Source: Bacteroides luhongzhouii
Lineage (GTDB): Bacteria; Bacteroidota; Bacteroidia; Bacteroidales; Bacteroidaceae
DNA length: 64,000 nt
Reading direction: 5' to 3'
NCBI RefSeq assembly: GCF_009193295.2
Contig: NZ_CP059973.1
Location: forward strand, 1,612,001-1,676,000
The notes under the pieces are model-generated. The model ran no database searches. It saw nothing but the letters and a program-made list of their open reading frames with translations, and was not told where the DNA came from. A program made the translations under genes and the position numbers. Each line of letters begins with the position of its first letter. Position 1 is the stretch's first letter. Of the stretch, positions 1-64,000 are shown piece by piece.

Positions 1-1
1 T

Positions 2-1012
2 GTGGTCAAAGCTAGGCCTCTTTATCGTGGTCATTATCAGCCGCATTTACCTGCAGATTTAGGTTTCTATGATTTGCGTATTCCGGAAGTTCGTGAGCAG
101 CAAGCAGATATGGCTCGAATGTATGGGATTAATGGTTTTTGTTATTATCATTATTGGTTTAATGGTCGTCAATTAATGGAAAGGCCATTAAAAGAAATAC
201 TATCTTCCGGTAAACCTGATTTCCCATTTATGCTTTGTTGGGCTAATGAGAACTGGACTAGGGCATGGGATGGTGGAAGTCGGCATGTTTTGATTGCTCA
301 AAATTACTCAGAAGAGGATGATCGTGCACATATTCGTTATCTGTTAGAAAATGTTTTTAGTGATTCTCGGTATATAAAAGTGGATGGTAAGCCTGTGTTT
401 TTGATTTATCGTTCCATGCTTTTCCCAAATATGAAAGAGACCATTCGAGTATGGCGGGAAGAAGCAGCTAGTAAAGGAGTTGAATTATATTTATGCCGCG
501 TCGAAACTATGGATTGTTATGGAGAAGAATACCTTCAGGATGGTTTTGATGCTGCTGTAGAGTTTCAACCTTTCACTCATCAAATGAATGAATTTCAAAA
601 AAAGAGAAATCCATTACGGAAGTTTGCTTATAATATAAATCGTCACCTTTTTAATACATGTAAGAAGAAAAAGATTAATTATTCGGAATATGTAGATTAT
701 ATCTGTAAAACTCCTTTTCCTGACTATAAAATGTATCCGGGGGTTACTCCAATGTGGGATAATACTTCTCGTCGAAAGCAAAAGATGTTTATAATGGATA
801 AAAGTACTCCGGAAAAATATGGTGAATGGTTGCGAACAGTGGTAGGTAAATTTGTTCCATTTAGTAAAGATGAAAATTTTGTTTTTATCAATGCTTGGAA
901 TGAATGGGCGGAGGGAAATCACTTGGAGCCTGATTTGAAATGGGGATTTCGCTATTTGGAAGAAACTCGAAAAGCGACTGAATTTTCAAAAGATGGGGCT
1001 ATTAACCAATGA
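2..1012 (+). CDS. WbsX-family glycosyltransferase-like protein, 5' end missing
   Basis: This open frame runs in from the window edge, so its first visible codon (GTG) is not a real start. The visible 336 residues carry the two hallmark blocks of WbsX-type proteins (Pfam Glyco_tran_WbsX): WANENWTRAWDG at visible residues 80-91 and NAWNEWAEGNHLEPD near the C terminus. The visible N terminus (KARPLYRGHYQPHLPADLGF) matches the usual early part of the family, so probably only some 30-40 residues are missing. WbsX proteins are found in O-antigen and capsule clusters and are thought to be cytoplasmic glycosyltransferases or glycan-modifying enzymes; the reaction is not defined. The gene overlaps the 3' end of the convergent GT4 gene by 11 bp. 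Confidence 0.85.
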   Translation: MVKARPLYRGHYQPHLPADLGFYDLRIPEVREQQADMARMYGINGFCYYHYWFNGRQLMERPLKEILSSGKPDFPFMLCWANENWTRAWDGGSRHVLIAQNYSEEDDRAHIRYLLENVFSDSRYIKVDGKPVFLIYRSMLFPNMKETIRVWREEAASKGVELYLCRVETMDCYGEEYLQDGFDAAVEFQPFTHQMNEFQKKRNPLRKFAYNINRHLFNTCKKKKINYSEYVDYICKTPFPDYKMYPGVTPMWDNTSRRKQKMFIMDKSTPEKYGEWLRTVVGKFVPFSKDENFVFINAWNEWAEGNHLEPDLKWGFRYLEETRKATEFSKDGAINQ

Positions 1013-2120
1013 TTTTCTTTATTAATGTATTGAAATCACTTTGTTGCTTTTCGGTGATAACTCCATATCTGATATTTGCTTGTTCTTTATAAAAGAGGTA
1101 GTCTTTTCTGAACATTTTAAGTTTCATGAAAAGATCGTTTTTATAAAATGGGGAGAACATCAGAGCGCTGTTGGATAAAATAATGGGCATAGAACATACA
1201 TTTGATGAGATTACGGGAACTCCATATCCCATAGCTTCTAGTGGTGGGTAACCAAATCCTTCTTGAAGAGAAGGAAAGATGAGGGCGTAAGCATTTTTAT
1301 AAGCATGACCTAAATCTGAAGGCGATAGTAATGGGAGATTTATGTGTTTGGGGAACAGCTTTTCACCTCCTCCGGTGGTTACAAGACTGCTATCGTATTC
1401 AGTGGCAAAACGTTTGAATACTTCTAGTACCATTTGAGCATTTTTGTCTTTTCTATGTATGTTTAAAAGCAAAAAATAAGATCTGCCAGTGAGTAAAAAA
1501 TTTCTTAATGTGTCATTCTCTATAGATTCTTCAATGATAATTTTTCTCATTGGTGGATATAGTATGTCTATTTTCTTAGATGATAATTGGGGAAAATAAT
1601 ATAAAATACTACTTTGAGAGTAATCTGATACTGTTATTATATTTACATTAGGCTGTTCACAAAATAATATTAATTTCTGATAGTTATCATAAGGGGTTTT
1701 CTTTACCTTTTGGGGGAATAATTTTAGCTGAAAACGTTTTTCCTTTTTCCATAACATAGATATTTTGTTATCATAAGTCTCAATATCTCCAATGTCGTGG
1801 ATAACAATAACTATTTTACAAAATATATTTTCAAGATTGTACTCGAAGTAACGTTGTGCTATGCCAATGAAAAATGTATCTATTTGTTCTTGTTCTATGA
1901 TATGGCTAATGCTTTCGGACTGGTTTATGTCTATGACATTGGATAATTTTTGATGATAAAAGTCAAGATCCTTTTCAATAAATTCAATATTTGAATCATA
2001 TAAACCAATTATTCGGATATTTTTCAGTGCTATTAGCTCCTCCAGAACTCTAAAAGTGAATTCTGCACCTCCATTAATGCTTCCTTGAATTGAAATAATA
2101 TCAAATAAAATATTGGTCAT
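1002..2120 (-). CDS. GT4-type glycosyltransferase
   Basis: A 372-residue protein with GT-B glycosyltransferase features. A glycine-rich acceptor-side segment GSINGGAEFTFRVLEEL lies near residue 13, and the C-terminal nucleotide-sugar domain has the GT4 signature PSLQEGFGYPPLEAMG followed by VPVISSN. This E-x7-E arrangement is typical of retaining GT4 enzymes. The protein is probably a cytoplasmic or membrane-peripheral enzyme adding one sugar to the surface glycan. It is transcribed against the flanking glycan genes and has its own -7 box (TACTTTTG on the minus strand) about 60 bp upstream of its ATG. Donor and acceptor cannot be told from sequence. Confidence 0.85.
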   Translation of the reverse strand: MTNILFDIISIQGSINGGAEFTFRVLEELIALKNIRIIGLYDSNIEFIEKDLDFYHQKLSNVIDINQSESISHIIEQEQIDTFFIGIAQRYFEYNLENIFCKIVIVIHDIGDIETYDNKISMLWKKEKRFQLKLFPQKVKKTPYDNYQKLILFCEQPNVNIITVSDYSQSSILYYFPQLSSKKIDILYPPMRKIIIEESIENDTLRNFLLTGRSYFLLLNIHRKDKNAQMVLEVFKRFATEYDSSLVTTGGGEKLFPKHINLPLLSPSDLGHAYKNAYALIFPSLQEGFGYPPLEAMGYGVPVISSNVCSMPIILSNSALMFSPFYKNDLFMKLKMFRKDYLFYKEQANIRYGVITEKQQSDFNTLIKKIIG

Positions 2121-2181
2121 TTCTGATGAATTTTAATGTGTGAAATCAAGCTTATTGTGATACTTATAGCTTATATAGAGA

Positions 2182-2189
2182 CAAAAGTA
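2182..2189 (-). promoter_or_regulatory. Bacteroides-type -7 box for the GT4 gene
   Basis: The minus strand reads TACTTTTG, a match to the Bacteroidetes -7 consensus TAnnTTTG, 62 bp upstream of the GT4 start codon at 2120. No convincing -33 element is visible. The assignment rests on consensus and position only. Confidence 0.45.
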
Positions 2190-2243
2190 ATGATAAATAG
2201 TATGTAAAAGTGGATTTTTCTATAAAAAACGATGAAAATTTAG

Positions 2244-2270
2244 TTGAAACTGATTTTATGGCTATCTTTG
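2244..2270 (+). promoter_or_regulatory. Plus-strand promoter cut off from its gene by the IS
   Basis: TATCTTTG at 2263-2270 is a consensus -7 box. A TTG at 2244-2246 is a possible -33 element, although the 16-nt spacer is shorter than the usual 19-21. The predicted transcription start near 2277 lies only a few bases before the left end of the IS at 2285. The promoter points at the GT2 gene at 3377, so it was probably that gene's promoter before the insertion. Confidence 0.5.
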
Positions 2271-2284
2271 TTGCATCTATTAAT

Positions 2285-2304
2285 AATGCGGATCAGTATT
2301 TGAT
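2285..2304 (+). repeat. Left terminal inverted repeat of the IS
   Basis: Twenty bases beginning AATGCGGATCAG match the reverse complement of 3341-3360 at 16 positions. Confidence 0.75.
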
Positions 2305-2307
2305 TCC

Positions 2308-3219
2308 TTAGTTAAAAATTAGAGTAATTAATGCGATGGCAATTTTTCCCATCGTATGTACCAGAAGTCCAGATGTAGATCTGACTTTCATCGCTCTTTG
2401 AATATTTGTTTTTTCATTCAACCAGTTGAATAATGCTTCAATGGGTTGTCTGACTTTTGAGACTGCCGTTGAAAACAAGTCTCTTGCCGCTTTCTCCCTT
2501 TTTGTTATTTCAGGTGATTCTCCTTTGATAGCTTTTACAGGAGTAAATAGTTCGAGTTTTTTGGATTCTTTTGTCTCTTTATAGAATGGTATATCCGAAT
2601 ATATTTTATCGGCATATATTTCTCTATTGTTCAGATTTCCCACACATTCTCTTTTGAATACAGTGGAGTCATTTTCATCAGCCGCGGAAAGTATGAGCAT
2701 TTCAGGAAAAGGTATAGTTCCTTTTCTACGGAAAGCCACTGCATGGAGTTTTAGTCCGAAATAATATATGTTCTTTGTCGAACAATATCCTTTGGAAGTA
2801 ATCTCAGTGGCTACCTTTCCTACTTTGTTCTTTCCTGCGCAAGTAATGATAGGCATCGAGTCAACTAATGATTTCATACTGTCACAATCTTGAGGTTTGA
2901 ATGAATGGATTAACTGCCTGACGAGTTCGCTGATTGCTTCCGGCATCAAATTCAATCTATGATTGAATGTTTGGTAAGAAGGCAAGTCAGGGAACCATGA
3001 AAGTAGGTATTCTTTGGTAAAGGTATGTATGTCTTTGATTTTAAAGTATTGCTGATAAGCTCCACAGAACAGATATACAGTAAGCAGTTCCTGATCGGTA
3101 AAGATTGGATGATTGTTATTACTGAATCTCTGGCAGTAGAACTTGAGTGAAGACTCGTAAACATCGCAGATATACATATATATTTTTATAAGTTTTAATT
3201 CTTTCTCCTTGGGAATCAT
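2308..3219 (-). CDS. IS982-like DDE transposase
   Basis: A 303-residue transposase, full length for this family. The N-terminal half contains FTDQELLTVYLF and LPSYQTFNHRLN, typical of IS982-type transposases. The catalytic domain shows the first acidic residue in SLVDSMP, a YFGLKLHAV strand, the second acidic residue in ADKIYSD and the glutamate in RQPIEALFNWL. No frameshift or internal stop is seen, so the enzyme could be active. It would bind the element's inverted repeats and catalyse cut-and-paste transposition. The exact IS name cannot be given without a database search; IS4/IS5-superfamily membership in a broad sense is secure. Confidence 0.82.
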   Translation of the reverse strand: MIPKEKELKLIKIYMYICDVYESSLKFYCQRFSNNNHPIFTDQELLTVYLFCGAYQQYFKIKDIHTFTKEYLLSWFPDLPSYQTFNHRLNLMPEAISELVRQLIHSFKPQDCDSMKSLVDSMPIITCAGKNKVGKVATEITSKGYCSTKNIYYFGLKLHAVAFRRKGTIPFPEMLILSAADENDSTVFKRECVGNLNNREIYADKIYSDIPFYKETKESKKLELFTPVKAIKGESPEITKREKAARDLFSTAVSKVRQPIEALFNWLNEKTNIQRAMKVRSTSGLLVHTMGKIAIALITLIFN

Positions 3220-3340
3220 AATTAGAACAATGAATGGTTTTATTCTTCTAATATACTGATTTTCAAGGAGATTAGAAAATTAAATTAATGAGATAATTAA
3301 CTGAATAATAACATTTTAACAAGCGAAAAGGTAGATGATG

Positions 3341-3360
3341 ATCAACTGCTGATTCGCATT
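3341..3360 (-). repeat. Right terminal inverted repeat of the IS
   Basis: Read on the minus strand it begins AATGCGAATCAG and pairs with 2285-2304 at 16 of 20 positions. Confidence 0.75.
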
Positions 3361-3376
3361 AATATGTAAATTTTGC

Positions 3377-4369
3377 ATGGAGGATAATTATTTAATAAGT
3401 GTTATTGTTCCGGTACATAATACAGCAGATTACCTGCGTAAATGTGTAGATTCTATATGCAATCAGACCTTAAAATCAATTGAGATAATATTAGTTGAGA
3501 ACTTGTCAACAGATCAGTCTGCCGATATTTGCGATGAGTATGCCAGATCAGATAAACGTGTAAAAGTTTTGCATCTTTCAGAAGCTGGTTTGTCAATTGC
3601 ACGTAATGAAGGCCTTAAGGTAGCCTCTGCTCCTTATGTGGGTTTTATTGACAGTGATGACTATATAGAGCCTACTATGTATCAGGAAATGTTGGATGCT
3701 ATTGAATTATATCAGGCTGACTTTTCGTATTGTAATTATGTTCTTGATTTTGATTATAAAGAAAGTGTTTTTCCTTTTCGTAATTCAGGTTCTGTTGAAT
3801 TGTGCTCTCGTGAGGATTTTATAAGAGATATGATGTGGGAAAAAATAAGCTGCTCTGTTTGTACCAAGTTGTTTAAAAAATCCTTTTTTGATGCACGTGA
3901 GTTTCCTGTAGGCAGGTTATATGAAGATCGTCTCGTTATGCACGAATGGGTACTAACGTGTACTAATATTGTGTGGGTGGATAAATCTTTTTATCACTAT
4001 ATTGAACGTTTGGATAGTATCTGTCATACTATTACTCCGATTAATTATTATCACTATTTTCTATCAGAATTTAGTAGGGTGGAATTTGTGAATAGGCAAG
4101 GTTTGTTTAAGGATAAAGAACTCTGTGAAGTACAAACGATGATGTTGCGTATCTGCTTTTCCATTTTTAAAGATATTATGCTACGTGTAGAACCTGGAGA
4201 TTTTCGGGAGCCAATAAATGATATGAGGCATAGAATGAAGGAATTGTTTCCTTTGTTGAAAAAAGGAGAATTAGAGTCTCGTTGTTATAAGAAGTTGTGG
4301 AAAATAATTTATTTGTGGCCTGTTTATCGATTGATACATTATAATAAATTTAAAAGGAATAGGATATGA
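3377..4369 (+). CDS. GT2 family glycosyltransferase
   Basis: A 330-residue GT-A fold enzyme. It begins with the GT2 nucleotide-binding strand ISVIVPVHNTADYLRKCVDS and has the metal/nucleotide motif DSDD at residues 92-95, with ENLSTDQSADICDEYA between them. No transmembrane segment is obvious, so it should act at the cytoplasmic face of the inner membrane. Its stop overlaps the next start (ATGA, 4366-4369), implying translational coupling with the GT4 gene. The IS ends 16 bp upstream of the ATG, so the original leader is gone and expression may be reduced or driven from the element. Confidence 0.87.
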   Translation: MEDNYLISVIVPVHNTADYLRKCVDSICNQTLKSIEIILVENLSTDQSADICDEYARSDKRVKVLHLSEAGLSIARNEGLKVASAPYVGFIDSDDYIEPTMYQEMLDAIELYQADFSYCNYVLDFDYKESVFPFRNSGSVELCSREDFIRDMMWEKISCSVCTKLFKKSFFDAREFPVGRLYEDRLVMHEWVLTCTNIVWVDKSFYHYIERLDSICHTITPINYYHYFLSEFSRVEFVNRQGLFKDKELCEVQTMMLRICFSIFKDIMLRVEPGDFREPINDMRHRMKELFPLLKKGELESRCYKKLWKIIYLWPVYRLIHYNKFKRNRI

Positions 4370-5538
4370 ATGTAAGGAAAGTTTTGTTTTATCATGAAAA
4401 CTTTCCTGCTGGTGGAGCAGAAAGAGTAACAATAGATATTGCTAATTATATCTCGAATCGGGGATATGAAGTGTATGTGCTTGCTTCTAATGTCAATGAA
4501 GGCAATTATTCCCAATTAACTGTGCTGAAATTGCCAGATAAGGTATCCGTTACAGAGGCTTCCGGAATACAATATGTGGTTGATGTGATTCACTCTTTTG
4601 ATATAGATATATTTGTATTGCCTGTTTGTTCTTTTATCCCATTGTTAGAGGCGGTGAAACGACAGACTTGTTGTAAATTGGTATTTGCCCTTCATAGTGT
4701 ACCTTTTTGGGAGGTATTGTATTCTTTTTATATAAAGAAAGCTAGAGCTAGAGGTGATTTCTTTAAGACTCTGGAGTGGTGGATGTTGACATACCCTAAA
4801 ACTATGTGGCTAAAAAAATATGATCCTCCGATTCGTGTGAGACATATTAAAATTTATGAACTGGTTGATGCTTATACTGTATTGTGTGAGAGTTATAAAA
4901 AGGATTTGCTTAAAAAGATAGGAATGACAAAATCTGGAGATAAAATATATGTAATTTCTAATTCAGAGAAGGAAATTCCCCAGGTAAATTTGGATAAGAA
5001 GAAACAGTTGCTTTTTGTTGGGCGAATGTCTTATGATGATAAAAGGGCTGATCGTTTAATTCATATCTGGCATAAAATATATAGGAAAATGCCGGATTGG
5101 GAACTAGTACTAGTTGGGGATGGAGATGAAAGGACTCATCTGGAGACTTTAGTAGCTAAATTGCATTTAGAACGTGTTGTCTTTGCAGGCTATCATGCTG
5201 ATGTTCGTCGCTTTTATGATGATTCTTTGGTTCTTTGTTTGACTTCGAATTATGAAGGGTGGCCTTTAGTGCTAACAGAGGCTCAAGCTAATGGGGTGAT
5301 TCCTGTAGCTTTTAATTGTACGGCGGGAGTTCGTGAAATCTTGGAGCCAACAGGAGTGAATGGTATTTTGATTCCCCCTTTTAGTAAAAAAAGATATGCC
5401 AAGGAACTTTTAGCATTACTGCGGAATCCTCAGAAATGCCGGGAAATTCAGAAGAATGTAATAATGAAAGCTCACAGCTACTCTCCAGATAAAATAGGTG
5501 AGAAATGGTATGCCTTGTTTGAACGATTGTGTGATTAA
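4366..5538 (+). CDS. GT4 family glycosyltransferase
   Basis: A 390-residue GT-B enzyme. The N-terminal acceptor domain has HENFPAGGAERVTIDIA, the glycine-rich loop common in GT4 enzymes. The C-terminal domain carries LLFVGRMSYDDKRADRLI (start of the donor-binding half) and NYEGWPLVLTEAQANG, the E-x7-E signature. It starts inside the previous GT2 gene and is followed after 6 bp by another GT2, so the three form a compact operon. It is expected to extend a lipid-linked glycan in the cytoplasm; the sugar transferred is unknown. Confidence 0.88.
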   Translation: MNVRKVLFYHENFPAGGAERVTIDIANYISNRGYEVYVLASNVNEGNYSQLTVLKLPDKVSVTEASGIQYVVDVIHSFDIDIFVLPVCSFIPLLEAVKRQTCCKLVFALHSVPFWEVLYSFYIKKARARGDFFKTLEWWMLTYPKTMWLKKYDPPIRVRHIKIYELVDAYTVLCESYKKDLLKKIGMTKSGDKIYVISNSEKEIPQVNLDKKKQLLFVGRMSYDDKRADRLIHIWHKIYRKMPDWELVLVGDGDERTHLETLVAKLHLERVVFAGYHADVRRFYDDSLVLCLTSNYEGWPLVLTEAQANGVIPVAFNCTAGVREILEPTGVNGILIPPFSKKRYAKELLALLRNPQKCREIQKNVIMKAHSYSPDKIGEKWYALFERLCD

Positions 5539-5544
5539 ATATTT

Positions 5545-6528
5545 GTGGATATGAATGACTCATTGCCTTTGGTTTCTATAATTATTCCTGTATATAATAG
5601 CGAGGCTTATTTGGATGCTTGTTTTATGAGTGTTATAAAACAGACTTATAAGATTTTAGAGGTGATTGTCGTGAACGATGGTAGCACAGACAATAGCCTG
5701 TCCATAATCAGAAAATATGAGCAGCTAGATAATCGTTTCTTTTGTATAAATAAAGCCAATGGAGGTTTGCCATTGGCTAGAAAAACAGGAATAGAGCATG
5801 CACATGGTAAATATATACAGCATTTAGATAGTGATGATACTTTGTTAGAAACTGCTATTGAAAGACTAGTTCGTCGGGCAGAAGAAACGGATGCTGATAT
5901 TGTTGCGGCTCCATTCAATTTTTGTTTTCAAGATAGACCAGCTCAAAAGTCTGTTGATCTGAAATTTGAAGCATTGTCAGGTTTTGAATATTATCTTGAG
6001 ATACTTCATTCCCGAGCATATTGGAGTGTCTGGTCAAATTTTCAGAGAAGTTCTTTGTTTCAAGAAAATATAATTCAGACAGTTCCTGAAATTTCTTTTG
6101 GGGAAGATGCTATACTCATAACTCAGCTTGCATTGTGTGCTAAAAAAGTAGTGTCACTAGCGGAACCTATTCTTAATTATAATCGATATTCTACGGCTAT
6201 GTCATTGCAAGTTCATAAAGCTAGATATGAAGAATATAGAGCTTTTCAGAATTGGATAGAAAATTTCTTAAAATCAAAAGGGGTATATGGACTTTTGGAG
6301 AAGGAAATGGCTGTTATGCATTTACAGAAAACCTTTTTGAGTATTTCATGGCGGAGACTGGAATATGTGAATGAGGATATGAAACGTATAATTGGTAGCT
6401 TGAATTTATTTCCGGAACTTCGTAATGAAATGTCCAAGCAAGAGCTGAAAATCATATCTTATTATAAATTTTCTCCTTTATTGGGGTATATGAAGTTGAA
6501 ACAGTATTGTAGAAAAAATAAACTATAA
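5545..6528 (+). CDS. GT2 family glycosyltransferase
   Basis: A 327-residue GT2 enzyme with VSIIIPVYNSEAYLDACFMS at the N terminus, VVNDGSTDNSLSI around residue 43, and the catalytic DSDD at residues 95-98 in HLDSDDTL. The C-terminal half is variable, as usual for acceptor-binding regions. It sits 6 bp after the GT4 gene and 2 bp before the fucosyltransferase gene, so the four genes from 3377 to 7439 appear co-transcribed. Donor and acceptor are not predictable. Confidence 0.87.
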   Translation: MDMNDSLPLVSIIIPVYNSEAYLDACFMSVIKQTYKILEVIVVNDGSTDNSLSIIRKYEQLDNRFFCINKANGGLPLARKTGIEHAHGKYIQHLDSDDTLLETAIERLVRRAEETDADIVAAPFNFCFQDRPAQKSVDLKFEALSGFEYYLEILHSRAYWSVWSNFQRSSLFQENIIQTVPEISFGEDAILITQLALCAKKVVSLAEPILNYNRYSTAMSLQVHKARYEEYRAFQNWIENFLKSKGVYGLLEKEMAVMHLQKTFLSISWRRLEYVNEDMKRIIGSLNLFPELRNEMSKQELKIISYYKFSPLLGYMKLKQYCRKNKL

Positions 6529-6530
6529 AG

Positions 6531-7439
6531 ATGTCTTTTCAAAAACTGAAATGTAAATATTATAACTCTTTATTGAAGAGAAAACTTCTGATTTCACCTA
6601 AAGTTATCGTACAATTGGATGGAGGAATCTGTTCTCAGATGCATCAATATTTATTGGGGCAGTATTATGCTCAACAGGCATTTGCTGTGCGCTATGATTT
6701 GGCTTTTTATAAAAAATGGGGTAGTGATTTGAATAATCAGTTTGTACGTAACTTTGATTTATTGAGGGCTTTCCCTTATCTTGAATTTAAAGAAGCTTCG
6801 GCTTTGGCAGTCGATGTATATAGGAAAAGGTATTATAATGTTGGAAATAATACAGGTAAGCGTGTAGATGATTTTAGTTTTCTACAGAAACAACCTCCTG
6901 TTTATTTGGGTGGTTATTATCATTTACCTGCTAATTTGTGGCTGGAAATGTTTCATTCTATATTTAAAATGTCTTTAGAGGTTTTGGATGATCCTAATAA
7001 GGAATTTTGTCAAGCTATTGATGAAAAGGCCAATTCTGTTGCGGTCCATGTTCGTAGAGGAGATTTGAAAGTAGAGGTTTTTGATTATGGGAAGCCTGCG
7101 TCATTGAAGTATTTTCAAACGGCGGTGGATATGTTCAGAATGAGATTTCCTGATGCTTATTTTTATTTCTTTTCGGATGAACCTGATTGGGTTAGTAAAG
7201 TCTTGCTTCCTCAACTGTCGCTTGTGGATGAAGGCCAGGTAGTCAATCTAAATGGATCAGATAAAGGATATATGGATTTATTCTTAATAGCACATTGTAA
7301 ACATCAAATAACAAGTAAAGGTACTTTGGGAAAATATGGGGCATTGTTGGCAGATAATTCTGCAAAAGTAGTTGTGCTTTGTGATGATGAAATAGAATAT
7401 TGTTGGAAGGAGTTACTTATGAATCCTATTTTTTTATAA
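6531..7439 (+). CDS. GT11-type alpha-1,2-fucosyltransferase
   Basis: A 302-residue protein with the GT11 motif set: VQLDGGICSQMHQYLLGQYY near residue 28 (family form GGLGNQMFQYA), HVRRGD at residues 173-178 (GDP-fucose binding), YFFSDEPDWV, and MDLFLIAHCKHQITSKGTLG near the C terminus. GT11 enzymes transfer fucose from GDP-fucose to O-2 of a terminal galactose, giving an H-type end. It is the last gene of the plus-strand GT operon and converges with the GT6 gene, whose family uses fucosylated galactose as acceptor. The usual GGLGNQ is altered to GGICSQ, a divergence worth noting. Confidence 0.85.
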   Translation: MSFQKLKCKYYNSLLKRKLLISPKVIVQLDGGICSQMHQYLLGQYYAQQAFAVRYDLAFYKKWGSDLNNQFVRNFDLLRAFPYLEFKEASALAVDVYRKRYYNVGNNTGKRVDDFSFLQKQPPVYLGGYYHLPANLWLEMFHSIFKMSLEVLDDPNKEFCQAIDEKANSVAVHVRRGDLKVEVFDYGKPASLKYFQTAVDMFRMRFPDAYFYFFSDEPDWVSKVLLPQLSLVDEGQVVNLNGSDKGYMDLFLIAHCKHQITSKGTLGKYGALLADNSAKVVVLCDDEIEYCWKELLMNPIFL

Positions 7440-7507
7440 TGTATTGATGAAAATCAAAGAGATACGCTTTCATGTTTAACTTGTTTTAATCAAAAAACAT
7501 TGTTTTG

Positions 7508-8299
7508 TTATTCAGAAAGGCGAAAGAATCTTTTGAGAGCGTACAAGAGTTTGTTGTTCCATGGCTCTTTTTTTCGTAAAAGGGTATGACCTCCATATTC
7601 TTCTTTGCTTTTATCTCTAATCATTATGATTTCTTTGAATGGAATAGACCATCCTTCCGGATATAAATAAGCAGGGGATAAAGTGAATGGCGGGTTTTCG
7701 AGGAAATATTTGTTGATATGTGATTCGTCATGCCATATTGCCACAATTTTCTTAGAATTGTCTATATCAACCCATGACTTTATAGTTTCGCAAAGTTGTA
7801 AGTATCTCTCTGTGTATCCTCCGGAAAAACCGCCAGCATAATAGTGTATTCCTTCTCCTTTGGGAATATATGCTTTTGAGTTGTATCGGCGTTCGTATGT
7901 AAATTCTGAATTAGGTGAATTGTAGAAGCCTGGATGTATTGTTCCTACAAGTTGATTCTCTGTTTTGAGGGGAATAATTTCTGGTCCAATATTTTGTTTG
8001 AAAAGTAGGTTTGCATTACAAAAAAACAGAAAGTCGGTTTCTTGTAGTAATTGCTGTTTTATTTGGAGAAATATGTGAAAACGTTTTAATGTATTATCAG
8101 GCCATCCTAAATTTTTTTGTTTTATTCGGTGGATATGTTTGTTATTGTCTTCATCGTATAGTTTAGGACTATCTGTGAATACATAATACTCAAGAATGAA
8201 AGATTGGTTTTGTAGGAAGTAGCGTTCTGCACTTAGGTAAAAGTCTTTCCAAAAAATATCATATTTGCCAGTACAAATATACAATATACCAATTCTCAT
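7508..8299 (-). CDS. GT6 glycosyltransferase, ABO histo-blood-group type
   Basis: The open frame extends to 8383, but the GT6 family start [20 protein letters not shown] begins at the ATG at 8299. A -7 box (TATATTTG, minus strand) lies inside the upstream extension, so 8299 is preferred and gives 263 residues. The protein closely follows the characterised B. ovatus GT6 and contains its tell-tale NAN (residues 95-97, CNANLLF) in place of the metal-binding DXD of mammalian ABO and alpha-1,3-GalT enzymes. Downstream blocks [27 protein letters not shown] and [12 protein letters not shown] complete the catalytic site. Bacterial NXN members are metal-independent and add GalNAc or Gal alpha-1,3 to Fuc-alpha-1,2-Gal. 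The adjacent GT11 gene could provide that acceptor. Confidence 0.92.
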
Positions 8300-8328
8300 T
8301 CTATTTGTTTTTTGATTTATATTATTGG

Positions 8329-8336
8329 CAAATATA
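8329..8336 (-). promoter_or_regulatory. -7 box for the GT6 gene
   Basis: The minus strand reads TATATTTG, 30 bp upstream of the preferred ATG at 8299 and inside the longer open frame. This supports the shorter gene model. No clear -33 element was found. Confidence 0.45.
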
Positions 8337-8486
8337 TAAAGATTTATTTTATAATTATTTGTTTGAAGTATTTTTATTTTCATGAATTATTGGTAACGGG
8401 GCTCTTTTTTGCAGATTCTATATTAGTCTTGCTCAGGGATATCTTGTAAATAAGTAATTTGTGTATTCTTAAAAAAAACAATTTTA

Positions 8487-8518
8487 TTTGTCTTTTTCTA
8501 TACTTAGTCGTACCTTTG
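8487..8518 (+). promoter_or_regulatory. Promoter of the 8541-14653 glycan operon
   Basis: TTTG at 8487-8490 and TACCTTTG at 8511-8518 are separated by 20 nt, a full match to the Bacteroides -33/-7 consensus. The start codon follows 22 bp after the -7 box. The genes to 14653 are all on the same strand with short gaps or overlaps, so this is probably their shared promoter. Confidence 0.75.
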
Positions 8519-8540
8519 CGTACCTAATCAAAACTTAGCT

Positions 8541-8912
8541 ATGGGATATTTATATGTTTTTTTTACCATTCTATTTACCGTATACGGTCAGATTATTCTG
8601 AAATGGCGAATTTCAGATTTGAATTGGTCTTTAAACACGACTGGAGGAATAGGACAGATGATTGTTTCTTATATGAAATTTTTATTTGATCCATTGATAT
8701 TCTCGGGATTTGTGAGTGCATTTGTTGCTTCTGTCTTTTGGATGTTAGCGATGACCAAGTTTGAGCTAACTTATGCTTATCCATTTATGTCTCTTTCTCC
8801 TGCACTGGTTTTTATTGTTGGGATTTTTGTGCTTGGAGAGACTTTCACAATCGGAAAGCTACTGGGGTTGCTTATAATCATGATTGGTATTATTGTTACT
8901 GTGAAATTATAG
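8541..8912 (+). CDS. SMR/EamA-type small membrane transporter, flippase candidate
   Basis: A 123-residue protein made almost entirely of four hydrophobic helices, with the sequence feel of the SMR/EamA superfamily: YGQIILKW in helix 1 and a final helix with FVLGETFTIGKLLGLLIIMIG. Size and pattern resemble ArnE/ArnF, which flip undecaprenyl-phosphate-linked sugars. It is followed 1 bp later by a polytopic membrane protein and then a GtrB/ArnC-like GT2, so a flippase role for a polyprenyl-phosphate sugar is the best inference. A multidrug SMR pump is the alternative, but the context does not favour it. Confidence 0.72.
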   Translation: MGYLYVFFTILFTVYGQIILKWRISDLNWSLNTTGGIGQMIVSYMKFLFDPLIFSGFVSAFVASVFWMLAMTKFELTYAYPFMSLSPALVFIVGIFVLGETFTIGKLLGLLIIMIGIIVTVKL

Positions 8913-8913
8913 A

Positions 8914-10545
8914 ATGGATAGACTTATTCGTTTGGTTACTCTTTTTATGTCGAAGAAAGGAGTAACATTTACATATCCTCTGGCGTTGGGAGCTTGGGTG
9001 GCTATTTTTCTGTTTATGTCTTGGTCTTTATCAATTCGCTTTGAGACGAATGATGATGTGGTGATGTTAATGATTTCTTCTGGGGCATATTCTGGTACGC
9101 CAGATTTTCATTTGGTCTTTATTAATGTAATTTATGGTTTTCTGCTGAAAGGATTATATTTTATTTTGCCTGGATTAGAATGGTATACCATTTTGTTTTG
9201 TCTACTCCATATTATAAGTTTTTCTATAATATTATGGGTGTATAGTAAGCGGATTACTACGGCTTTTGGTCAGTTATTGTTGTTGCTACTATTACTTGTA
9301 TTACAAGCTCGGTTTATTGTAGGATTTCAATTTACAACGACGGCCGCTATAGTTGCCTGTGCTGGATTGTCTTTGTATTTTGAGCGAGGAAAGAAGGTTA
9401 AAATTTTAGGACTATTCCTTTTTTTAATTGGTAGCTTGATTCGCTTTGAAGCTGCGATGCTTTGTTTTGGAGTTTATGCTCCAGTGATGATGTTTCCACT
9501 GAGTGGACGAATACGGAGTAAACGGCAATTTTTGAATACGGGACTAATTTTATTTGCTATTCTTGTTCTTCCAGTGTTGGCAAGGGGTGTAGATGCTCAA
9601 GTATATAAACATAATCCTGAATGGCAGTATTATGTAGATTACAATCGGGTTCGTGGAGCATTGAATGATAATCCTAATTTTGCGAAATTACTAAATGATA
9701 GTCCTGCTTGCTCTGTTGCAGACATTAATGATTTACGAAATCTAGGTAATTTTATTGCAGATCCGGCAGTTTTGGATTTACATGTGATTACTCGAGTGAA
9801 AGAGTCATTAGATGCCAAACCTCTTTTTGATAAGTTTCAGAACATAAAAACATGGATATGTTTTTATGTGGATACAATTGTTTGCATTTTGTTATTAATA
9901 TTATTATTAATGCTTGAACGGAGAGTAACTTATCGATGGGGATTACTTTTTTCGGGATTATCATTTTTTATATTACTTTCATGGGTGTCTCTTAATGCAA
10001 CAGTAAAAGAACGTGTGTTTCTTTCTTCTATTGTTCCATTAATGTTGATAATTACTTTGTTGATTACCTGTTATCAGAAGAAGATTTGGAAAATAATAGT
10101 TTCATCTGTGTTTTATTTGTTAACTTTGCACACAATTATTATGCAAACGGCTGATATGTATGCTGTTAAAAAGGAGCAAAGACGAATAGCTGATAAACAG
10201 ATAAATTTGATCCAGCGTTTTATAGATTGTGATTTTACTCCATTGGGTGCTGGACTTATTTTAGAAGGATTAAATCCGTTTGGTGTTACATCTGTCTTTA
10301 AAGTATTAAATGTTAAGATGATTATTAATGGTTGGATGACACAAATTCCTCTTAACTGTGAGGTAGATTCACATCTTGATTTTGTGGAAAAGCCTATCTT
10401 GATATTTCTGGCAAAAGTTGATGCTCCTGTACTACACGATATACAATATTGTATAAAAAAGAATTATCAGATAGAAACAACTTTGGAAGTCATAGCTGAA
10501 GATGAATTATCTGAAATTATAGTCATTAAAAAGAAAACGATATGA
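8914..10545 (+). CDS. Polytopic membrane protein, putative GT-C-type glycosyltransferase
   Basis: A 543-residue protein with about ten or more hydrophobic segments and a soluble loop at roughly residues 225-310. An acidic pair lies in an early loop (RFETNDDVVMLMIS), as in many GT-C enzymes that use polyprenyl-phosphate sugars at the outer membrane face. It is not assigned to a named family from sequence alone. It lies between a flippase candidate and a GtrB-like GT2 with 4-bp overlap, the arrangement of Gtr-type O-antigen modification cassettes, where the middle or last gene encodes the serotype-specific transferase. Confidence 0.6.
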   Translation: MDRLIRLVTLFMSKKGVTFTYPLALGAWVAIFLFMSWSLSIRFETNDDVVMLMISSGAYSGTPDFHLVFINVIYGFLLKGLYFILPGLEWYTILFCLLHIISFSIILWVYSKRITTAFGQLLLLLLLLVLQARFIVGFQFTTTAAIVACAGLSLYFERGKKVKILGLFLFLIGSLIRFEAAMLCFGVYAPVMMFPLSGRIRSKRQFLNTGLILFAILVLPVLARGVDAQVYKHNPEWQYYVDYNRVRGALNDNPNFAKLLNDSPACSVADINDLRNLGNFIADPAVLDLHVITRVKESLDAKPLFDKFQNIKTWICFYVDTIVCILLLILLLMLERRVTYRWGLLFSGLSFFILLSWVSLNATVKERVFLSSIVPLMLIITLLITCYQKKIWKIIVSSVFYLLTLHTIIMQTADMYAVKKEQRRIADKQINLIQRFIDCDFTPLGAGLILEGLNPFGVTSVFKVLNVKMIINGWMTQIPLNCEVDSHLDFVEKPILIFLAKVDAPVLHDIQYCIKKNYQIETTLEVIAEDELSEIIVIKKKTI

Positions 10546-11477
10546 AAATTAGTATAGTATCTCCAATTTATAGAGCTGAGAATATCGTAGAGGAATTGGT
10601 TAGACAAATTGTCAAGAATGTGGAGCCTTTAACATCTGATTTCGAGATTGTGTTGGTAAATGATGCCTCACCTGATCGTTCATGGATGAAGATACGAGAA
10701 ATTTGCCATAAAGATTCGCGAGTAAAAGGTATAAATCTGAGTCGTAACTTTGGGCAACATTATGCGATAACAGCTGGATTAAGTTATGCATCGGGTGAGT
10801 GGGTAGTTGTGATGGACTGTGATTTGCAGGATCGTCCGGATGAGATTCCTAATTTATATGTCAAAGCTTTAGAAGGATGGGATTCTGTTTTTGCACAGAG
10901 AGTTGAGCGTCAGGATTCTTTCTTCAAACGTATGTCATCAAAATGCTTTTATGGATTATTTAGTTACTTGACTGAGACGAGGCAGGATAGTAGTGTTGCT
11001 AATTTCGGAATTTATAATCGGAAGGTGGTGAAAGCCATTTTATCAATGCAAGATAGTGTTCGTTATTTCCCGACAATGGCTCAGTGGGTAGGATATGATA
11101 AATGTTATCTTCCAGTCCGTCATTCTGAACGATTGGAGGGAACTTCTAGCTATAATATAAGAAGATTATTCAAATTAGCGTTTGATAATATTATTGCCTT
11201 TTCGGATAAGCCTTTAAAATTAGTTGTGAAATTTGGATTTTTCCTATCATTCATGTCTCTGTGTATAGCTTGCTATTTTCTAGTAAGATATATTTTGGGA
11301 GATATAAATGTTATTGGGTTTGCGAGTTTGATCGTTTCTATTTGGTTCTTATCAGGAATGATAGTTATGCTTATAGGAATTGTGGGTATATATATAGGGA
11401 AGGTTTTTGATAATACCAAGAAACGACCTGTGTTTATAGTTAAAGAAGAATTGAATATATGTCAATCGAACGTTTAA
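10542..11477 (+). CDS. GtrB/ArnC-like polyprenyl-phosphate glycosyltransferase (GT2)
   Basis: A 311-residue enzyme of the DPM1/ArnC/GtrB type. A soluble GT2 domain carries SIVSPIYRAENIVEELV, the DXD region VVVMDCDLQDRPDEIP and LSRNFGQHYAITAGL, followed by two C-terminal membrane helices (about residues 230-255 and 265-290) and a KRPVFIVKEE tail. Such enzymes move a sugar from a nucleotide donor to undecaprenyl phosphate on the cytoplasmic face. The gene overlaps both neighbours (4 bp upstream, 19 bp downstream). It works presumably with the SMR-like flippase and a GT-C transferase. Confidence 0.88.
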   Translation: MKISIVSPIYRAENIVEELVRQIVKNVEPLTSDFEIVLVNDASPDRSWMKIREICHKDSRVKGINLSRNFGQHYAITAGLSYASGEWVVVMDCDLQDRPDEIPNLYVKALEGWDSVFAQRVERQDSFFKRMSSKCFYGLFSYLTETRQDSSVANFGIYNRKVVKAILSMQDSVRYFPTMAQWVGYDKCYLPVRHSERLEGTSSYNIRRLFKLAFDNIIAFSDKPLKLVVKFGFFLSFMSLCIACYFLVRYILGDINVIGFASLIVSIWFLSGMIVMLIGIVGIYIGKVFDNTKKRPVFIVKEELNICQSNV

Positions 11478-12163
11478 ACTGGGATAGTCAATTTTTAGGA
11501 TTAGAGGTCGGGCGTACAAACCGCGATAAGCTATTAACTGTCTCTAATAATGAAATTGATAAGTATGATTTGTTATATCTTATGGAGAATGAGATTATTG
11601 TGGATGATGCTTTTTTATCACATAGAAATAATCTCTTAGTTGACTGTAAGCTTATATATTCAAAACAAAATTTAAATTTAAGTTTATCTACAGACTATAG
11701 AATAAAGGACTACAACAAGTACGAGGATACATGCGTTAGACGTGAACAGTTGTATAGTTTGGCATATCTTAGTGGAGAACATTCTAGATATAAATTGGAC
11801 GCAAACTTTGCTAAAGGTAAATTTGAGGAAATGTATAGGATGTGGGTTGATAATTCTATTTCCGGAGAAATGGCTGACCATCTATTCTATATAGAGGAAG
11901 AAGGGAAAATTTGTGCTTTTGTTACTTTGAAGATAATACATGAAGAAGGTGTTATTGGGTTGATTGCGACGGATAAAAATGTTCAAGCTAAAGGCATGGG
12001 TAAAACTTTAATGTTGAAATGTGAGGAGACTTTGAGGCTGAAAGGAATAGATCGACTGAATGTTGCAACACAGGCTAGTAATAATATAGCTTGCCTTTTT
12101 TATGAGAAATGTGAAATGCGTGTGACAGAGATGACTTTTATTTATCATAGTTGGAAATGCTAA
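11459..12163 (+). CDS. WecD-like GNAT N-acetyltransferase
   Basis: A 234-residue GNAT protein. The N terminus IERLNWDSQFLGLEVGR resembles WecD (dTDP-4-amino-4,6-dideoxygalactose acetyltransferase), and the acetyl-CoA-binding region is in the C-terminal third (IGLIATDKNVQAKGMGKTLM, then NNIACLFYEKCEM). It would acetylate the 4-amino group of a dTDP-amino sugar. It overlaps the GtrB-like gene by 19 bp and is followed 12 bp later by a WecE-like aminotransferase, its expected pathway partner. The name is given by similarity; substrate is inferred. Confidence 0.78.
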   Translation: MSIERLNWDSQFLGLEVGRTNRDKLLTVSNNEIDKYDLLYLMENEIIVDDAFLSHRNNLLVDCKLIYSKQNLNLSLSTDYRIKDYNKYEDTCVRREQLYSLAYLSGEHSRYKLDANFAKGKFEEMYRMWVDNSISGEMADHLFYIEEEGKICAFVTLKIIHEEGVIGLIATDKNVQAKGMGKTLMLKCEETLRLKGIDRLNVATQASNNIACLFYEKCEMRVTEMTFIYHSWKC

Positions 12164-12175
12164 ATATAATATATA

Positions 12176-13294
12176 ATGAATGAAGTACCTTTTAATAAAC
12201 CATACTTAACAGGAAAAGAGGCACATTATATGTACCAGGCAGTGTATGGTGGCAAACTTTCGGGTAATGGGATATTTACCAAGAAATGCCAGGAGTATTT
12301 TGAGAAACAGTATGGTTTTAAGAAGTCTCTATTGACGACTTCTTGTACTGATGCTCTGGAAATGTGTGCTATACTGGCTGATATCCAGCCGGGTGATGAG
12401 GTGATTGTTCCTTCATATACCTTTGTTTCAACAGCATTGGCTTTTGTTCGTCAAGGAGCAAAGATTGTATTTGCTGACAGTTGTCCTGATAATCCGAATA
12501 TTGACGCTACACGTATTGAGGAACTGATTACTCCTAAAACAAAGGCGATCGTTCCAGTTCATTATGCAGGAGTGGCTTGTGATATGGATCTTATTATGGA
12601 TTTGGCACGAAAATACAATCTTTTAGTGATTGAGGACGCTGCTCAGGCGATTGATTCTTATTATAAAGGAAAGCCTTTGGGAAGTATCGGGCATTTGGCA
12701 GCTTTCTCATTTCACGAAACTAAAAATATAATTTCTGGGGAAGGCGGAATGTTGGCTATCAATGATGAACGATTTATTCGTCGTGCAGAAATTATTTGGG
12801 AGAAAGGTACTAACCGTGCCGAATTCTTCCGTGGGGCGGTAAATAAATACGGTTGGGTTGATATAGGGAGTTCTTTTTTGCCTTCGGAAGTTATTGCTGC
12901 GTTTCTGTGGGCGCAGTTAGAAAATTTGGAGAATATCCAATTGCGTAGGAAAGAACTATGGAACCGGTATAATGATGCATTATCAGCAGCAGCTTTGCCA
13001 AATATTACTCTGCCAAATATTCCTGATTATGCAACCAACAATGCTCATATGTATTATTTGGTTTGTCAATCGTTGGAACAGCGTACTGAATTAATCAAAA
13101 AGCTGAAAGAGAATGGAGTGTTGGCTGTATTTCACTATTTGTCATTGCACACTAGTGAATATTATCATGATAAACATGACGGAAGGGTATTGACTAATAC
13201 AGATCATTTTGCAGACTGTTTAGTACGTTTGCCTATGTTCTATGAGTTGACAGATGCAGAAGTAGATGAGATAGTTCGCATTATTGGTAGCTAA
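12176..13294 (+). CDS. WecE-like dTDP-4-amino-4,6-dideoxygalactose transaminase
   Basis: A 372-residue PLP-dependent DegT/DnrJ/EryC1/StrS aminotransferase. PLP-phosphate contacts are in SCTDALEM, the acidic pyridine-binding site in VIEDAAQAID (residues 151-160), and the Schiff-base lysine is K183 in SFHETKNIISGEGG. Length and motifs match WecE (RffA), which aminates dTDP-4-keto-6-deoxyglucose to dTDP-Fuc4N. Together with the WecD-like gene it would yield dTDP-Fuc4NAc, known from enterobacterial common antigen and other surface glycans. The upstream enzymes RmlA and RmlB are not in the window. Confidence 0.88.
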   Translation: MNEVPFNKPYLTGKEAHYMYQAVYGGKLSGNGIFTKKCQEYFEKQYGFKKSLLTTSCTDALEMCAILADIQPGDEVIVPSYTFVSTALAFVRQGAKIVFADSCPDNPNIDATRIEELITPKTKAIVPVHYAGVACDMDLIMDLARKYNLLVIEDAAQAIDSYYKGKPLGSIGHLAAFSFHETKNIISGEGGMLAINDERFIRRAEIIWEKGTNRAEFFRGAVNKYGWVDIGSSFLPSEVIAAFLWAQLENLENIQLRRKELWNRYNDALSAAALPNITLPNIPDYATNNAHMYYLVCQSLEQRTELIKKLKENGVLAVFHYLSLHTSEYYHDKHDGRVLTNTDHFADCLVRLPMFYELTDAEVDEIVRIIGS

Positions 13295-13312
13295 TGTAAA
13301 AAACTTATAATA

Positions 13313-14653
13313 ATGAAGAAGAAACTAGGTTTATTATTCTTGACGGCATTTGTTGTTAGAGTCATCTTTTGTTTATCTTATAACATTAATGAATTATATC
13401 CAGATGCTGCAGGGTATCATATGTATGCAGTGAACCTAATCAATAATGGTTATTTTTCACCTTTGGAATCTCCCACGGAGGATGTGTTTTTTAGGGAACC
13501 TGCAACTGTTTATATCTTGAAAGTTGCGTATCAAGTTGCTTCCTTTTTTGGTGTGGATGTACTCCCAATTTCTGATTATTCTATTGAAAAATATGCAGTA
13601 TTGGAATATCATCCAGAATTTTATTGGGGAAGGTTGGCTTTTGCTTTTATAGACTCTATTTCTATTTGTTTCTTCTTCTTGACTTTATTATATTTTACTA
13701 CGGAGAAAAGGGCGACAATTGTTACGGTCATATATTTGCTATTCCTTCCCTGTTTTTTCTATTTACAAACCTTGTTAAGGGATTCTTTTCAAGTGAGTTT
13801 ACTGTTGATTCTTAATTACTTTTTTGTTCGATATTTGTTTAAGGGGAGTCGAATATCTTTGTTCTTAGTCGGATTATTACTTGGGATCGCAATTCTGACA
13901 TTGAAAGCATTGGCGGTTATGGGATTGGGAATTGTTATATATATATTTATTATTCATAGACGCTCTTTAAAAAGGTTCTTTGTAGATGCTGCTTTGGTAA
14001 CTATTGTTTCTTGCTTAACGATAACTCCTTGGATGATGAAAGTTTATAGGTCATATCCTGATATTAGAATTGTTAAGGCACTTGGTACTTCTTTTACGTT
14101 TGATATGGGTGAGTTTTGTACGGCAATGAGAGTATATCGTTTTTCTGGTCAAATACCGGTTAATGATGCTGAGCAAATTTTGGTGAAGACTTGGGCAATG
14201 GATAGCAAAAAGCAATTTGCACTCTCATTGGATGGGACATTTAAGCATCAAGCGGATTCGGTTTATGCACTTATGGGTGATAAACAGGAGTACTATAAGC
14301 AGAAGTTTCATTTATATTCTTATCGTAGAGCTGTAGAAAATTCTTTTTATCCAACTGGTTGGGGATTGCTGTATAATTTTATGTTTAAGTTAAATGAATC
14401 TGTGATATCGATATTTCTTTTAATGGGTGCATTGGGTTTCTTAGGCTTTATCTTATTCTTCAGGAAATATTGGAAAGGGTTGATGGTTTACTCTTCTTTA
14501 CTAGTCACAATGCTTTTTTTGCCATCATTTGGAGATGAAGGTAGAAGGCTACTGGTATTTTATTCTGTCTGGATTCCTTTTTCTTTGTTGCTAATTAGTA
14601 AGATATATCTTTATGTGAAAGGTAGATGGTGCTTTGAGTTGAGGGGGAAATAA
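13313..14653 (+). CDS. GT39-like polytopic glycosyltransferase
   Basis: A 446-residue integral membrane protein with many hydrophobic helices. The first periplasmic loop has the GT-C pattern YPDAAGYHMYAVNLINNGYF followed by FREPATVYILKVAY, matching the acidic-residue loop and R-x-P block of GT39/ArnT-type transferases that use polyprenyl-phosphate sugar donors. It is the last gene of the operon, 18 bp after the WecE-like gene. It probably transfers the sugar made ready by the GtrB-like enzyme onto the lipid-linked glycan in the periplasm. Acceptor unknown. Confidence 0.72.
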   Translation: MKKKLGLLFLTAFVVRVIFCLSYNINELYPDAAGYHMYAVNLINNGYFSPLESPTEDVFFREPATVYILKVAYQVASFFGVDVLPISDYSIEKYAVLEYHPEFYWGRLAFAFIDSISICFFFLTLLYFTTEKRATIVTVIYLLFLPCFFYLQTLLRDSFQVSLLLILNYFFVRYLFKGSRISLFLVGLLLGIAILTLKALAVMGLGIVIYIFIIHRRSLKRFFVDAALVTIVSCLTITPWMMKVYRSYPDIRIVKALGTSFTFDMGEFCTAMRVYRFSGQIPVNDAEQILVKTWAMDSKKQFALSLDGTFKHQADSVYALMGDKQEYYKQKFHLYSYRRAVENSFYPTGWGLLYNFMFKLNESVISIFLLMGALGFLGFILFFRKYWKGLMVYSSLLVTMLFLPSFGDEGRRLLVFYSVWIPFSLLLISKIYLYVKGRWCFELRGK

Positions 14654-14872
14654 TAGAAACTTATAGTTGGAGGGGATTTTAGGTAAGCGTCTTTTAGTCT
14701 GGTTATTTGAAAAAAAAGAGCAACAGTCTTGTTTATATCTGCTAAAGAACTATATCGATAAAAAGTTATTCAAGCTTGGGGGCTTATTAGTTCTCCGTTG
14801 ACAGTTCTCTTTTATATGTTCTTGTGGACTAAGATATTGAATGTATAATTCTGATGCGTGTCCTCTTGATAT

Positions 14873-15343
14873 CTAATTATTAGGATAAACATATCCAACT
14901 ATAGGAGGTTCTATTCGAATCCATCCTCCATGATTATAGCAAGAATGTACCCATCATAGTTCCAAAATTTCCAATCTGGATAGCGAGTTGTTATTCCGTC
15001 ATCAGTAGTAACTAGATGCTTCCATCCTTCTCGACAATCGTAAGCATATAAAAGTTTTAATTTAAGCTCTTTAAGTCGAGAGTTGCTTATGTACTTGAAT
15101 ACTGCTTGCTTTATCTCCTCCTTTTTCTAAATCATATTTAAGACTTGTGCCATTTCCACCATAAAATTGAACAAAAAGTTCTTTGTTTTGATTGTCCTTA
15201 ACTAAGGATTCATCTGTTTGAACAGTTCTTGATATATTTAAAGAGAAACCAATTCCAAACAATGCTGCCTTAAGTCCGGAGGCTACAGTGGTCTTTTTAT
15301 GAGTTGCATCTTTTGTATGTGTAATGACAGACCTATACATCAA
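14873..15343 (-). pseudogene. Frameshifted gene remnant, possibly MAC/perforin-type
   Basis: The minus strand reads GIGFSLNISRTVQTDESL and ELFVQFYGGNGTSLKYDLEK up to a stop after residue 90. It then continues in a second frame (LYAYDCREGWKHLVTTDD, then TRYPDWKFWNYDGYI) and in a third frame to YVYPNN and a stop at 14873. At least two frameshifts separate coherent protein-like blocks, and the N-terminal part of the gene is missing. The alternating GxGxS strand and GGN segment recall MACPF-domain proteins of Bacteroides, but this is tentative. MACPF toxin genes in Bacteroides are known to travel with LPS glycan genes, which would suit this position. Confidence 0.45.
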
Positions 15344-15353
15344 TTTGTACCGA

Positions 15354-15385
15354 GGGTATGCTGGAAAACTGGCATGCCCTTTTTA
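15354..15385 (+). terminator. Rho-independent terminator
   Basis: GGGTATGC (15354-15361) pairs with GCATGCCC (15372-15379), one G-T wobble, with a 10-nt loop, followed by TTTTT. It would end plus-strand transcripts leaving the glycan operon or its debris. Confidence 0.6.
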
Positions 15386-15733
15386 TTGCGGAATGGGCAG
15401 TAAAGATGTTATTTAAATCGTGTGTATTAAACAATAAAGATTTTTATTGTTTTGTTCTTTCTTTATACCTTAGTGTCTACCTTGATATTTACATTATTAT
15501 GACTTTCTTAGTATGTAATCTGAACCCCTTAGTGCAATAATATTATCAACTTTAGAATGTTATCATGTGTCTTATACTCTGTTCGGATAGTTTTTTCGAC
15601 TGGGCTGTATTGATAGAGAATAATATCGAAATGTTATGTATCTTGGCTGCCGGAATGAAATCATGATGGAATCTGTACCTATTCCGAATAATTCTATGTA
15701 TATTTGTACGATGTGAATTAAATACAGTGAAAG

Positions 15734-17287
15734 ATGAGTGGCAAGATTTACCCTATCGGTATACAGAACTTTGAAAAAATTCGTAAAGGTGGCTATTTTT
15801 ATATTGATAAAACAGCATTGATTTATCAATTGGTGAAAACCGGAAGTTACTATTTTCTGAGTCGTCCGCGCCGTTTTGGCAAAAGTCTGCTCATTTCTAC
15901 GCTTGAAGCCTACTTTCAAGGAAAGCGGGAGCTCTTTGAAGGGTTGGCTATGGAGAAGCTGGAAAAAGATTGGATAACGTATCCTGTATTACATCTTGAT
16001 CTTAATACGGAAAAATATGATACTCCGGAAAGTTTGGAGAACAAACTCAACGGGGCATTGGTGGAATGGGAGAAGATGTATGGCGCAGAGCCCTCGGAGA
16101 GATCCTTAGCGATGCGTTTTGAGGGGATTATTAAACGTGCCTGTCGACAGGAAGGACAGCGTGTGGCTATTCTTGTGGATGAGTATGATAAGCCGATGTT
16201 GCAGGCCATTGGTAATGATGCCTTGCAAAAGAGTTTTCGCAATACATTGAAAGCTTTCTATGGCGCATTGAAAAGTCAGGATGGCTGTATTAAGTTTGCT
16301 ATGTTGACGGGAGTTACCAAGTTCGGTAAAATTAGTGTGTTCAGTGACCTGAATAATCTGGATGACATTTCAATGTGGAATAAGTATGTAGATATTTGTG
16401 GCGTCAGTGAACAGGAACTATACGATAATCTGGATGTTGAGCTTCATGAGTTTGCCAACATACAAGGGGTGACGTATGAGGAGATATGTGCCCGGTTGAA
16501 AGAGATGTATGATGGTTATCATTTTACGCATAATTCTAAGGGAATGTACAATCCTTTCAGTCTGCTTCATGCTTTTAATCGGAATGAGTTTGGGAGTTAT
16601 TGGTTTGAAACGGGTACTCCTACTTATTTGGTGGAGTTGCTGAAGAAATACCATTACGACCTTCATCGGATGGCTCATGAAGAAACCGATACCCAAGTGC
16701 TGAACAGCATTGACTCTGAATCTACCAATCCTATTCCGGTAATCTATCAGAGCGGGTACCTTACCATTAAAGGGTATGATGAAGAATTTGGAATTTACCG
16801 TTTAGGTTTTCCTAATCGTGAAGTGGAGGAAGGATTTATCCGTTTTCTGCTTCCTTATTATGCGAACGTGGATAAAGTGGAATCTCCCTTTGAAATTCAG
16901 AAATTCGTTCGTGAGGTACGTGCCGGTGATTACGAATCTTTTTTCCGTCGCCTGCAAAGTTTCTTTTCCGATATTCCATACGAGCTTGCTCGCGAATTGG
17001 AGTTACATTATCAGAATGTACTTTATATTGTATGTAAACTGGTAGGTTTTTATGTAAAAGCGGAATATCATACGAGTGAAGGCCGTGTGGATATGGTATT
17101 GCAGACTGACAAGTTCATTTACATTATGGAATTTAAACTGAATGGTACAGCGGAAGAAGCTCTGCAACAGATAAATGACAAACACTATGCCCGACCATTT
17201 GAAACGGATTCACGAAAACTTTTTAAGATTGGTGTGAATTTCAGTGCTCAAACAAGAAATATAGAGAAGTGGTTGGTCGAAAATTGA
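15734..17287 (+). CDS. AAA-ATPase-like protein with PD-(D/E)XK nuclease domain
   Basis: A 517-residue protein of a family abundant in Bacteroides (Pfam AAA-ATPase_like plus PDDEXK_9/DUF1703). The N terminus has PIGIQNFEKIRKGGYFYIDK, a degenerate P-loop RPRRFGKS at residues 44-51, and a Walker-B-like ILVDEYDKP near residue 147. The C terminus carries the nuclease-like D-x(n)-E-x-K element (EGRVDMVLQTD, then YIMEFKLNG) around residues 450-470. Function is unknown; defence or mobile-element roles have been suggested for the family. It stands alone, with a weak -7 box at 15699 and an AT-rich 12-bp hairpin (17371-17407) after its stop. Confidence 0.88.
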   Translation: MSGKIYPIGIQNFEKIRKGGYFYIDKTALIYQLVKTGSYYFLSRPRRFGKSLLISTLEAYFQGKRELFEGLAMEKLEKDWITYPVLHLDLNTEKYDTPESLENKLNGALVEWEKMYGAEPSERSLAMRFEGIIKRACRQEGQRVAILVDEYDKPMLQAIGNDALQKSFRNTLKAFYGALKSQDGCIKFAMLTGVTKFGKISVFSDLNNLDDISMWNKYVDICGVSEQELYDNLDVELHEFANIQGVTYEEICARLKEMYDGYHFTHNSKGMYNPFSLLHAFNRNEFGSYWFETGTPTYLVELLKKYHYDLHRMAHEETDTQVLNSIDSESTNPIPVIYQSGYLTIKGYDEEFGIYRLGFPNREVEEGFIRFLLPYYANVDKVESPFEIQKFVREVRAGDYESFFRRLQSFFSDIPYELARELELHYQNVLYIVCKLVGFYVKAEYHTSEGRVDMVLQTDKFIYIMEFKLNGTAEEALQQINDKHYARPFETDSRKLFKIGVNFSAQTRNIEKWLVEN

Positions 17288-17316
17288 ACTGCCCCTGCGC
17301 CGGAAATGAAATATTC

Positions 17317-17470
17317 ATTTCTCATATTCTCATAGATTTGATTTAAATAGCAGATAATTAATAAAGTAAGCTATGAGAAATACTTTTAGAATTGGTATTT
17401 CTCATAGTTTTATTCGCAAATAGACCTTGATTTGGCTTATTTCTCATACCTGTTGAACTCATTTCTCATA
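17317..17470 (+). repeat. Left array of TATGAGAAATA motifs
   Basis: Five sites: a double site at 17317-17335, then 17371-17382 (opposite orientation), 17396-17407, 17438-17448 and 17460-17470. Measured from the outer edge the sites start at offsets 0, 54, 79, 121 and 143. The right array (18539 back to 18386) has the same sites in mirror order, with identical offsets. The outer 23 bp (17317-17339) are a perfect inverted copy of 18517-18539, and the outer 90 bp match at about 72 positions without gaps. The sites at 17371 and 17396 also form a perfect 12-bp hairpin. The innermost site encodes the last codons of the HU-HIG gene. Confidence 0.85.
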
Positions 17471-18070
17471 ATGTCCCGGTGTTGGTATATAAATAGGCTG
17501 TGTGGGCTTACCTATATTCTGTAAGTAGCCTTGTGCTTTAAGGCGACGGATTTGCCTACTGGCCATACTTTGAGTGAAACAGCAGAGCGACTGCATATTG
17601 GAACGGGTCAATACGGGGTGAGTTGCAAAATATCCAGTGAGTTTCTTGTCGATCTCTTCTTCAGAAAGAGAAGCGGAATGTGGCTTGTATTTTGAACGTC
17701 GTAGATGAGTGCTCATGCACAAACCTTTTAAATCTCTATCAGCTTGGAAGTTAATGGACTTAAGTTTTACTTTGTCTGCACGGGTGGTAAGTGAGTGCAC
17801 GGGTTCGGTGGCCTGTAGTGTAACCTGAAAATAACCGATTCCGTCCAGGTGTACTCGTTCTCCCTCGCACAGATGGTTGCCCATGCATCTGCTCAATTCC
17901 ATTAACATGGCTTCTACTTCTGCTTTCCCGAAAGTGGTTGCCATGTGGATTTCTCTTGCCAGCTTTTGAGTGGTCACATGTTGAAAATTAACCACCCGTG
18001 GGTGGTAACTAGGTTCTTCCCCTTCTTTTTCCGGTTGGGGATTCTTATAAAACTCGAACTGTATTGCCAT
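17459..18070 (-). CDS. HU-HIG family DNA-binding protein
   Basis: A 203-residue protein. The first 125 residues form an HU-like domain of the Bacteroidetes HU-HIG type (TTQKLAREIHMATTFGKAEVEAML, then GERVHLDGIGYFQVTL). The C-terminal 70 residues look like a winged helix (VLTRSNMQSLCCFTQSMASRQIRRLKAQGYL). HU-HIG proteins are presumed nucleoid or site-specific DNA binders and often lie beside a VirE-like gene, as here. The gene has a full promoter at 18266-18296 and a leader of about 190 nt containing four regularly spaced repeats. It is enclosed by two mirror-image motif arrays. Its target sequence is unknown; the flanking repeats are obvious candidates. Confidence 0.85.
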   Translation of the reverse strand: MAIQFEFYKNPQPEKEGEEPSYHPRVVNFQHVTTQKLAREIHMATTFGKAEVEAMLMELSRCMGNHLCEGERVHLDGIGYFQVTLQATEPVHSLTTRADKVKLKSINFQADRDLKGLCMSTHLRRSKYKPHSASLSEEEIDKKLTGYFATHPVLTRSNMQSLCCFTQSMASRQIRRLKAQGYLQNIGKPTQPIYIPTPGHYEK

Positions 18071-18165
18071 CTTTGTTTTAATTTAATGGTTGTTTATATG
18101 TTATGTACTGATGCTCTTAGTGTATCTCGCTTTTATTCTTTTATTATTCAACCGCCATCCTGATT

Positions 18166-18249
18166 GTTCCACTAGAGTGAACGGCTCTTTTCACTCTAGT
18201 AGACAGAACTTTTTACTGTAGTGAACAGGCCTGTGCACTCTAGTGGAAC
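18166..18249. repeat. Four iteron-like repeats at exact 22-bp spacing
   Basis: Ten-base dyads of the form CACTnnAGTG occur at 18170-18179 (CACTAGAGTG), 18192-18201 (CACTCTAGTA), 18214-18223 (TACTGTAGTG) and 18236-18245 (CACTCTAGTG). Starts are 22 bp apart with unrelated 12-nt spacers, so all four lie on about the same face of the helix. The outermost units extend to a perfect 14-bp inverted repeat (GTTCCACTAGAGTG at 18166-18179 and its complement at 18236-18249). The block lies just downstream of the predicted start of HU-HIG transcription, so it could act as an operator or as an RNA structure. Confidence 0.9.
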
Positions 18250-18265
18250 GATTGGGATGCTCTTT

Positions 18266-18296
18266 CAAAGATACGACATTATTAGGTGAAAAACAA
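18266..18296 (-). promoter_or_regulatory. Promoter of the HU-HIG gene
   Basis: On the minus strand TTG (18296-18294) and TATCTTTG (18273-18266) are separated by 20 nt, a full Bacteroides promoter. Predicted start is near 18259, giving a leader of about 190 nt that contains the four 22-bp-spaced repeats. Confidence 0.7.
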
Positions 18297-18385
18297 GTAA
18301 TTAACTAGTTGTTTGCATGAAAGAAATAGCTAGATGTTTGGTAAGATAAGCTTGGCGGATAAACAGGAGAACAGTTGTGTCTGAC

Positions 18386-18539
18386 TATGAGAAATACCCT
18401 GAAAGAGTATGAGAAATAGCGGTTTTTTGAAGAAAATCGATGAGGATTGTATGAGAAATACCTATTTTAAAAACGTTTCTCATAATGTACTTCTTTGATT
18501 ATATGTGCTTTATCTGAAATCTATGAGAATATGAGAAAT
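18386..18539 (-). repeat. Right array of TATGAGAAATA motifs
   Basis: Five sites: 18386-18396, 18408-18418, 18450-18460, 18476-18484 (opposite orientation) and a double site ending at 18539 (CTATGAGAATATGAGAAAT from 18521). Each maps exactly onto a site of the left array under the relation left = 17317 + (18539 - right). The array lies upstream of the HU-HIG promoter and about 60 bp before the VirE-gene promoter. Confidence 0.85.
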
Positions 18540-18592
18540 AGAATTGAAAAATCTTTTCTAGTAGAAAGATGAAATAAGTATTCTCTGAAAAG

Positions 18593-18623
18593 TTGTTTGT
18601 GTGGAATATTTACAGTATATTTG
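18593..18623 (+). promoter_or_regulatory. Promoter of the VirE-like gene
   Basis: TTG at 18593-18595 and TATATTTG at 18616-18623 are separated by 20 nt. The start codon is 50 bp further on. The nearest motif of the right array ends about 50 bp upstream, so array-binding proteins could influence this promoter. Confidence 0.65.
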
Positions 18624-18673
18624 TATCGTAATAATCGCCCTACAAAACACATGCAGGACAAATAAATGAAGTA

Positions 18674-20752
18674 ATGAGAATAACACTGGTAAGAGACGAT
18701 GGCAAGGTGAACACTATGCGTACGTTAAGAATCGAACAGCTCGTAGAGCAAATGAAAGTGGAAACCAAAATGCAGCCCGTCTCAAAAATGAGAGAAGTCC
18801 TGCCTTTTATGCTTCCGGGTGATAAAAATGATTATGTACAGAAAGTACCGAAGTTAATACCCGCCGCAGCCTTTTTTCGCAAAGGCGGCATAACGGCGAT
18901 GAGTGAATATAACGGAATTGTGATGATTCAGGTCAACAACTTGTCCGGACACATGGAGGCGGATGAAGTGAAAGAGCGGGTAAAGGAGCTTCCGCAGACT
19001 TACTTAGCTTTCACCGGATCTTCCGGAAAGTCTGTGAAAGTATGGGTACGTTTTACTTATCCCAATGATCTTCTGCCGACAACTAGTGAGGAAGCGGAGC
19101 TTTTTCATGCGCATGCCTATCGGTTGGCAGTGAAGTTTTATCAGCCACAACTTCCTTATGATATTGAACTGAAAGTACCTTCATTGGAGCAATATTGTCG
19201 TTTAACTTTTGACCCGGACCTGTATTTTAATCCCGAAGCAATGCCTATTTATATGAAGCAGCCTGCGGCTATGCCGGGTGAGGTGACTTATCGCGAACGG
19301 GTACAAACGGAAACGTCACCATTGCAACGGCTTGCGCCGGGATATGAAAAATGCAATGCGCTTTCTGTCCTTTTCGAAGCTGCTTTTGCACGTGCGCTGG
19401 ATGAAGAGGCTGATTATCATCCGGAAGGAGACAAACAATCGCTGTTGATTAATCTTGCTGGACATTGTTTTCGTGCCGGTATTCCTGAGGAAGATACAGT
19501 ACGGTGGTCTCGTGCCCATTATCGCTTGCCGAAGGATGATACATTGGTTCGGGAGACTGTGCGGAATGTATACCGGTCTTCAGAGGGATTTGCGAGTAAG
19601 AGCAGTCTGTTGCCGGAACAATTATTTGTCATGCAGATGGATGAGTTTATGAAACGACGTTATGATTTCCGTTTCAACCAACTGACATCACAAGTGGAAT
19701 GTCGTGAACGAAATAGCTTTAATTTTTATTTTCGTCCGGTGGATAAGCGGTTGATGGCAAGTATTGCAATGAATGCACATTATGAAGGGCTTAAACTTTG
19801 GGATAAAGATGTGGTACGTTATCTGAATTCGGATCATGTGCCGGTTTATCAGCCTATTGAGGACTTTCTTTATGACCTTCCCCATTGGGATGGTAAAGAT
19901 CACATCGGCGATCTTGCCAAGCGAGTTCCTTGTGATCATCCTCATTGGGGGCAATTGTTTCGGCGCTGGTTTCTCAGTATGATAGCACATTGGCGTGGAA
20001 TGGGAAAGAATCATGCAAACAGTACTTCTCCTATATTAATCGGTCCACAGGCTTATCGTAAGTCTACATTTTGCCGGTTAATTTTGCCTCCATGCTTGCA
20101 GGCTTATTATACGGATAGTATTGATTTTAGCAGGAAGCGGGATGCCGAGCTATATTTGAATCGTTTTTTACTGATTAATATGGATGAGTTCGATCAGATT
20201 GGCATTAATCAGCAGTCTTTCCTCAAGCATATTCTACAGAAGCCTGTTGTCAACACACGGCGACCGAATGCTTCGGCAGTGGAGGAACTCCGTCGGTATG
20301 CTTCTTTTATAGGAACGAGTAATCATAAAGATTTGCTGACGGATACTTCCGGCAGTCGTCGTTTTATCGGTGTGGAGGTGACTGGAGTGATTGACGTGGT
20401 CCGTCCTATTGACTATGAGCAATTGTATGCGCAGGCAATGGCACTGCTGCGCAGTAATGAGCGCTACTGGTTTGATGAGAAAGAAGAGGCTATAATGACG
20501 GAAGCTAACCGGGAATTTGAACAGTCGCCAGTAATTGAACAATTGTTTCAGGTGTATTATCGGGCGGCAGAGGAGGAAGAAGAAGGAGAATGGCTGCTTG
20601 CTGCGGATATATTGCAGCGGATACAAAAGGCAAGTAAAATGAAGTTTTCTTCCGGACAAGTTAATTATTTCGGGCGTATCTTGCAGAGATTGGGTGTAAA
20701 GTCGTTCAGGAAAACACGCGGGGTTTATTATCATGTGGTGCCTGTTGGGTAA
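18674..20752 (+). CDS. VirE-family primase-helicase-like protein (BT4734 type)
   Basis: A 692-residue protein with a BT4734-like N-terminal domain (roughly residues 40-170, containing FFRKGGITAMSEYNGIVMIQ, as in primase-related folds), a linker, a VirE-type P-loop NTPase (Walker A GPQAYRKST at 457-465, Walker B LLINMDEFD at 499-507) and a C-terminal DUF3874-like segment. The VirE NTPase belongs to a group that includes phage and satellite replicative primase-helicases. In Bacteroides such genes lie near surface-glycan loci with an HU-HIG gene, and their role is unknown. A hairpin terminator follows at 20768. A replication or mobilisation function is inference. Confidence 0.85.
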   Translation: MRITLVRDDGKVNTMRTLRIEQLVEQMKVETKMQPVSKMREVLPFMLPGDKNDYVQKVPKLIPAAAFFRKGGITAMSEYNGIVMIQVNNLSGHMEADEVKERVKELPQTYLAFTGSSGKSVKVWVRFTYPNDLLPTTSEEAELFHAHAYRLAVKFYQPQLPYDIELKVPSLEQYCRLTFDPDLYFNPEAMPIYMKQPAAMPGEVTYRERVQTETSPLQRLAPGYEKCNALSVLFEAAFARALDEEADYHPEGDKQSLLINLAGHCFRAGIPEEDTVRWSRAHYRLPKDDTLVRETVRNVYRSSEGFASKSSLLPEQLFVMQMDEFMKRRYDFRFNQLTSQVECRERNSFNFYFRPVDKRLMASIAMNAHYEGLKLWDKDVVRYLNSDHVPVYQPIEDFLYDLPHWDGKDHIGDLAKRVPCDHPHWGQLFRRWFLSMIAHWRGMGKNHANSTSPILIGPQAYRKSTFCRLILPPCLQAYYTDSIDFSRKRDAELYLNRFLLINMDEFDQIGINQQSFLKHILQKPVVNTRRPNASAVEELRRYASFIGTSNHKDLLTDTSGSRRFIGVEVTGVIDVVRPIDYEQLYAQAMALLRSNERYWFDEKEEAIMTEANREFEQSPVIEQLFQVYYRAAEEEEEGEWLLAADILQRIQKASKMKFSSGQVNYFGRILQRLGVKSFRKTRGVYYHVVPVG

Positions 20753-20767
20753 GGGTGATGATGAAAT

Positions 20768-20791
20768 AATGCACGAGATGTGCATTTTATT
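20768..20791 (+). terminator. Terminator after the VirE-like gene
   Basis: AATGCAC and GTGCATT form a 7-bp stem around GAGAT, followed by TTTTATTATTTT. It is 16 bp after the stop codon. Confidence 0.7.
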
Positions 20792-20804
20792 ATTTTATAA
20801 TAAT

Positions 20805-20812
20805 TATCTTTG
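20805..20812 (+). promoter_or_regulatory. -7 box for the second AAA ATPase gene
   Basis: TATCTTTG overlaps the first possible start (TTG at 20810) of the downstream frame, so translation must begin later, at the ATG at 20840. No clear -33 element. Confidence 0.6.
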
Positions 20813-20839
20813 CGTAATAACGTGAGATATACGAAGACT

Positions 20840-21964
20840 ATGATAAGAAATCCTTTTATAACAAGTGGATATGTGTCTGCTGATTATTTTTGTGACCGTC
20901 AGCAAGAAAGCGAACAGTTGGTACGCGAAGTGATGAATGGGAATAACCTGGCTCTTGTCTCTACCCGACGAATGGGAAAGACGGGCCTGATCCGTCATTG
21001 CTTTCAGTTTCCTGAAATTAAGCATGGCTATTACACCTTCTTTATTGATATATATGACAGCCGGTCATTGCGCGATTTGGTATTTGCGCTTAGCAAAGAG
21101 ATTTTGGAAGTACTGAAACCTGTGGGGAAGAAAGCTTTGCATGGTTTTTGGGAATGTGTGAAATCTTTGCAAGCCAGTATCTCTTTTGATGTGAATGGTA
21201 TGCCTTCTTTGAATTTGGGATTAGGAGATATACAAGCTCCGGCTACTACGCTCGATGAAATCTTCCGGTATTTAGAGCAAGCGGATAAGCCTTGTTTGAT
21301 TGCCATTGATGAATTTCAGCAGATTACCGGGTATGCAGAGAAAAATGTAGAGGCTACTCTCCGGACTTATGTGCAGCATTGTAATAATGCGCGTTTCATT
21401 TTTGCCGGGAGCCAGCGACATGTGATGGGGAATATGTTTCTGACGCCTTCCAGACCTTTTTATCAAAGTGTGTCAATGATGCATTTGGAAAGTATTCCTT
21501 TAGAAGAATACGTTCGTTTTGCATGTATGCATTTCAAACGTGCAGGCAAAGAAATGGAAGAAAGTGCTGTTACCACAGTTTATCAACAGTTTGAAGGAGT
21601 CACATGGTATATACAAAAAGTATTGAATACACTTTATGATATGACCCCGGAGCACGGAGTCTGTAAAGTGGAAATGGTGTCAGAGGCCATTCGGCAGATT
21701 ATTGATTCATTCAGATATACTTATTCGGAAATCCTTTTTCGTTTGCCGGAAAAGCAAAAGGAGTTACTGATTGCTATCACTAAAGAGGGAAAAGCGAAAG
21801 CTATCACTTCCGGTGCTTTCATAAAGAAATACAGACTGGCTTCAGCCAGTTCTGTGCAGTCAGCATTGAAAGGATTATTAGAAAAGGATTTTGTGACCCA
21901 AGAAAAGGGAGTGTATCAAATATATGATCGTTTCTTGGGTATTTGGTTGAAAGAGAATTATTGA
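20840..21964 (+). CDS. AAA+ family ATPase, MNS/archaeal-ATPase type
   Basis: A 374-residue P-loop protein starting MIRNPFITSGYVSADYFCDR. Walker A is STRRMGKTG (41-49), Walker B LIAIDEFQQ near residue 152, and sensor-like FIFAGSQRH follows. The C-terminal third looks like a winged helix (KKYRLASASSVQSALKGLLEKDFV). Such single-protein ATPases are numerous in Bacteroidetes genomes and are often linked to mobile or defence islands, without known activity. The start was set at 20840 because the promoter covers the earlier TTG. The gene is monocistronic and lies between the VirE-like gene and the ABC exporter. Confidence 0.85.
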   Translation: MIRNPFITSGYVSADYFCDRQQESEQLVREVMNGNNLALVSTRRMGKTGLIRHCFQFPEIKHGYYTFFIDIYDSRSLRDLVFALSKEILEVLKPVGKKALHGFWECVKSLQASISFDVNGMPSLNLGLGDIQAPATTLDEIFRYLEQADKPCLIAIDEFQQITGYAEKNVEATLRTYVQHCNNARFIFAGSQRHVMGNMFLTPSRPFYQSVSMMHLESIPLEEYVRFACMHFKRAGKEMEESAVTTVYQQFEGVTWYIQKVLNTLYDMTPEHGVCKVEMVSEAIRQIIDSFRYTYSEILFRLPEKQKELLIAITKEGKAKAITSGAFIKKYRLASASSVQSALKGLLEKDFVTQEKGVYQIYDRFLGIWLKENY

Positions 21965-22050
21965 GTCATTTTTTGTTTGTTGAAATGTGCTTTTCAATAA
22001 ATCGCGTTAATAATTAGCTGAAACTACTGCCTGTTAATCAGTTTTATTGT

Positions 22051-22058
22051 ATCTTTGC
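22051..22058 (+). promoter_or_regulatory. -7 box for the MsbA-like operon
   Basis: TATCTTTG lies 26 bp upstream of the ABC transporter start. A CTG 20 nt further upstream is a weak -33 match. Confidence 0.55.
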
Positions 22059-22084
22059 GGTCTTAACTTTTTTAATGGTAAATA

Positions 22085-23920
22085 ATGAAGGAATTTCTAC
22101 AACTAATGCGACGTTTCGTGTCGCCTTATAAGAAGTATATCGGCTGGGCTGTTTTGCTGAATATTTTGTCTGCTGTATTCAACGTATTTTCGTTCACTTT
22201 CTTGATTCCTATTCTGAGTATTCTGTTTAAAACAGAAGGAGCGGATAAAGTATACCATTTTATGGAATGGGGTAGTGGAGATTTAGCGGATGTTGCCAAG
22301 AATAACTTCTATTATTACATATCTCAGATGATCGTGGATAATGGTCCCACTATGGCTCTTATATTCTTGGGACTGTTCCTGATGGTAATGACATTGTTTA
22401 AAACCGGTTGTTACTTTGCTTCTTCAGCCGTGATGATTCCATTGCGTACAGGAGTGGTACGTGATATTCGTATTATGGTGTATGCTAAGGTTATGCGTCT
22501 GCCGATGTCTTTCTTTTCGGAAGAAAGAAAGGGAGATATTATAGCTCGTATGAGTGGTGATGTGGGAGAAGTGGAAAATTCCATCACTAGTTCATTGGAT
22601 ATGTTGATGAAAAGTCCAATTCTGATTATTATATATTTTGTGACATTGGTTACGGTTAGTTGGCAGTTGACACTCTTTACTATCGTTGTGTTGCCGGGAA
22701 TGGGCTGGTTGATGGGAGTGGTCGGAAGAAAACTGAAGCGTCAGTCATTGGAGGCGCAGTCGAAATGGAGTGATACAATGTCGCAATTGGAAGAAACACT
22801 AGGAGGCTTGCGTATTATCAAAGCTTTTATTGCAGAGGATAAAATGATTAACCGCTTCACCAAATGTAGCAACGAGCTCCGGGATGCGACAAACAAGGTT
22901 GCCATACGTCAGGCTATGGCTCATCCGATGAGTGAGTTTTTAGGAACAATCCTGATTGTTGCTGTATTGTGGTTTGGAGGTACATTGATTTTGGGACAGA
23001 ATGCAAGCATCGATGCTCCTACATTCATCTTCTATATGGTTATCTTATATAGTGTAATCAATCCGTTGAAAGACTTTGCTAAAGCAGGATACAACATTCC
23101 GAAAGGTCTGGCTTCCATGGAACGTGTTGATAAAATCCTGAAGGCAGAGAATAAGATTAAGGAAATTCCGAATCCGAAACCGTTGAAGGGCTTGAATGAT
23201 AAAATAGAATTTAAAGATATCTCTTTCAGCTACGATGGTAAGAGAGATGTGTTGAAACATGTAAATCTGACAGTTCCTAAAGGGCAGACGATTGCATTAG
23301 TAGGACAATCCGGCTCCGGGAAATCTACATTAGTCGATTTGTTGCCACGTTACCATGATGTGCAGGAAGGCGATATCACTATTGACGGAACGAGTATCCG
23401 TGACGTGCGTATTGCTGATTTGCGTAGTCTGATTGGTAATGTAAACCAGGAAGCTATTTTGTTTAATGATACATTCTTCAATAACATTGCTTTTGGTGTG
23501 GAGAATGCGACAATGGAACAAGTGGTAGAGGCAGCAAAGATTGCCAATGCACATGACTTCATTATGGAGAAACCGGAAGGATATAATATGAATATCGGCG
23601 ACCGTGGTGGAAAACTGTCCGGTGGTCAGCGCCAGCGTATCAGTATTGCCCGTGCCATCCTGAAGAACCCTCCGATTCTGATTCTCGATGAGGCTACTTC
23701 TGCTTTGGATACCGAATCAGAACGTCTTGTGCAGGAAGCGTTGGAGCGTTTGATGAAAACACGTACGACGATTGCTATTGCCCACCGTCTTTCTACGATT
23801 AAAAATGCAGACGAAATCTGCGTATTGTATGAAGGAGAAATTGTGGAACGTGGTAGGCATGAGGAACTTATAGAATTAAACGGTTATTACAAACGCCTGC
23901 ATGATATGCAACAATTGTAA
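22085..23920 (+). CDS. ABC exporter, MsbA-like (fused permease-ATPase)
   Basis: A 611-residue half-transporter with about six N-terminal membrane helices (residues 1-340) and a C-terminal ATPase domain. Walker A is GQSGSGKST (407-415), the signature LSGGQ is at 511-515, Walker B ILILDEATSALD and H-loop AIAHRLST follow. The size and start (LLRRFVSPYKK-like) fit MsbA/lipid-exporter ABC proteins that flip lipid A or other lipids to the periplasmic leaflet as homodimers. It precedes a deacetylase and lipid-glycosylation genes on the same strand. It could be the main MsbA or a specialised exporter for the modified lipid. Confidence 0.88.
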   Translation: MKEFLQLMRRFVSPYKKYIGWAVLLNILSAVFNVFSFTFLIPILSILFKTEGADKVYHFMEWGSGDLADVAKNNFYYYISQMIVDNGPTMALIFLGLFLMVMTLFKTGCYFASSAVMIPLRTGVVRDIRIMVYAKVMRLPMSFFSEERKGDIIARMSGDVGEVENSITSSLDMLMKSPILIIIYFVTLVTVSWQLTLFTIVVLPGMGWLMGVVGRKLKRQSLEAQSKWSDTMSQLEETLGGLRIIKAFIAEDKMINRFTKCSNELRDATNKVAIRQAMAHPMSEFLGTILIVAVLWFGGTLILGQNASIDAPTFIFYMVILYSVINPLKDFAKAGYNIPKGLASMERVDKILKAENKIKEIPNPKPLKGLNDKIEFKDISFSYDGKRDVLKHVNLTVPKGQTIALVGQSGSGKSTLVDLLPRYHDVQEGDITIDGTSIRDVRIADLRSLIGNVNQEAILFNDTFFNNIAFGVENATMEQVVEAAKIANAHDFIMEKPEGYNMNIGDRGGKLSGGQRQRISIARAILKNPPILILDEATSALDTESERLVQEALERLMKTRTTIAIAHRLSTIKNADEICVLYEGEIVERGRHEELIELNGYYKRLHDMQQL

Positions 23921-23949
23921 TGCAGCATTTGTAATTTTTTGATAGTGCA

Positions 23950-24753
23950 ATGATATTATTAAGTTTTGATACAGAAGAATTTGATGTACCTCGTGAACAT
24001 GGCGTAGACTTTTCGCTGGATGAAGCGATGAAAGTATCAGTCTATGGTACGACTAGAATACTGGACTGCCTGAAAAAGAATGGGGTGAAAGCCACCTTCT
24101 TCTGTACAAGCAATTTTGCAGAAAATGCGCCGGAGGTGATGCGGCGCATTATGGACGAAGGACATGAAGTTGCTGCGCATGGATGTGACCATTGGCAGCC
24201 GCAGGCTTCAGATGTCAGTCGTTCAAAAGAAATCCTGGAACGTCTTACCGGCAGAACGATAGAAGGCTATCGCCAGCCACGTATGTTTCCCGTATCAGAT
24301 ACGGAACTTGAACGAATGGGGTATGTGTACAACTCCTCATTGAATCCCGCATTTATCCCCGGAAGATATATGCATTTATCAGAGCCGCGTACCTGCTTTA
24401 TGACAGGCAAACTGCTTCAGATCCCGGCTTCTGTAACTCCATGGATTCGTTTCCCGCTATTTTGGTTGTCTTGTCATAATCTGCCGATGTGGCTTTATCA
24501 AAGCCTGATAAACCGGGTATTGAAGCATGACGGATATTTTGTGACTTATTTCCACCCGTGGGAATTCTACCCATTGGGTGAACATCCTGAATTTAAGATG
24601 CCTTTTATCATCCGCAATCATTCCGGTAAAGGAATGGAGGAACGTCTGGATATGCTTATCCGCAACCTGAAAGAAAAAGGCTATCCTTTTATGACTTACT
24701 CGGAGTTTGCGCAGATAAAACTGGCTGAACTAAATAAACCGGACAAAAAATGA
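23950..24753 (+). CDS. Polysaccharide deacetylase family protein (NodB type)
   Basis: A 267-residue NodB-fold protein. Metal-binding motif 1 is LSFDTEEFDVP at the N terminus, motif 2 is AAHGCDHW (two histidines), and further motif-like blocks are GYRQPRMFP and YFHPWEFYP. No signal peptide is visible, so it probably acts in the cytoplasm. It overlaps the next gene (ArnC/GtrB-like GT2) by 4 bp. This pairing parallels ArnD with ArnC, or NaxD with FlmF2 in Francisella, where the deacetylase acts on an undecaprenyl-phosphate sugar. The sugar here is unknown. Confidence 0.85.
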   Translation: MILLSFDTEEFDVPREHGVDFSLDEAMKVSVYGTTRILDCLKKNGVKATFFCTSNFAENAPEVMRRIMDEGHEVAAHGCDHWQPQASDVSRSKEILERLTGRTIEGYRQPRMFPVSDTELERMGYVYNSSLNPAFIPGRYMHLSEPRTCFMTGKLLQIPASVTPWIRFPLFWLSCHNLPMWLYQSLINRVLKHDGYFVTYFHPWEFYPLGEHPEFKMPFIIRNHSGKGMEERLDMLIRNLKEKGYPFMTYSEFAQIKLAELNKPDKK

Positions 24754-25706
24754 TTAAATTGGCTATTGTATCCCCCTGCTATAATGAGGAGGAAGTGTTG
24801 GAAGATTCGGCCGCCCGTTTGACAGCCTTGTTTGATGAGCTGGTGGCGAAAGAAAAGATCAGTGCCGACAGCTTTGTGCTCTTTGTGAATGATGGCAGTA
24901 AAGATCGTACATGGAGCATTATTAAGAAACTGCACGGGACGAATCCTTATATAAAAGGAATGAATCTGGCAAGGAACGTGGGACATCAGTATGCCATCAT
25001 GGCCGGTATGATGACCGCTAAAGACTGGAGTGATGCCGTTATTACCATTGATGCCGATTTGCAGGATGATCTGAATGCGATTGAGGAGATGATAGATGCC
25101 TATACGGAAGGATATGATGTAGTATACGGGGTGAAAGTATCCCGTCAGGCAGACCCGATGTTGAAACGTCTTTCCGCAACGGCTTTTTATAAATTACAGC
25201 ACCGGATGGGAGTAGAGACTATCTACAATCATGCGGATTTTCGTTTTTTGAGTCGGAGAGTACTGGAACAGTTATCTCATTATCAAGAACGTAATGTCTA
25301 TTTGCGTGGTATTATTCCATTGTTGGGTTTCCCTTCTACTACGGTAGATGATGTGATCCGGGAACGGACAGCCGGAACCTCCAAATATACAGTAAGAAAG
25401 ATGTTCAGCCTGGCTTTAGACGGAATAACCTCTTTCTCGGTAAAGCCTATTTACGGTATTGTTTATCTGGGAGGTATCTTTGTCTTCATCAGTATTCTGA
25501 TAGGAATCTATGTGCTTTACGCATTGATTTCGGGCACTGCGGAACACGGCTGGGCCTCTTTGATGTTATCTATCTGGTTTGTTGGCGGAGTTGTTCTATT
25601 GTCTATAGGAGCTGTCGGACTGTATATTGGTAAAATCTATAAAGAAGTAAAACGTCGCCCGCTCTATAACGTGGAAGAAGTGTTGTACGATGATCAGAAT
25701 AAGTAA
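24750..25706 (+). CDS. ArnC/GtrB-like polyprenyl-phosphate glycosyltransferase (GT2)
   Basis: A 318-residue enzyme: LAIVSPCYNEEEVLEDS at the N terminus, DXD region ITIDADLQDDLNAIEEM, MNLARNVGHQYAIMAGM, then two membrane helices (about residues 230-255 and 265-290) and the tail VKRRPLYNVEE. It should load a sugar from a nucleotide donor onto undecaprenyl phosphate. The gene overlaps the deacetylase by 4 bp and gtrA-like gene by 17 bp, so the three are translationally coupled. Confidence 0.9.
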   Translation: MIKLAIVSPCYNEEEVLEDSAARLTALFDELVAKEKISADSFVLFVNDGSKDRTWSIIKKLHGTNPYIKGMNLARNVGHQYAIMAGMMTAKDWSDAVITIDADLQDDLNAIEEMIDAYTEGYDVVYGVKVSRQADPMLKRLSATAFYKLQHRMGVETIYNHADFRFLSRRVLEQLSHYQERNVYLRGIIPLLGFPSTTVDDVIRERTAGTSKYTVRKMFSLALDGITSFSVKPIYGIVYLGGIFVFISILIGIYVLYALISGTAEHGWASLMLSIWFVGGVVLLSIGAVGLYIGKIYKEVKRRPLYNVEEVLYDDQNK

Positions 25707-26109
25707 GGCTATACTCGACAAGCATCCGGACTGGCGGGATAAGTTCTGGCAATTCGTCCGTTTTGGAGTCGTCGGCACAATATCTTCGGCCATTCATTAT
25801 GGCGTATATTGCCTGGTCTTGTTGGTTGCGAATGCCAACATCTCCTTTACGGCAGGTTATGCAGTGGGATTTGTCTGTAACTACTTTCTGACTACTTTCT
25901 TCACTTTTCGTTCCAAGCCATCCTCTCATAATGCGATCGGCTTTAGTTTTAGCCATCTGATTAATTACTTGCTTGAAATCGGTTTGCTGAACCTCTTCCT
26001 TTGGATAGGGGCGGGTGAACTGCTGGCACCGATATTGGTAATGATCATTGTGGTACCGATCAATTTCCTGATTCTTCATTTCGTCTACATCTACAAAGGG
26101 AGAAAATAA
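25690..26109 (+). CDS. GtrA-like flippase
   Basis: A 139-residue protein of four membrane helices with the GtrA-family opening FWQFVRFGVVGTISSAIHYG and the conserved FVCNYFLTTFFTF segment. GtrA proteins are thought to flip undecaprenyl-phosphate-linked sugars across the inner membrane. It follows the GT2 that would make its substrate, overlapping by 17 bp. Confidence 0.9.
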   Translation: MIRISKAILDKHPDWRDKFWQFVRFGVVGTISSAIHYGVYCLVLLVANANISFTAGYAVGFVCNYFLTTFFTFRSKPSSHNAIGFSFSHLINYLLEIGLLNLFLWIGAGELLAPILVMIIVVPINFLILHFVYIYKGRK

Positions 26110-26155
26110 TTTTATTAGATCTCTTTTATTTAATTCATAAAAAGAAAAGGCTATT

Positions 26156-28135
26156 ATGAAACGTTTTCTAAATCTTGTAGTATATATACTTACGATACAT
26201 GTTTCGGCTTTGCTGATCACAGGACTGTTTCGCCTGGTACTTTTTATCTCATCCTATCATCAATTGACTTCTGAAGCCTTGTCGGATAAGAGCCTGTCGG
26301 TGCTTGCTTTTGTACATGGTGTCTGGTTTGATAATGTGATAGGTTGCTACATACTTCTGTTGCCGCTGGCAGTTGCGGTGGTATGTGGAGTATGCAACTA
26401 TTATGGGAAAGCGTTGTTCCGTTTCTTTACGATCTTTTTCAGTGTCTTTTATGGATTGGTTTATTTAATCAGTGCGTCGGACATTCCTTATTTTGCCTAT
26501 TTCTTTAAACATATCAACTCTTCCATATTCGAATGGTTCGGTTATGCGGGGACTACTGCCGGAATGATACTGGGTGAAAGTGCCTATTACCTGTCCATCG
26601 GATTATTCCTGCTCTTTTTGGTCGGGTTTACAGTATGGCTTGTCTGTCTGGCGCATTATTTCCACCGTCGCAGCCTTACCATTTCCGCTCCGTTTCCTTA
26701 TTGGAAGAGAGGAGTTGCGGCTTTGGTTGGAGCTTGTCTGATCGGCCTCTGCATCTTTGGAATTCGGGGGCGTACAGGTTATAATCCGATCAAAGTGAGT
26801 GCGGCATATTTCTGTCAGGATGCTTTTCTGAATCAGTTGGGAGTAAGTCCCACTTTTAATCTGCTGACGAGTGTGATGGATGATATGCGTCCTGAAAATA
26901 AGTACTTGCATCTGATGGATGAGCAGGAAGCCATAGCTAAGGCGCAAGCCCTGCTCAACCGTCCGGGAGAGGCAGCCGTATCACCATTGGCTGTGTACAG
27001 GCATGCTTCAAAACCAGATAGCGTGCAGCAAGGTCGGCCCAATGTTGTACTGATTATGATGGAATCTATGTCCAGTAAACTGATGAAGCATTTCGGGCAA
27101 TCAGAGACGCTGACTCCTTTCCTGGATAGTCTGTATACCCGTTCTATTAGCTTCCGTAATTTCTATTCGGCAGGAATCCATACGAATCATGGTTTGTATG
27201 CCACCTTATATTCTTTCCCGGCGATGATGAAACGGAACCTTATGAAAGGTTCTGTCATTCCCCGCTATTCGGGACTGCCTACTGTTCTGAAAGAAAATGG
27301 TTATTATAACCTTTTCTTTATGACGCACGAAGGGCAGTATGACAATATGAACGCATTCTTCCGGACAAACGGCTATGACGAAGTGTTCTCACAAGAAGAT
27401 TATCCGGCTGATAAGGTTGTGAATAGCTTTGGAGTGCAGGATGATTTCCTGTATGACTATGCAGTTCCCGTATTGAATCGGCGGGCTGCCACCGGAGAGC
27501 CTTTCTTTGCTACTTTGTTGTCCATCAGCAATCATCCGCCGTATGTGATACCTCCTTTCTTCCATCCGAAAACGAGTGAACCCGAGACGCAGATTGTTGA
27601 GTACGCGGATTGGGCTTTGCGTAAGTTTTTTGAAGAGGCACGTAAACAGCCTTGGTTTGATAATACGATATTTGTGTTGGAAGGAGATCATGGCAAACTG
27701 GTGGGAGACGCCGAATGTGAGTTGCCGGAATCTTATAACCATATCCCGCTGATGATTTACTCCAGTCGTATTCATCCGGAAGAGAAAAACACTTTTGGAG
27801 GTCAGGTAGATATACAGCCCACGATATTGGGGCTGCTGAATATTGATTATCTGCAGAATAATTTTGGAGTGGATTTGTTGAAGGAAAAACGTCCCTGTAT
27901 GTTTTATACTGCCGACAATATGATTGTGGGACGCAATGATACGTTATTGTATCTTTATAATTACGAGACGCAGCAGGAATTCACTTATCATATAGACAAT
28001 GGCAAATTGAAAGCCGTCCCGATGGACGATCACTTTCTGCCTTTAAAAGAATATAGTTTTTCCATGCTCCAATCGGCAGAGTTCCTTGTGAAGCATGGAA
28101 AAACGGTAAATTCGCTCCCTTTTACTCAACAATAG
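26156..28135 (+). CDS. LtaS/EptA-like phosphotransferase (sulfatase fold)
   Basis: A 659-residue protein with five N-terminal membrane helices (to about residue 210) and a periplasmic alkaline-phosphatase/sulfatase domain. The domain carries VVLIMMESMSSKL (metal-binding glutamate), the probable nucleophilic threonine in GIHTNHGLYATL, and FVLEGDHGKLVG (metal-binding D and H). In Gram-negative bacteria such enzymes move phosphoethanolamine or phosphoglycerol from phospholipid to lipid A or surface glycans. The gene follows gtrA by 46 bp and overlaps the convergent ArnT-like gene by 14 bp. The transferred group is unknown. Confidence 0.87.
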   Translation: MKRFLNLVVYILTIHVSALLITGLFRLVLFISSYHQLTSEALSDKSLSVLAFVHGVWFDNVIGCYILLLPLAVAVVCGVCNYYGKALFRFFTIFFSVFYGLVYLISASDIPYFAYFFKHINSSIFEWFGYAGTTAGMILGESAYYLSIGLFLLFLVGFTVWLVCLAHYFHRRSLTISAPFPYWKRGVAALVGACLIGLCIFGIRGRTGYNPIKVSAAYFCQDAFLNQLGVSPTFNLLTSVMDDMRPENKYLHLMDEQEAIAKAQALLNRPGEAAVSPLAVYRHASKPDSVQQGRPNVVLIMMESMSSKLMKHFGQSETLTPFLDSLYTRSISFRNFYSAGIHTNHGLYATLYSFPAMMKRNLMKGSVIPRYSGLPTVLKENGYYNLFFMTHEGQYDNMNAFFRTNGYDEVFSQEDYPADKVVNSFGVQDDFLYDYAVPVLNRRAATGEPFFATLLSISNHPPYVIPPFFHPKTSEPETQIVEYADWALRKFFEEARKQPWFDNTIFVLEGDHGKLVGDAECELPESYNHIPLMIYSSRIHPEEKNTFGGQVDIQPTILGLLNIDYLQNNFGVDLLKEKRPCMFYTADNMIVGRNDTLLYLYNYETQQEFTYHIDNGKLKAVPMDDHFLPLKEYSFSMLQSAEFLVKHGKTVNSLPFTQQ

Positions 28136-29894
28136 GGGTCGTTTCGGTATTTTCAGGCTGTTCGTTTTTAACGAACTTGTATACTTTGGCTATTTGCCGG
28201 AGCACTCGTTTGGGAGATTCGTAAACCTGTTCAAACTGATACCCCTCCTTCTCAAATTCAGGAAGATATTTTTCTGCGTCATTGGTACCGATCAGCAAGA
28301 AGCCTTTGGCAGGACGTTTCTGATAGAAGTTGTCGAGACGGTTATGCAGATAGAAATTAATCTCGAAGTAATGCACAGGGTCACCTGCCGCATGCAGACT
28401 TTCTTCAATGAATTCGTAAATAGTTCCTTCGCTTTCCGGCGCAATCTTTTCGATCTCTGCAGCGACGAATTTGACGGATTTCGAATTTAATGCTGCCGGC
28501 TGATAAGCACCGTCCAACGCAAGGTATAATCCCATGGTAAGCACGACGAGAGCATACAAGAAGCGGTTGCTCAATGTGTGTTTCCGTTGATAGAACCACC
28601 AGTAGATACCGAGGACGGTAGGAACGGCAACCAGAAACAAGGCTCCTGCGCCGCTGATATTCTGTATGGCGCGCATGAAATTAATGTTGTCCTGTGCGTG
28701 ACGCCCGTGGAAAATTGTTTCCGGGATGAGTCCGCATTTTAACACAATGAAGCAAGTGAACAGCAACAGACTGATTACCGCAAGAATACTTCCATATACT
28801 TTAATGACTTTGGATTGCTTCTTGACCAGATAAAATAAATATTTGGCAAGGAAATAAGCGATGAAAGGATAGATAGGCATCAGATAGACACTGCGTTTGC
28901 TCTGCGGGATGCAGTAGAAAACGAAGATTACGACGATGCTGGTGAAAGAGAATAAATCCACCGGATCCATATTCTTTATCCATGCAGTGAAACGTTTCCA
29001 CCAGGCGGCCGGCCGGATGCTGAACTTATGGTAAGTCAGGCTGAACAGGGAAAGTACGGCCAACAGTGTCCAGGGGACGTATCCGGCAAATAAGGTCACA
29101 AAATTATAGTGCCAGGGGTTCACGCATGAATTATAACTCATGGTATTGGTCATGCGGCCGAGGTTTTCCTCCATCACTAATGCGAGGAATTCTTCTCCGC
29201 CTTGTTGGTAGGCGGCTACGTACCAACAGAAGGGCAGAATGAGAGAAAGGATAGCCCAGGCGGAAAGTAGCAGGAATGCCTTGAAGAAGTTGACACCCCG
29301 GAGTAACAAGAATATGCCTACAACTAAACATGGAATGATAGTGCCTACCGGTCCTTTAGTCAGTGTTCCGCAGCTCATCAGGAGAATGGCCAGCCAGGGA
29401 ATGCCTTTGAGCCCTTTCTCATACCATTTGTAGAGACAATAAAGAGCACCGACAGTGAGCGCTGTCAGCACCATGTCCACCCGGCAGTTTGCTCCGGCCC
29501 GGTGTAACTCGAAATTAGTCAGAGTGATAAAGGCAGCCAGCAACGACAGTTGCACTCCTTTTCTTTTGGCAAAGAACAGAAAACCGCAGAGAGTCATGGC
29601 GATCAAGGCGATGGCGGATGGCAGGCGGGAAGTCATTTCTGTGACTTGCCCTCCGTTCACTACTGCTGATACAGCAGCGATGCTCCAATGAAAGAAAGGT
29701 GGTTTATAAGCCATTTCTCCTCCGTTGTTTCTGGGTAAGATCCAGTTTCCGCTATCCAGCATGGAGTAGGAAACAATGGATTCGCGAGGCTCACCTTTCG
29801 TGTGGTACTCCGACAAGCCGAGGAAAGGCAAGATAGTAACTACGCAAATGACTAATAACAGCCAGAAAGCTTTACTTGAAGTCAATGTTTTCAT
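28122..29894 (-). CDS. ArnT-like lipid glycosyltransferase (GT83/GT39)
   Basis: A 590-residue protein with about twelve membrane helices and a C-terminal periplasmic domain. The first periplasmic loop has the ArnT pattern YHTKGEPRESIVSYSMLDSG followed by NWILPRNNG and YKPPFFHW, where the acidic residue is catalytic. ArnT enzymes transfer an undecaprenyl-phosphate-linked amino sugar to lipid A phosphate in the periplasm. It is on the opposite strand to the GT2-deacetylase-flippase genes but converges directly with them, and could be the terminal transferase of the same pathway. It lies 28 bp downstream of rnhA on the same strand. Confidence 0.86.
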   Translation of the reverse strand: MKTLTSSKAFWLLLVICVVTILPFLGLSEYHTKGEPRESIVSYSMLDSGNWILPRNNGGEMAYKPPFFHWSIAAVSAVVNGGQVTEMTSRLPSAIALIAMTLCGFLFFAKRKGVQLSLLAAFITLTNFELHRAGANCRVDMVLTALTVGALYCLYKWYEKGLKGIPWLAILLMSCGTLTKGPVGTIIPCLVVGIFLLLRGVNFFKAFLLLSAWAILSLILPFCWYVAAYQQGGEEFLALVMEENLGRMTNTMSYNSCVNPWHYNFVTLFAGYVPWTLLAVLSLFSLTYHKFSIRPAAWWKRFTAWIKNMDPVDLFSFTSIVVIFVFYCIPQSKRSVYLMPIYPFIAYFLAKYLFYLVKKQSKVIKVYGSILAVISLLLFTCFIVLKCGLIPETIFHGRHAQDNINFMRAIQNISGAGALFLVAVPTVLGIYWWFYQRKHTLSNRFLYALVVLTMGLYLALDGAYQPAALNSKSVKFVAAEIEKIAPESEGTIYEFIEESLHAAGDPVHYFEINFYLHNRLDNFYQKRPAKGFLLIGTNDAEKYLPEFEKEGYQFEQVYESPKRVLRQIAKVYKFVKNEQPENTETTPIVE

Positions 29895-29922
29895 CTTTTC
29901 ATCTATTGAAATTTATATTCTT

Positions 29923-30558
29923 TTATTTTCTGCCGAAGTCGGCCGGAATTTCTCCCCATTCTTTCGTTTCCCATTTCAGGATATGAGTGGTATACGTGTT
30001 TCCCCGCAACCATTTTTCTGCCCGTTCAATCAATAAAAACAGTTCTTCCGTTTCCGGAGTGCGGGGAAGTTTGGTTTTGCACTTCTTCTGTCGTACCCAG
30101 CTGATCGCATTGGCGCTATCACTGTAAATAGGCATGTCGAAACCTTTGTTTTTCAACAACGCCAACCCGTGTACGATGGCTAGAAACTCACCGATATTAT
30201 TCGTGCCTTTCATCGGGCCGAAATGAAAAATTTCCTGCCGGCTGGCAATGTGTACTCCACGATACTCCATCGGTCCCGGATTACCGCTACAGGCTGCGTC
30301 GACTGCCAGGCTGTTGTCGATCACGCAAGAGGGTAAAGTATCTGACGAAGGTTTGGAACCTCCTGCTTTAGACTTTGCATTTTTGCCGATATAAGCATAG
30401 GGGGACATTGTCAACGCGCGTTCCGCTTCTTCGCGCGTATCGAATGATTTGTATTTGGCAGCTTCGTATCCTTTGATTTGAAGCTGGCAGTCCGTCCAGG
30501 AAGTGTAAATCCCGGGTGTGACTCCCTCCCATACGACATAAAATTTCTGTTTAGCCAT
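29923..30558 (-). CDS. rnhA: Ribonuclease HI with N-terminal hybrid-binding domain
   Basis: A 211-residue protein. The first 45 residues form the viroplasmin/RNase H1-N domain (KFYVVWEGVTPGIYTSW, GYEAAKYKSF) that binds RNA-DNA hybrids. The catalytic domain has the four acidic residues in AVDAACSGNPGP, NNIGEFLAIVHG, IYSDSANAISW and IPADFGRK. It removes RNA from RNA-DNA hybrids in the cytoplasm. It is probably the first gene of a transcript that continues into the ArnT-like gene. A minus-strand TATATTTG at 30608-30615 is a likely -7 box. Confidence 0.92.
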   Translation of the reverse strand: MAKQKFYVVWEGVTPGIYTSWTDCQLQIKGYEAAKYKSFDTREEAERALTMSPYAYIGKNAKSKAGGSKPSSDTLPSCVIDNSLAVDAACSGNPGPMEYRGVHIASRQEIFHFGPMKGTNNIGEFLAIVHGLALLKNKGFDMPIYSDSANAISWVRQKKCKTKLPRTPETEELFLLIERAEKWLRGNTYTTHILKWETKEWGEIPADFGRK

Positions 30559-30607
30559 TTTTCTGACAATAAATTTAGATAGTCAATGAATTGACGCTGC
30601 GAAGGTA

Positions 30608-30615
30608 CAAATATA
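30608..30615 (-). promoter_or_regulatory. -7 box for rnhA
   Basis: The minus strand reads TATATTTG 49 bp before the rnhA start. No convincing -33 element at the usual distance. Confidence 0.45.
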
Positions 30616-30697
30616 TTCTCTAACTGAACAAGTTAGGGAGGATACTTGTTATAAAAAAAAGAGAGTTTTAAGAATATAAAATAAGAAAGGAACTATC

Positions 30698-31300
30698 ATG
30701 GAAAGATCTTTTAGTGAGGCTTTGAAACAACGTCGGACTTACTATTCAATTACTAATCAGTCACCTATATCCGATCAGGAGATCGAATGTATCGTTAATA
30801 TGACCGTGCGCCACGTACCGTCAGCATTCAATTCGCAGACTACACGTGTGGTGCTCCTGTTGGGAGAATCTCATAAGAAATTGTGGCAGATTGTGAAAGA
30901 TGCATTGAAGAAGATTGTACCGGCTGAAGCTTTTATAAAGACAGAAGAGAAGATAGATCATTCCTTTGCCTGTGGCTACGGAACTGTACTGTTCTTTGAG
31001 GATCAAAAGGTAGTGAAAGGACTTCAGGAGGCTTTCCCGCCTTATCAGGAAAATTTCCCGGGATGGTCATTGCAGACTTCTGCCATGCACCAGCTGGCTA
31101 TCTGGGTGATGCTTGAGGATGTAGGTTTCGGAGCATCGCTGCAACACTATAACCCGTTGATTGATGAAGAAGTGCGCCGTGCATGGAACTTGCCGGAACA
31201 TTGGCATCTGATTGCGGAAATGCCGTTCGGACTTCCTATTGGCAAACCGGGTGAAAAAGAATTTCAGCCGCTTGAAGAACGGGTAAAAGTATTCAAATAA
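30698..31300 (+). CDS. Nitroreductase family protein
   Basis: A 200-residue flavoprotein of the nitroreductase superfamily, close to the FRM2/YdjA-like subgroup: SFSEALKQRRTYYSITNQSP at the N terminus, VPSAFNSQTTRVVLLLG (FMN-contacting region) and AIWVMLEDVGFGASLQHYNP. Members use NAD(P)H and FMN to reduce nitro or quinone compounds; the physiological substrate is not known. It is preceded by AAAGGAAC at RBS distance and stands alone. Confidence 0.88.
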   Translation: MERSFSEALKQRRTYYSITNQSPISDQEIECIVNMTVRHVPSAFNSQTTRVVLLLGESHKKLWQIVKDALKKIVPAEAFIKTEEKIDHSFACGYGTVLFFEDQKVVKGLQEAFPPYQENFPGWSLQTSAMHQLAIWVMLEDVGFGASLQHYNPLIDEEVRRAWNLPEHWHLIAEMPFGLPIGKPGEKEFQPLEERVKVFK

Positions 31301-31393
31301 TGAATGACGGAGAATGAACAAAAGAGATTGAAAAAGAAGAAATTCATAACTGATAACTAATAATTATCTGTTATCCATTATCTATTATCTATT

Positions 31394-31427
31394 AAATGAC
31401 TAATTTTGTGAGCAAAATTAGTCATTT
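31394..31427 (+). promoter_or_regulatory. Perfect 15-bp hairpin directly before aroK, containing a -7 box
   Basis: AAATGACTAATTTTG (31394-31408) and its exact complement (31413-31427) are separated by TGAG and end on the base before the aroK ATG. TAATTTTG at 31401-31408 fits the -7 consensus, so the dyad may be an operator over the start point. If transcription began further upstream it would be an RNA hairpin hiding the ribosome-binding region. Confidence 0.6.
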
Positions 31428-31955
31428 ATGGTTCGTATCTTCCTTACCGGCTATATGGGTGCCGGAAAAACGACGCTGGGTAAAGCATTTGCCCGGCAAA
31501 TGAATATACCGTTCGTTGATCTGGACTGGTATATCGAAGAGCGTTTACACAAAACCGTTGGAGAATTATTCACTGAACGAGGCGAAACAGGATTCAGGGA
31601 ACTGGAGCGGAATATGCTCCATGAAGTAGCCGAGTTTGAGAATGTGGTCATTTCGACGGGAGGTGGAGCGCCTTGTTTTTTTGATAATATGGACTTTATG
31701 AACCGGACTGGAAAGACGGTTTTTCTCGATGTACATCCGGATGTATTGTTCAGACGCTTGCGTGTGGCTAAGCAGCAACGCCCTATTCTTCAGGGGAAAG
31801 AGGATGACGAACTGAAAGCGTTTATCGTTCAGGCGCTTGAGAAGCGCGCGCCTTTCTATCATCAGGCACAATATATCTTTAATGCAGACGAACTGGAAGA
31901 CCGTTGGCAGATTGAAACATCGGTGCGACGTTTGCAACAACTTCTTGGATTATAA
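31428..31955 (+). CDS. aroK: Shikimate kinase
   Basis: A 175-residue P-loop kinase with FLTGYMGAGKTTLGKAFA (Walker A), PFVDLDWYIEE, the shikimate-binding RELERNML, ISTGGGAPCF, and the lid-region arginine block RLRVAKQQRPIL. It phosphorylates shikimate at O-3 in the chorismate pathway. It is a single gene, with its start fixed by the ATG immediately after a perfect 15-bp hairpin. Confidence 0.95.
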   Translation: MVRIFLTGYMGAGKTTLGKAFARQMNIPFVDLDWYIEERLHKTVGELFTERGETGFRELERNMLHEVAEFENVVISTGGGAPCFFDNMDFMNRTGKTVFLDVHPDVLFRRLRVAKQQRPILQGKEDDELKAFIVQALEKRAPFYHQAQYIFNADELEDRWQIETSVRRLQQLLGL

Positions 31956-32089
31956 TCTGTGCCTAAATTGTATATCAGACTTTATTTTTTTGATACTCTT
32001 TATTGTTCATTCGGTCAATATTTGTACCTTGCACTCGTTATGAGATTTTTTATTGACTAATAACACAAAATTAAGGTAAAGTCTATATC

Positions 32090-34588
32090 ATGAAAACTTT
32101 AAAAGAGAAATTTGGGGAGTTATCCGCTAGAATTAAAGCGTCCGGACAGCCTGCAAGGGTATGGTTCCCACAGTATACACCGGCCTCATTATTAAATGCG
32201 GAAAATTGGTGGGAAGCATTGGCTGTATGTGAATATGCTTTGGACACGAAAGAAGACGAGAAATTAACAGAAGATTTTTTTGAACTGATATTCAGTGCTT
32301 TTGATTGTAATGTAGAGGTTGATCTCAACGAAGAAGAATATGAATTCTGGTGGGAAAAGGTGATACAGGTATGCGATCGTGTAGCAGTGTTCAGCGGTGC
32401 GGGATGGGCACAGAAGGGTGCGCAATATTCTGAAGCCCGTTATGGAAAGCGGGATATGAGTTATTTGTTTCCATGCTACGAAAAGGCTGCCGATATGGGT
32501 TGGCCCGAAGCGGAAGCAACTGTTGCCTATTGGCAATACATGGGATTCTATTGCGAACAAAATAAAGAAGAGGGCGAACGACGTTTTGCCGCTCTCACTT
32601 CTCCTAAAGCTATTTTATGGGGAAAACATTATCGTGCTTTTGTCGAAGAATTTACAGGCGATGAGGCGAAGGCATCACAGATGCGTCATGACCTGCTTGC
32701 CGAACTGCCTGAAGGAGAACGTCTGCGTGCTCATGTATATGCAGCGCTGGGAGACGCACTCGACAGGGCGGAAGCTGGTGTGGCGGAGGAAGCAGCTTGC
32801 TACGAAAAGTCTTTGGAGGTAGTTCCCAATCTTTATAGTCTTAAAAATCTGGCTACGCTTTATTTCCGTTATCCGGAGCTGAATAAACCGAAAGAACTGG
32901 GCTTTGAACTTTGGGAAAAAGCCTGGCGTGCAGGTGTGTGGGCTGCCGCTAACTTCCTGGGGTATACTTATCAGAAAGAAGAATGGCTGGATATGCCGAA
33001 AGCTATTGAATGGCTGGAAAAGGGTATGCTTTATTGTGAATCTTACAGTGCGTATGAACTGGCGGTGATCTACCTGTATAATGATGAATATAAGAACGTG
33101 GAACGTGGACTGATGTGCCTGAACCGTTGTGTGGAAGATGACTATATAAAGGGTATCGAAAAACTGGCTAATATCTATTTCAACGGTGATTTGGTGGAAG
33201 AGGACATGAATCGTGCGAAAGAATTGCTGGAGAAGGCTATTGAGCTGGAGTCGGGAAATGCAGCTTATTGTTTGGGCTGGATGTATGAGCGTGGTTTCTT
33301 GTCTGAAGAACCGGATTATGTGAAGGCGTTGGAGCTTTATGAAAAGGCAGCTTCGCTGAATAATGCCGACGGATATTGTCGGATGGCGCTTTACCTGGCT
33401 AATGGATATAGCGGTGTAAAAGATGCTGATAAGTCAAGAGAATGTTATGAAAAAGCAGCTGAATTGGGCTCTTGTTTTGCTCTTTTAGAATTGGCGTTCT
33501 TGTATGAGAATGGCGATGGAGTGGAGGAGAACTATGAAAAAGCATTTGAACTGATTAGTAAGGCTGCTGAACAAGGTTATCCTTATGCGATGCTCTGTTC
33601 TGGTCTTTATATGGAAAAGGGTGTTCTTGGTGAAGCAAAACCGGAAGAGGCTTTCGTTTGGTATACAAAGGCGGCTGAAGCGGGTGATAATGATGCGAAC
33701 TTTGCTCTGGGACGCTGCTATAAAGAAGGAATCGGAACGAAAGAAGACTGGGATAAGGCACTCGAATGGTTTGGCAAAGGGGCGGAGAAGGGAGAGTCCC
33801 GTTGTTTGACAGAGATGGGCCTGGCTTATGAGAATGGCAATGGCGTGGAAGAAAATCCACAAAAGGCTGTGGAGTATATGACGAAAGCGGCAGAACAGGA
33901 CTATGGTTATGCCCAGTTTAAAATGGGAGATTATTATTTCTTTGGTTGCGGTCCCTGTCTGGAAGACAATAAAAAGGCTGTGGAATGGTATGAGAAGGCT
34001 GTGGCCAACGAAATTCCAATGGCTATGTTACGTATGGGTGAGTATTACCTGTATGACTATGACAGTCTGAACGAATCGGAAAAGGCCTTTGCCTATTTCA
34101 AGAAAGCTGCCGAATACGAATGGTATAACGAAGGATTGGGTATCTGTTATGAAATGGGTATCGGAGTGGAAGATAATGAAACGGAAGCTTTTAAATATTA
34201 TACGCTGGCTGCGGATAATGGAAATACGATGAGTATGTATCGTACCGGGCTTTGCTATTACAACGGAGTAGGTGTGAAACAGAACTATGCCGAAGCTTAC
34301 CGCTGGTTTACGGATGCGGCAGGAAATGAGAATATTGCTGCAACTTATTATCTCGGTAAGATGATGATGTATGGCGAAGGTTGTACTCCTAATCCGGAAG
34401 CCGCGGTGCAATGGCTACTGAAAGCTGCCGAAAGAAATAACGACAAAGCACAATTTGAACTTGGAAATGCCTATCTGACAGGAAATGGCGTGGAAGAAAA
34501 CGATGAAATTGCAATGGAGTGGTTCGAAAAGGCCGCAGAGAATGGCAATGAGAAAGCTCTTAAAATCACCGGAAGGAGGAGAAAGTAA
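32090..34588 (+). CDS. Sel1-repeat (SEL1-like TPR) protein
   Basis: An 832-residue protein without signal peptide or membrane segment. From about residue 280 on it is built of Sel1-type repeats with the pattern LG-x2-Y-x2-GxGV-x2-(D/N)-x2-KA-x2-W-x2-KAA-x2-G; at least ten are visible (for example YENGDGVEENYEKAFELISK). The N-terminal 250 residues are less regular. Sel1 repeats are protein-binding solenoids. The stop is 9 bp before an Hsp90-like gene, and a TPR gene follows that, so it may act as a scaffold or adaptor for the chaperone. No enzymatic domain is visible. Confidence 0.88.
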   Translation: MKTLKEKFGELSARIKASGQPARVWFPQYTPASLLNAENWWEALAVCEYALDTKEDEKLTEDFFELIFSAFDCNVEVDLNEEEYEFWWEKVIQVCDRVAVFSGAGWAQKGAQYSEARYGKRDMSYLFPCYEKAADMGWPEAEATVAYWQYMGFYCEQNKEEGERRFAALTSPKAILWGKHYRAFVEEFTGDEAKASQMRHDLLAELPEGERLRAHVYAALGDALDRAEAGVAEEAACYEKSLEVVPNLYSLKNLATLYFRYPELNKPKELGFELWEKAWRAGVWAAANFLGYTYQKEEWLDMPKAIEWLEKGMLYCESYSAYELAVIYLYNDEYKNVERGLMCLNRCVEDDYIKGIEKLANIYFNGDLVEEDMNRAKELLEKAIELESGNAAYCLGWMYERGFLSEEPDYVKALELYEKAASLNNADGYCRMALYLANGYSGVKDADKSRECYEKAAELGSCFALLELAFLYENGDGVEENYEKAFELISKAAEQGYPYAMLCSGLYMEKGVLGEAKPEEAFVWYTKAAEAGDNDANFALGRCYKEGIGTKEDWDKALEWFGKGAEKGESRCLTEMGLAYENGNGVEENPQKAVEYMTKAAEQDYGYAQFKMGDYYFFGCGPCLEDNKKAVEWYEKAVANEIPMAMLRMGEYYLYDYDSLNESEKAFAYFKKAAEYEWYNEGLGICYEMGIGVEDNETEAFKYYTLAADNGNTMSMYRTGLCYYNGVGVKQNYAEAYRWFTDAAGNENIAATYYLGKMMMYGEGCTPNPEAAVQWLLKAAERNNDKAQFELGNAYLTGNGVEENDEIAMEWFEKAAENGNEKALKITGRRRK

Positions 34589-34597
34589 AAGAGGAAC

Positions 34598-36364
34598 ATG
34601 GAAAAAGAAGGGAATAATCTGTTTCAGGTCAATCTCAAAGGTATGATTGCCTTGTTATCAGAGCACATTTATAGTAACCCGAATACTTTTGTTCGCGAAC
34701 TGTTGCAGAATTGCGTAGATGCCATCACGGCACTACGCAATATCGACGAGAATTATGAAGGACGTATCGATGTTTTTCTGAATGAGGACAAAACGGTGGT
34801 GTTCAGGGATAATGGAATCGGACTGAAAGAGGAGGAAGTTTATCGCTTTCTGACGGTTATCGGAGAGAGTTCAAAACGGGATACTCCCGATGCGGACGAT
34901 TTTATCGGAAGGTTCGGTATCGGATTGTTATCTTGTTTTGTAGTGACCAATGAAATCACCGTGGAGAGTCGTTCGGCAATGAGCGGACAGCCTGTTTGTT
35001 GGTGTGGCAAAGTGGATGGGACGTATCAGCTGACTTTATCGGATGAAGAACGGCCTATCGGGTCGCAGGTAGTATTGCACCCGAAAGGAGACTGGATGCA
35101 TCTTTTTGAATATGAAACGTTCAAGAAGATACTGGTCAGTTATGGAGAAGTGCTGCCATATCCTATCTATCTGCATTATCAGGGAGAAGAAGAATTGGTA
35201 AATACACCTTCGCCTGTATGGCTTGACCCGAAGGCGACTCGTAAAGAACTGCTGGATTATGGGGCAAAAGTATTTCAGTCGTCTGCTCTTGATGCTTTCC
35301 GGATTTATACAGAAAGCGGTAAGGTAGAAGGGGTGCTTTATGTTTTGCCTTTCCGCGCACAATTTTCAGTGCGCAACTCTCATAAGGTCTACCTTAAACG
35401 TATGCTGTTGAGTGAGGATGATTGCAATTTGTTGCCGCCGTGGGCTTTCTTTATCCGTTGTCTGGTGAATGCGGACGGATTGCTGTCTACTGCCTCCCGC
35501 GAGTCTTTGGTAAGCAATGATCAGTTGAAGGATGCACGGAAAGAGATCGGGATGGCTATCAAGGATTATCTGCGGGGATTGGTGCAGAATGACCGCGTCA
35601 TGTTCAACCGGATCTTGGCTGTTCATCACTTCCATATCAAGGCGATTGCTTCGGAAGACAATGAATTGCTCCGTTTGTTTATGGATTATCTTCCTTTTGA
35701 AACAAATAAGGGGGTGCGTGGTTTTGGAAGTATTCGTTCGGCAAGCAATGTGATATGCTATACCAAGAATCTGGAAGATTTCCGTCAGGTACGCCGTATA
35801 GCCGGAGCGCAAGGATGGCTGGTGGTGAATGCTGCTTACACTTTTGATGAAACTTTGTTGAAAAAGTATGTTCGTCTGAATCCGGAACTTACTTTGGATG
35901 AAATATCTCCTTCACGGTTGCTGGAACAGTTTGGTGAAGTGGAGGCGAATAAAGAGTTTCAGGCTTTTGAAATGAAAGCGAACGACTTGTTGAAGCGGTT
36001 TGGCTGTGTCTGCCGTCTGAAGCATTTTACTCCGGTGGATATTCCGGTAATCTTTGTGGCGGAGGAAAAGGAGAATGCAGCTAAAAGTGCCAATAATCCG
36101 TTGGCGGCTGTACTAGGAACTGTGAATACTGCCAAGCGGATTCCACCGACACTCACTTTCAATGCGGATAACAAAATGGTGCAGACTTTATTGCAAATAC
36201 AGGGAGACAATAAACTGTTTCAGCATGTGGTGCATATATTGTATGTACAATCGCTTTTGCAAGGTAAATATCCGGTGAACAGTGAAGAAATGGAGCTTTT
36301 CAACCGTTCGCTTAGCGAACTGATGACTTCGAAAATGAATGATTTTATAAATTTCCTGAATTAA
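34598..36364 (+). CDS. Divergent Hsp90/HtpG-like protein
   Basis: A 588-residue GHKL ATPase with the Hsp90 N-terminal motifs in altered form: NTFVRELLQNCVDAITALR (E34, N38, D41), FRDNGIGL (71-75) and GRFGIGLLSCFV (104-109). The middle domain contains YVLPFRAQFSVRNSHKVYLK and VNADGLLSTASRESL, matching the Hsp90 middle-domain blocks. It is shorter than the usual Bacteroides HtpG and lacks some of the classic consensus, so it is probably a paralogue and not the main HtpG. It lies between a Sel1-repeat gene and a TPR gene with 9-bp gaps on both sides. Confidence 0.88.
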   Translation: MEKEGNNLFQVNLKGMIALLSEHIYSNPNTFVRELLQNCVDAITALRNIDENYEGRIDVFLNEDKTVVFRDNGIGLKEEEVYRFLTVIGESSKRDTPDADDFIGRFGIGLLSCFVVTNEITVESRSAMSGQPVCWCGKVDGTYQLTLSDEERPIGSQVVLHPKGDWMHLFEYETFKKILVSYGEVLPYPIYLHYQGEEELVNTPSPVWLDPKATRKELLDYGAKVFQSSALDAFRIYTESGKVEGVLYVLPFRAQFSVRNSHKVYLKRMLLSEDDCNLLPPWAFFIRCLVNADGLLSTASRESLVSNDQLKDARKEIGMAIKDYLRGLVQNDRVMFNRILAVHHFHIKAIASEDNELLRLFMDYLPFETNKGVRGFGSIRSASNVICYTKNLEDFRQVRRIAGAQGWLVVNAAYTFDETLLKKYVRLNPELTLDEISPSRLLEQFGEVEANKEFQAFEMKANDLLKRFGCVCRLKHFTPVDIPVIFVAEEKENAAKSANNPLAAVLGTVNTAKRIPPTLTFNADNKMVQTLLQIQGDNKLFQHVVHILYVQSLLQGKYPVNSEEMELFNRSLSELMTSKMNDFINFLN

Positions 36365-36373
36365 AAAAAGAGT

Positions 36374-37444
36374 ATGAGATACACGCTTGAAATACAAAAA
36401 CTGCTGTTGCAGACACAGAATAACAGCCTGCATCCCAGTGAAAAAGCCAATCTATTGAAAGAAGCTATCCGCATCGCTGATGAGAACGAAGATGTGGAAT
36501 GGGCTACGGAGTTGAGACTGGATCTTATCTATGAACTGAATCTTCTTTCGGCAGATGCGGAAGAGATTACCGTGTTCTCTAAAATCCTGGATGATTACGA
36601 GAATCACAAGGATGTAATCAAAGAAGATGACTTGTTGTGGAAATATAAATGGATCTGGGCTTGTATGTTCGAACTGCCGGAAATTCCGATGGAACAGGTG
36701 AGAGCGGTTGGTGAGGATTATAAAACCCGTATTCTTCGGAATGGATATTCTTTGCGGAGTTATTATCATCGCTGGTCTGTGGAATGTGTTAGGATGCGCC
36801 AGTATGACAAGGCGAAAGAATACATTGATAAGATGCTGAATGAAAAGATAGACGGTCAGTCGTGTGAGGCTTGCGAACTGAATTTTATGCTGGATTATTA
36901 TCTGGAAACAGGGCAGTTTGATGAGGCTTACAGCCGGGCGCAACCATTGATTAATAAGCAGGTTACCTGTTATGAAGCTAATTTGCGGGCTTACTTGAAG
37001 CTTTCTTATTATGCACAGATAGCTGGTAAACCGGAAGTTGCCGCCGATATGTGCGCACGTGCCGAAGAAGCATTGCAGGGAAGAGAGAAGGACGAATATC
37101 TTTTGCTCTACTTGGGATTGTTCATTGTTTATAATATGATGACGAAGCCGGAAAGAGGATGGGAATATGCTGAGCGGTGTATCGGTTGGAGTTTGCGTAC
37201 GAATACGTTGAAGAAATATCGCTTCTCTTGCGATATGGTAGAGGCCTTGAAGTATGAGACCCGCCCGGAAGTCTCCTTATCGTTACCGGAGGAATTCTCT
37301 CTTTACCGTCCGGACGGAATTTATCAGGTAAACGAGCTTCGCAATTATTTCTATCAGCAGGCAGAAGAGCTGGCACTTCGCTATGATGCCCGTAACGGAA
37401 ATAGTGGTTATATGGACCGTTTGAAACAATTAATGTCCAATTAA
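36374..37444 (+). CDS. TPR-like helical repeat protein
   Basis: A 356-residue, probably all-helical soluble protein. Repeats of TPR type are visible around residues 130-230 (VRMRQYDKAKEYIDKMLN, LETGQFDEAYSRAQPLIN, AGKPEVAADMCARAEEAL). No catalytic motif is seen. It is the third gene of the Sel1 / Hsp90-like / TPR operon. TPR proteins are the classic co-chaperones of eukaryotic Hsp90, so a partnership with the upstream product is plausible but unproven. Confidence 0.75.
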   Translation: MRYTLEIQKLLLQTQNNSLHPSEKANLLKEAIRIADENEDVEWATELRLDLIYELNLLSADAEEITVFSKILDDYENHKDVIKEDDLLWKYKWIWACMFELPEIPMEQVRAVGEDYKTRILRNGYSLRSYYHRWSVECVRMRQYDKAKEYIDKMLNEKIDGQSCEACELNFMLDYYLETGQFDEAYSRAQPLINKQVTCYEANLRAYLKLSYYAQIAGKPEVAADMCARAEEALQGREKDEYLLLYLGLFIVYNMMTKPERGWEYAERCIGWSLRTNTLKKYRFSCDMVEALKYETRPEVSLSLPEEFSLYRPDGIYQVNELRNYFYQQAEELALRYDARNGNSGYMDRLKQLMSN

Positions 37445-37475
37445 TTGCCAACATGTAGATTAATCTGTATTTTTG
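37445..37475 (+). promoter_or_regulatory. Promoter of speA
   Basis: TTG at 37445-37447 and TATTTTTG at 37468-37475 are separated by 20 nt; the ATG follows 38 bp later. The -33 element overlaps the end of the TPR gene. Confidence 0.65.
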
Positions 37476-37513
37476 CCGTCCAATTATTTACTAAAAACAC
37501 TGAATAACAGAAA

Positions 37514-39406
37514 ATGAGAAAGTGGCGTATTGAAGATTCTGAGGAACTCTACAACATCACAGGTTGGGGTACCTCGTACTTTGGTATTAATGACAAAGGT
37601 CATGTCGTTGTTACACCTCGTAAAGATGGAGTATCCGTTGATTTGAAAGAACTGGTCGACGAGTTACAATTGCGTGATGTGGCGGCTCCCATGCTGGTGC
37701 GTTTCCCGGATATTTTGGACAACCGTATTGAAAAGATGTCGTCCTGCTTTAAACAGGCAGCCGAGGAGTATGGTTATAAAGCCCAAAACTTTATTATTTA
37801 TCCGATTAAAGTCAACCAGATGCGCCCTGTGGTGGAAGAAATTATCAGCCACGGAAAGAAGTTCAATCTTGGACTGGAAGCCGGTTCTAAACCGGAACTC
37901 CATGCGGTGATTGCGGTCAATACGGACTCTGACTCATTGATTGTTTGCAACGGATATAAAGACGAAAGTTATATTGAACTGGCTCTGCTTGCCCAAAAGA
38001 TGGGTAAACGTATCTATCTCGTTGTGGAGAAGATGAACGAACTGAAGCTGATAGCCAAAATGGCAAAGCAGCTGAATGTGCAGCCTAACATCGGTATACG
38101 TATCAAACTCGCTTCTTCCGGTAGCGGAAAGTGGGAAGAGTCGGGAGGAGATGCCAGCAAGTTCGGCTTGACTTCCAGCGAACTTCTCGAAGCACTCGAT
38201 TTCCTGGAGAGCAAAGGGTTGAAAGATTGTCTGAAGCTGATTCATTTCCATATCGGCAGTCAGGTGACGAAGATACGTCGTATCAAAACGGCTTTGCGTG
38301 AGGCTTCACAATTCTATGTGCAGCTCCATTCAATGGGCTTCAATGTGGAGTTTGTTGATATTGGCGGTGGACTGGGAGTGGATTATGACGGAACCCGTTC
38401 ATCCAATAGCGAAGGTAGTGTAAACTATTCCATTCAGGAGTATGTAAACGACTCTATCTCTACGCTGGTAGACGTGAGCGATAAAAATGGCATCCCGCAC
38501 CCGAATATCATAACGGAAAGTGGACGTGCATTGACGGCACACCATTCTGTTCTCATCTTTGAAGTTCTTGAAACAGCTACCTTGCCCGAATGGGATGACG
38601 AGGAGGAAATAGCTCCGGACGCACACGAATTGGTGCAGGAGTTATATAGTATCTGGGATTCGCTGAATCAGAATAAGATGTTGGAAGCATGGCACGATGC
38701 GCAGCAGATCAGGGAGGAAGCGCTGGACTTGTTCAGTCATGGAATCGTGGATCTGAAAACCCGTGCACAAATCGAGCGTCTGTATTGGTCTATTACACGT
38801 GAGATTAATCAGATTGCCGGCGGTTTGAAGCATGCGCCCGATGAATTCCGCGGACTGTCCAAACTGCTTGCAGATAAATATTTCTGTAACTTCTCGCTGT
38901 TTCAGTCACTTCCTGACTCTTGGGCGATTGACCAGATATTCCCGATCATGCCTATTCAGCGATTGGATGAGAAACCGGAGCGTTCGGCTACTTTACAGGA
39001 TATTACCTGCGACTCGGACGGCAAAATTGCCAACTTTATCTCTACCCGTAACGTGTCTCATTATCTGCCTGTACATGCACTGAAGAAAACAGAACCTTAT
39101 TATGTGGCTGTGTTCCTGGTAGGGGCTTATCAGGAGATTTTGGGAGATATGCATAATTTATTCGGTGATACGAACGCCGTGCATGTTTCGGTGAACGAGA
39201 AAGGATATAATATCGAACAGATTATCGACGGAGAAACGGTAGCGGAGGTATTGGACTATGTGCAGTATAATCCGAAGAAACTGGTACGTACACTCGAAAC
39301 TTGGGTGACGAAATCAGTGAAAGAAGGAAAGATCTCTTTGGAAGAAGGAAAAGAATTCCTTTCCAATTATCGTTCAGGGCTTTACGGATATACTTATTTG
39401 GAATAA
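37514..39406 (+). CDS. speA: Biosynthetic arginine decarboxylase
   Basis: A 630-residue alanine-racemase-fold decarboxylase. The PLP lysine is K99 in FIIYPIKVNQM. Further hallmarks are LGLEAGSKPEL, the HFHIGSQ block, FVDIGGGLGVDYDG and the C-terminal active-site cysteine region ITCDSDGKI. It converts arginine to agmatine, the first step of polyamine (spermidine) synthesis in Bacteroidetes. Length matches SpeA of other bacteria. argB follows after 56 bp on the same strand, linking arginine use and synthesis. Confidence 0.95.
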   Translation: MRKWRIEDSEELYNITGWGTSYFGINDKGHVVVTPRKDGVSVDLKELVDELQLRDVAAPMLVRFPDILDNRIEKMSSCFKQAAEEYGYKAQNFIIYPIKVNQMRPVVEEIISHGKKFNLGLEAGSKPELHAVIAVNTDSDSLIVCNGYKDESYIELALLAQKMGKRIYLVVEKMNELKLIAKMAKQLNVQPNIGIRIKLASSGSGKWEESGGDASKFGLTSSELLEALDFLESKGLKDCLKLIHFHIGSQVTKIRRIKTALREASQFYVQLHSMGFNVEFVDIGGGLGVDYDGTRSSNSEGSVNYSIQEYVNDSISTLVDVSDKNGIPHPNIITESGRALTAHHSVLIFEVLETATLPEWDDEEEIAPDAHELVQELYSIWDSLNQNKMLEAWHDAQQIREEALDLFSHGIVDLKTRAQIERLYWSITREINQIAGGLKHAPDEFRGLSKLLADKYFCNFSLFQSLPDSWAIDQIFPIMPIQRLDEKPERSATLQDITCDSDGKIANFISTRNVSHYLPVHALKKTEPYYVAVFLVGAYQEILGDMHNLFGDTNAVHVSVNEKGYNIEQIIDGETVAEVLDYVQYNPKKLVRTLETWVTKSVKEGKISLEEGKEFLSNYRSGLYGYTYLE

Positions 39407-39462
39407 CCTGCAAGGTGCCGGAGCCGGATTCTCCATTCGGCGAACTTATTAGAAATCAAGAA

Positions 39463-40236
39463 ATGAGAGGAAAACTAACAGTAATTAAGGTGGGTGGCAA
39501 AATCGTAGAAGAGGAAGCCACCCTTCGTCAGTTGTTAAATGACTTTGCCGCTATCGACGGACATAAAGTGTTGGTTCATGGCGGCGGTCGTTCGGCAACA
39601 AAGATTGCCGCACAACTGGGTATTGAAAGCAAAATGGTAAATGGTCGTCGGATTACCGATGCCGAAACGTTGAAAGTCGTAACGATGGTGTACGGCGGAC
39701 TGGTGAATAAAAGCATTGTGGCAGGTCTGCAAGCACGCGGAGTCAATGCGCTCGGATTGACCGGAGCGGATATGAATGTAATCCGTTCGGTGAAACGTCC
39801 GGTGAAGGAAGTAGACTACGGTTTCGTGGGGGATGTGGAACAGGTGGACGCAACTTTGTTGTCGGATTTGATACATAAAGGTGTTGTTCCGGTAATGGCT
39901 CCATTGACGCACGACGGACACGGTAATATGCTGAATACGAATGCAGATACCATTGCCGGGGAAACAGCGAAGGCGTTGTCGGCTCTGTTTGATGTGACAT
40001 TGGTGTATTGCTTCGAGAAGAAAGGCGTGTTGCGTGACGAGAATGATGACGACAGTGTGATTCCTCAAATCACCCGTGCCGAATTTGAACAATATGTAGC
40101 TGATGGCGTTATTCAAGGAGGTATGATTCCCAAATTGGAGAATTCTTTTGAAGCAATAAATGCAGGAGTCTCTGAAGTGGTAATCACCTTAGCGTCAGCG
40201 ATTAACGACTCTGGAGGAACGAAAATAAAAAAATAA
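39463..40236 (+). CDS. argB: Acetylglutamate (probably N-succinylglutamate) kinase
   Basis: A 257-residue amino-acid kinase starting MRGKLTVIKVGGKIVEEEAT. The frame is open further upstream into speA, but the family start and usual length (about 258 residues) fix the ATG at 39463. Motifs: VIKVGGK, VLVHGGGRSATKIA, and NTNADTIAGETAKAL for nucleotide binding. It phosphorylates the N-acylated glutamate in arginine synthesis. Bacteroides fragilis is known to use N-succinyl intermediates in this pathway (succinylornithine transcarbamylase), so the true substrate here may be N-succinylglutamate. Confidence 0.94.
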   Translation: MRGKLTVIKVGGKIVEEEATLRQLLNDFAAIDGHKVLVHGGGRSATKIAAQLGIESKMVNGRRITDAETLKVVTMVYGGLVNKSIVAGLQARGVNALGLTGADMNVIRSVKRPVKEVDYGFVGDVEQVDATLLSDLIHKGVVPVMAPLTHDGHGNMLNTNADTIAGETAKALSALFDVTLVYCFEKKGVLRDENDDDSVIPQITRAEFEQYVADGVIQGGMIPKLENSFEAINAGVSEVVITLASAINDSGGTKIKK

Positions 40237-40258
40237 TTCAAAAAAAGTAGTGGGCGAC

Positions 40259-40284
40259 TGTAACTTTTCATATCCTAGCCCGTC
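40259..40284 (+). promoter_or_regulatory. ECF-type promoter upstream of the sigma factor gene
   Basis: TGTAAC (40259-40264), a 16-nt spacer and CGTC (40281-40284) match the general ECF promoter pattern TGAAAC-N16-CGTA at most positions. It lies 12 bp before the sigma factor start, which suggests autoregulation. The leader would be very short. Confidence 0.55.
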
Positions 40285-40296
40285 ATTATTATAGAG

Positions 40297-40806
40297 ATGC
40301 AAGAAATCAGCTTCCGAAACGATATTTTGCCGTTGAAGGATAAACTCTTTCGATTGGCTCTCAGAATCACCCTGGATAGGGCCGAAGCCGAGGATGTCGT
40401 TCAGGACACCATGATAAGAGTGTGGAACAAGCGTGATGAGTGGTCTCAATTTGAATCGGTCGAAGCCTATTGCCTGACAGTGGCAAAGAACCTGGCGATA
40501 GACCGGAGTCAAAAGAAAGAAGCTCAAAACGTGGAACTCACCCCCGAAATGGAGGAAGAACCTGATGCAAACAGTCCGTATGACCAGATGATTCATGATG
40601 AAAGAATGAACATCATTAATAGACTGGTAAACGAACTTCCCGAAAAACAGCGGCTTATCATGCAACTGAGGGACATTGAAGGTGAAAGCTATAAAAAAAT
40701 TGCAAGCTTGCTGAATCTGACAGAGGAACAAGTAAAGGTGAACCTCTTCAGAGCCAGACAAAAAGTAAAACAAAGGTATTTAGAAATTGACGAATATGGA
40801 TTATAA
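40297..40806 (+). CDS. ECF-type RNA polymerase sigma factor
   Basis: A 169-residue sigma-70 family ECF protein. Region 2 contains RLALRITLDRAEAEDVVQDT and MIRVW; region 4 contains LPEKQRLIMQLRDIEGESYK and IASLLNLTEEQVKVNLFRA. It overlaps the downstream membrane protein gene by 11 bp, the usual position of an anti-sigma factor. An ECF-like promoter motif just upstream suggests it transcribes its own operon. The inducing signal is unknown. Confidence 0.92.
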   Translation: MQEISFRNDILPLKDKLFRLALRITLDRAEAEDVVQDTMIRVWNKRDEWSQFESVEAYCLTVAKNLAIDRSQKKEAQNVELTPEMEEEPDANSPYDQMIHDERMNIINRLVNELPEKQRLIMQLRDIEGESYKKIASLLNLTEEQVKVNLFRARQKVKQRYLEIDEYGL

Positions 40807-41275
40807 GGATATAGAACAGCTCCTCGAGCGATACTGGCAATGCGAAACTTCCGTTGAGGAGGAAGCAACATTGCGCGACTTCTTCGCAAAGGAAGAGGTT
40901 CCGGCTCATTTGCTTCGCTATAAAAACCTGTTTGTTTATCAGCAGGTTCAGCAGGAAGTAGGACTGGGCGAAGACTTTGATGCACGTATTCTGGCAGAGG
41001 TGGAGCCTACGGTAGTAAAAGCGAAACGTTTGACACTGACCGGTCGTTTTATTCCTCTGTTCAAGGCCGCTGCCGTAATTGCAATCATCCTTTCTTTGGG
41101 GAATGTGGCGCAACATTCTTTCTCCGGAGATGATGGAAGTGTATTGGCAACGGATACCATTGGTAAACAAGTAACTGCACCGTCGGTCGCTATCTCAAAT
41201 GATGTGAAAGCGGAACAGGTTTTGGCTGATAGTCTGGCGAGGATCAACCACAAGGTGCAAGTTATAAACGAATAG
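40796..41275 (+). CDS. Membrane protein, probable anti-sigma factor partner
   Basis: A 159-residue protein. The earliest in-frame start is a TTG at 40787; the ATG at 40796 (MDYKDIEQLLERYWQCETSV) is preferred. The N-terminal 85 residues are acidic and helical, with a short zinc-finger-free segment like many Bacteroidetes anti-sigma domains. A single membrane helix (about residues 83-102, FKAAAVIAIILSLGNVA) is followed by a short periplasmic tail. Coupling to the ECF gene is the main evidence for an anti-sigma role. Confidence 0.7.
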   Translation: MDYKDIEQLLERYWQCETSVEEEATLRDFFAKEEVPAHLLRYKNLFVYQQVQQEVGLGEDFDARILAEVEPTVVKAKRLTLTGRFIPLFKAAAVIAIILSLGNVAQHSFSGDDGSVLATDTIGKQVTAPSVAISNDVKAEQVLADSLARINHKVQVINE

Positions 41276-41396
41276 ACATTTTCATTTGCTTTAAACATAT
41301 AATATAGTTAGTGTGCTTAATTAAAACAACAACGAAGGCGAAACTGTGAAGTTTTCAATTCTCTCAAATTTTTATAATAAAACTAACTAAATAAAT

Positions 41397-41426
41397 GGGC
41401 TACCGCGCGATGCAGTAGCCCTTTTA
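41397..41426 (+). terminator. Terminator of the sigma factor operon
   Basis: GGGCTAC (41397-41403) and GTAGCCC (41415-41421) form a 7-bp GC-rich stem followed by TTTTATG. The stem also lies just beyond the 3' end of the convergent lipoprotein gene. The 120 bp before it show nothing else. Confidence 0.75.
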
Positions 41427-41442
41427 TGTTTTTAAACTGTCT

Positions 41443-42225
41443 TTATTTGATCTGCCGTATATTTTTTCTTGGAGCATCCACTTCTTGAGGATCTCCTTTA
41501 TAGGCAATATCACCGCTTCCTTTGACGCGGGCAACCAGCTTCTGACTGGCATAGCAACTGATGTTGCCGGAGCCGCTAATGCTTGCGTCTGTGTTTTCTG
41601 CTTGCAAATCGGCGGCCTGAATATTTCCTGATCCGGCAATAGAATAGCTCGCTTGAATGGCTTTGCCGTTCAGATTGATATTGCCCGAACCGGAAATACT
41701 TGCCTGACATTCCTGACTCTCTATTTGTTGTAGTCTTACATCTCCCGAACCATTAATTGAAACGGCCATTTTTTGGCAATTGAATCCTTCTCCCTGAATG
41801 TTGCCCGAACCGTTGATGTGGAATTCAATATCTTTAGAGGTTTGTATCCCATTGATTAATCTTATATTTCCTGAACCGTTGACCGACAGCTTATTCAGCT
41901 CCGGAGCAAAAACTTTTATTTCCAGTTTTCCTTTCCAGATAGTGACATTCTTCTTGAATTTTATAATGAATGTACTACCCTCCACATACGTTTCTATAAG
42001 TGGTATGATGTTGTCGGAACCATGAATTTCGACATGGCTGCATGTGTCTTGCCAATAACTGATGTTGGCACTTCCCACTAGTTTGATTTCATTGAAGTGG
42101 TCGGCTTTCACTTCTTTGGAGATGTAATTCTTACTACCTACGATGTGTTTTCCCCGCAAGCAAGAGCCGGCAGTAAGTACTAGAAACATTCCCGTGACTA
42201 ATACGAGCAATAAACTTGTTTTCAT
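41443..42225 (-). CDS. Head-GIN domain lipoprotein (DUF2807)
   Basis: A 260-residue exported lipoprotein. The signal peptide ends in the lipobox LTAGSC (Cys22). The mature part is a beta-solenoid of the head-GIN/DUF2807 family with repeated GSGNI or GSGDV turns (at least eight, for example NGSGNIRL and SGSGNINLNG), typical of a right-handed beta-helix. The family is common in Bacteroidetes as cell-surface or periplasmic proteins of unknown role. It stands alone and converges with the sigma factor operon. Confidence 0.9.
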   Translation of the reverse strand: MKTSLLLVLVTGMFLVLTAGSCLRGKHIVGSKNYISKEVKADHFNEIKLVGSANISYWQDTCSHVEIHGSDNIIPLIETYVEGSTFIIKFKKNVTIWKGKLEIKVFAPELNKLSVNGSGNIRLINGIQTSKDIEFHINGSGNIQGEGFNCQKMAVSINGSGDVRLQQIESQECQASISGSGNINLNGKAIQASYSIAGSGNIQAADLQAENTDASISGSGNISCYASQKLVARVKGSGDIAYKGDPQEVDAPRKNIRQIK

Positions 42226-42323
42226 AATTACGCTTTTCTATGATTGATATAATGGTTAGACGTAAGAACTTGATCTAAAGTTGCATCTTCCATAAAGTTT
42301 TTCGTTAGCATCTTCTTTTTTAT

Positions 42324-42331
42324 TACTTTTG
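42324..42331 (+). promoter_or_regulatory. -7 box for the DUF45 peptidase gene
   Basis: TACTTTTG covers the first possible GTG start (42331), which supports the later ATG at 42355. That ATG is preceded by a strong AGGAGG (42343-42348). Confidence 0.65.
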
Positions 42332-42354
42332 TGGCTGTTGATAGGAGGATTATA

Positions 42355-43053
42355 ATGGATAAGATTATAGAAGATGATGAGTTAGGGCGTCTGGTGATAC
42401 GCGTCAATTCACGTGCGAGAAGTCTTGTGTTTCGTACCAAGAGTGATGCTGTTTATGTTTCAGTTCCTCCCGGTACTACCCTGAAAGAAGTGAAACAGGC
42501 CATCGAGAATTTGCGTGGAAAACTTCTGGCCTCCCAGCAAAAAATCGCTCGTCCGTTGATTGATTTGAATTATAAGATTGATGCGGAGCATTTTAAACTA
42601 TCTTTGGTGTCGGGCGAGAAAGATCAGTTTCTGGCTAATTCCCGGTTGGGTGTAATGGAGATCGTTTGTCCGCCTCATGCTGATTTTACAGATGAAAAAC
42701 TGCAAAGCTGGTTGCATAAGGTTATTGAAGAATTATTGAGACGAAATGCCAAAAGTATTCTGCCTTCACGTCTGGCCTTCTTGTCCAAGCAATGCGGATT
42801 GCCCTATTCGAGTGTGAAAATAAACTCCAGTCAGGGCAGATGGGGGAGTTGTTCGGCTCGAAAAGCTATTAATTTATCCTATTACCTGGTTTTGCTGCCT
42901 TCTCATTTGATAGACTACGTGTTGTTGCACGAATTATGCCATACCCGCGAGATGAATCATAGCGAACGATTCTGGGCATTGCTGAATCAATTTACAGAAG
43001 GAAAAGCATTGGCCTTGCGGGGAGAATTGAGAAAGTACCGTACGGAAATATAA
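42355..43053 (+). CDS. YgjP/DUF45-type metallopeptidase
   Basis: A 232-residue protein of the YgjP-like/WLM metallopeptidase group. It contains SSQGRWGSCSARKAINLSYY and the zinc-binding LLHELCHTREMNHSERFW (HExxH with a downstream H), the family hallmark. The start at 42355 is set by the AGGAGG ribosome-binding site and by a -7 box overlapping the earlier GTG. Its natural substrate is unknown. It is divergently placed relative to the lipoprotein gene, sharing the 129-bp gap. Confidence 0.88.
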   Translation: MDKIIEDDELGRLVIRVNSRARSLVFRTKSDAVYVSVPPGTTLKEVKQAIENLRGKLLASQQKIARPLIDLNYKIDAEHFKLSLVSGEKDQFLANSRLGVMEIVCPPHADFTDEKLQSWLHKVIEELLRRNAKSILPSRLAFLSKQCGLPYSSVKINSSQGRWGSCSARKAINLSYYLVLLPSHLIDYVLLHELCHTREMNHSERFWALLNQFTEGKALALRGELRKYRTEI

Positions 43054-43056
43054 AAT

Positions 43057-43131
43057 GCTTTACAGCCAAGATAATATTCTCGCATTGTCACGAACTTAGT
43101 TTATTCTATCTTGGGTAAAGCCTTGTAAGCT
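43057..43131. repeat. Bulged inverted repeat between genes
   Basis: GCTTTAC-ag-CCAAGATA (43057-43073) pairs with TATCTTGG-GTAAAGC (43117-43131): 15 paired bases with a 2-nt bulge and a 43-nt loop. There is no T-run, so it is not a standard terminator. It could be a decayed MITE-like repeat or an RNA structure. Confidence 0.55.
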
Positions 43132-43211
43132 CCTATTTCTGGCTGTCTTCTAAATCTTATACATTCCTGATAATGGTTCGTTATGATACGTAATAGGGGG
43201 ATATGCCTTTA

Positions 43212-43607
43212 TTATTTGGCTAATTGTTTAATCCCGTCCGATTCTTTTTCAAACTGATAAGTTCCTCCTTTTTCGCTAAGATCAAACGTAGAGACTAATT
43301 CTGTGTTATTATCTACGATCAATAAAGCGCTTTGTTCCGCAAAACGTCCCAATTCTACTGTGTAAGGCTCTTCCGATATGGTTTTATTGGAGATAAGACT
43401 GTCGTTGACAAACAAAGAGATAGAATCTCCGGCAAAACCTTTTACCAGACTGATTGTGTAGCTTTCGATGAAATGACGTTCTTCCTGCTTTTCCCGTTGT
43501 AACCGCATACTCATGTATACGAAAATAACCACTACAAAAATGACGGCAAAAGCAAGAATTCCATTACCTACCATAAACTGTTTATTAGTGTTGAGACGAT
43601 GTGCCAT
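43212..43607 (-). CDS. Small membrane-anchored protein, unknown function
   Basis: A 131-residue protein with one N-terminal membrane helix (about residues 13-33, MVGNGILAFAVIFVVVIFVY) and a periplasmic domain of about 95 residues rich in short strands (SLVKGFAGDSISLFVNDSLI). No family is recognised. It faces away from rimP, with which it shares an upstream region of about 170 bp. Confidence 0.7.
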   Translation of the reverse strand: MAHRLNTNKQFMVGNGILAFAVIFVVVIFVYMSMRLQREKQEERHFIESYTISLVKGFAGDSISLFVNDSLISNKTISEEPYTVELGRFAEQSALLIVDNNTELVSTFDLSEKGGTYQFEKESDGIKQLAK

Positions 43608-43681
43608 AGTCGTTATTTTTTGAATTGTGGCGTAAAGATACGAATATAGTACTGTTAATTCATACTTTTTTTCTTTAATCT

Positions 43682-43712
43682 TTTGTAGTCGAACAGATTA
43701 TTTATATCTTTG
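43682..43712 (+). promoter_or_regulatory. Promoter of rimP-nusA-infB
   Basis: TTTG at 43682-43685 and TATCTTTG at 43705-43712 are 19 nt apart, a full Bacteroides consensus. The leader to rimP is about 60 nt. Confidence 0.75.
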
Positions 43713-43779
43713 CAACCGAAAACGGATGAAAGGTGGAGGGGCAATTAAGCTCCTTTTTTTGTTCTTATATAGCTAATAA

Positions 43780-44247
43780 ATGATAGAAAAGAAAACTGTT
43801 TGTCAGATTGTAGAAGAGTGGCTGGAAGGAAAAGACTACTTTTTAGTAGAAATAACCGTGAGCCCGGATGACAAAATTGTGGTCGAAATAGACCATGCAG
43901 AAGGTGTTTGGATTGAAGATTGTGTGGAGCTTAGCCGCTACATAGAGTCGAAACTGAACCGTGAAGAGGAAGATTATGAACTGGAAGTTGGGTCGGCCGG
44001 TATCGGACAGCCCTTTAAAGTACTGCAACAGTATTATATCCACATCGGACAAGAGGTGGAGGTATTGACTAAAGACGGACGCAAACTGGCCGGTATACTG
44101 AAAGATGCCGATGAAGAGAAGTTTACGGTAGCCGTACAAAAGAAAGTAAAACTCGAAGGAGCAAAGCGTCCGAAACTGGTAGAAGAGGACGAGACCTTCA
44201 CTTATGAGCAAATAAAATATACTAAATACTTAATTAGCTTTAAATAG
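43780..44247 (+). CDS. rimP: Ribosome maturation factor
   Basis: A 155-residue protein with the RimP arrangement: an N-terminal alpha/beta domain (VEITVSPDDKIVVEIDHAEG, VWIEDCVELSRYIESKLNRE, YELEVGSAGIGQPF) and a C-terminal SH3-like barrel (VLTKDGRKLAGILKDADEEK). It assists 30S subunit maturation. nusA begins 2 bp after its stop, the standard rimP-nusA-infB order. Confidence 0.94.
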   Translation: MIEKKTVCQIVEEWLEGKDYFLVEITVSPDDKIVVEIDHAEGVWIEDCVELSRYIESKLNREEEDYELEVGSAGIGQPFKVLQQYYIHIGQEVEVLTKDGRKLAGILKDADEEKFTVAVQKKVKLEGAKRPKLVEEDETFTYEQIKYTKYLISFK

Positions 44248-44249
44248 TT

Positions 44250-45527
44250 ATGGCCAAAAAAGAAGAAACAATCAGCTTGATTGATACATTTTCGGAATTT
44301 AAGGAACTGAAGAATATCGATAGAACGACGATGGTTAGCGTACTTGAAGAGTCGTTCCGTAGCGTAATCGCGAAAATGTTTGGCACCGATGAAAATTACG
44401 ACGTGATCGTGAACCCGGACAAGGGGGACTTCGAGATATGGCGTAACCGTGAAGTTGTGGCCGATGAAGATTTGACTAACCCGAATATGCAGATTTCGTT
44501 GAGCGAAGCGCAAAAAATCGATGCTTCTTACGAAGTAGGCGAAGAGGTGACTGACGAAGTGATCTTTGCCAAGTTCGGACGTCGTGCTATCCTGAATCTC
44601 CGCCAGACATTGGCTTCCAAGATTCTGGAACTCGAAAAAGACAGTATTTATAATAAATATATAGATAAGGTAGGTACTATCATCAACGCAGAAGTGTATC
44701 AGATCTGGAAGAAAGAGATGTTGCTCTTAGATGATGAAGGAAACGAGTTGCTGTTGCCTAAGACCGAACAAATCCCAAGTGATTTCTATCGCAAAGGTGA
44801 AACGGCCCGTGCAGTGGTTGCCCGCGTGGATAACAAGAATAATAATCCTAAGATTATCTTGTCACGTACTTCTCCCGTTTTCCTGCAACGCTTGTTCGAG
44901 ATGGAAGTACCCGAAATTAATGATGGTTTGATTACCATCAAGAAGATTGCCCGTATCCCTGGCGAACGTGCCAAGATTGCGGTAGAATCTTACGATGACA
45001 GAATCGACCCTGTAGGAGCCTGTGTAGGTGTAAAGGGAAGTCGTATTCATGGCATTGTTCGTGAACTTCGCAATGAGAACATCGACGTAATCAATTACAC
45101 ATCGAACATCTCATTGTTTATACAGCGCGCTTTAAGCCCGGCAAAGATTTCTTCTATCCGTCTAAATGAGGAAGAGAAGAAAGCAGAGGTTTTCCTCAAA
45201 CCGGAAGAAGTTTCGCTGGCTATCGGTAAAGGCGGTTTGAACATCAAACTGGCCAGTATGTTAACTGAGTACACTATCGACGTGTTCCGTGAGTTGGATG
45301 AGAATGTAGCTGACGAAGATATCTATCTCGACGAGTTCAGAGACGAAATCGACGGATGGGTGATCGACGCCATCAAGGCTATCGGCATCGATACAGCGAA
45401 GGCTGTGTTGAATGCTCCTCGTGAGATGTTGATTGAAAAGACGGACTTGGAAGAAGAGACAGTGGACGAGGTAATACGCATTTTGAAATCGGAGTTTGAA
45501 GAAGAAAGTGATTCAATTGAAAGTTGA
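44250..45527 (+). CDS. nusA: Transcription termination/antitermination factor
   Basis: A 425-residue NusA: N-terminal RNA-polymerase-binding domain, S1 domain (around 135-200), and two KH domains, including VGVKGSRIHGIVRELRNENI and LAIGKGGLNIKLASMLTEYT. The C-terminal acidic repeats of E. coli NusA are absent, as in other Bacteroidetes, and the protein ends in a short acidic tail. It modulates pausing, termination and antitermination. The last codons lie next to a near-perfect hairpin in the gap before infB. Confidence 0.95.
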   Translation: MAKKEETISLIDTFSEFKELKNIDRTTMVSVLEESFRSVIAKMFGTDENYDVIVNPDKGDFEIWRNREVVADEDLTNPNMQISLSEAQKIDASYEVGEEVTDEVIFAKFGRRAILNLRQTLASKILELEKDSIYNKYIDKVGTIINAEVYQIWKKEMLLLDDEGNELLLPKTEQIPSDFYRKGETARAVVARVDNKNNNPKIILSRTSPVFLQRLFEMEVPEINDGLITIKKIARIPGERAKIAVESYDDRIDPVGACVGVKGSRIHGIVRELRNENIDVINYTSNISLFIQRALSPAKISSIRLNEEEKKAEVFLKPEEVSLAIGKGGLNIKLASMLTEYTIDVFRELDENVADEDIYLDEFRDEIDGWVIDAIKAIGIDTAKAVLNAPREMLIEKTDLEEETVDEVIRILKSEFEEESDSIES

Positions 45528-45539
45528 AAATAGAATATT

Positions 45540-45587
45540 GACAGTTGAAAGTTGGCTTGTAAACAGCGCAGCCAACTGTCAACTGTC
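45540..45587 (+). repeat. Near-perfect hairpin in the nusA-infB gap
   Basis: The 17-base arms 45540-45556 and 45571-45587 are complementary at 16 positions around a 14-nt loop; each arm contains two related copies of an AGTTG word. No T-run follows, so read-through into infB is expected. It may be an RNA processing or stabilising element. Confidence 0.7.
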
Positions 45588-45639
45588 ATTTATCAGCTAT
45601 CAACTTCTTAAAGCTCCATTTATTCATTAATTTTAAAAT

Positions 45640-48600
45640 ATGACGATAAGGTTAAACAAAGTTACAAGAGATTTGAACGTAGGAATCGCGACGGTAGTTG
45701 AGTTCCTGCAAAAGAAAGGGCATACCGTAGAGGCTAATCCTAATACAAAAATTAGCGAGGAGCAATACGCTATACTCGTAAAGGAGTTTAGTACAGATAA
45801 GAACCTTAGACTTGAATCGGAGCGTTTCATACAGGAACGTCAGAATAAGGAACGTAATAAGGCGTCTGTTTCGATTGAAGGCTTCGAAAAGCAGCCGGAG
45901 AAACCGAAGTCGGAAGATGTGATTAAGACAGTCGTACCTGAGGATGCACGTCCGAAGTTTAAACCTGTCGGAAAAATTGATTTGGATAAAATAAACGGTC
46001 GTAAACCTGAAAAGGTGGAGAAAGAGCCGGAACAGAAACAAGAAGAATCTGTTGTAGAACGGCCTGTCGTTAAACCCGAAGTGAAAAAGGAGTCCGAGAA
46101 GAGAGAACCCGAGGTGAAGAAAGAAGAGGTGGTGACACCTCCTGTTTCTGTAGTAGAGCCTACTCCAGTGGTAGTTGAGCCCGTAGTAGTGCCGGAACCT
46201 GTAGTGGAGACGAAGCCGGTAGAAGTTGAAAAAGTAGTGGAAGAAGTGAAAAAAGAAGAGCCGAAGGTAGTAGAAACTGTACCTGTGAAGGCGGAAGAAC
46301 ATAAAGAAGAAAAAAAGGTGGAAACTGCACAGGCTGAAGTAACCCCGGTAGCAGAAAAGGCTCCGGAGGATGATGGTGTTTTCAAAATCCGTCAACCGGA
46401 ATTAGGCGCGAAGATCAATGTGATCGGTCAGATCGACTTGGCTGCATTGAACCAGTCTACTCGTCCGAAGAAGAAATCGAAGGAAGAGAAGCGTCGCGAA
46501 CGTGAAGAGAAAGAGAAAATCCGTCAGGATCAGAAGAAATTGATGAAGGAAGCCATCATCAAAGAAATCCGTAAGGATGATTCTAAAGTGGTGAAGAACG
46601 GTCCGAAAGAAAGTGCGGATGCTGCTAAGAAAAAACGTAACCGTATCAATAAAGAAAAGGTAGACGTTAATAACGTTGCGACTTCTAACTTTGCTGCGCC
46701 GAGACCTAATATACAAGGTAAAGGCGGTAATGGCAATAACAACGGTCAGGGCAACGGACAAGGAAATAATAACAGAAGAAATAACAACAATAATAAGGAT
46801 CGCTTCAAGAAGCCGGTTATCAAACAGGAAGTGAGCGAGGAAGACGTAGCAAAACAGGTAAAAGAAACTCTTGCACGTCTGACAACCAAAGGTAAGAACA
46901 AGACGTCCAAATACCGTAAAGAAAAACGTGAAATGGCTTCCAACCGTATGCAGGAACTGGAAGATCAGGAAATGGCAGACAGCAAGGTATTGAAGCTGAC
47001 CGAGTTCGTTACGGCTAACGAATTGGCAACGATGATGGATGTATCTGTTAATCAGGTTATCGCTACTTGTATGAGCATTGGTATCATGGTTTCCATCAAC
47101 CAACGTCTGGATGCGGAAACAATCAATCTGGTGGCAGAAGAGTTCGGATTCAAAACAGAATATGTAAGTGCGGAAGTGGCACAAGCTATCGTTGAAGAAG
47201 AAGATGCTCCGGAAGATTTGCAGCCGCGCGCTCCGATTGTTACAGTGATGGGACACGTTGACCACGGTAAGACATCTTTGCTCGACTATATCCGTAAGGC
47301 GAACGTAATTGCCGGTGAAGCCGGAGGTATTACACAGCATATCGGTGCATATAACGTGAAACTGGAAGACGGTCGCCGTATTACGTTCCTTGATACTCCG
47401 GGGCACGAAGCGTTTACCGCTATGCGTGCACGTGGTGCGAAAGTAACGGATATTGCTATCATTATTGTGGCTGCCGATGATAACGTGATGCCGCAGACGA
47501 AAGAAGCAATCAATCACGCGATGGCTGCCGGTGTACCTATTGTATTTGCAATCAATAAGGTAGATAAACCGACTGCGAATCCGGATAAGATTAAAGAAGA
47601 ACTGGCTGCAATGAATTACCTTGTTGAAGAATGGGGTGGTAAATATCAGTCACAAGATATCTCTGCCAAGAAGGGAATGGGTGTGGAAGATTTGCTGGAA
47701 AAAGTATTGCTTGAAGCAGAAATGCTCGACTTGAAAGCAAATCCGGACCGTAATGCTACGGGGTCTATCATCGAATCTTCTTTGGATAAGGGACGTGGAT
47801 ATGTAGCTACTGTATTGGTATCTAACGGTACTCTGAAAGTGGGAGATATCATACTGGCAGGAACTAGCTACGGACGTGTGAAGGCTATGTTCAACGAACG
47901 TAACCAACGCATCAAGGAAGCAGGACCTTCTGAACCGGCTCTGGTATTGGGATTGAACGGTGCACCTGCTGCTGGTGATACATTCCATGTCGTTGAAAGC
48001 GATCAGGAAGCTCGTGAAATCACTAACAAACGTGAACAGTTGGCTCGTGAACAAGGCTTGCGTACGCAGAAGATCCTTACGTTGGATGAGTTGGGCCGTC
48101 GTATTGCTTTGGGTAACTTCCAGGAATTGAACATCATTGTTAAGGGTGATGTGGACGGTTCTGTTGAGGCATTGAGCGACTCGTTGATCAAGTTGTCTAC
48201 GGAACAAATTCAGGTAAATGTCATCCATAAGGGTGTGGGAGCAATCTCCGAGTCGGATGTATCTCTGGCTGCCGCTTCGGATGCGATTATTGTCGGATTC
48301 CAGGTACGTCCTTCGGGTGCTGCCGCTAAGATGGCTGAACAGGAAGGTGTCGATATCCGTAAGTACTCTGTCATCTACGATGCAATCGAAGAGGTGAAGG
48401 CGGCTATGGAAGGTATGTTGGCTCCGGAACTGAAGGAACAGATCACGGCAACTATCGAAATCCGCGAAGTATTCAACATCACGAAGGTGGGTTTGGTAGC
48501 CGGCGCAATGGTGAAGACCGGAAAGGTGAAACGAAGCGACAAGGCTCGTTTGATCCGCGATGGTATCGTAATCTTTACCGGAAACATCAACGCGTTGAAA

Positions 48601-48732
48601 CGCTTCAAGGACGATGTGAAGGAAGTGGGTACAAACTTCGAATGTGGTATCAGTCTGGTGAACTGCAACGACATGAAGGTAGGCGATATGATCGAGACAT
48701 TCGAAGAAATAGAAGTGAAACAGACGCTATAA
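45640..48732 (+). CDS. infB: Translation initiation factor IF-2
   Basis: A 1030-residue IF-2. The N terminus has the IF2-N fold ([20 protein letters not shown]), followed by a low-complexity region of about 400 residues rich in K, E, P and V, and later a basic Gly/Asn-rich stretch. The GTPase domain has GHVDHGKT (538-545), [10 protein letters not shown] and [11 protein letters not shown]-terminal IF2 domains 2-4 end in EEIEVKQTL. It positions initiator tRNA on the ribosome. The gene is followed by a strong terminator. Confidence 0.96.
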
Positions 48733-48800
48733 ATAATAGAGTAAGATTATAAGTGATATGTTATAATGTTATAATATAGCAGAGGTCATGATATGATAAA

Positions 48801-48855
48801 AAGGTGGTAATGTGGTACTGTTTGCAGAACACCACCTTACCACCTTATTTTTTAT
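48801..48855 (+). terminator. Strong terminator after infB
   Basis: The 16-base arms 48801-48816 and 48831-48846 pair at 15 positions around a 14-nt loop and are followed by ATTTTTTATC. The stem is built of two related AAGGTGG/TGTGGT words. Confidence 0.85.
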
Positions 48856-48906
48856 CATTCTACACCCTATCACTGTGATTACCTTATAATATACACCCGA
48901 TTATTT

Positions 48907-49464
48907 GTGGCTTATAACATTATAAATGTGGCAACGATTGATATCATTATCCTTATTGTAATAGGCGCCGGAGCGGTGGTAGGCTTTGTAAAAGGCTTTA
49001 TCCGCCAGTTGGCTTCTATTTTGGGGTTAATAGTCGGGCTGCTGGCGGCGAAAGCTTTGTATGCCTCTTTGGCGGAAAAACTTTGCCCGACAGTGACGGA
49101 TTCGATGACAGTTGCGCAAGTGTTGGCTTTTATCATGATCTGGATTGCCGTACCGTTGATCTTTGTATTGATAGCTTCGTTATTGACAAAAGCAATGCAG
49201 GCAATCTCGCTGAACTGGCTGAACCGCTGGTTAGGAAGTGGACTGGGAGCACTTAAGTTTCTGTTGTTAACGAGTGTAGTGATCGGTGCGATAGAGTTTG
49301 TGGACAGCGATAATAAGTTAATTAGTGCAACAAAAAAGGAAGAATCTTTGTTATATTATCCGATGGAAACGTTTGCGGGGATCTTTTTCCCTGCTGCGAA
49401 GAATATGACGCAACAATATATATTAGAGAATAAAGATAAAGATGCAACAAGAAGAACCCAATAA
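48907..49464 (+). CDS. CvpA family membrane protein
   Basis: A 185-residue protein with four hydrophobic helices and the CvpA-family core [39 protein letters not shown]. No in-frame ATG exists; GTG at 48907 gives the full frame, and GTG at 48928 is an alternative. Its role in Bacteroides is unknown; E. coli CvpA is linked to colicin V production and envelope stress tolerance. It overlaps sufB by 23 bp if sufB starts at 49442. Confidence 0.82.
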
Positions 49465-50944
49465 AATGAAACCCAATCAGAAAGACGAACTCGAAAAGAA
49501 GACTGATAATGAGTTTGTCCGGAAATTTGCGGAGGAGAAATATAAATACGGCTTCACCACAGAGGTGCATACAGACATCATTGAGCGTGGACTTAATGAA
49601 GAGGTCGTTCGTCTGATTTCATCGAAAAAAGACGAACCGGAGTGGTTGCTGGAGTTTCGACTGAAAGCGTACCGCCACTGGCTGACGCTGGAGATGCCGA
49701 CCTGGGCACACCTCCGTATCCCTGAAATCGACTATCAGGCGATTTCTTATTATGCCGATCCGACGAAGAAGAAAGAAGGACCGAAGAGCATGGAGGAAGT
49801 TGATCCTGAACTGATAAAGACATTTAATAAACTGGGCATTCCTTTGGAAGAGCAGATGGCTCTTAGCGGAATGGCGGTGGATGCCGTTATGGACTCAGTT
49901 TCCGTAAAGACTACCTTCAAGGAAACGCTGATGGAGAAAGGAATAATCTTTTGCTCGTTCAGTGAGGCCGTGCGGGAACATCCCGATTTGGTGAAGAAAT
50001 ATATGGGATCGGTGGTAGGTTACCGGGATAATTTCTTTGCCGCGTTGAACTCCGCTGTCTTTTCTGACGGCTCTTTCGTGTATATTCCGAAAGGGGTACG
50101 TTGTCCGATGGAACTTTCCACTTATTTCCGTATCAATGCCCGTAACACGGGACAGTTTGAACGTACGCTGATTGTGGCGGACGACGATTCATACGTTTCT
50201 TATCTGGAAGGATGTACGGCACCGATGCGGGATGAAAATCAGTTGCATGCCGCTATCGTTGAGATAATCGTGCACGACCGCGCAGAGGTAAAATACAGCA
50301 CTGTTCAGAACTGGTATCCGGGCGATGCGGAAGGTAAGGGTGGTGTATACAACTTTGTGACAAAACGCGGTAATTGTAAGGGAGTGGATAGTAAACTATC
50401 TTGGACACAAGTGGAAACCGGTTCGGCAATCACTTGGAAATACCCTTCTTGTATTCTGACAGGCGATAACTCAACCGCTGAATTCTATTCTGTAGCTGTA
50501 ACGAACAACTATCAGCAAGCAGATACCGGGACGAAGATGATTCATCTGGGCAAGAATACCCGTAGTACGATTGTAAGTAAAGGTATCTCCGCCGGGCATA
50601 GTGAGAATTCCTATCGTGGGTTGGTACGTGTGGCTGAGAAAGCGGATAATGCCCGTAATTATAGCCAGTGTGACTCTCTGTTGCTGGGAGATAAATGTGG
50701 TGCGCATACTTTCCCTTATATGGATATTCATAATGAAACGGCAGTAGTGGAACATGAAGCCACAACGAGCAAGATCAGTGAAGACCAGATATTCTATTGC
50801 AACCAGCGCGGTATTCCGACAGAAGATGCTATCGGACTTATTGTGAACGGATATGCAAAGGAAGTATTGAATAAACTTCCAATGGAGTTTGCGGTAGAAG
50901 CACAGAAGTTGCTTACTATCTCATTGGAAGGAAGCGTGGGATAA
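49442..50944 (+). CDS. sufB: Fe-S cluster assembly scaffold subunit
   Basis: A 500-residue SufB. Typical blocks include [69 protein letters not shown] and [20 protein letters not shown]. It forms the SufBCD scaffold on which Fe-S clusters are built. The start could also be the second Met (49466), which would remove the overlap with the CvpA gene. It is first in a suf operon of order sufB-sufC-sufD-sufS. Confidence 0.95.
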
Positions 50945-50956
50945 TTGAACGATTAG

Positions 50957-51037
50957 ACGATTTACGATTTACGATTGAAGTTTCTCTCGTGAGTGTGTGG
51001 GTCGTCTGAGTAATATGAATCGTAAATCGTAAATTGT
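50957..51037 (+). repeat. Near-perfect hairpin in the sufB-sufC gap
   Basis: The 20-base arms 50957-50976 and 51018-51037 pair at 19 positions around a 41-nt loop. Each arm is three tandem copies of a 7-base word (ACGATTT or complement). No T-run follows. Its architecture is like the nusA-infB hairpin although the sequence differs. Confidence 0.75.
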
Positions 51038-51055
51038 TAAATCGTAAATATAATC

Positions 51056-51808
51056 ATGTTAGAAATAAAAGACCTGCATGCCAGCATTAATGGCAAAGAG
51101 ATATTGAAGGGTATTAACCTGACGGTGAATCCCGGTGAAGTGCACGCTATTATGGGGCCGAATGGTTCCGGCAAAAGTACGCTTTCTTCCGTATTGGTGG
51201 GAAATCCGGCTTTTGAGGTAACAAAAGGATCGGTCACTTTTTATGGAAAGAACCTGTTGGAGTTGAGTCCTGAAGATCGTAGCCATGAAGGAATCTTTCT
51301 TAGTTTCCAGTATCCGGTAGAGATTCCGGGGGTGAGCATGGTCAACTTTATGCGTGCTGCTGTGAATGAGCAACGTAAATATAAAGGTCTGCCTGCACTG
51401 ACAGCCAGTGAGTTTCTGAAACTGATGCGTGAGAAACGTGCGGTTGTAGAGCTGGATAATAAGTTGGCTAACCGTTCGGTGAATGAAGGCTTTTCGGGTG
51501 GTGAAAAGAAACGGAACGAGATCTTCCAGATGGCCATGTTGGAACCGCGGTTGAGCATCCTTGATGAGACAGACTCCGGTTTGGATATTGATGCGCTCCG
51601 TATTGTTGCGGAAGGAGTGAACAAACTGAAAACTCCTGAAACAAGTACGATCGTTATTACCCACTACCAACGTTTGCTTGATTATATCAAACCTGATATT
51701 GTACATGTCCTTTATAAAGGTCGTATCGTAAAAACTGCCGGACCGGAACTTGCGCTGGAACTGGAAGAAAAAGGATATGATTGGATCAAGAAAGAAGTAG
51801 GAGAATGA
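51056..51808 (+). CDS. sufC: Fe-S cluster assembly ATPase
   Basis: A 250-residue ABC-type ATPase: Walker [10 protein letters not shown] (34-42), the SufC-specific signature FSGGEKK (146-152), Walker [15 protein letters not shown] and the switch histidine in VITHYQRLL. It energises the SufBCD scaffold. It is separated from sufB by a 111-bp gap containing a large hairpin, and is followed by sufD after 13 bp. Confidence 0.96.
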
Positions 51809-51821
51809 CAAATATAAAACG

Positions 51822-53165
51822 ATGATGGTTGAACAACAATATATAGAACTCTTCTCACAGACGGAAGCAATGATCTGCAAGCATAGTGCCGAAGTGCTGA
51901 ATGCGCCTCGTGCAGCTGCATTTGCCGATTTTGAGCGACTCGGATTTCCGACCCGTAAGATGGAGAAGTACAAATATACGGATGTGAGCAAGTACTTTGA
52001 ACCGGATTACGGTTTGAACTTGAATCGTCTGGCTATTCCGGTCAATCCGTATGAAGTGTTTAAGTGCGATGTGCCGAATATGAGTACCGCCCTGTATTTT
52101 GTGGTAAATGACGCATTTTATAATAGGGCACTTCCCAAAGGAAACCTGCCGGAAGGTGTGATTTTCGGCAGCCTGAAAGAGGTGGCCGAGCAGCATCCGG
52201 AGTTGGTGAAGAAGTATTACGGTCAGTTGGCAGATACTTCCAAAGATGGAATAACTGCTTTCAATACAGCTTTTGCACAAGACGGCGTTGTGTTTTATGT
52301 GCCGAAGAATGTAGTGGTAGAAAAACCGATCCAGCTGGTAAATATCCTGCGTGCAGATGTTAACTTTATGGTGAACCGCCGCGTACTAATCATCCTGGAG
52401 GATGGTGCGCAAGCCCGTCTGCTGATTTGTGACCATGCAATGGATAACGTGAACTTCCTGGCTACACAAGTGATTGAAGTATTTGCAGGTGAGAATACGG
52501 TATTCGATATGTATGAACTGGAAGAAACACATACAAGCACTGTTCGTATCAGTAACCTATATGTAAAGCAAGAGGCAAACAGTAATGTATTGTTGAATGG
52601 AATGACTTTGCATAATGGTACTACCCGCAACACTACTGAAGTGTTGTTGGCAGGAGAAGGAGCCGAGATAAACCTCTGTGGTATGGCAATTGCCGATAAG
52701 AACCAGCACGTAGACAATCATACAAGCATTGACCATGCCGTACCAAACTGCACCAGCAATGAGCTGTTCAAGTATGTACTCGACGATCAGTCGGTAGGCG
52801 CGTTTGCCGGATTGGTATTGGTGCGTCCTGATGCACAACATACGAACTCCCAGCAGACTAACCGGAATCTTTGTGCTACACGTGATGCGCGAATGTACAC
52901 ACAACCTCAATTGGAGATTTACGCGGATGATGTGAAATGTTCGCATGGAGCAACGGTAGGCCAGTTAGATGAGAGTGCATTATTCTATATGCGTTCACGA
53001 GGTATTGCAGAGAAAGAAGCCCGTTTGTTATTGATGTTCGCATTTGTCAATGAAGTGATTGATACCATCCGTTTGGAAGCACTGAAAGATCGCCTGCACC
53101 TATTGGTAGAGAAACGTTTCCGTGGCGAGCTGAACAGATGTCAGGGCTGTGCCATTTGTAAGTAA
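51822..53165 (+). CDS. sufD: Fe-S cluster assembly protein SufD
   Basis: A 447-residue SufD, paralogous to SufB. It shows FPTRKMEKYKYTDVSKYFEP, FYVPKNVVVEKPIQLVNILR, the beta-helix region NLYVKQEANSNVLLNGMTLH, and the C-terminal GIAEKEARLLLMFAFVNEV. It completes the SufBC2D scaffold. The C terminus ends in a Cys-containing tail (RCQGCAICK). sufS starts 19 bp downstream. Confidence 0.94.
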   Translation: MMVEQQYIELFSQTEAMICKHSAEVLNAPRAAAFADFERLGFPTRKMEKYKYTDVSKYFEPDYGLNLNRLAIPVNPYEVFKCDVPNMSTALYFVVNDAFYNRALPKGNLPEGVIFGSLKEVAEQHPELVKKYYGQLADTSKDGITAFNTAFAQDGVVFYVPKNVVVEKPIQLVNILRADVNFMVNRRVLIILEDGAQARLLICDHAMDNVNFLATQVIEVFAGENTVFDMYELEETHTSTVRISNLYVKQEANSNVLLNGMTLHNGTTRNTTEVLLAGEGAEINLCGMAIADKNQHVDNHTSIDHAVPNCTSNELFKYVLDDQSVGAFAGLVLVRPDAQHTNSQQTNRNLCATRDARMYTQPQLEIYADDVKCSHGATVGQLDESALFYMRSRGIAEKEARLLLMFAFVNEVIDTIRLEALKDRLHLLVEKRFRGELNRCQGCAICK

Positions 53166-53184
53166 CCACTAAAAAATAATAAAC

Positions 53185-54396
53185 GTGGATATTCAAAAGA
53201 TACGTGAGGATTTTCCGATATTGAGCCGTACGGTTTACGGTAAACCTTTGGTTTATTTCGACAACGGTGCGACGACGCAGAAACCCCGCTTGGTGGTTGA
53301 TGCGTTGGTGGATGAATATTATTCCGTAAATGCCAATGTACATCGCGGTGTGCATTATCTTTCGCAACAAGCTACGGAATTGCATGAGGCTTCCCGTGAA
53401 ACGGTGCGTCAGTTTATTAATGCCCGTAGCACAAGTGAAGTTGTCTTCACCCGCGGAACGACGGAAAGCATCAACCTGCTTGTTTCCAGCTTTGGCGACG
53501 AATTTATGGAAGAGGGAGATGAAGTGATTATTTCCGTAATGGAACATCACAGTAACATCGTTCCTTGGCAACTGCTGGCTGCCCGCAAGGGAATTGCCAT
53601 CAAAGTGATTCCGATGAATGACAAAGGCGAACTTCTGTTGGATGAATACGAAAAACTATTTTCCGAACGCACGAAAATAGTCAGTGTGGTTCATGTTTCG
53701 AATGTGCTGGGTACAGTGAATCCGGTGAAAGAAATGATTGCGACGGCTCATGCGCACGGTGTACCTTGCCTGATAGATGCTGCACAGTCTATCCCTCACA
53801 TGAAAGTGGACGTACAGGAGTTGGATGCCGATTTTCTGGTATTTTCTGCCCACAAGATATACGGTCCGACAGGCGTCGGAGTGCTTTATGGAAAAGAAGA
53901 GTGGTTAGACCGCCTTCCGCCTTATCAGGGAGGAGGAGAGATGATTCAGCATGTCTCTTTTGAAAAGACTACTTTCAACGAACTTCCTTTCAAATTTGAA
54001 GCCGGTACGCCCGACTACATCGGAACTACCGGACTGGCAAAAGCCCTTGATTACGTGAATGGACATGGACTTGAGCAGATAGCCGCCCATGAGCATGAAC
54101 TGACAACTTACGCTTTGCAACGGCTGAAAGAGATTCCCCAGATACGTATATTCGGTGAGGCAGCCGAACGGGGAGCGGTCATATCCTTCCTGGTAGGAGA
54201 TATCCATCATTTCGACCTCGGAACGTTGTTGGATCGTTTAGGCATTGCCGTAAGGACGGGACATCATTGTGCGCAACCTCTCATGCAACGTCTTGGTATA
54301 GAAGGGACTGTACGGGCTTCGTTTGCTATGTACAATACGAAATCGGAAATAGATACATTGGTGGATGGAATCGAACGCGTCAGCAAGATGTTCTAA
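53185..54396 (+). CDS. sufS: Cysteine desulfurase
   Basis: A 403-residue PLP enzyme starting with GTG (MDIQKIREDFPILSRTVYGK). The Schiff-base lysine is K224 in FSAHKIYGPTG, and the persulfide cysteine is C362 in RTGHHCAQP. Further group-II features are YFDNGATTQKP and FTRGTTESINLL. It supplies sulfur for SufBCD. It is the last gene of the suf operon, closed by a terminator at 54404. No sufE is seen in the window. Confidence 0.95.
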   Translation: MDIQKIREDFPILSRTVYGKPLVYFDNGATTQKPRLVVDALVDEYYSVNANVHRGVHYLSQQATELHEASRETVRQFINARSTSEVVFTRGTTESINLLVSSFGDEFMEEGDEVIISVMEHHSNIVPWQLLAARKGIAIKVIPMNDKGELLLDEYEKLFSERTKIVSVVHVSNVLGTVNPVKEMIATAHAHGVPCLIDAAQSIPHMKVDVQELDADFLVFSAHKIYGPTGVGVLYGKEEWLDRLPPYQGGGEMIQHVSFEKTTFNELPFKFEAGTPDYIGTTGLAKALDYVNGHGLEQIAAHEHELTTYALQRLKEIPQIRIFGEAAERGAVISFLVGDIHHFDLGTLLDRLGIAVRTGHHCAQPLMQRLGIEGTVRASFAMYNTKSEIDTLVDGIERVSKMF

Positions 54397-54403
54397 CGAT
54401 ATA

Positions 54404-54438
54404 AAAGCTGCTATTCCTGTGGGATGGCGGCTTTTTTT
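54404..54438 (+). terminator. Terminator of the suf operon
   Basis: AAAGCTGC (54404-54411) pairs with GCGGCTTT (54427-54434), one G-T pair, followed by TTTTTTTAT. Confidence 0.8.
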
Positions 54439-54585
54439 ATTCTTTAACTAAAAAAAATGTCTTCAAGTGCAGTGATTTGAGCTTTTGTGCGTCTAATAGG
54501 TAAAGAAACAAAATGTTCATTGAATATTAGGAGGGTCGTGAGACCATGCTCATATTATATAAATTCTCTCTCTTTAACATTAATC

Positions 54586-54624
54586 GCAGCTATACCGTTT
54601 TACGGTATAGCTGCAACTTTTTTT
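54586..54624 (+). terminator. Strong terminator without an assigned gene
   Basis: A perfect 12-bp stem (GCAGCTATACCG at 54586-54597, complement at 54603-54614) with a 5-nt loop, followed by AAC and a run of seven Ts. The suf terminator lies some 150 bp upstream, so a separate short transcript is implied. Confidence 0.8.
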
Positions 54625-54978
54625 ATTCGGTTGTAATTTCAATCACACGGCTGAAAGCTTGATTGGTAGTGAAAGCATTGATTCCTACTTTCATCAGATA
54701 ATCTCCTGAATAAGTATTCTCGGCTTCTTTAGCAGACTTCACGAGTGCAGGAATACCGCCCGGCAGTTTGGATTTCATCACTTCCCAGTCACCTAGTCCG
54801 GCATTGTCGCTGTTGCGAGGATGCTTGTTTCGGTGGAAGTGGGCAGTTGCGGATAGTTCTCTACGGTAGCCATCCATAGCAGAGAAGAGGAATGGTAATC
54901 AAAATGATAATACCATTCGTTCAATCTCAGACGCAATTTGTGGTTGCATGGCGCCTGCACTCCGCAAGGGGATGCCAT
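54623..54978 (-). pseudogene. Frameshifted 3' gene fragment, unknown product
   Basis: The minus strand gives a coherent C-terminal piece (LGDWEVMKSKLPGGIPAL, SGDYLMKVGINAFTTNQ, AFSRVIEITTE, stop). Upstream a second frame continues it (NHKLRLRLNEWYYHFDYH, WMATVENYPQLPTSTETS). A single frameshift near 54795-54830 would join them. The N terminus is lost. The product is not recognised; a secreted or lipoprotein-type fragment is possible. Confidence 0.45.
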
Positions 54979-55069
54979 GTCACGGGCTGACGAACAACTT
55001 CAGAAACAGTTTGGAGTTACTCCTACAGAATTTGCCCAGCAGAATAAGCAGAGAATGGCGGATAGTTAG
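54965..55069 (+). pseudogene. Short C-terminal fragment, phage-like
   Basis: The plus strand reads QGDAMSRADEQLQKQFGVTP and TEFAQQNKQRMADS, then a stop. The composition and the ADEQL-x5-GVTP-x2-F pattern recall C-termini of Mu-like phage protease or scaffold proteins, but the match is only impressionistic. It abuts the opposite-strand fragment, as expected for recombination debris. Confidence 0.3.
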
Positions 55070-55296
55070 TTGTTATTGACTATTATTCGTTGTTTTGTTA
55101 TGGGATGGTGAACTGGTTTTACCCCCTTTCGGTGCATAAATGAGGGAATAAAATAAATAACTGCCATCTGTTTATCTGTCCAAAGTGACGTATGAAAAAT
55201 AGAATGATCCAACTCTGTAAATTCTTTCTTTTTTACTTGCTTATTTCGATTGATTTCCATACTTTTAGCCTCCGTAATCCTTTAAAAATTGACCCT

Positions 55297-57501
55297 ATGG
55301 ACAACATTCTTTTCTGGCTCGTTCCAGTCGCTTCCGTGTTAGCCCTCTGCTTTGCTTATTACTTTCATAAGCAGATGATGAAAGAGAGTGAAGGTACACC
55401 CCAAATGATAAAAATAGCTGCTGCTGTACGCAAAGGAGCTATGTCTTATCTAAAACAGCAATACAAAATAGTAGGTTGCGTATTCTTGGGGCTGGTTATT
55501 TTGTTTTCAATTATGGCTTATGGTTTTCATGTACAGAATGCATGGGTTCCCATTGCTTTTCTTACAGGTGGATTCTTCTCCGGGCTTTCCGGATTTTTGG
55601 GGATGAAAACGGCGACTTATGCGTCCGCTCGTACCGCTAATGCTGCCCGTACTTCTCTGAATGCAGGATTAAGAATTGCTTTCCGAAGTGGTGCGGTGAT
55701 GGGACTGGTGGTTGTTGGCCTGGGACTGCTCGATATCTCTTTTTGGTATTTGTTGCTGAATGCAGTGATTCCTGCTGATGCGCTGACACCTACTCATAAA
55801 CTCTGTGTAATCACTACCACCATGCTGACGTTCGGTATGGGAGCTTCTACACAGGCGCTCTTTGCCCGTGTAGGCGGTGGTATCTATACAAAGGCAGCCG
55901 ATGTCGGAGCCGATTTGGTAGGTAAGGTAGAAGCCGGAATCCCGGAAGATGATCCTCGTAATCCTGCCACTATTGCCGATAATGTAGGTGATAATGTAGG
56001 TGACGTGGCCGGTATGGGAGCCGATTTATACGAATCTTACTGTGGTTCGATTCTGGCAACAGCCGCCCTGGGGGCTGCTGCTTTTATCCATTCGGCAGAT
56101 ACAGTGATGCAATTCAAGGCAGTTATCGCCCCGATGCTGATTGCGGCTGTTGGTATTATCCTTTCTATTATAGGTATATTCGCTGTCCGTACCAAGGAGA
56201 ATGCGACCATGAAGGATCTGCTCGGTTCGTTGGCTTTCGGTACGAATCTTAGTTCCGTGCTTATTGTTGCCGCTGCATTTTTGATTCTGTGGCTCCTGCA
56301 GCTTGATAACTGGATTTTGATCTCTTGTGCCGTAGTAGTCGGACTGGTGGTAGGTATTATCATCGGACGTTCTACGGAATATTATACTTCCCAATCTTAT
56401 CGCCCTACCCAGAAACTTAGTGAAAGCGGTAAGACCGGACCTGCCACCGTAATTATCTCCGGTATCGGTTTGGGTATGCTTTCTACGGCTATTCCGGTAA
56501 TTGCAGTCGTGATTGGTATCATTGCTTCCTATCTGCTGGCTTCTGCAGGCGATTTTGCCAATGTCGGTATGGGATTGTATGGAATCGGTATTGCGGCTGT
56601 CGGCATGCTTTCTACTTTAGGTATCACTCTGGCAACGGATGCTTATGGCCCGATAGCGGATAATGCAGGAGGTAACGCGGAAATGTCCGGCTTGGGTGCC
56701 GAAGTCCGCAAACGTACCGATGCGCTCGATTCGTTAGGGAATACGACTGCTGCCACCGGAAAAGGTTTTGCAATCGGTTCCGCTGCATTGACAGGGTTGG
56801 CTTTGCTGGCTTCTTATATTGAAGAAATCCGAATCGGCCTGACACGGCTTGGTAATGTAGATTTAACCTTTGCGGATGGTAGTTCCATCAGTGTGGCGAA
56901 TGCTACTTTTATCGACTTCATGGATTATTATGAAGTACATCTGATGAATCCGAAAGTTCTTTCGGGTATGTTCCTCGGTTCCATGATGGCTTTCCTGTTC
57001 TGTGGATTGACTATGAATGCCGTAGGACGTGCAGCAGGACATATGGTGGATGAAGTACGTCGCCAATTTCGTGAAATAAAGGGCATTCTGACGGGAGAAG
57101 CGGAGCCGGATTACGAACGCTGTGTTGCAATATCGACAAAAGGTGCGCAGCGTGAAATGGTTATACCTTCCTTAATCGCTATTATTGCTCCTATCCTTAC
57201 AGGCCTTATTTTCGGTGTTCCCGGCGTACTTGGTTTGTTGATTGGTGGTTTGAGTAGTGGTTTCGTACTGGCTATCTTCATGGCTAATGCCGGAGGGGCA
57301 TGGGATAATGCAAAGAAATATGTAGAAGAAGGAAACTTTGGAGGAAAAGGCGGTGAAGTTCATAAAGCAACCGTAGTAGGAGATACTGTGGGCGATCCGT
57401 TTAAAGATACATCCGGGCCGAGCTTGAATATCTTAATAAAGCTAATGAGCATGGTGGCCATTGTAATGGCAGGGCTTACTGTCGCTTGGAGTTTATTCTA
57501 A
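55297..57501 (+). CDS. hppA: Membrane-bound, K+-dependent ion-pumping pyrophosphatase
   Basis: A 734-residue protein with about sixteen membrane helices. The frame is open from 55192, but the ATG at 55297 ([20 protein letters not shown]) begins the first helix and is preferred. The substrate-binding motif is [20 protein letters not shown], with acidic clusters [19 protein letters not shown] and [18 protein letters not shown]. At the position that separates K+-dependent from K+-independent enzymes it has alanine (A485 in GNTTAA), marking the K+-dependent, Na+-transporting class; a Bacteroides member of this group pumps both Na+ and H+. It uses PPi to build an ion gradient. Confidence 0.94.
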
Positions 57502-57521
57502 AAAAGCAGGAAAGAAGTAAG

Positions 57522-57551
57522 AAAAAGGAGACAAAACAAGTCTCCTTTTTT
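57522..57551 (+). terminator. Terminator after the pyrophosphatase gene
   Basis: AAAAAGGAGAC and GTCTCCTTTTT form an 11-bp stem around AAAACAA and end in a T-run. It is 20 bp after the stop. Confidence 0.8.
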
Positions 57552-57560
57552 AATTTGAAT

Positions 57561-57568
57561 TACCTTTG
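57561..57568 (+). promoter_or_regulatory. -7 box for rnhB
   Basis: TACCTTTG lies 22 bp upstream of the ATG at 57591 and just after the terminator, showing that rnhB has its own transcript and that the longer frame from 57486 is not the gene. Confidence 0.6.
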
Positions 57569-57590
57569 TGTCAAAATAGAAGCGATAAAT

Positions 57591-58193
57591 ATGTTATTAC
57601 CTTACTTAAACGAGAATCTGATTGAAGCCGGATGTGATGAGGCCGGTCGTGGATGTTTGGCAGGAGCGGTATACGCTGCTGCGGTTATTCTTCCGAAGGA
57701 TTTTAAGAATGAACTGTTGAATGATTCCAAGCAACTGACGGAAAAACAACGTAATGCACTGCGTGAGGTAATAGAGAAGGAGGCGATAGCTTGGGCAGTC
57801 GGCATCGTGTCACCGGAAGAAATTGATGAAATAAATATCCTGCGGGCTTCTTTCTTGGCCATGCATCGTGCAGTGGATCAGCTGACTACCCGCCCACAAC
57901 ATTTACTGATCGACGGAAATCGTTTCACTAAATATCCCGGCGTCCCCCATACCACAGTAGTGAAAGGAGACGGGAAATATCTTTCAATAGCTGCGGCTTC
58001 TATTTTAGCCAAGACATACAGAGACGATTATATGAACCGTCTCCACGACGAGTTTCCTTATTATGATTGGGATCACAATAAAGGCTACCCAACTAAAAAA
58101 CATCGCGCCGCCATTGCCGAACGTGGAACCACCCCTTACCATCGAATGACATTCAATCTATTAGGAGACGGACAGCTAACTTTAAACTTCTAA
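57591..58193 (+). CDS. rnhB: Ribonuclease HII
   Basis: A 200-residue RNase HII starting [26 protein letters not shown] (16-21) holds the first two catalytic acids. Further marks are [21 protein letters not shown] (third acid) and [20 protein letters not shown]. It nicks RNA-DNA junctions and removes misincorporated ribonucleotides. The frame is open upstream to 57486, but a terminator and promoter lie there, so the later start is chosen. Confidence 0.94.
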
Positions 58194-58332
58194 AGTTGCT
58201 TTGTTTCATTTTGCACAAACATTCTACATTTTTTTGCAGAATAAGCACGATTTTGTTACGGATAACCTTGAAATTGTTCTGTTTAGGCTGAAAAAGTGTT
58301 GCCTAGTGCTTTTATTTGTTATTGAAATACTA

Positions 58333-58340
58333 TATCTTTG
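58333..58340 (+). promoter_or_regulatory. -7 box for the DUF5723 gene
   Basis: TATCTTTG lies 33 bp upstream of the ATG at 58374 and overlaps the first TTG of the longer frame, ruling out that earlier start. Confidence 0.6.
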
Positions 58341-58373
58341 CAAACAATAATAAGAATTAAAAAGTTTAAAATC

Positions 58374-59915
58374 ATGGCAACGAACAAACTATTGTGGTCT
58401 TCTAAACTCATTGGGGTATTTTTTATTATGTTGGTTTGCACTTTTTCCGCAAATGCACAGTTTTTACGTACTTCCTATTTTATGGAAGGTACACACTATC
58501 GTCAACAACTGAATCCGGCTTTAACACCGACAAAAGGTTACTTCAACCTTCCAGTAATTGGTGCAGTTAATGCAACTGTCGGTTCTACTTCATTAGGCTA
58601 TCAGGATATCATCGATATTATTGATGATGGTGACGATTTCTATACTAAACCGGATTTCATGAACCGTCTGAAAGATAATAATAAGCTGAATGTGAACTTC
58701 AGTACAGAGATTCTTTCTGCAGGATGGTACAAAGGCAAGAACTTCTGGTCATTCAATATCGGTCTGCGTACAGATATCGGTGCTAACTTGACTAAGAATA
58801 TGTTTACCTTCTTGAATGAGATGGAAACAGTTGAAGAAAACTGGAGAAACAGTAACTATGATATTAGTGGTCAGCAATTGAATATTAATGCTTATACGGA
58901 AGTCGGTTTAGGACTTTCACGTCAGATTAACAGCCGTTTGACTGTTGGTGCTAGAGTGAAAGCATTATTGGGTATTGGCAACATGGAGTTGAAACTTAAT
59001 AAAGTTGCGATGAATGCTAATTTACCTAGCGACCAACAAATAAATCAATGGTCAAGTGAGAGTTATTGGAGTTCTATGACTCCTTCACAGGCAGTACAAG
59101 CAGCACAGGAATTAAAGGATAAGTTTAATAATTATCATGCAAACTTGACTGTTGGCGCAGAACTGAAAAGTTCTTTCAAAGGTCTGGAATTGAAAGAAGA
59201 AGAAGGTAAAGACTATGTAACAGATTTCGACTTTGACAGTGGTAAATTGGGTATTGCAGGTTATGGCTTTGGTATCGACTTGGGAGCTTCTTATAAAATA
59301 TTGGATAATCTGACAGTGTCTGCATCTGTTCTTGATTTAGGTTTTATTTCTTGGTCAAAATCAAGCACAAAAATTGCCTCAGCTAACCCAGATCCGATTG
59401 ATATTAAAGGGAGTACCTATGCAAATATGGTTGATCCGGATGATCCGAATACTGTTATGAACGCTGTAAATCAGTTGCAGACTGACGCTCAAGGATATAT
59501 GGACCGTGTAACGAATGGTGATGTACTTGACTATGACATGTTGCAACTTGAAGTAGGTGATGCTAGAGAATCTCGTAAATCCCGTCTTGCTTCTACATTA
59601 GTATTAGGTGCAGAATACGGATTCTTCAATAACAAATTAGCAGTCGGTGTATTGTCAACAACTCGTTTTGTACAGCCTGATGCTCTTACAGAATTAACAT
59701 TCTCCGCAAACTATCGTCCGAAAAGCTGGTTCAATGTAGCGCTTAGCTATTCAGCAATCCAGTCAGCCGGTAAATCTTTCGGTCTGGGTTTGAAGTTAGG
59801 TCCTCTGTTTGTCGGAACTGACTATATGTTCTTAGGAAAGAACTCTAACTCTGTTAACGGATTTGTTGGAGTATCTATTCCGTTAGGTGGAAAAAAAGCA
59901 AATAAAGAAGGATAA
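58374..59915 (+). CDS. DUF5723 family outer-membrane protein
   Basis: A 513-residue exported protein. The start at 58374 (MATNKLLWSSKLIGVFFIML) gives a clear signal peptide with cleavage after FSANA. The mature part is rich in alternating strands with aromatic belts (FWSFNIGLRTDIGANL, LTVGAELKSSF, FNVALSYSAI, GFVGVSIPLGGKK), as in outer-membrane beta-barrels. DUF5723 proteins are widespread in Bacteroidetes; function is unknown. It is a single gene with its own promoter and a large terminator. Confidence 0.85.
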   Translation: MATNKLLWSSKLIGVFFIMLVCTFSANAQFLRTSYFMEGTHYRQQLNPALTPTKGYFNLPVIGAVNATVGSTSLGYQDIIDIIDDGDDFYTKPDFMNRLKDNNKLNVNFSTEILSAGWYKGKNFWSFNIGLRTDIGANLTKNMFTFLNEMETVEENWRNSNYDISGQQLNINAYTEVGLGLSRQINSRLTVGARVKALLGIGNMELKLNKVAMNANLPSDQQINQWSSESYWSSMTPSQAVQAAQELKDKFNNYHANLTVGAELKSSFKGLELKEEEGKDYVTDFDFDSGKLGIAGYGFGIDLGASYKILDNLTVSASVLDLGFISWSKSSTKIASANPDPIDIKGSTYANMVDPDDPNTVMNAVNQLQTDAQGYMDRVTNGDVLDYDMLQLEVGDARESRKSRLASTLVLGAEYGFFNNKLAVGVLSTTRFVQPDALTELTFSANYRPKSWFNVALSYSAIQSAGKSFGLGLKLGPLFVGTDYMFLGKNSNSVNGFVGVSIPLGGKKANKEG

Positions 59916-59984
59916 AATATTTTAATTTCTCTCTCTAAACATTCTCTTTTAATTAATTCTCTATAGAATAAAAAACGTATAATT

Positions 59985-60042
59985 ACAGCTTACCGTCATA
60001 AAGAATCCTTGTAAAGGATCATAGATGGTAAGCTGTTTTTTT
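59985..60042 (+). terminator. Terminator after the DUF5723 gene
   Basis: ACAGCTTACC (59985-59994) pairs perfectly with GGTAAGCTGT (60027-60036), followed by seven Ts. A smaller ATCCTT/AAGGAT stem lies inside the loop. Confidence 0.8.
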
Positions 60043-60054
60043 ATGTTCCGCCTT

Positions 60055-60984
60055 TTAGAACCACTTAATCTTCCGGAATATCACAAACGCAAGCGTTGAC
60101 AATCCGATGGAGAAGAGCACGATCAAAGAGAAAGCAAAGGGCACTTCTTCCAGGTGAATGTCCACATTCATGCCATAAAAACTGGCAATCAATGTCGGAA
60201 GCATCAGGACGATGGACAGACTTGTCATACGTTTCATGATCGTATTCACATTGTTGGAGATAATAGAGGCAAAGGCATCCATTGTTCCTGTGAGGATATC
60301 GCTGTAAATATTTACCGTATTGAGTGCCTGTTTCAGCTCGATAATCACATCCTCCACTAATTCTGTGTCCAGATAATCCGTATCCTGAAAAATAGTCCTT
60401 AACTTACCGATCATCACTTCATTTCCACGGATGGAAGTATTGAAGTAGACAAGTGTTTTCTGCAGTCTCATCAGGCGAAGTAAATCCTCGTTACGGATAC
60501 TTCGTTCCAATTCCTTTTCCGCGGCACTGATGTCTATGTTTATCTGCTTTAGATATTTCAGGAACCACACAGCAGAAGAATAGATTAACCGAAAAATCAG
60601 ATCCAGCTTGTTGCGTACAACGATCCCTTTTCGACGGGTATGCTCTATGAAATCCGGTAACAAATCCGTGTTGTGATAACAGACAGACACAATAATCTCG
60701 TTATTAGTGATAATTCCAATCGGTACAGTGTCGAAAGGCAGGCTGCCATTCTGTTTGTTCACTACCGGGATGCGGAGAATTGTCAACAACCAGTTACCTT
60801 CCGTATCCGTACGCGGACGTTCGTCCGTATCGGCTATATCATTAAGAAATGATTCGGGTACGTTGAGAGTTTGAGTTAGAAATTCAAAGTCATCATTGTT
60901 TGGGCATACTACATTTACCCAGCTGTTGGGAAGCCATTGTGCTTTTTCCACAAAGCCAGCCTCACAATAAAGATACGTTCTCAT
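60055..60984 (-). CDS. CorA-type divalent metal ion transporter
   Basis: A 309-residue CorA-superfamily protein. The frame is open to 61035, but the ATG at 60984 (MRTYLYCEAGFVEKAQWLPN) has an AAAGGAGG ribosome-binding site 6 nt upstream. A long cytoplasmic domain is followed by two C-terminal membrane helices, the first ending in the diagnostic YGMN (ASFYGMNVDI). These proteins form pentameric Mg2+/Co2+/Ni2+ channels. The loop after GMN lacks the MPE of classical CorA, so selectivity is not certain. Confidence 0.9.
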   Translation of the reverse strand: MRTYLYCEAGFVEKAQWLPNSWVNVVCPNNDDFEFLTQTLNVPESFLNDIADTDERPRTDTEGNWLLTILRIPVVNKQNGSLPFDTVPIGIITNNEIIVSVCYHNTDLLPDFIEHTRRKGIVVRNKLDLIFRLIYSSAVWFLKYLKQINIDISAAEKELERSIRNEDLLRLMRLQKTLVYFNTSIRGNEVMIGKLRTIFQDTDYLDTELVEDVIIELKQALNTVNIYSDILTGTMDAFASIISNNVNTIMKRMTSLSIVLMLPTLIASFYGMNVDIHLEEVPFAFSLIVLFSIGLSTLAFVIFRKIKWF

Positions 60985-61123
60985 CTTATTGCCTCCTTTC
61001 GTTTGTTTGACACGAGCAGAGGCATCAGTTTTCAATGACTCTGTTCGCTTTAATTAATACTAGTTGTGCACGTTCGCGGGTTTGAATCGTCCATATTTCT
61101 ATGATTTTAATTTAAAAGCGATG

Positions 61124-61131
61124 CAAAGGTA
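61124..61131 (-). promoter_or_regulatory. -7 box for the CorA-type gene
   Basis: The minus strand reads TACCTTTG. It would give a leader of about 130 nt before the CorA-type start; no known Mg2+ riboswitch structure was recognised in that leader. Confidence 0.5.
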
Positions 61132-61283
61132 CGGAAAAATGAAGTAGGTTCCGCCTTTTGTATCGGTTTTTTCGATAGACAGCTTGAAAGTTGTTTTACA
61201 AAGTAAGAAAAAGACCCATAGCCTGATACACTTCTGCCTTGTAACTTAACATAGATTAAACGTTTACGTAACTATCTTTTTTG

Positions 61284-61291
61284 TACCTTTG
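61284..61291 (+). promoter_or_regulatory. -7 box for gpmI
   Basis: TACCTTTG lies 40 bp before the gpmI ATG. The rest of the 347-bp divergent gap (60985-61331) shows no further gene. Confidence 0.6.
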
Positions 61292-61331
61292 CGCCCGAAA
61301 ATCAGTGTGATAATTTAAATATTGAAATATT

Positions 61332-62846
61332 ATGAGTAAGAAAGCCCTTTTAATGATCCTCGATGGTTGGGGATTAGGTGACCAAAAGAAAGACGACGTA
61401 ATCTTCAACACTCCCACTCCTTATTGGGATTATCTGATGAGTACTTATCCTCACTCTCAACTTCAGGCAAGCGGTGAAAACGTAGGTTTACCTGACGGAC
61501 AGATGGGTAACTCGGAAGTAGGTCACTTGAATATCGGTGCCGGACGCGTAGTTTATCAGGATTTGGTGAAAATCAATCGTGCATGTGCGGACAACAGCAT
61601 CATGAAAAATCCTGAAATCGTTTCAGCTTTCTCTTATGCAAAAGAAAACGGCAAGAGTGTTCACTTTATGGGGCTGACTTCTAACGGTGGTGTACACAGC
61701 TCACTCGTTCATCTCTTCAAACTTTGCGATATCGCAAAAGAATACAACATCAACAATACATTTATCCACTGTTTCATGGATGGTCGCGATACTGACCCGA
61801 AAAGTGGTAAAGGTTTTATCGAAGAACTTTCTGCACACTGCGAGAAATCAGCTGGCAAGATTGCTTCTATCATCGGCCGTTATTACGCTATGGACCGTGA
61901 CAAGCGTTGGGAGCGTGTAAAAGAAGCATACGACCTGCTCGTAAACGGTGTAGGTAAGAAAGCTACTGATATGGTTCAGGCAATGCAAGAATCTTACGAC
62001 GAAGGCGTGACAGACGAATTCATCAAACCGATTGTAAACGCTAACTGCGACGGAACAATCAAAGAAGGTGATGTAGTGATCTTCTTCAACTACCGTAACG
62101 ACCGTGCCAAAGAGTTGACTGTCGTACTGACTCAACAAGATATGCCGGAAGCTGGCATGCATACCATCCCAGGTTTGCAATATTACTGTATGACTCCGTA
62201 TGATGCATCTTTCAAAGGTGTTCATATCTTGTTCGACAAAGAAAACGTATCCAACACATTGGGCGAATATCTTGCTTCCAAAGGCTTGAGTCAACTTCAT
62301 ATCGCTGAAACAGAAAAGTATGCTCACGTAACATTCTTCTTCAACGGTGGACGTGAAACTCCGTTCGACAATGAAGAACGTATCCTTGTTCCTTCTCCAA
62401 AGGTTGCTACTTACGACTTGAAGCCGGAAATGAGCGCTTTCGAAGTAAAAGATAAATTGGTGGCTGCCATCAACGAGAACAAATATGATTTCATTGTAGT
62501 GAATTTCGCTAACGGTGACATGGTTGGTCATACCGGTATTTACGAAGCAATCGAGAAAGCGGTTGTTGCTGTAGACGCTTGCGTGAAAGATGTAATTGAA
62601 GCAGCTAAAGCACAAGATTACGAAGCAATTATCATTGCCGATCATGGTAATGCTGATCATGCTTTGAACGAAGACGGTACTCCGAACACAGCTCACTCTT
62701 TGAACCCTGTTCCTTGCGTTTACGTGACAGAGAACAAGGCTGCGAAAGTAGAGGATGGCCGTTTGGCAGATGTTGCTCCGACTATTCTGAAAATTATGGG
62801 GCTGACTGTTCCGGCTGAAATGGACGGAAACGTTTTGATTAAGTAA
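61332..62846 (+). CDS. gpmI: 2,3-bisphosphoglycerate-independent phosphoglycerate mutase
   Basis: A 504-residue metalloenzyme of the alkaline-phosphatase superfamily. Metal-binding D11 is in MILDGWG and the phosphorylated serine is S61 in [14 protein letters not shown]. Later motifs are [37 protein letters not shown] and [11 protein letters not shown]. It interconverts 3- and 2-phosphoglycerate in glycolysis. Codon use is that of a highly expressed gene. It ends before a strong terminator. Confidence 0.96.
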
Positions 62847-62867
62847 TTTAGATTTCTATAATTGGGA

Positions 62868-62893
62868 GGGCGGAGTAGAACTCCGCCCTTTTT
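62868..62893 (+). terminator. Terminator after gpmI
   Basis: GGGCGGAGT (62868-62876) and ACTCCGCCC (62880-62888) form a perfect 9-bp stem with a 3-nt loop followed by TTTTT. It lies within the upstream part of the next open frame, which shows that the next gene starts after it. Confidence 0.88.
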
Positions 62894-62912
62894 GTCTCAC
62901 ATAAGGTTTAAA

Positions 62913-63494
62913 ATGATACAAATAGGTGATGTAGTAGTGTCTCTTGATGTATTTCAGGAGAAGTTCCTTTGCGATCTGGGCGCCTGCAAGGGGGCTTGTT
63001 GCGTTGAAGGTGATGCCGGTGCTCCGGTAGAGCTGGACGAGGTGATGGAGTTGGAAGAAGTTTTGCCGATTATTTGGGATGAACTGGCTCCGGAAGCACG
63101 TGCGGTGATTGAAGAGCAAGGAGTGGTATATACGGATCAGGAAGGCGATCTGGTGACTTCTATTGTTAATAATAAGGACTGTGTGTTTACCTGCTACGAT
63201 GAGAATGGTTGCTGCTACTGCGCTATCGAGAAGGCTTATCGGGAGGGGAAAACAGACTTCTATAAACCGGTTTCTTGTCATCTTTATCCTATCCGGATTG
63301 GCGATTACGGGCCTTATAAAGCGGTAAATTACAATCGTTGGGATGTATGTAAGGCAGCGGTTTTGCTAGGGAAAAAAGAGAATCTTCCCGTATATCAGTT
63401 TTTGAAAGAGCCTTTAATCCGTAAGTTCGGTGAAGAATGGTACAAAGAGCTGGTTGCTGTTGCTGAAGAACTGAAAAAGCAGAAATATATTTAA
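62913..63494 (+). CDS. DUF3109 family cysteine-rich protein
   Basis: A 193-residue protein. The frame is open from 62862, but that part is the gpmI terminator, so the ATG at 62913 (MIQIGDVVVSLDVFQEKFLC) is used. Clustered cysteines (LGACKGACC, VFTCYDENGCCYC, SCHLYPIRI) match DUF3109, a family related to putative zinc- or iron-cluster-binding proteins. Its role is unknown. It is probably transcribed by read-through or from a weak promoter after the terminator. Confidence 0.87.
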   Translation: MIQIGDVVVSLDVFQEKFLCDLGACKGACCVEGDAGAPVELDEVMELEEVLPIIWDELAPEARAVIEEQGVVYTDQEGDLVTSIVNNKDCVFTCYDENGCCYCAIEKAYREGKTDFYKPVSCHLYPIRIGDYGPYKAVNYNRWDVCKAAVLLGKKENLPVYQFLKEPLIRKFGEEWYKELVAVAEELKKQKYI

Positions 63495-63700
63495 ATTCTC
63501 TTCCGGTTCTTGCGTATGCAATATAGCTGATATAGCAAAATGCACAATGCGATTATGATTCCGCATGCCGGCATAATCCATGCTTCCGGATGGATAATAA
63601 TCAAGAAGATACAAGTCGCGATTACGCAGGAAGTCAGTACAATAAGAAACAGCCTGATCTTTGCAAATAACGGATTGGGTGCAGTAGTTTTCATTTTCAT
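63491..63700 (-). CDS. Small two-helix membrane protein
   Basis: A 69-residue protein with two hydrophobic helices (about residues 16-36 and 41-61), joined by HPEAW, and a basic tail RKNRKRI. The pattern suits a real small inner-membrane protein. No family is recognised. It overlaps the stop of the DUF3109 gene by 4 bp and lies upstream, in its own direction, of nothing else. Confidence 0.55.
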   Translation of the reverse strand: MKMKTTAPNPLFAKIRLFLIVLTSCVIATCIFLIIIHPEAWIMPACGIIIALCILLYQLYCIRKNRKRI

Positions 63701-63821
63701 AGTTATGTTTTCTTTGCTTTTTATGCAAGATAGTGATTTTGTCTGGAAAACGTTTCCGCTGTTAGGTTTTATTAAGAGATAGGCAGTTGAACTATTCGAA
63801 CATGAAAGCTCCTTTAGATAA

Positions 63822-63865
63822 AAGAAAAACGCCGATCGAAGGATGTTCCTTCGCCATCGGCGTTT
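63822..63865 (-). terminator. Terminator downstream of gyrB
   Basis: AAACGCCGAT (63827-63836) pairs with ATCGGCGTTT (63856-63865), with an inner CGAAGG/CCTTCG stem. On the minus strand the hairpin is followed by TTTCTTTTATC, fitting the end of the gyrB transcript. Confidence 0.8.
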
Positions 63866-63912
63866 CCTCGTTGTAAGATGTGAGGTTGGTTTATAAAAAC
63901 GTGTTATTTAGA

Positions 63913-64000
63913 TTATGTATCGATATTTGCATACGTTGCATTCTCTTCAATAAACTCGCGGCGCGGCCCTACATCTTCACCCATCAACATAGAGAAGATA
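63913..64000 (-). CDS. gyrB: DNA gyrase subunit B, C-terminal end only
   Basis: The minus strand from the window edge reads IFSMLMGEDVGPRREFIEEN then ATYANIDT and a stop at 63913. This is the conserved C-terminus of GyrB (LMGEDVxPRRxFIExNA). The gene continues beyond the window. It encodes the ATPase subunit of DNA gyrase. Confidence 0.92.
   Translation of the reverse strand, partial: IFSMLMGEDVGPRREFIEENATYANIDT

Follow-up and report, generated by a model that had tools for sequence, protein, structure and literature searches.

Two mirror-image arrays of a short DNA motif enclose an HU-HIG gene at positions 17317–18539 of the window, the whole 64-kb stretch of DNA analysed here. This arrangement raises the question as to which protein reads the arrays and why their geometry is maintained. 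The reading that best fits our observations is that the arrays spread in a MITE-like manner long ago and today are retained where they stand, in an architectural or regulatory role. Judging from sequence comparisons, the HU-HIG protein encoded between the arrays, or a close orthologue, has a somewhat better than even chance of being the protein that binds them.

Results

The initial annotation had described the two mirrored arrays with five sites on each side of the gene, and this description is confirmed. The window contains ten TATGAGAAATA-type sites, split over a left array (17317–17470) and a right array (18386–18540). The left array consists of sites at 17316–17326 (minus strand, double with 17327–17333), 17372–17382 (plus), 17396–17406 (minus), 17438–17448 (minus) and 17460–17470 (minus). 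The sites of the right array are located at 18386–18396 (plus), 18408–18418 (plus), 18450–18460 (plus), 18474–18484 (minus) and 18530–18540 (plus, double). Measured from the outer edges, the annotated offsets of 0 (the double site), 79, 121 and 143 hold on both sides; the remaining offset is 55 instead of 54. The outer 23 bp indeed form a perfect inverted repeat, and complementarity over the outer 90 bp is 80% (about 72/90), as claimed. Inverted similarity extends a further ~22–26 bp outside 17317 and 18539. Comparison across element ends defines the corresponding outer tips, a degenerate continuation of the inverted repeat at 17291–17316 on the left, with a family consensus by eye of approximately CTRSAAAMGATTTTTCATTTTC, and its counterpart at 18540–18565 on the right.

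All seven exact copies of TATGAGAAATA in the window fall inside the two arrays. When up to two mismatches are allowed, there are 55 matches in the window against 38 expected, a number reached by one of 100 shuffles. The complete genome (G000, one 5.76-Mb contig) contains 53 exact copies compared to 16 of the reversed control word. Because of this excess, and because the spacing recurs at unrelated loci, the TATGAGAAATA arrays are not a product of chance.

The gene between the arrays (17459–18070, minus strand) codes for a protein of 203 residues with an HU domain and a C-terminal winged helix (PF18291, 1.6e-35; PF00216, 5.4e-6). Members of the HU-HIG family (Pfam PF18291) combine HU with a wHTH, an Ig or a glycine-rich motif. 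The protein matches the family profile over 125/125 positions with 122.3 bits against a curated cut-off of 26.2. In a structure model with a mean pLDDT of 84.9, fold comparison assigns residues 31–121 to the HU fold, which is also recognized by sequence, and residues 134–198 to a winged-helix fold. The third helix of this winged helix (167–179), the predicted recognition helix, is followed by the wing and includes residue 171. At the DNA level, the innermost left site (17459–17470) overlaps the end of the gene and its stop codon, so that TATGAGAAATGA at this position encodes Tyr-Glu-Lys-stop. Two neighbouring genes lie outside the module: an AAA-ATPase/PDDEXK gene at 15734–17287 (plus strand; PF09820, PF08011) and a VirE/VapE-like gene with a BT4734-like N domain and DUF3874 at 18674–20752 (plus strand; PF08800, PF05272, PF12990).

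Between the gene and the right array, ~98–177 bp upstream of the start codon, we found four phased palindromes of TTCACTCTAGTGAA type with 22-bp spacing (18168–18247). The genome encodes 29 matches to PF18291; of these, all but the four weakest were surveyed. Mirror arrays occur at only one of these 25 HU-HIG genes, that of the window, and phased palindromes of differing sequence precede five of them, the window's gene included. Palindromes of ACTATAGT type also form intergenic islands near 1966506, 2324295 and 2902109 (L133, L131 and L132) with no adjoining HU-HIG match; similar palindromes precede the HU-HIG genes at 792529, 1545057 and 4967451. Given the five palindrome-bearing genes and these HU-free islands, the central palindrome row looks like an HU-HIG operator. 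This raises the question whether the entire arrangement could consist of ordinary autoregulatory operators with a small regulon, and with neither looping nor pairing. The five upstream palindrome rows do suggest operators, two related paralogues carry repeated words just downstream, and half-modules (3/11 in G000, see below) demonstrate that a single arm can be maintained. On the other hand, the mirror symmetry of two ~155-bp arms with fixed spacing around 0.5–1.2 kb exceeds the requirements of an operator, and we consider this explanation very improbable.

The two related paralogues, L116 (241762) and L120 (1753288), have the same winged-helix type, and clusters of their own words (GGTGAGGGTA-like and GGTGAAAGCG-like) follow immediately after their stop codons. 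In these clusters an 8-mer occurs four times in 250 bp, a density that 6/4000 random windows reach.

Modules elsewhere in the genome

Exact-word mapping located eight two-arm modules and three right-half modules, 11 in total, in G000. The 1223-bp module of the window (17317–18539) is the only two-arm module with an HU gene inside. An association of the arrays with the HU-HIG gene in itself is not supported, since no other module found in G000 has an HU gene inside. Ten further copies, whole or half, are distributed over the chromosome: 764-bp modules at 421843, 628174 and 4798333, a fourth of this type at 5429275 (to 5431853) that is interrupted by a DDE transposase gene (PF13751), modules of 550, 612 and 593 bp at 2555318, 2867488 and 2989795, respectively, and right halves ending at 1164094, 1236441 and 2783231. 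The array spacing recurs within a few bases across these modules. Since modules at different loci are up to 91–92% alike over 390–490 bp, they must be copies of one another. The palindrome row at 22-bp spacing between the arms is of TTCACTCTAGTGAA type in the window and in the rRNA-upstream modules, and of TTCCC...GGGAA type in the others. An origin-like structure, one of three options that the initial annotation had offered, is not supported, as 11 modules or half-modules reside on a single chromosome, compared to one or few origins per replicon.

All four 764-bp-type modules, the interrupted one included, lie upstream of 16S genes, in one case (L001) at a distance of 0.86 kb. The near-identity of these four modules reflects that of the entire 7-kb region. 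Arrays upstream of 16S genes were also detected in G021 (3 loci), G086 (5/7 fetched loci), G091 (1/3) and G012 (2/2, at contig ends). The fetched array pieces of G053, G001 and G107 (8 pieces), and those of G009, G044 and G059, contained no 16S gene. Two rRNA-upstream modules, G000 5429275–5431853 and G021 2959865–2962472, are interrupted by two different DDE transposase genes. These insertions are of two kinds by Pfam and sit inside or next to the central palindromes. The orthologous modules L049 and L008 differ by one 22-bp unit in their central palindromes, and thus the row may grow or shrink by whole units.

Spread and conservation in place

Presence of the modules varies between genomes. 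At the L008 locus, G000 and G021 carry the module, G044 and G009 have a shortened version of it, and G001 and G030 have none; one B. acidifaciens module is missing from G044, where the flanks are 99% similar. The modules have therefore spread at some time in the past. At the place of the L008 module, G012 contains a different stretch with palindromes of TTGTCTA...TAGACAA type (L083/L103), which suggests that such intergenic places are hot spots for palindrome-bearing sequence.

A transposable family of MITE type with multi-site ends, mobilized by a transposase encoded elsewhere, would explain this distribution; the HU-HIG protein would then be a passenger or an accessory bender, comparable to HU or IHF for Mu. 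The modules do resemble MITEs in that the 550–764-bp copies are short, non-coding elements with terminal inverted repeats at several loci. The similarity between loci, the presence of modules in some genomes and their absence at the same place in others, and the inverted tips all fit this explanation, and the combination of ends with an internal operator-like array recalls Mu. Spaced, oriented sites at the ends are also a trait of Mu- and Tn7-like elements, yet no transposase cargo was found among the modules read; the DDE genes in the two longer copies are foreign insertions. Neither did inspection by eye reveal a target duplication in 15 paired elements, although the insertions are old and such duplications may have decayed.

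The pattern of variation between orthologues also speaks against this explanation. In ten orthologous arm sets, 10/280 columns are variable at the motif sites outside the core pair, compared to 171/1037 in the spacers (Fisher p = 6e-10). The core-pair sites have 8/200 variable columns, a count that is biased because the core pair served to find the loci. The outer tips vary at 55/260 columns, or at 35/234 when a mis-shifted set is left out; the latter value does not differ from the spacers (p = 0.62) but does differ from the motif sites (p = 6e-6). Since the tips vary like spacers while the motif sites vary little, these alignments indicate that constraint is acting in place on the inner sites and not on the outer tips. 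Gene conversion between copies would have levelled the spacers as well, and MITE copies that were dead would have lost their sites once the species had separated. We regard a transposable family of this type as unlikely. Transposon ends, the second option of the initial annotation, account for the dispersal of the modules but not for the lack of transposase, target duplication and tip conservation among those read, and the third option, a DNA-bending complex formed by an HU-like protein, fits best. That the geometry is functional, as the annotation had concluded from the retained spacing, gains support from the recurrence of this spacing at other loci and from the conservation of sites relative to spacers in orthologues.

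Motif type and HU-HIG type

Full-length orthologues of the HU-HIG protein (68–100% identity) are encoded by 14/119 genomes of the genus. The core-pair pattern, in either of the two words described below, was found in 17/119 genomes, namely in all 14 orthologue carriers and in 3/105 others (G043, G074 and G116, one match each). G043 contains a full array and no close HU orthologue, in an assembly that is 72% complete. At the 14 orthologous HU loci, arrays flank the gene on both sides in 13 (partial in G082 and G093) and on one side in G107. No locus lacks the arrays or carries them at random spacing. In 12/14 the spacing is that of the window (in G082 as far as it can be read). In G093 and G107 the inner sites are positioned 22 and 44 (not 42 and 64) bp beyond the core, and the outer double site at 47 and 56. 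The HU loci of these two genomes share this spacing with the four dispersed G-type arrays looked at (L196, L209, L202 and L207; mirrored, within a few bases); this alternative spacing is regular and common to HU and dispersed loci, and hence not random.

Arrays built from the ATGAGAAAT word are referred to as A-type and those built from ATGAGAGAT as G-type. Four of the 14 carriers use ATGAGAGAT instead of ATGAGAAAT, and do so outside the HU locus as well as within it. In a hand count of exact sites at array positions only, 90/90 sites at the HU loci of ten genomes read ATGAGAAA, and 30/30 in the other four read ATGAGAGA. The G-type arrays of G001 and G053 have the same spacing as A-type arrays. 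Exact G-type core pairs, HU locus included, number 36 in G053, 9 in G001, 8 in G107 and 6 in G093; among the A-type genomes they number 0 in G000, G009, G044, G091 and G111, 1 each in G021, G059, G082 and G086, and 3 in G012. The 91 distinct arms in the fetched loci comprise 71 pure A-type, 18 pure G-type and 2 mixed arms, both of the latter from G012. Named genomes with an A-type core pair are B. acidifaciens, B. xylanisolvens XB1A, B. congonensis and Bacteroides sp. GM023, which together with uncultured Bacteroides account for 19/26 stretches; the remaining 7/26 are all non-Bacteroides with lone pairs. The genome of the window groups with these Bacteroides.

Across genomes, the motif type mostly follows the type of the HU orthologue. 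Over all 203 residues, position 171 is the only one that is fixed and different between the two groups, with Ser in A-type and Ala in G-type proteins. At six more positions, 164 among them, the two groups share no residue. As the HU tree leaves it undecided whether the A-type proteins form a single clade, the match between residue and word may reflect just one or two evolutionary events, and the Ser171/Ala difference could be a hitch-hiker. The C-terminus of the HU-HIG orthologues reads Glu-Lys in 10/10 A-type and Glu-Arg in 3/4 G-type proteins (G093, G107 and G053). A paralogue at 1026020 (52% identical) has Ala at the same place of the helix, and an inverted ATGAGAGA pair is located downstream of its gene.

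Linkage provides another candidate reader. The VirE-like gene adjoins the HU gene in most carriers, with 80–92% identity in six A-type genomes (G009, G012, G021, G044, G086 and G091) and three G-type genomes (G001, G053 and G093), and the HU-HIG protein is thus not the sole linked candidate. If the VirE-like protein or an unlinked regulator read the arrays, the HU-HIG gene would merely travel along. The small number of motif and HU types, which are phylogenetically confounded, is compatible with this possibility, as is G012, which breaks the match between word and reader: its HU gene and locus are A-type, yet two rRNA-upstream modules are mostly G-type (9/10 and 8/10 exact sites). Also speaking against the HU-HIG protein as the reader are one A-type array in the G-type genome G107, the single G-type core pairs of G021, G059, G082 and G086, and the three genomes with a core-pair match but no close HU orthologue. 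Against a different reader stands the location of the diagnostic HU residue in the predicted DNA-reading helix. Moreover, no VirE match was found within 1.5 kb on each side of the HU genes of G111 and G082, or in the 13-kb piece around that of G107, although all three have arrays; the gene may be elsewhere in these genomes. Taken together, we consider it rather improbable that another protein reads the arrays.

Discussion

If the HU-HIG protein is the reader, the HU body would bend the DNA and the C-terminal winged helix would recognize ATGAGAAAT. The tightest unit of the array, two inverted sites 24–25 bp apart, could serve as the site for one dimer, and further dimers on the 22/42-bp raster of the remaining sites could wrap each arm. 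The two arms might then pair to close a loop around the central palindromes. Binding to the arrays at 17317–18539 would, in addition, place the HU gene under the control of its own product. Copies elsewhere, those upstream of rRNA operons among them, would act as architectural or regulatory stations. In this reading, copies would have spread MITE-like in the past, and one of the dispersed stations would carry the gene of its own reader.

We can only tentatively extend this proposal to the genus, and the generalization may well fail: each Bacteroides HU-winged-helix protein might read its own word of ~10 bp, mark its own gene, and use mirror arrays of fixed geometry as stations throughout the genome, including at rRNA operons. 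Word, spacing and reader would then co-evolve genome-wide, and the reading code could be derived from sequence alone.

Several known systems share parts of this design. MITEs, such as the Correia elements with their internal IHF site, are also short, non-coding and dispersed between genes, with inverted ends and sites for a DNA-bending protein inside. In contrast to these elements, the modules have no visible target duplication, their sites are conserved where they stand even as the tips diverge, and one copy encodes the probable reader. REP/BIME sequences are short palindromic repeats with a RAYT/TnpA-REP partner. They too are dispersed intergenic repeats that bind architectural proteins, as is predicted here, but they consist of a short palindrome instead of mirrored pairs of five-site arrays. 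The ends of Mu and Tn7, which function with HU or IHF, also have several spaced and oriented sites per end and an internal operator-like array; unlike these, the module ends are nearly symmetric, the tips are not conserved, and the modules read contain no transposase of their own. MatP–matS and similar systems resemble our proposal in that one protein, here the putative reader, serves many dispersed sites. The difference is that each station is a structured array and that the word differs in concert between relatives. In the literature we searched, mostly outside subscription papers, we found neither a DNA word or site network for the HU-HIG family nor an account of dispersed stations read by an HU-winged-helix protein.

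If our proposal is correct, Bacteroides would possess architectural proteins that are sequence-specific even though the HU fold on which they are built normally is not; their dispersed stations would have a conserved geometry and a DNA word that is able to switch genome-wide. The HU-HIG family, with its 29 members by Pfam match in this genome, would gain a testable function, and the co-evolution of reader and word would become measurable in natural isolates. At the rRNA operons of some gut commensals, the stations would add a layer of control or insulation.

Repeated sequence next to related genes was also noted in other places. Imperfect repeats are visible by eye downstream of L112, L113 and L117. 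In G053, a G-type array (L205/L236) is located directly 3' of a gene whose product has, by eye, an HU-HIG-winged-helix-like C-terminus, and ahead of a sigma-factor-like gene.
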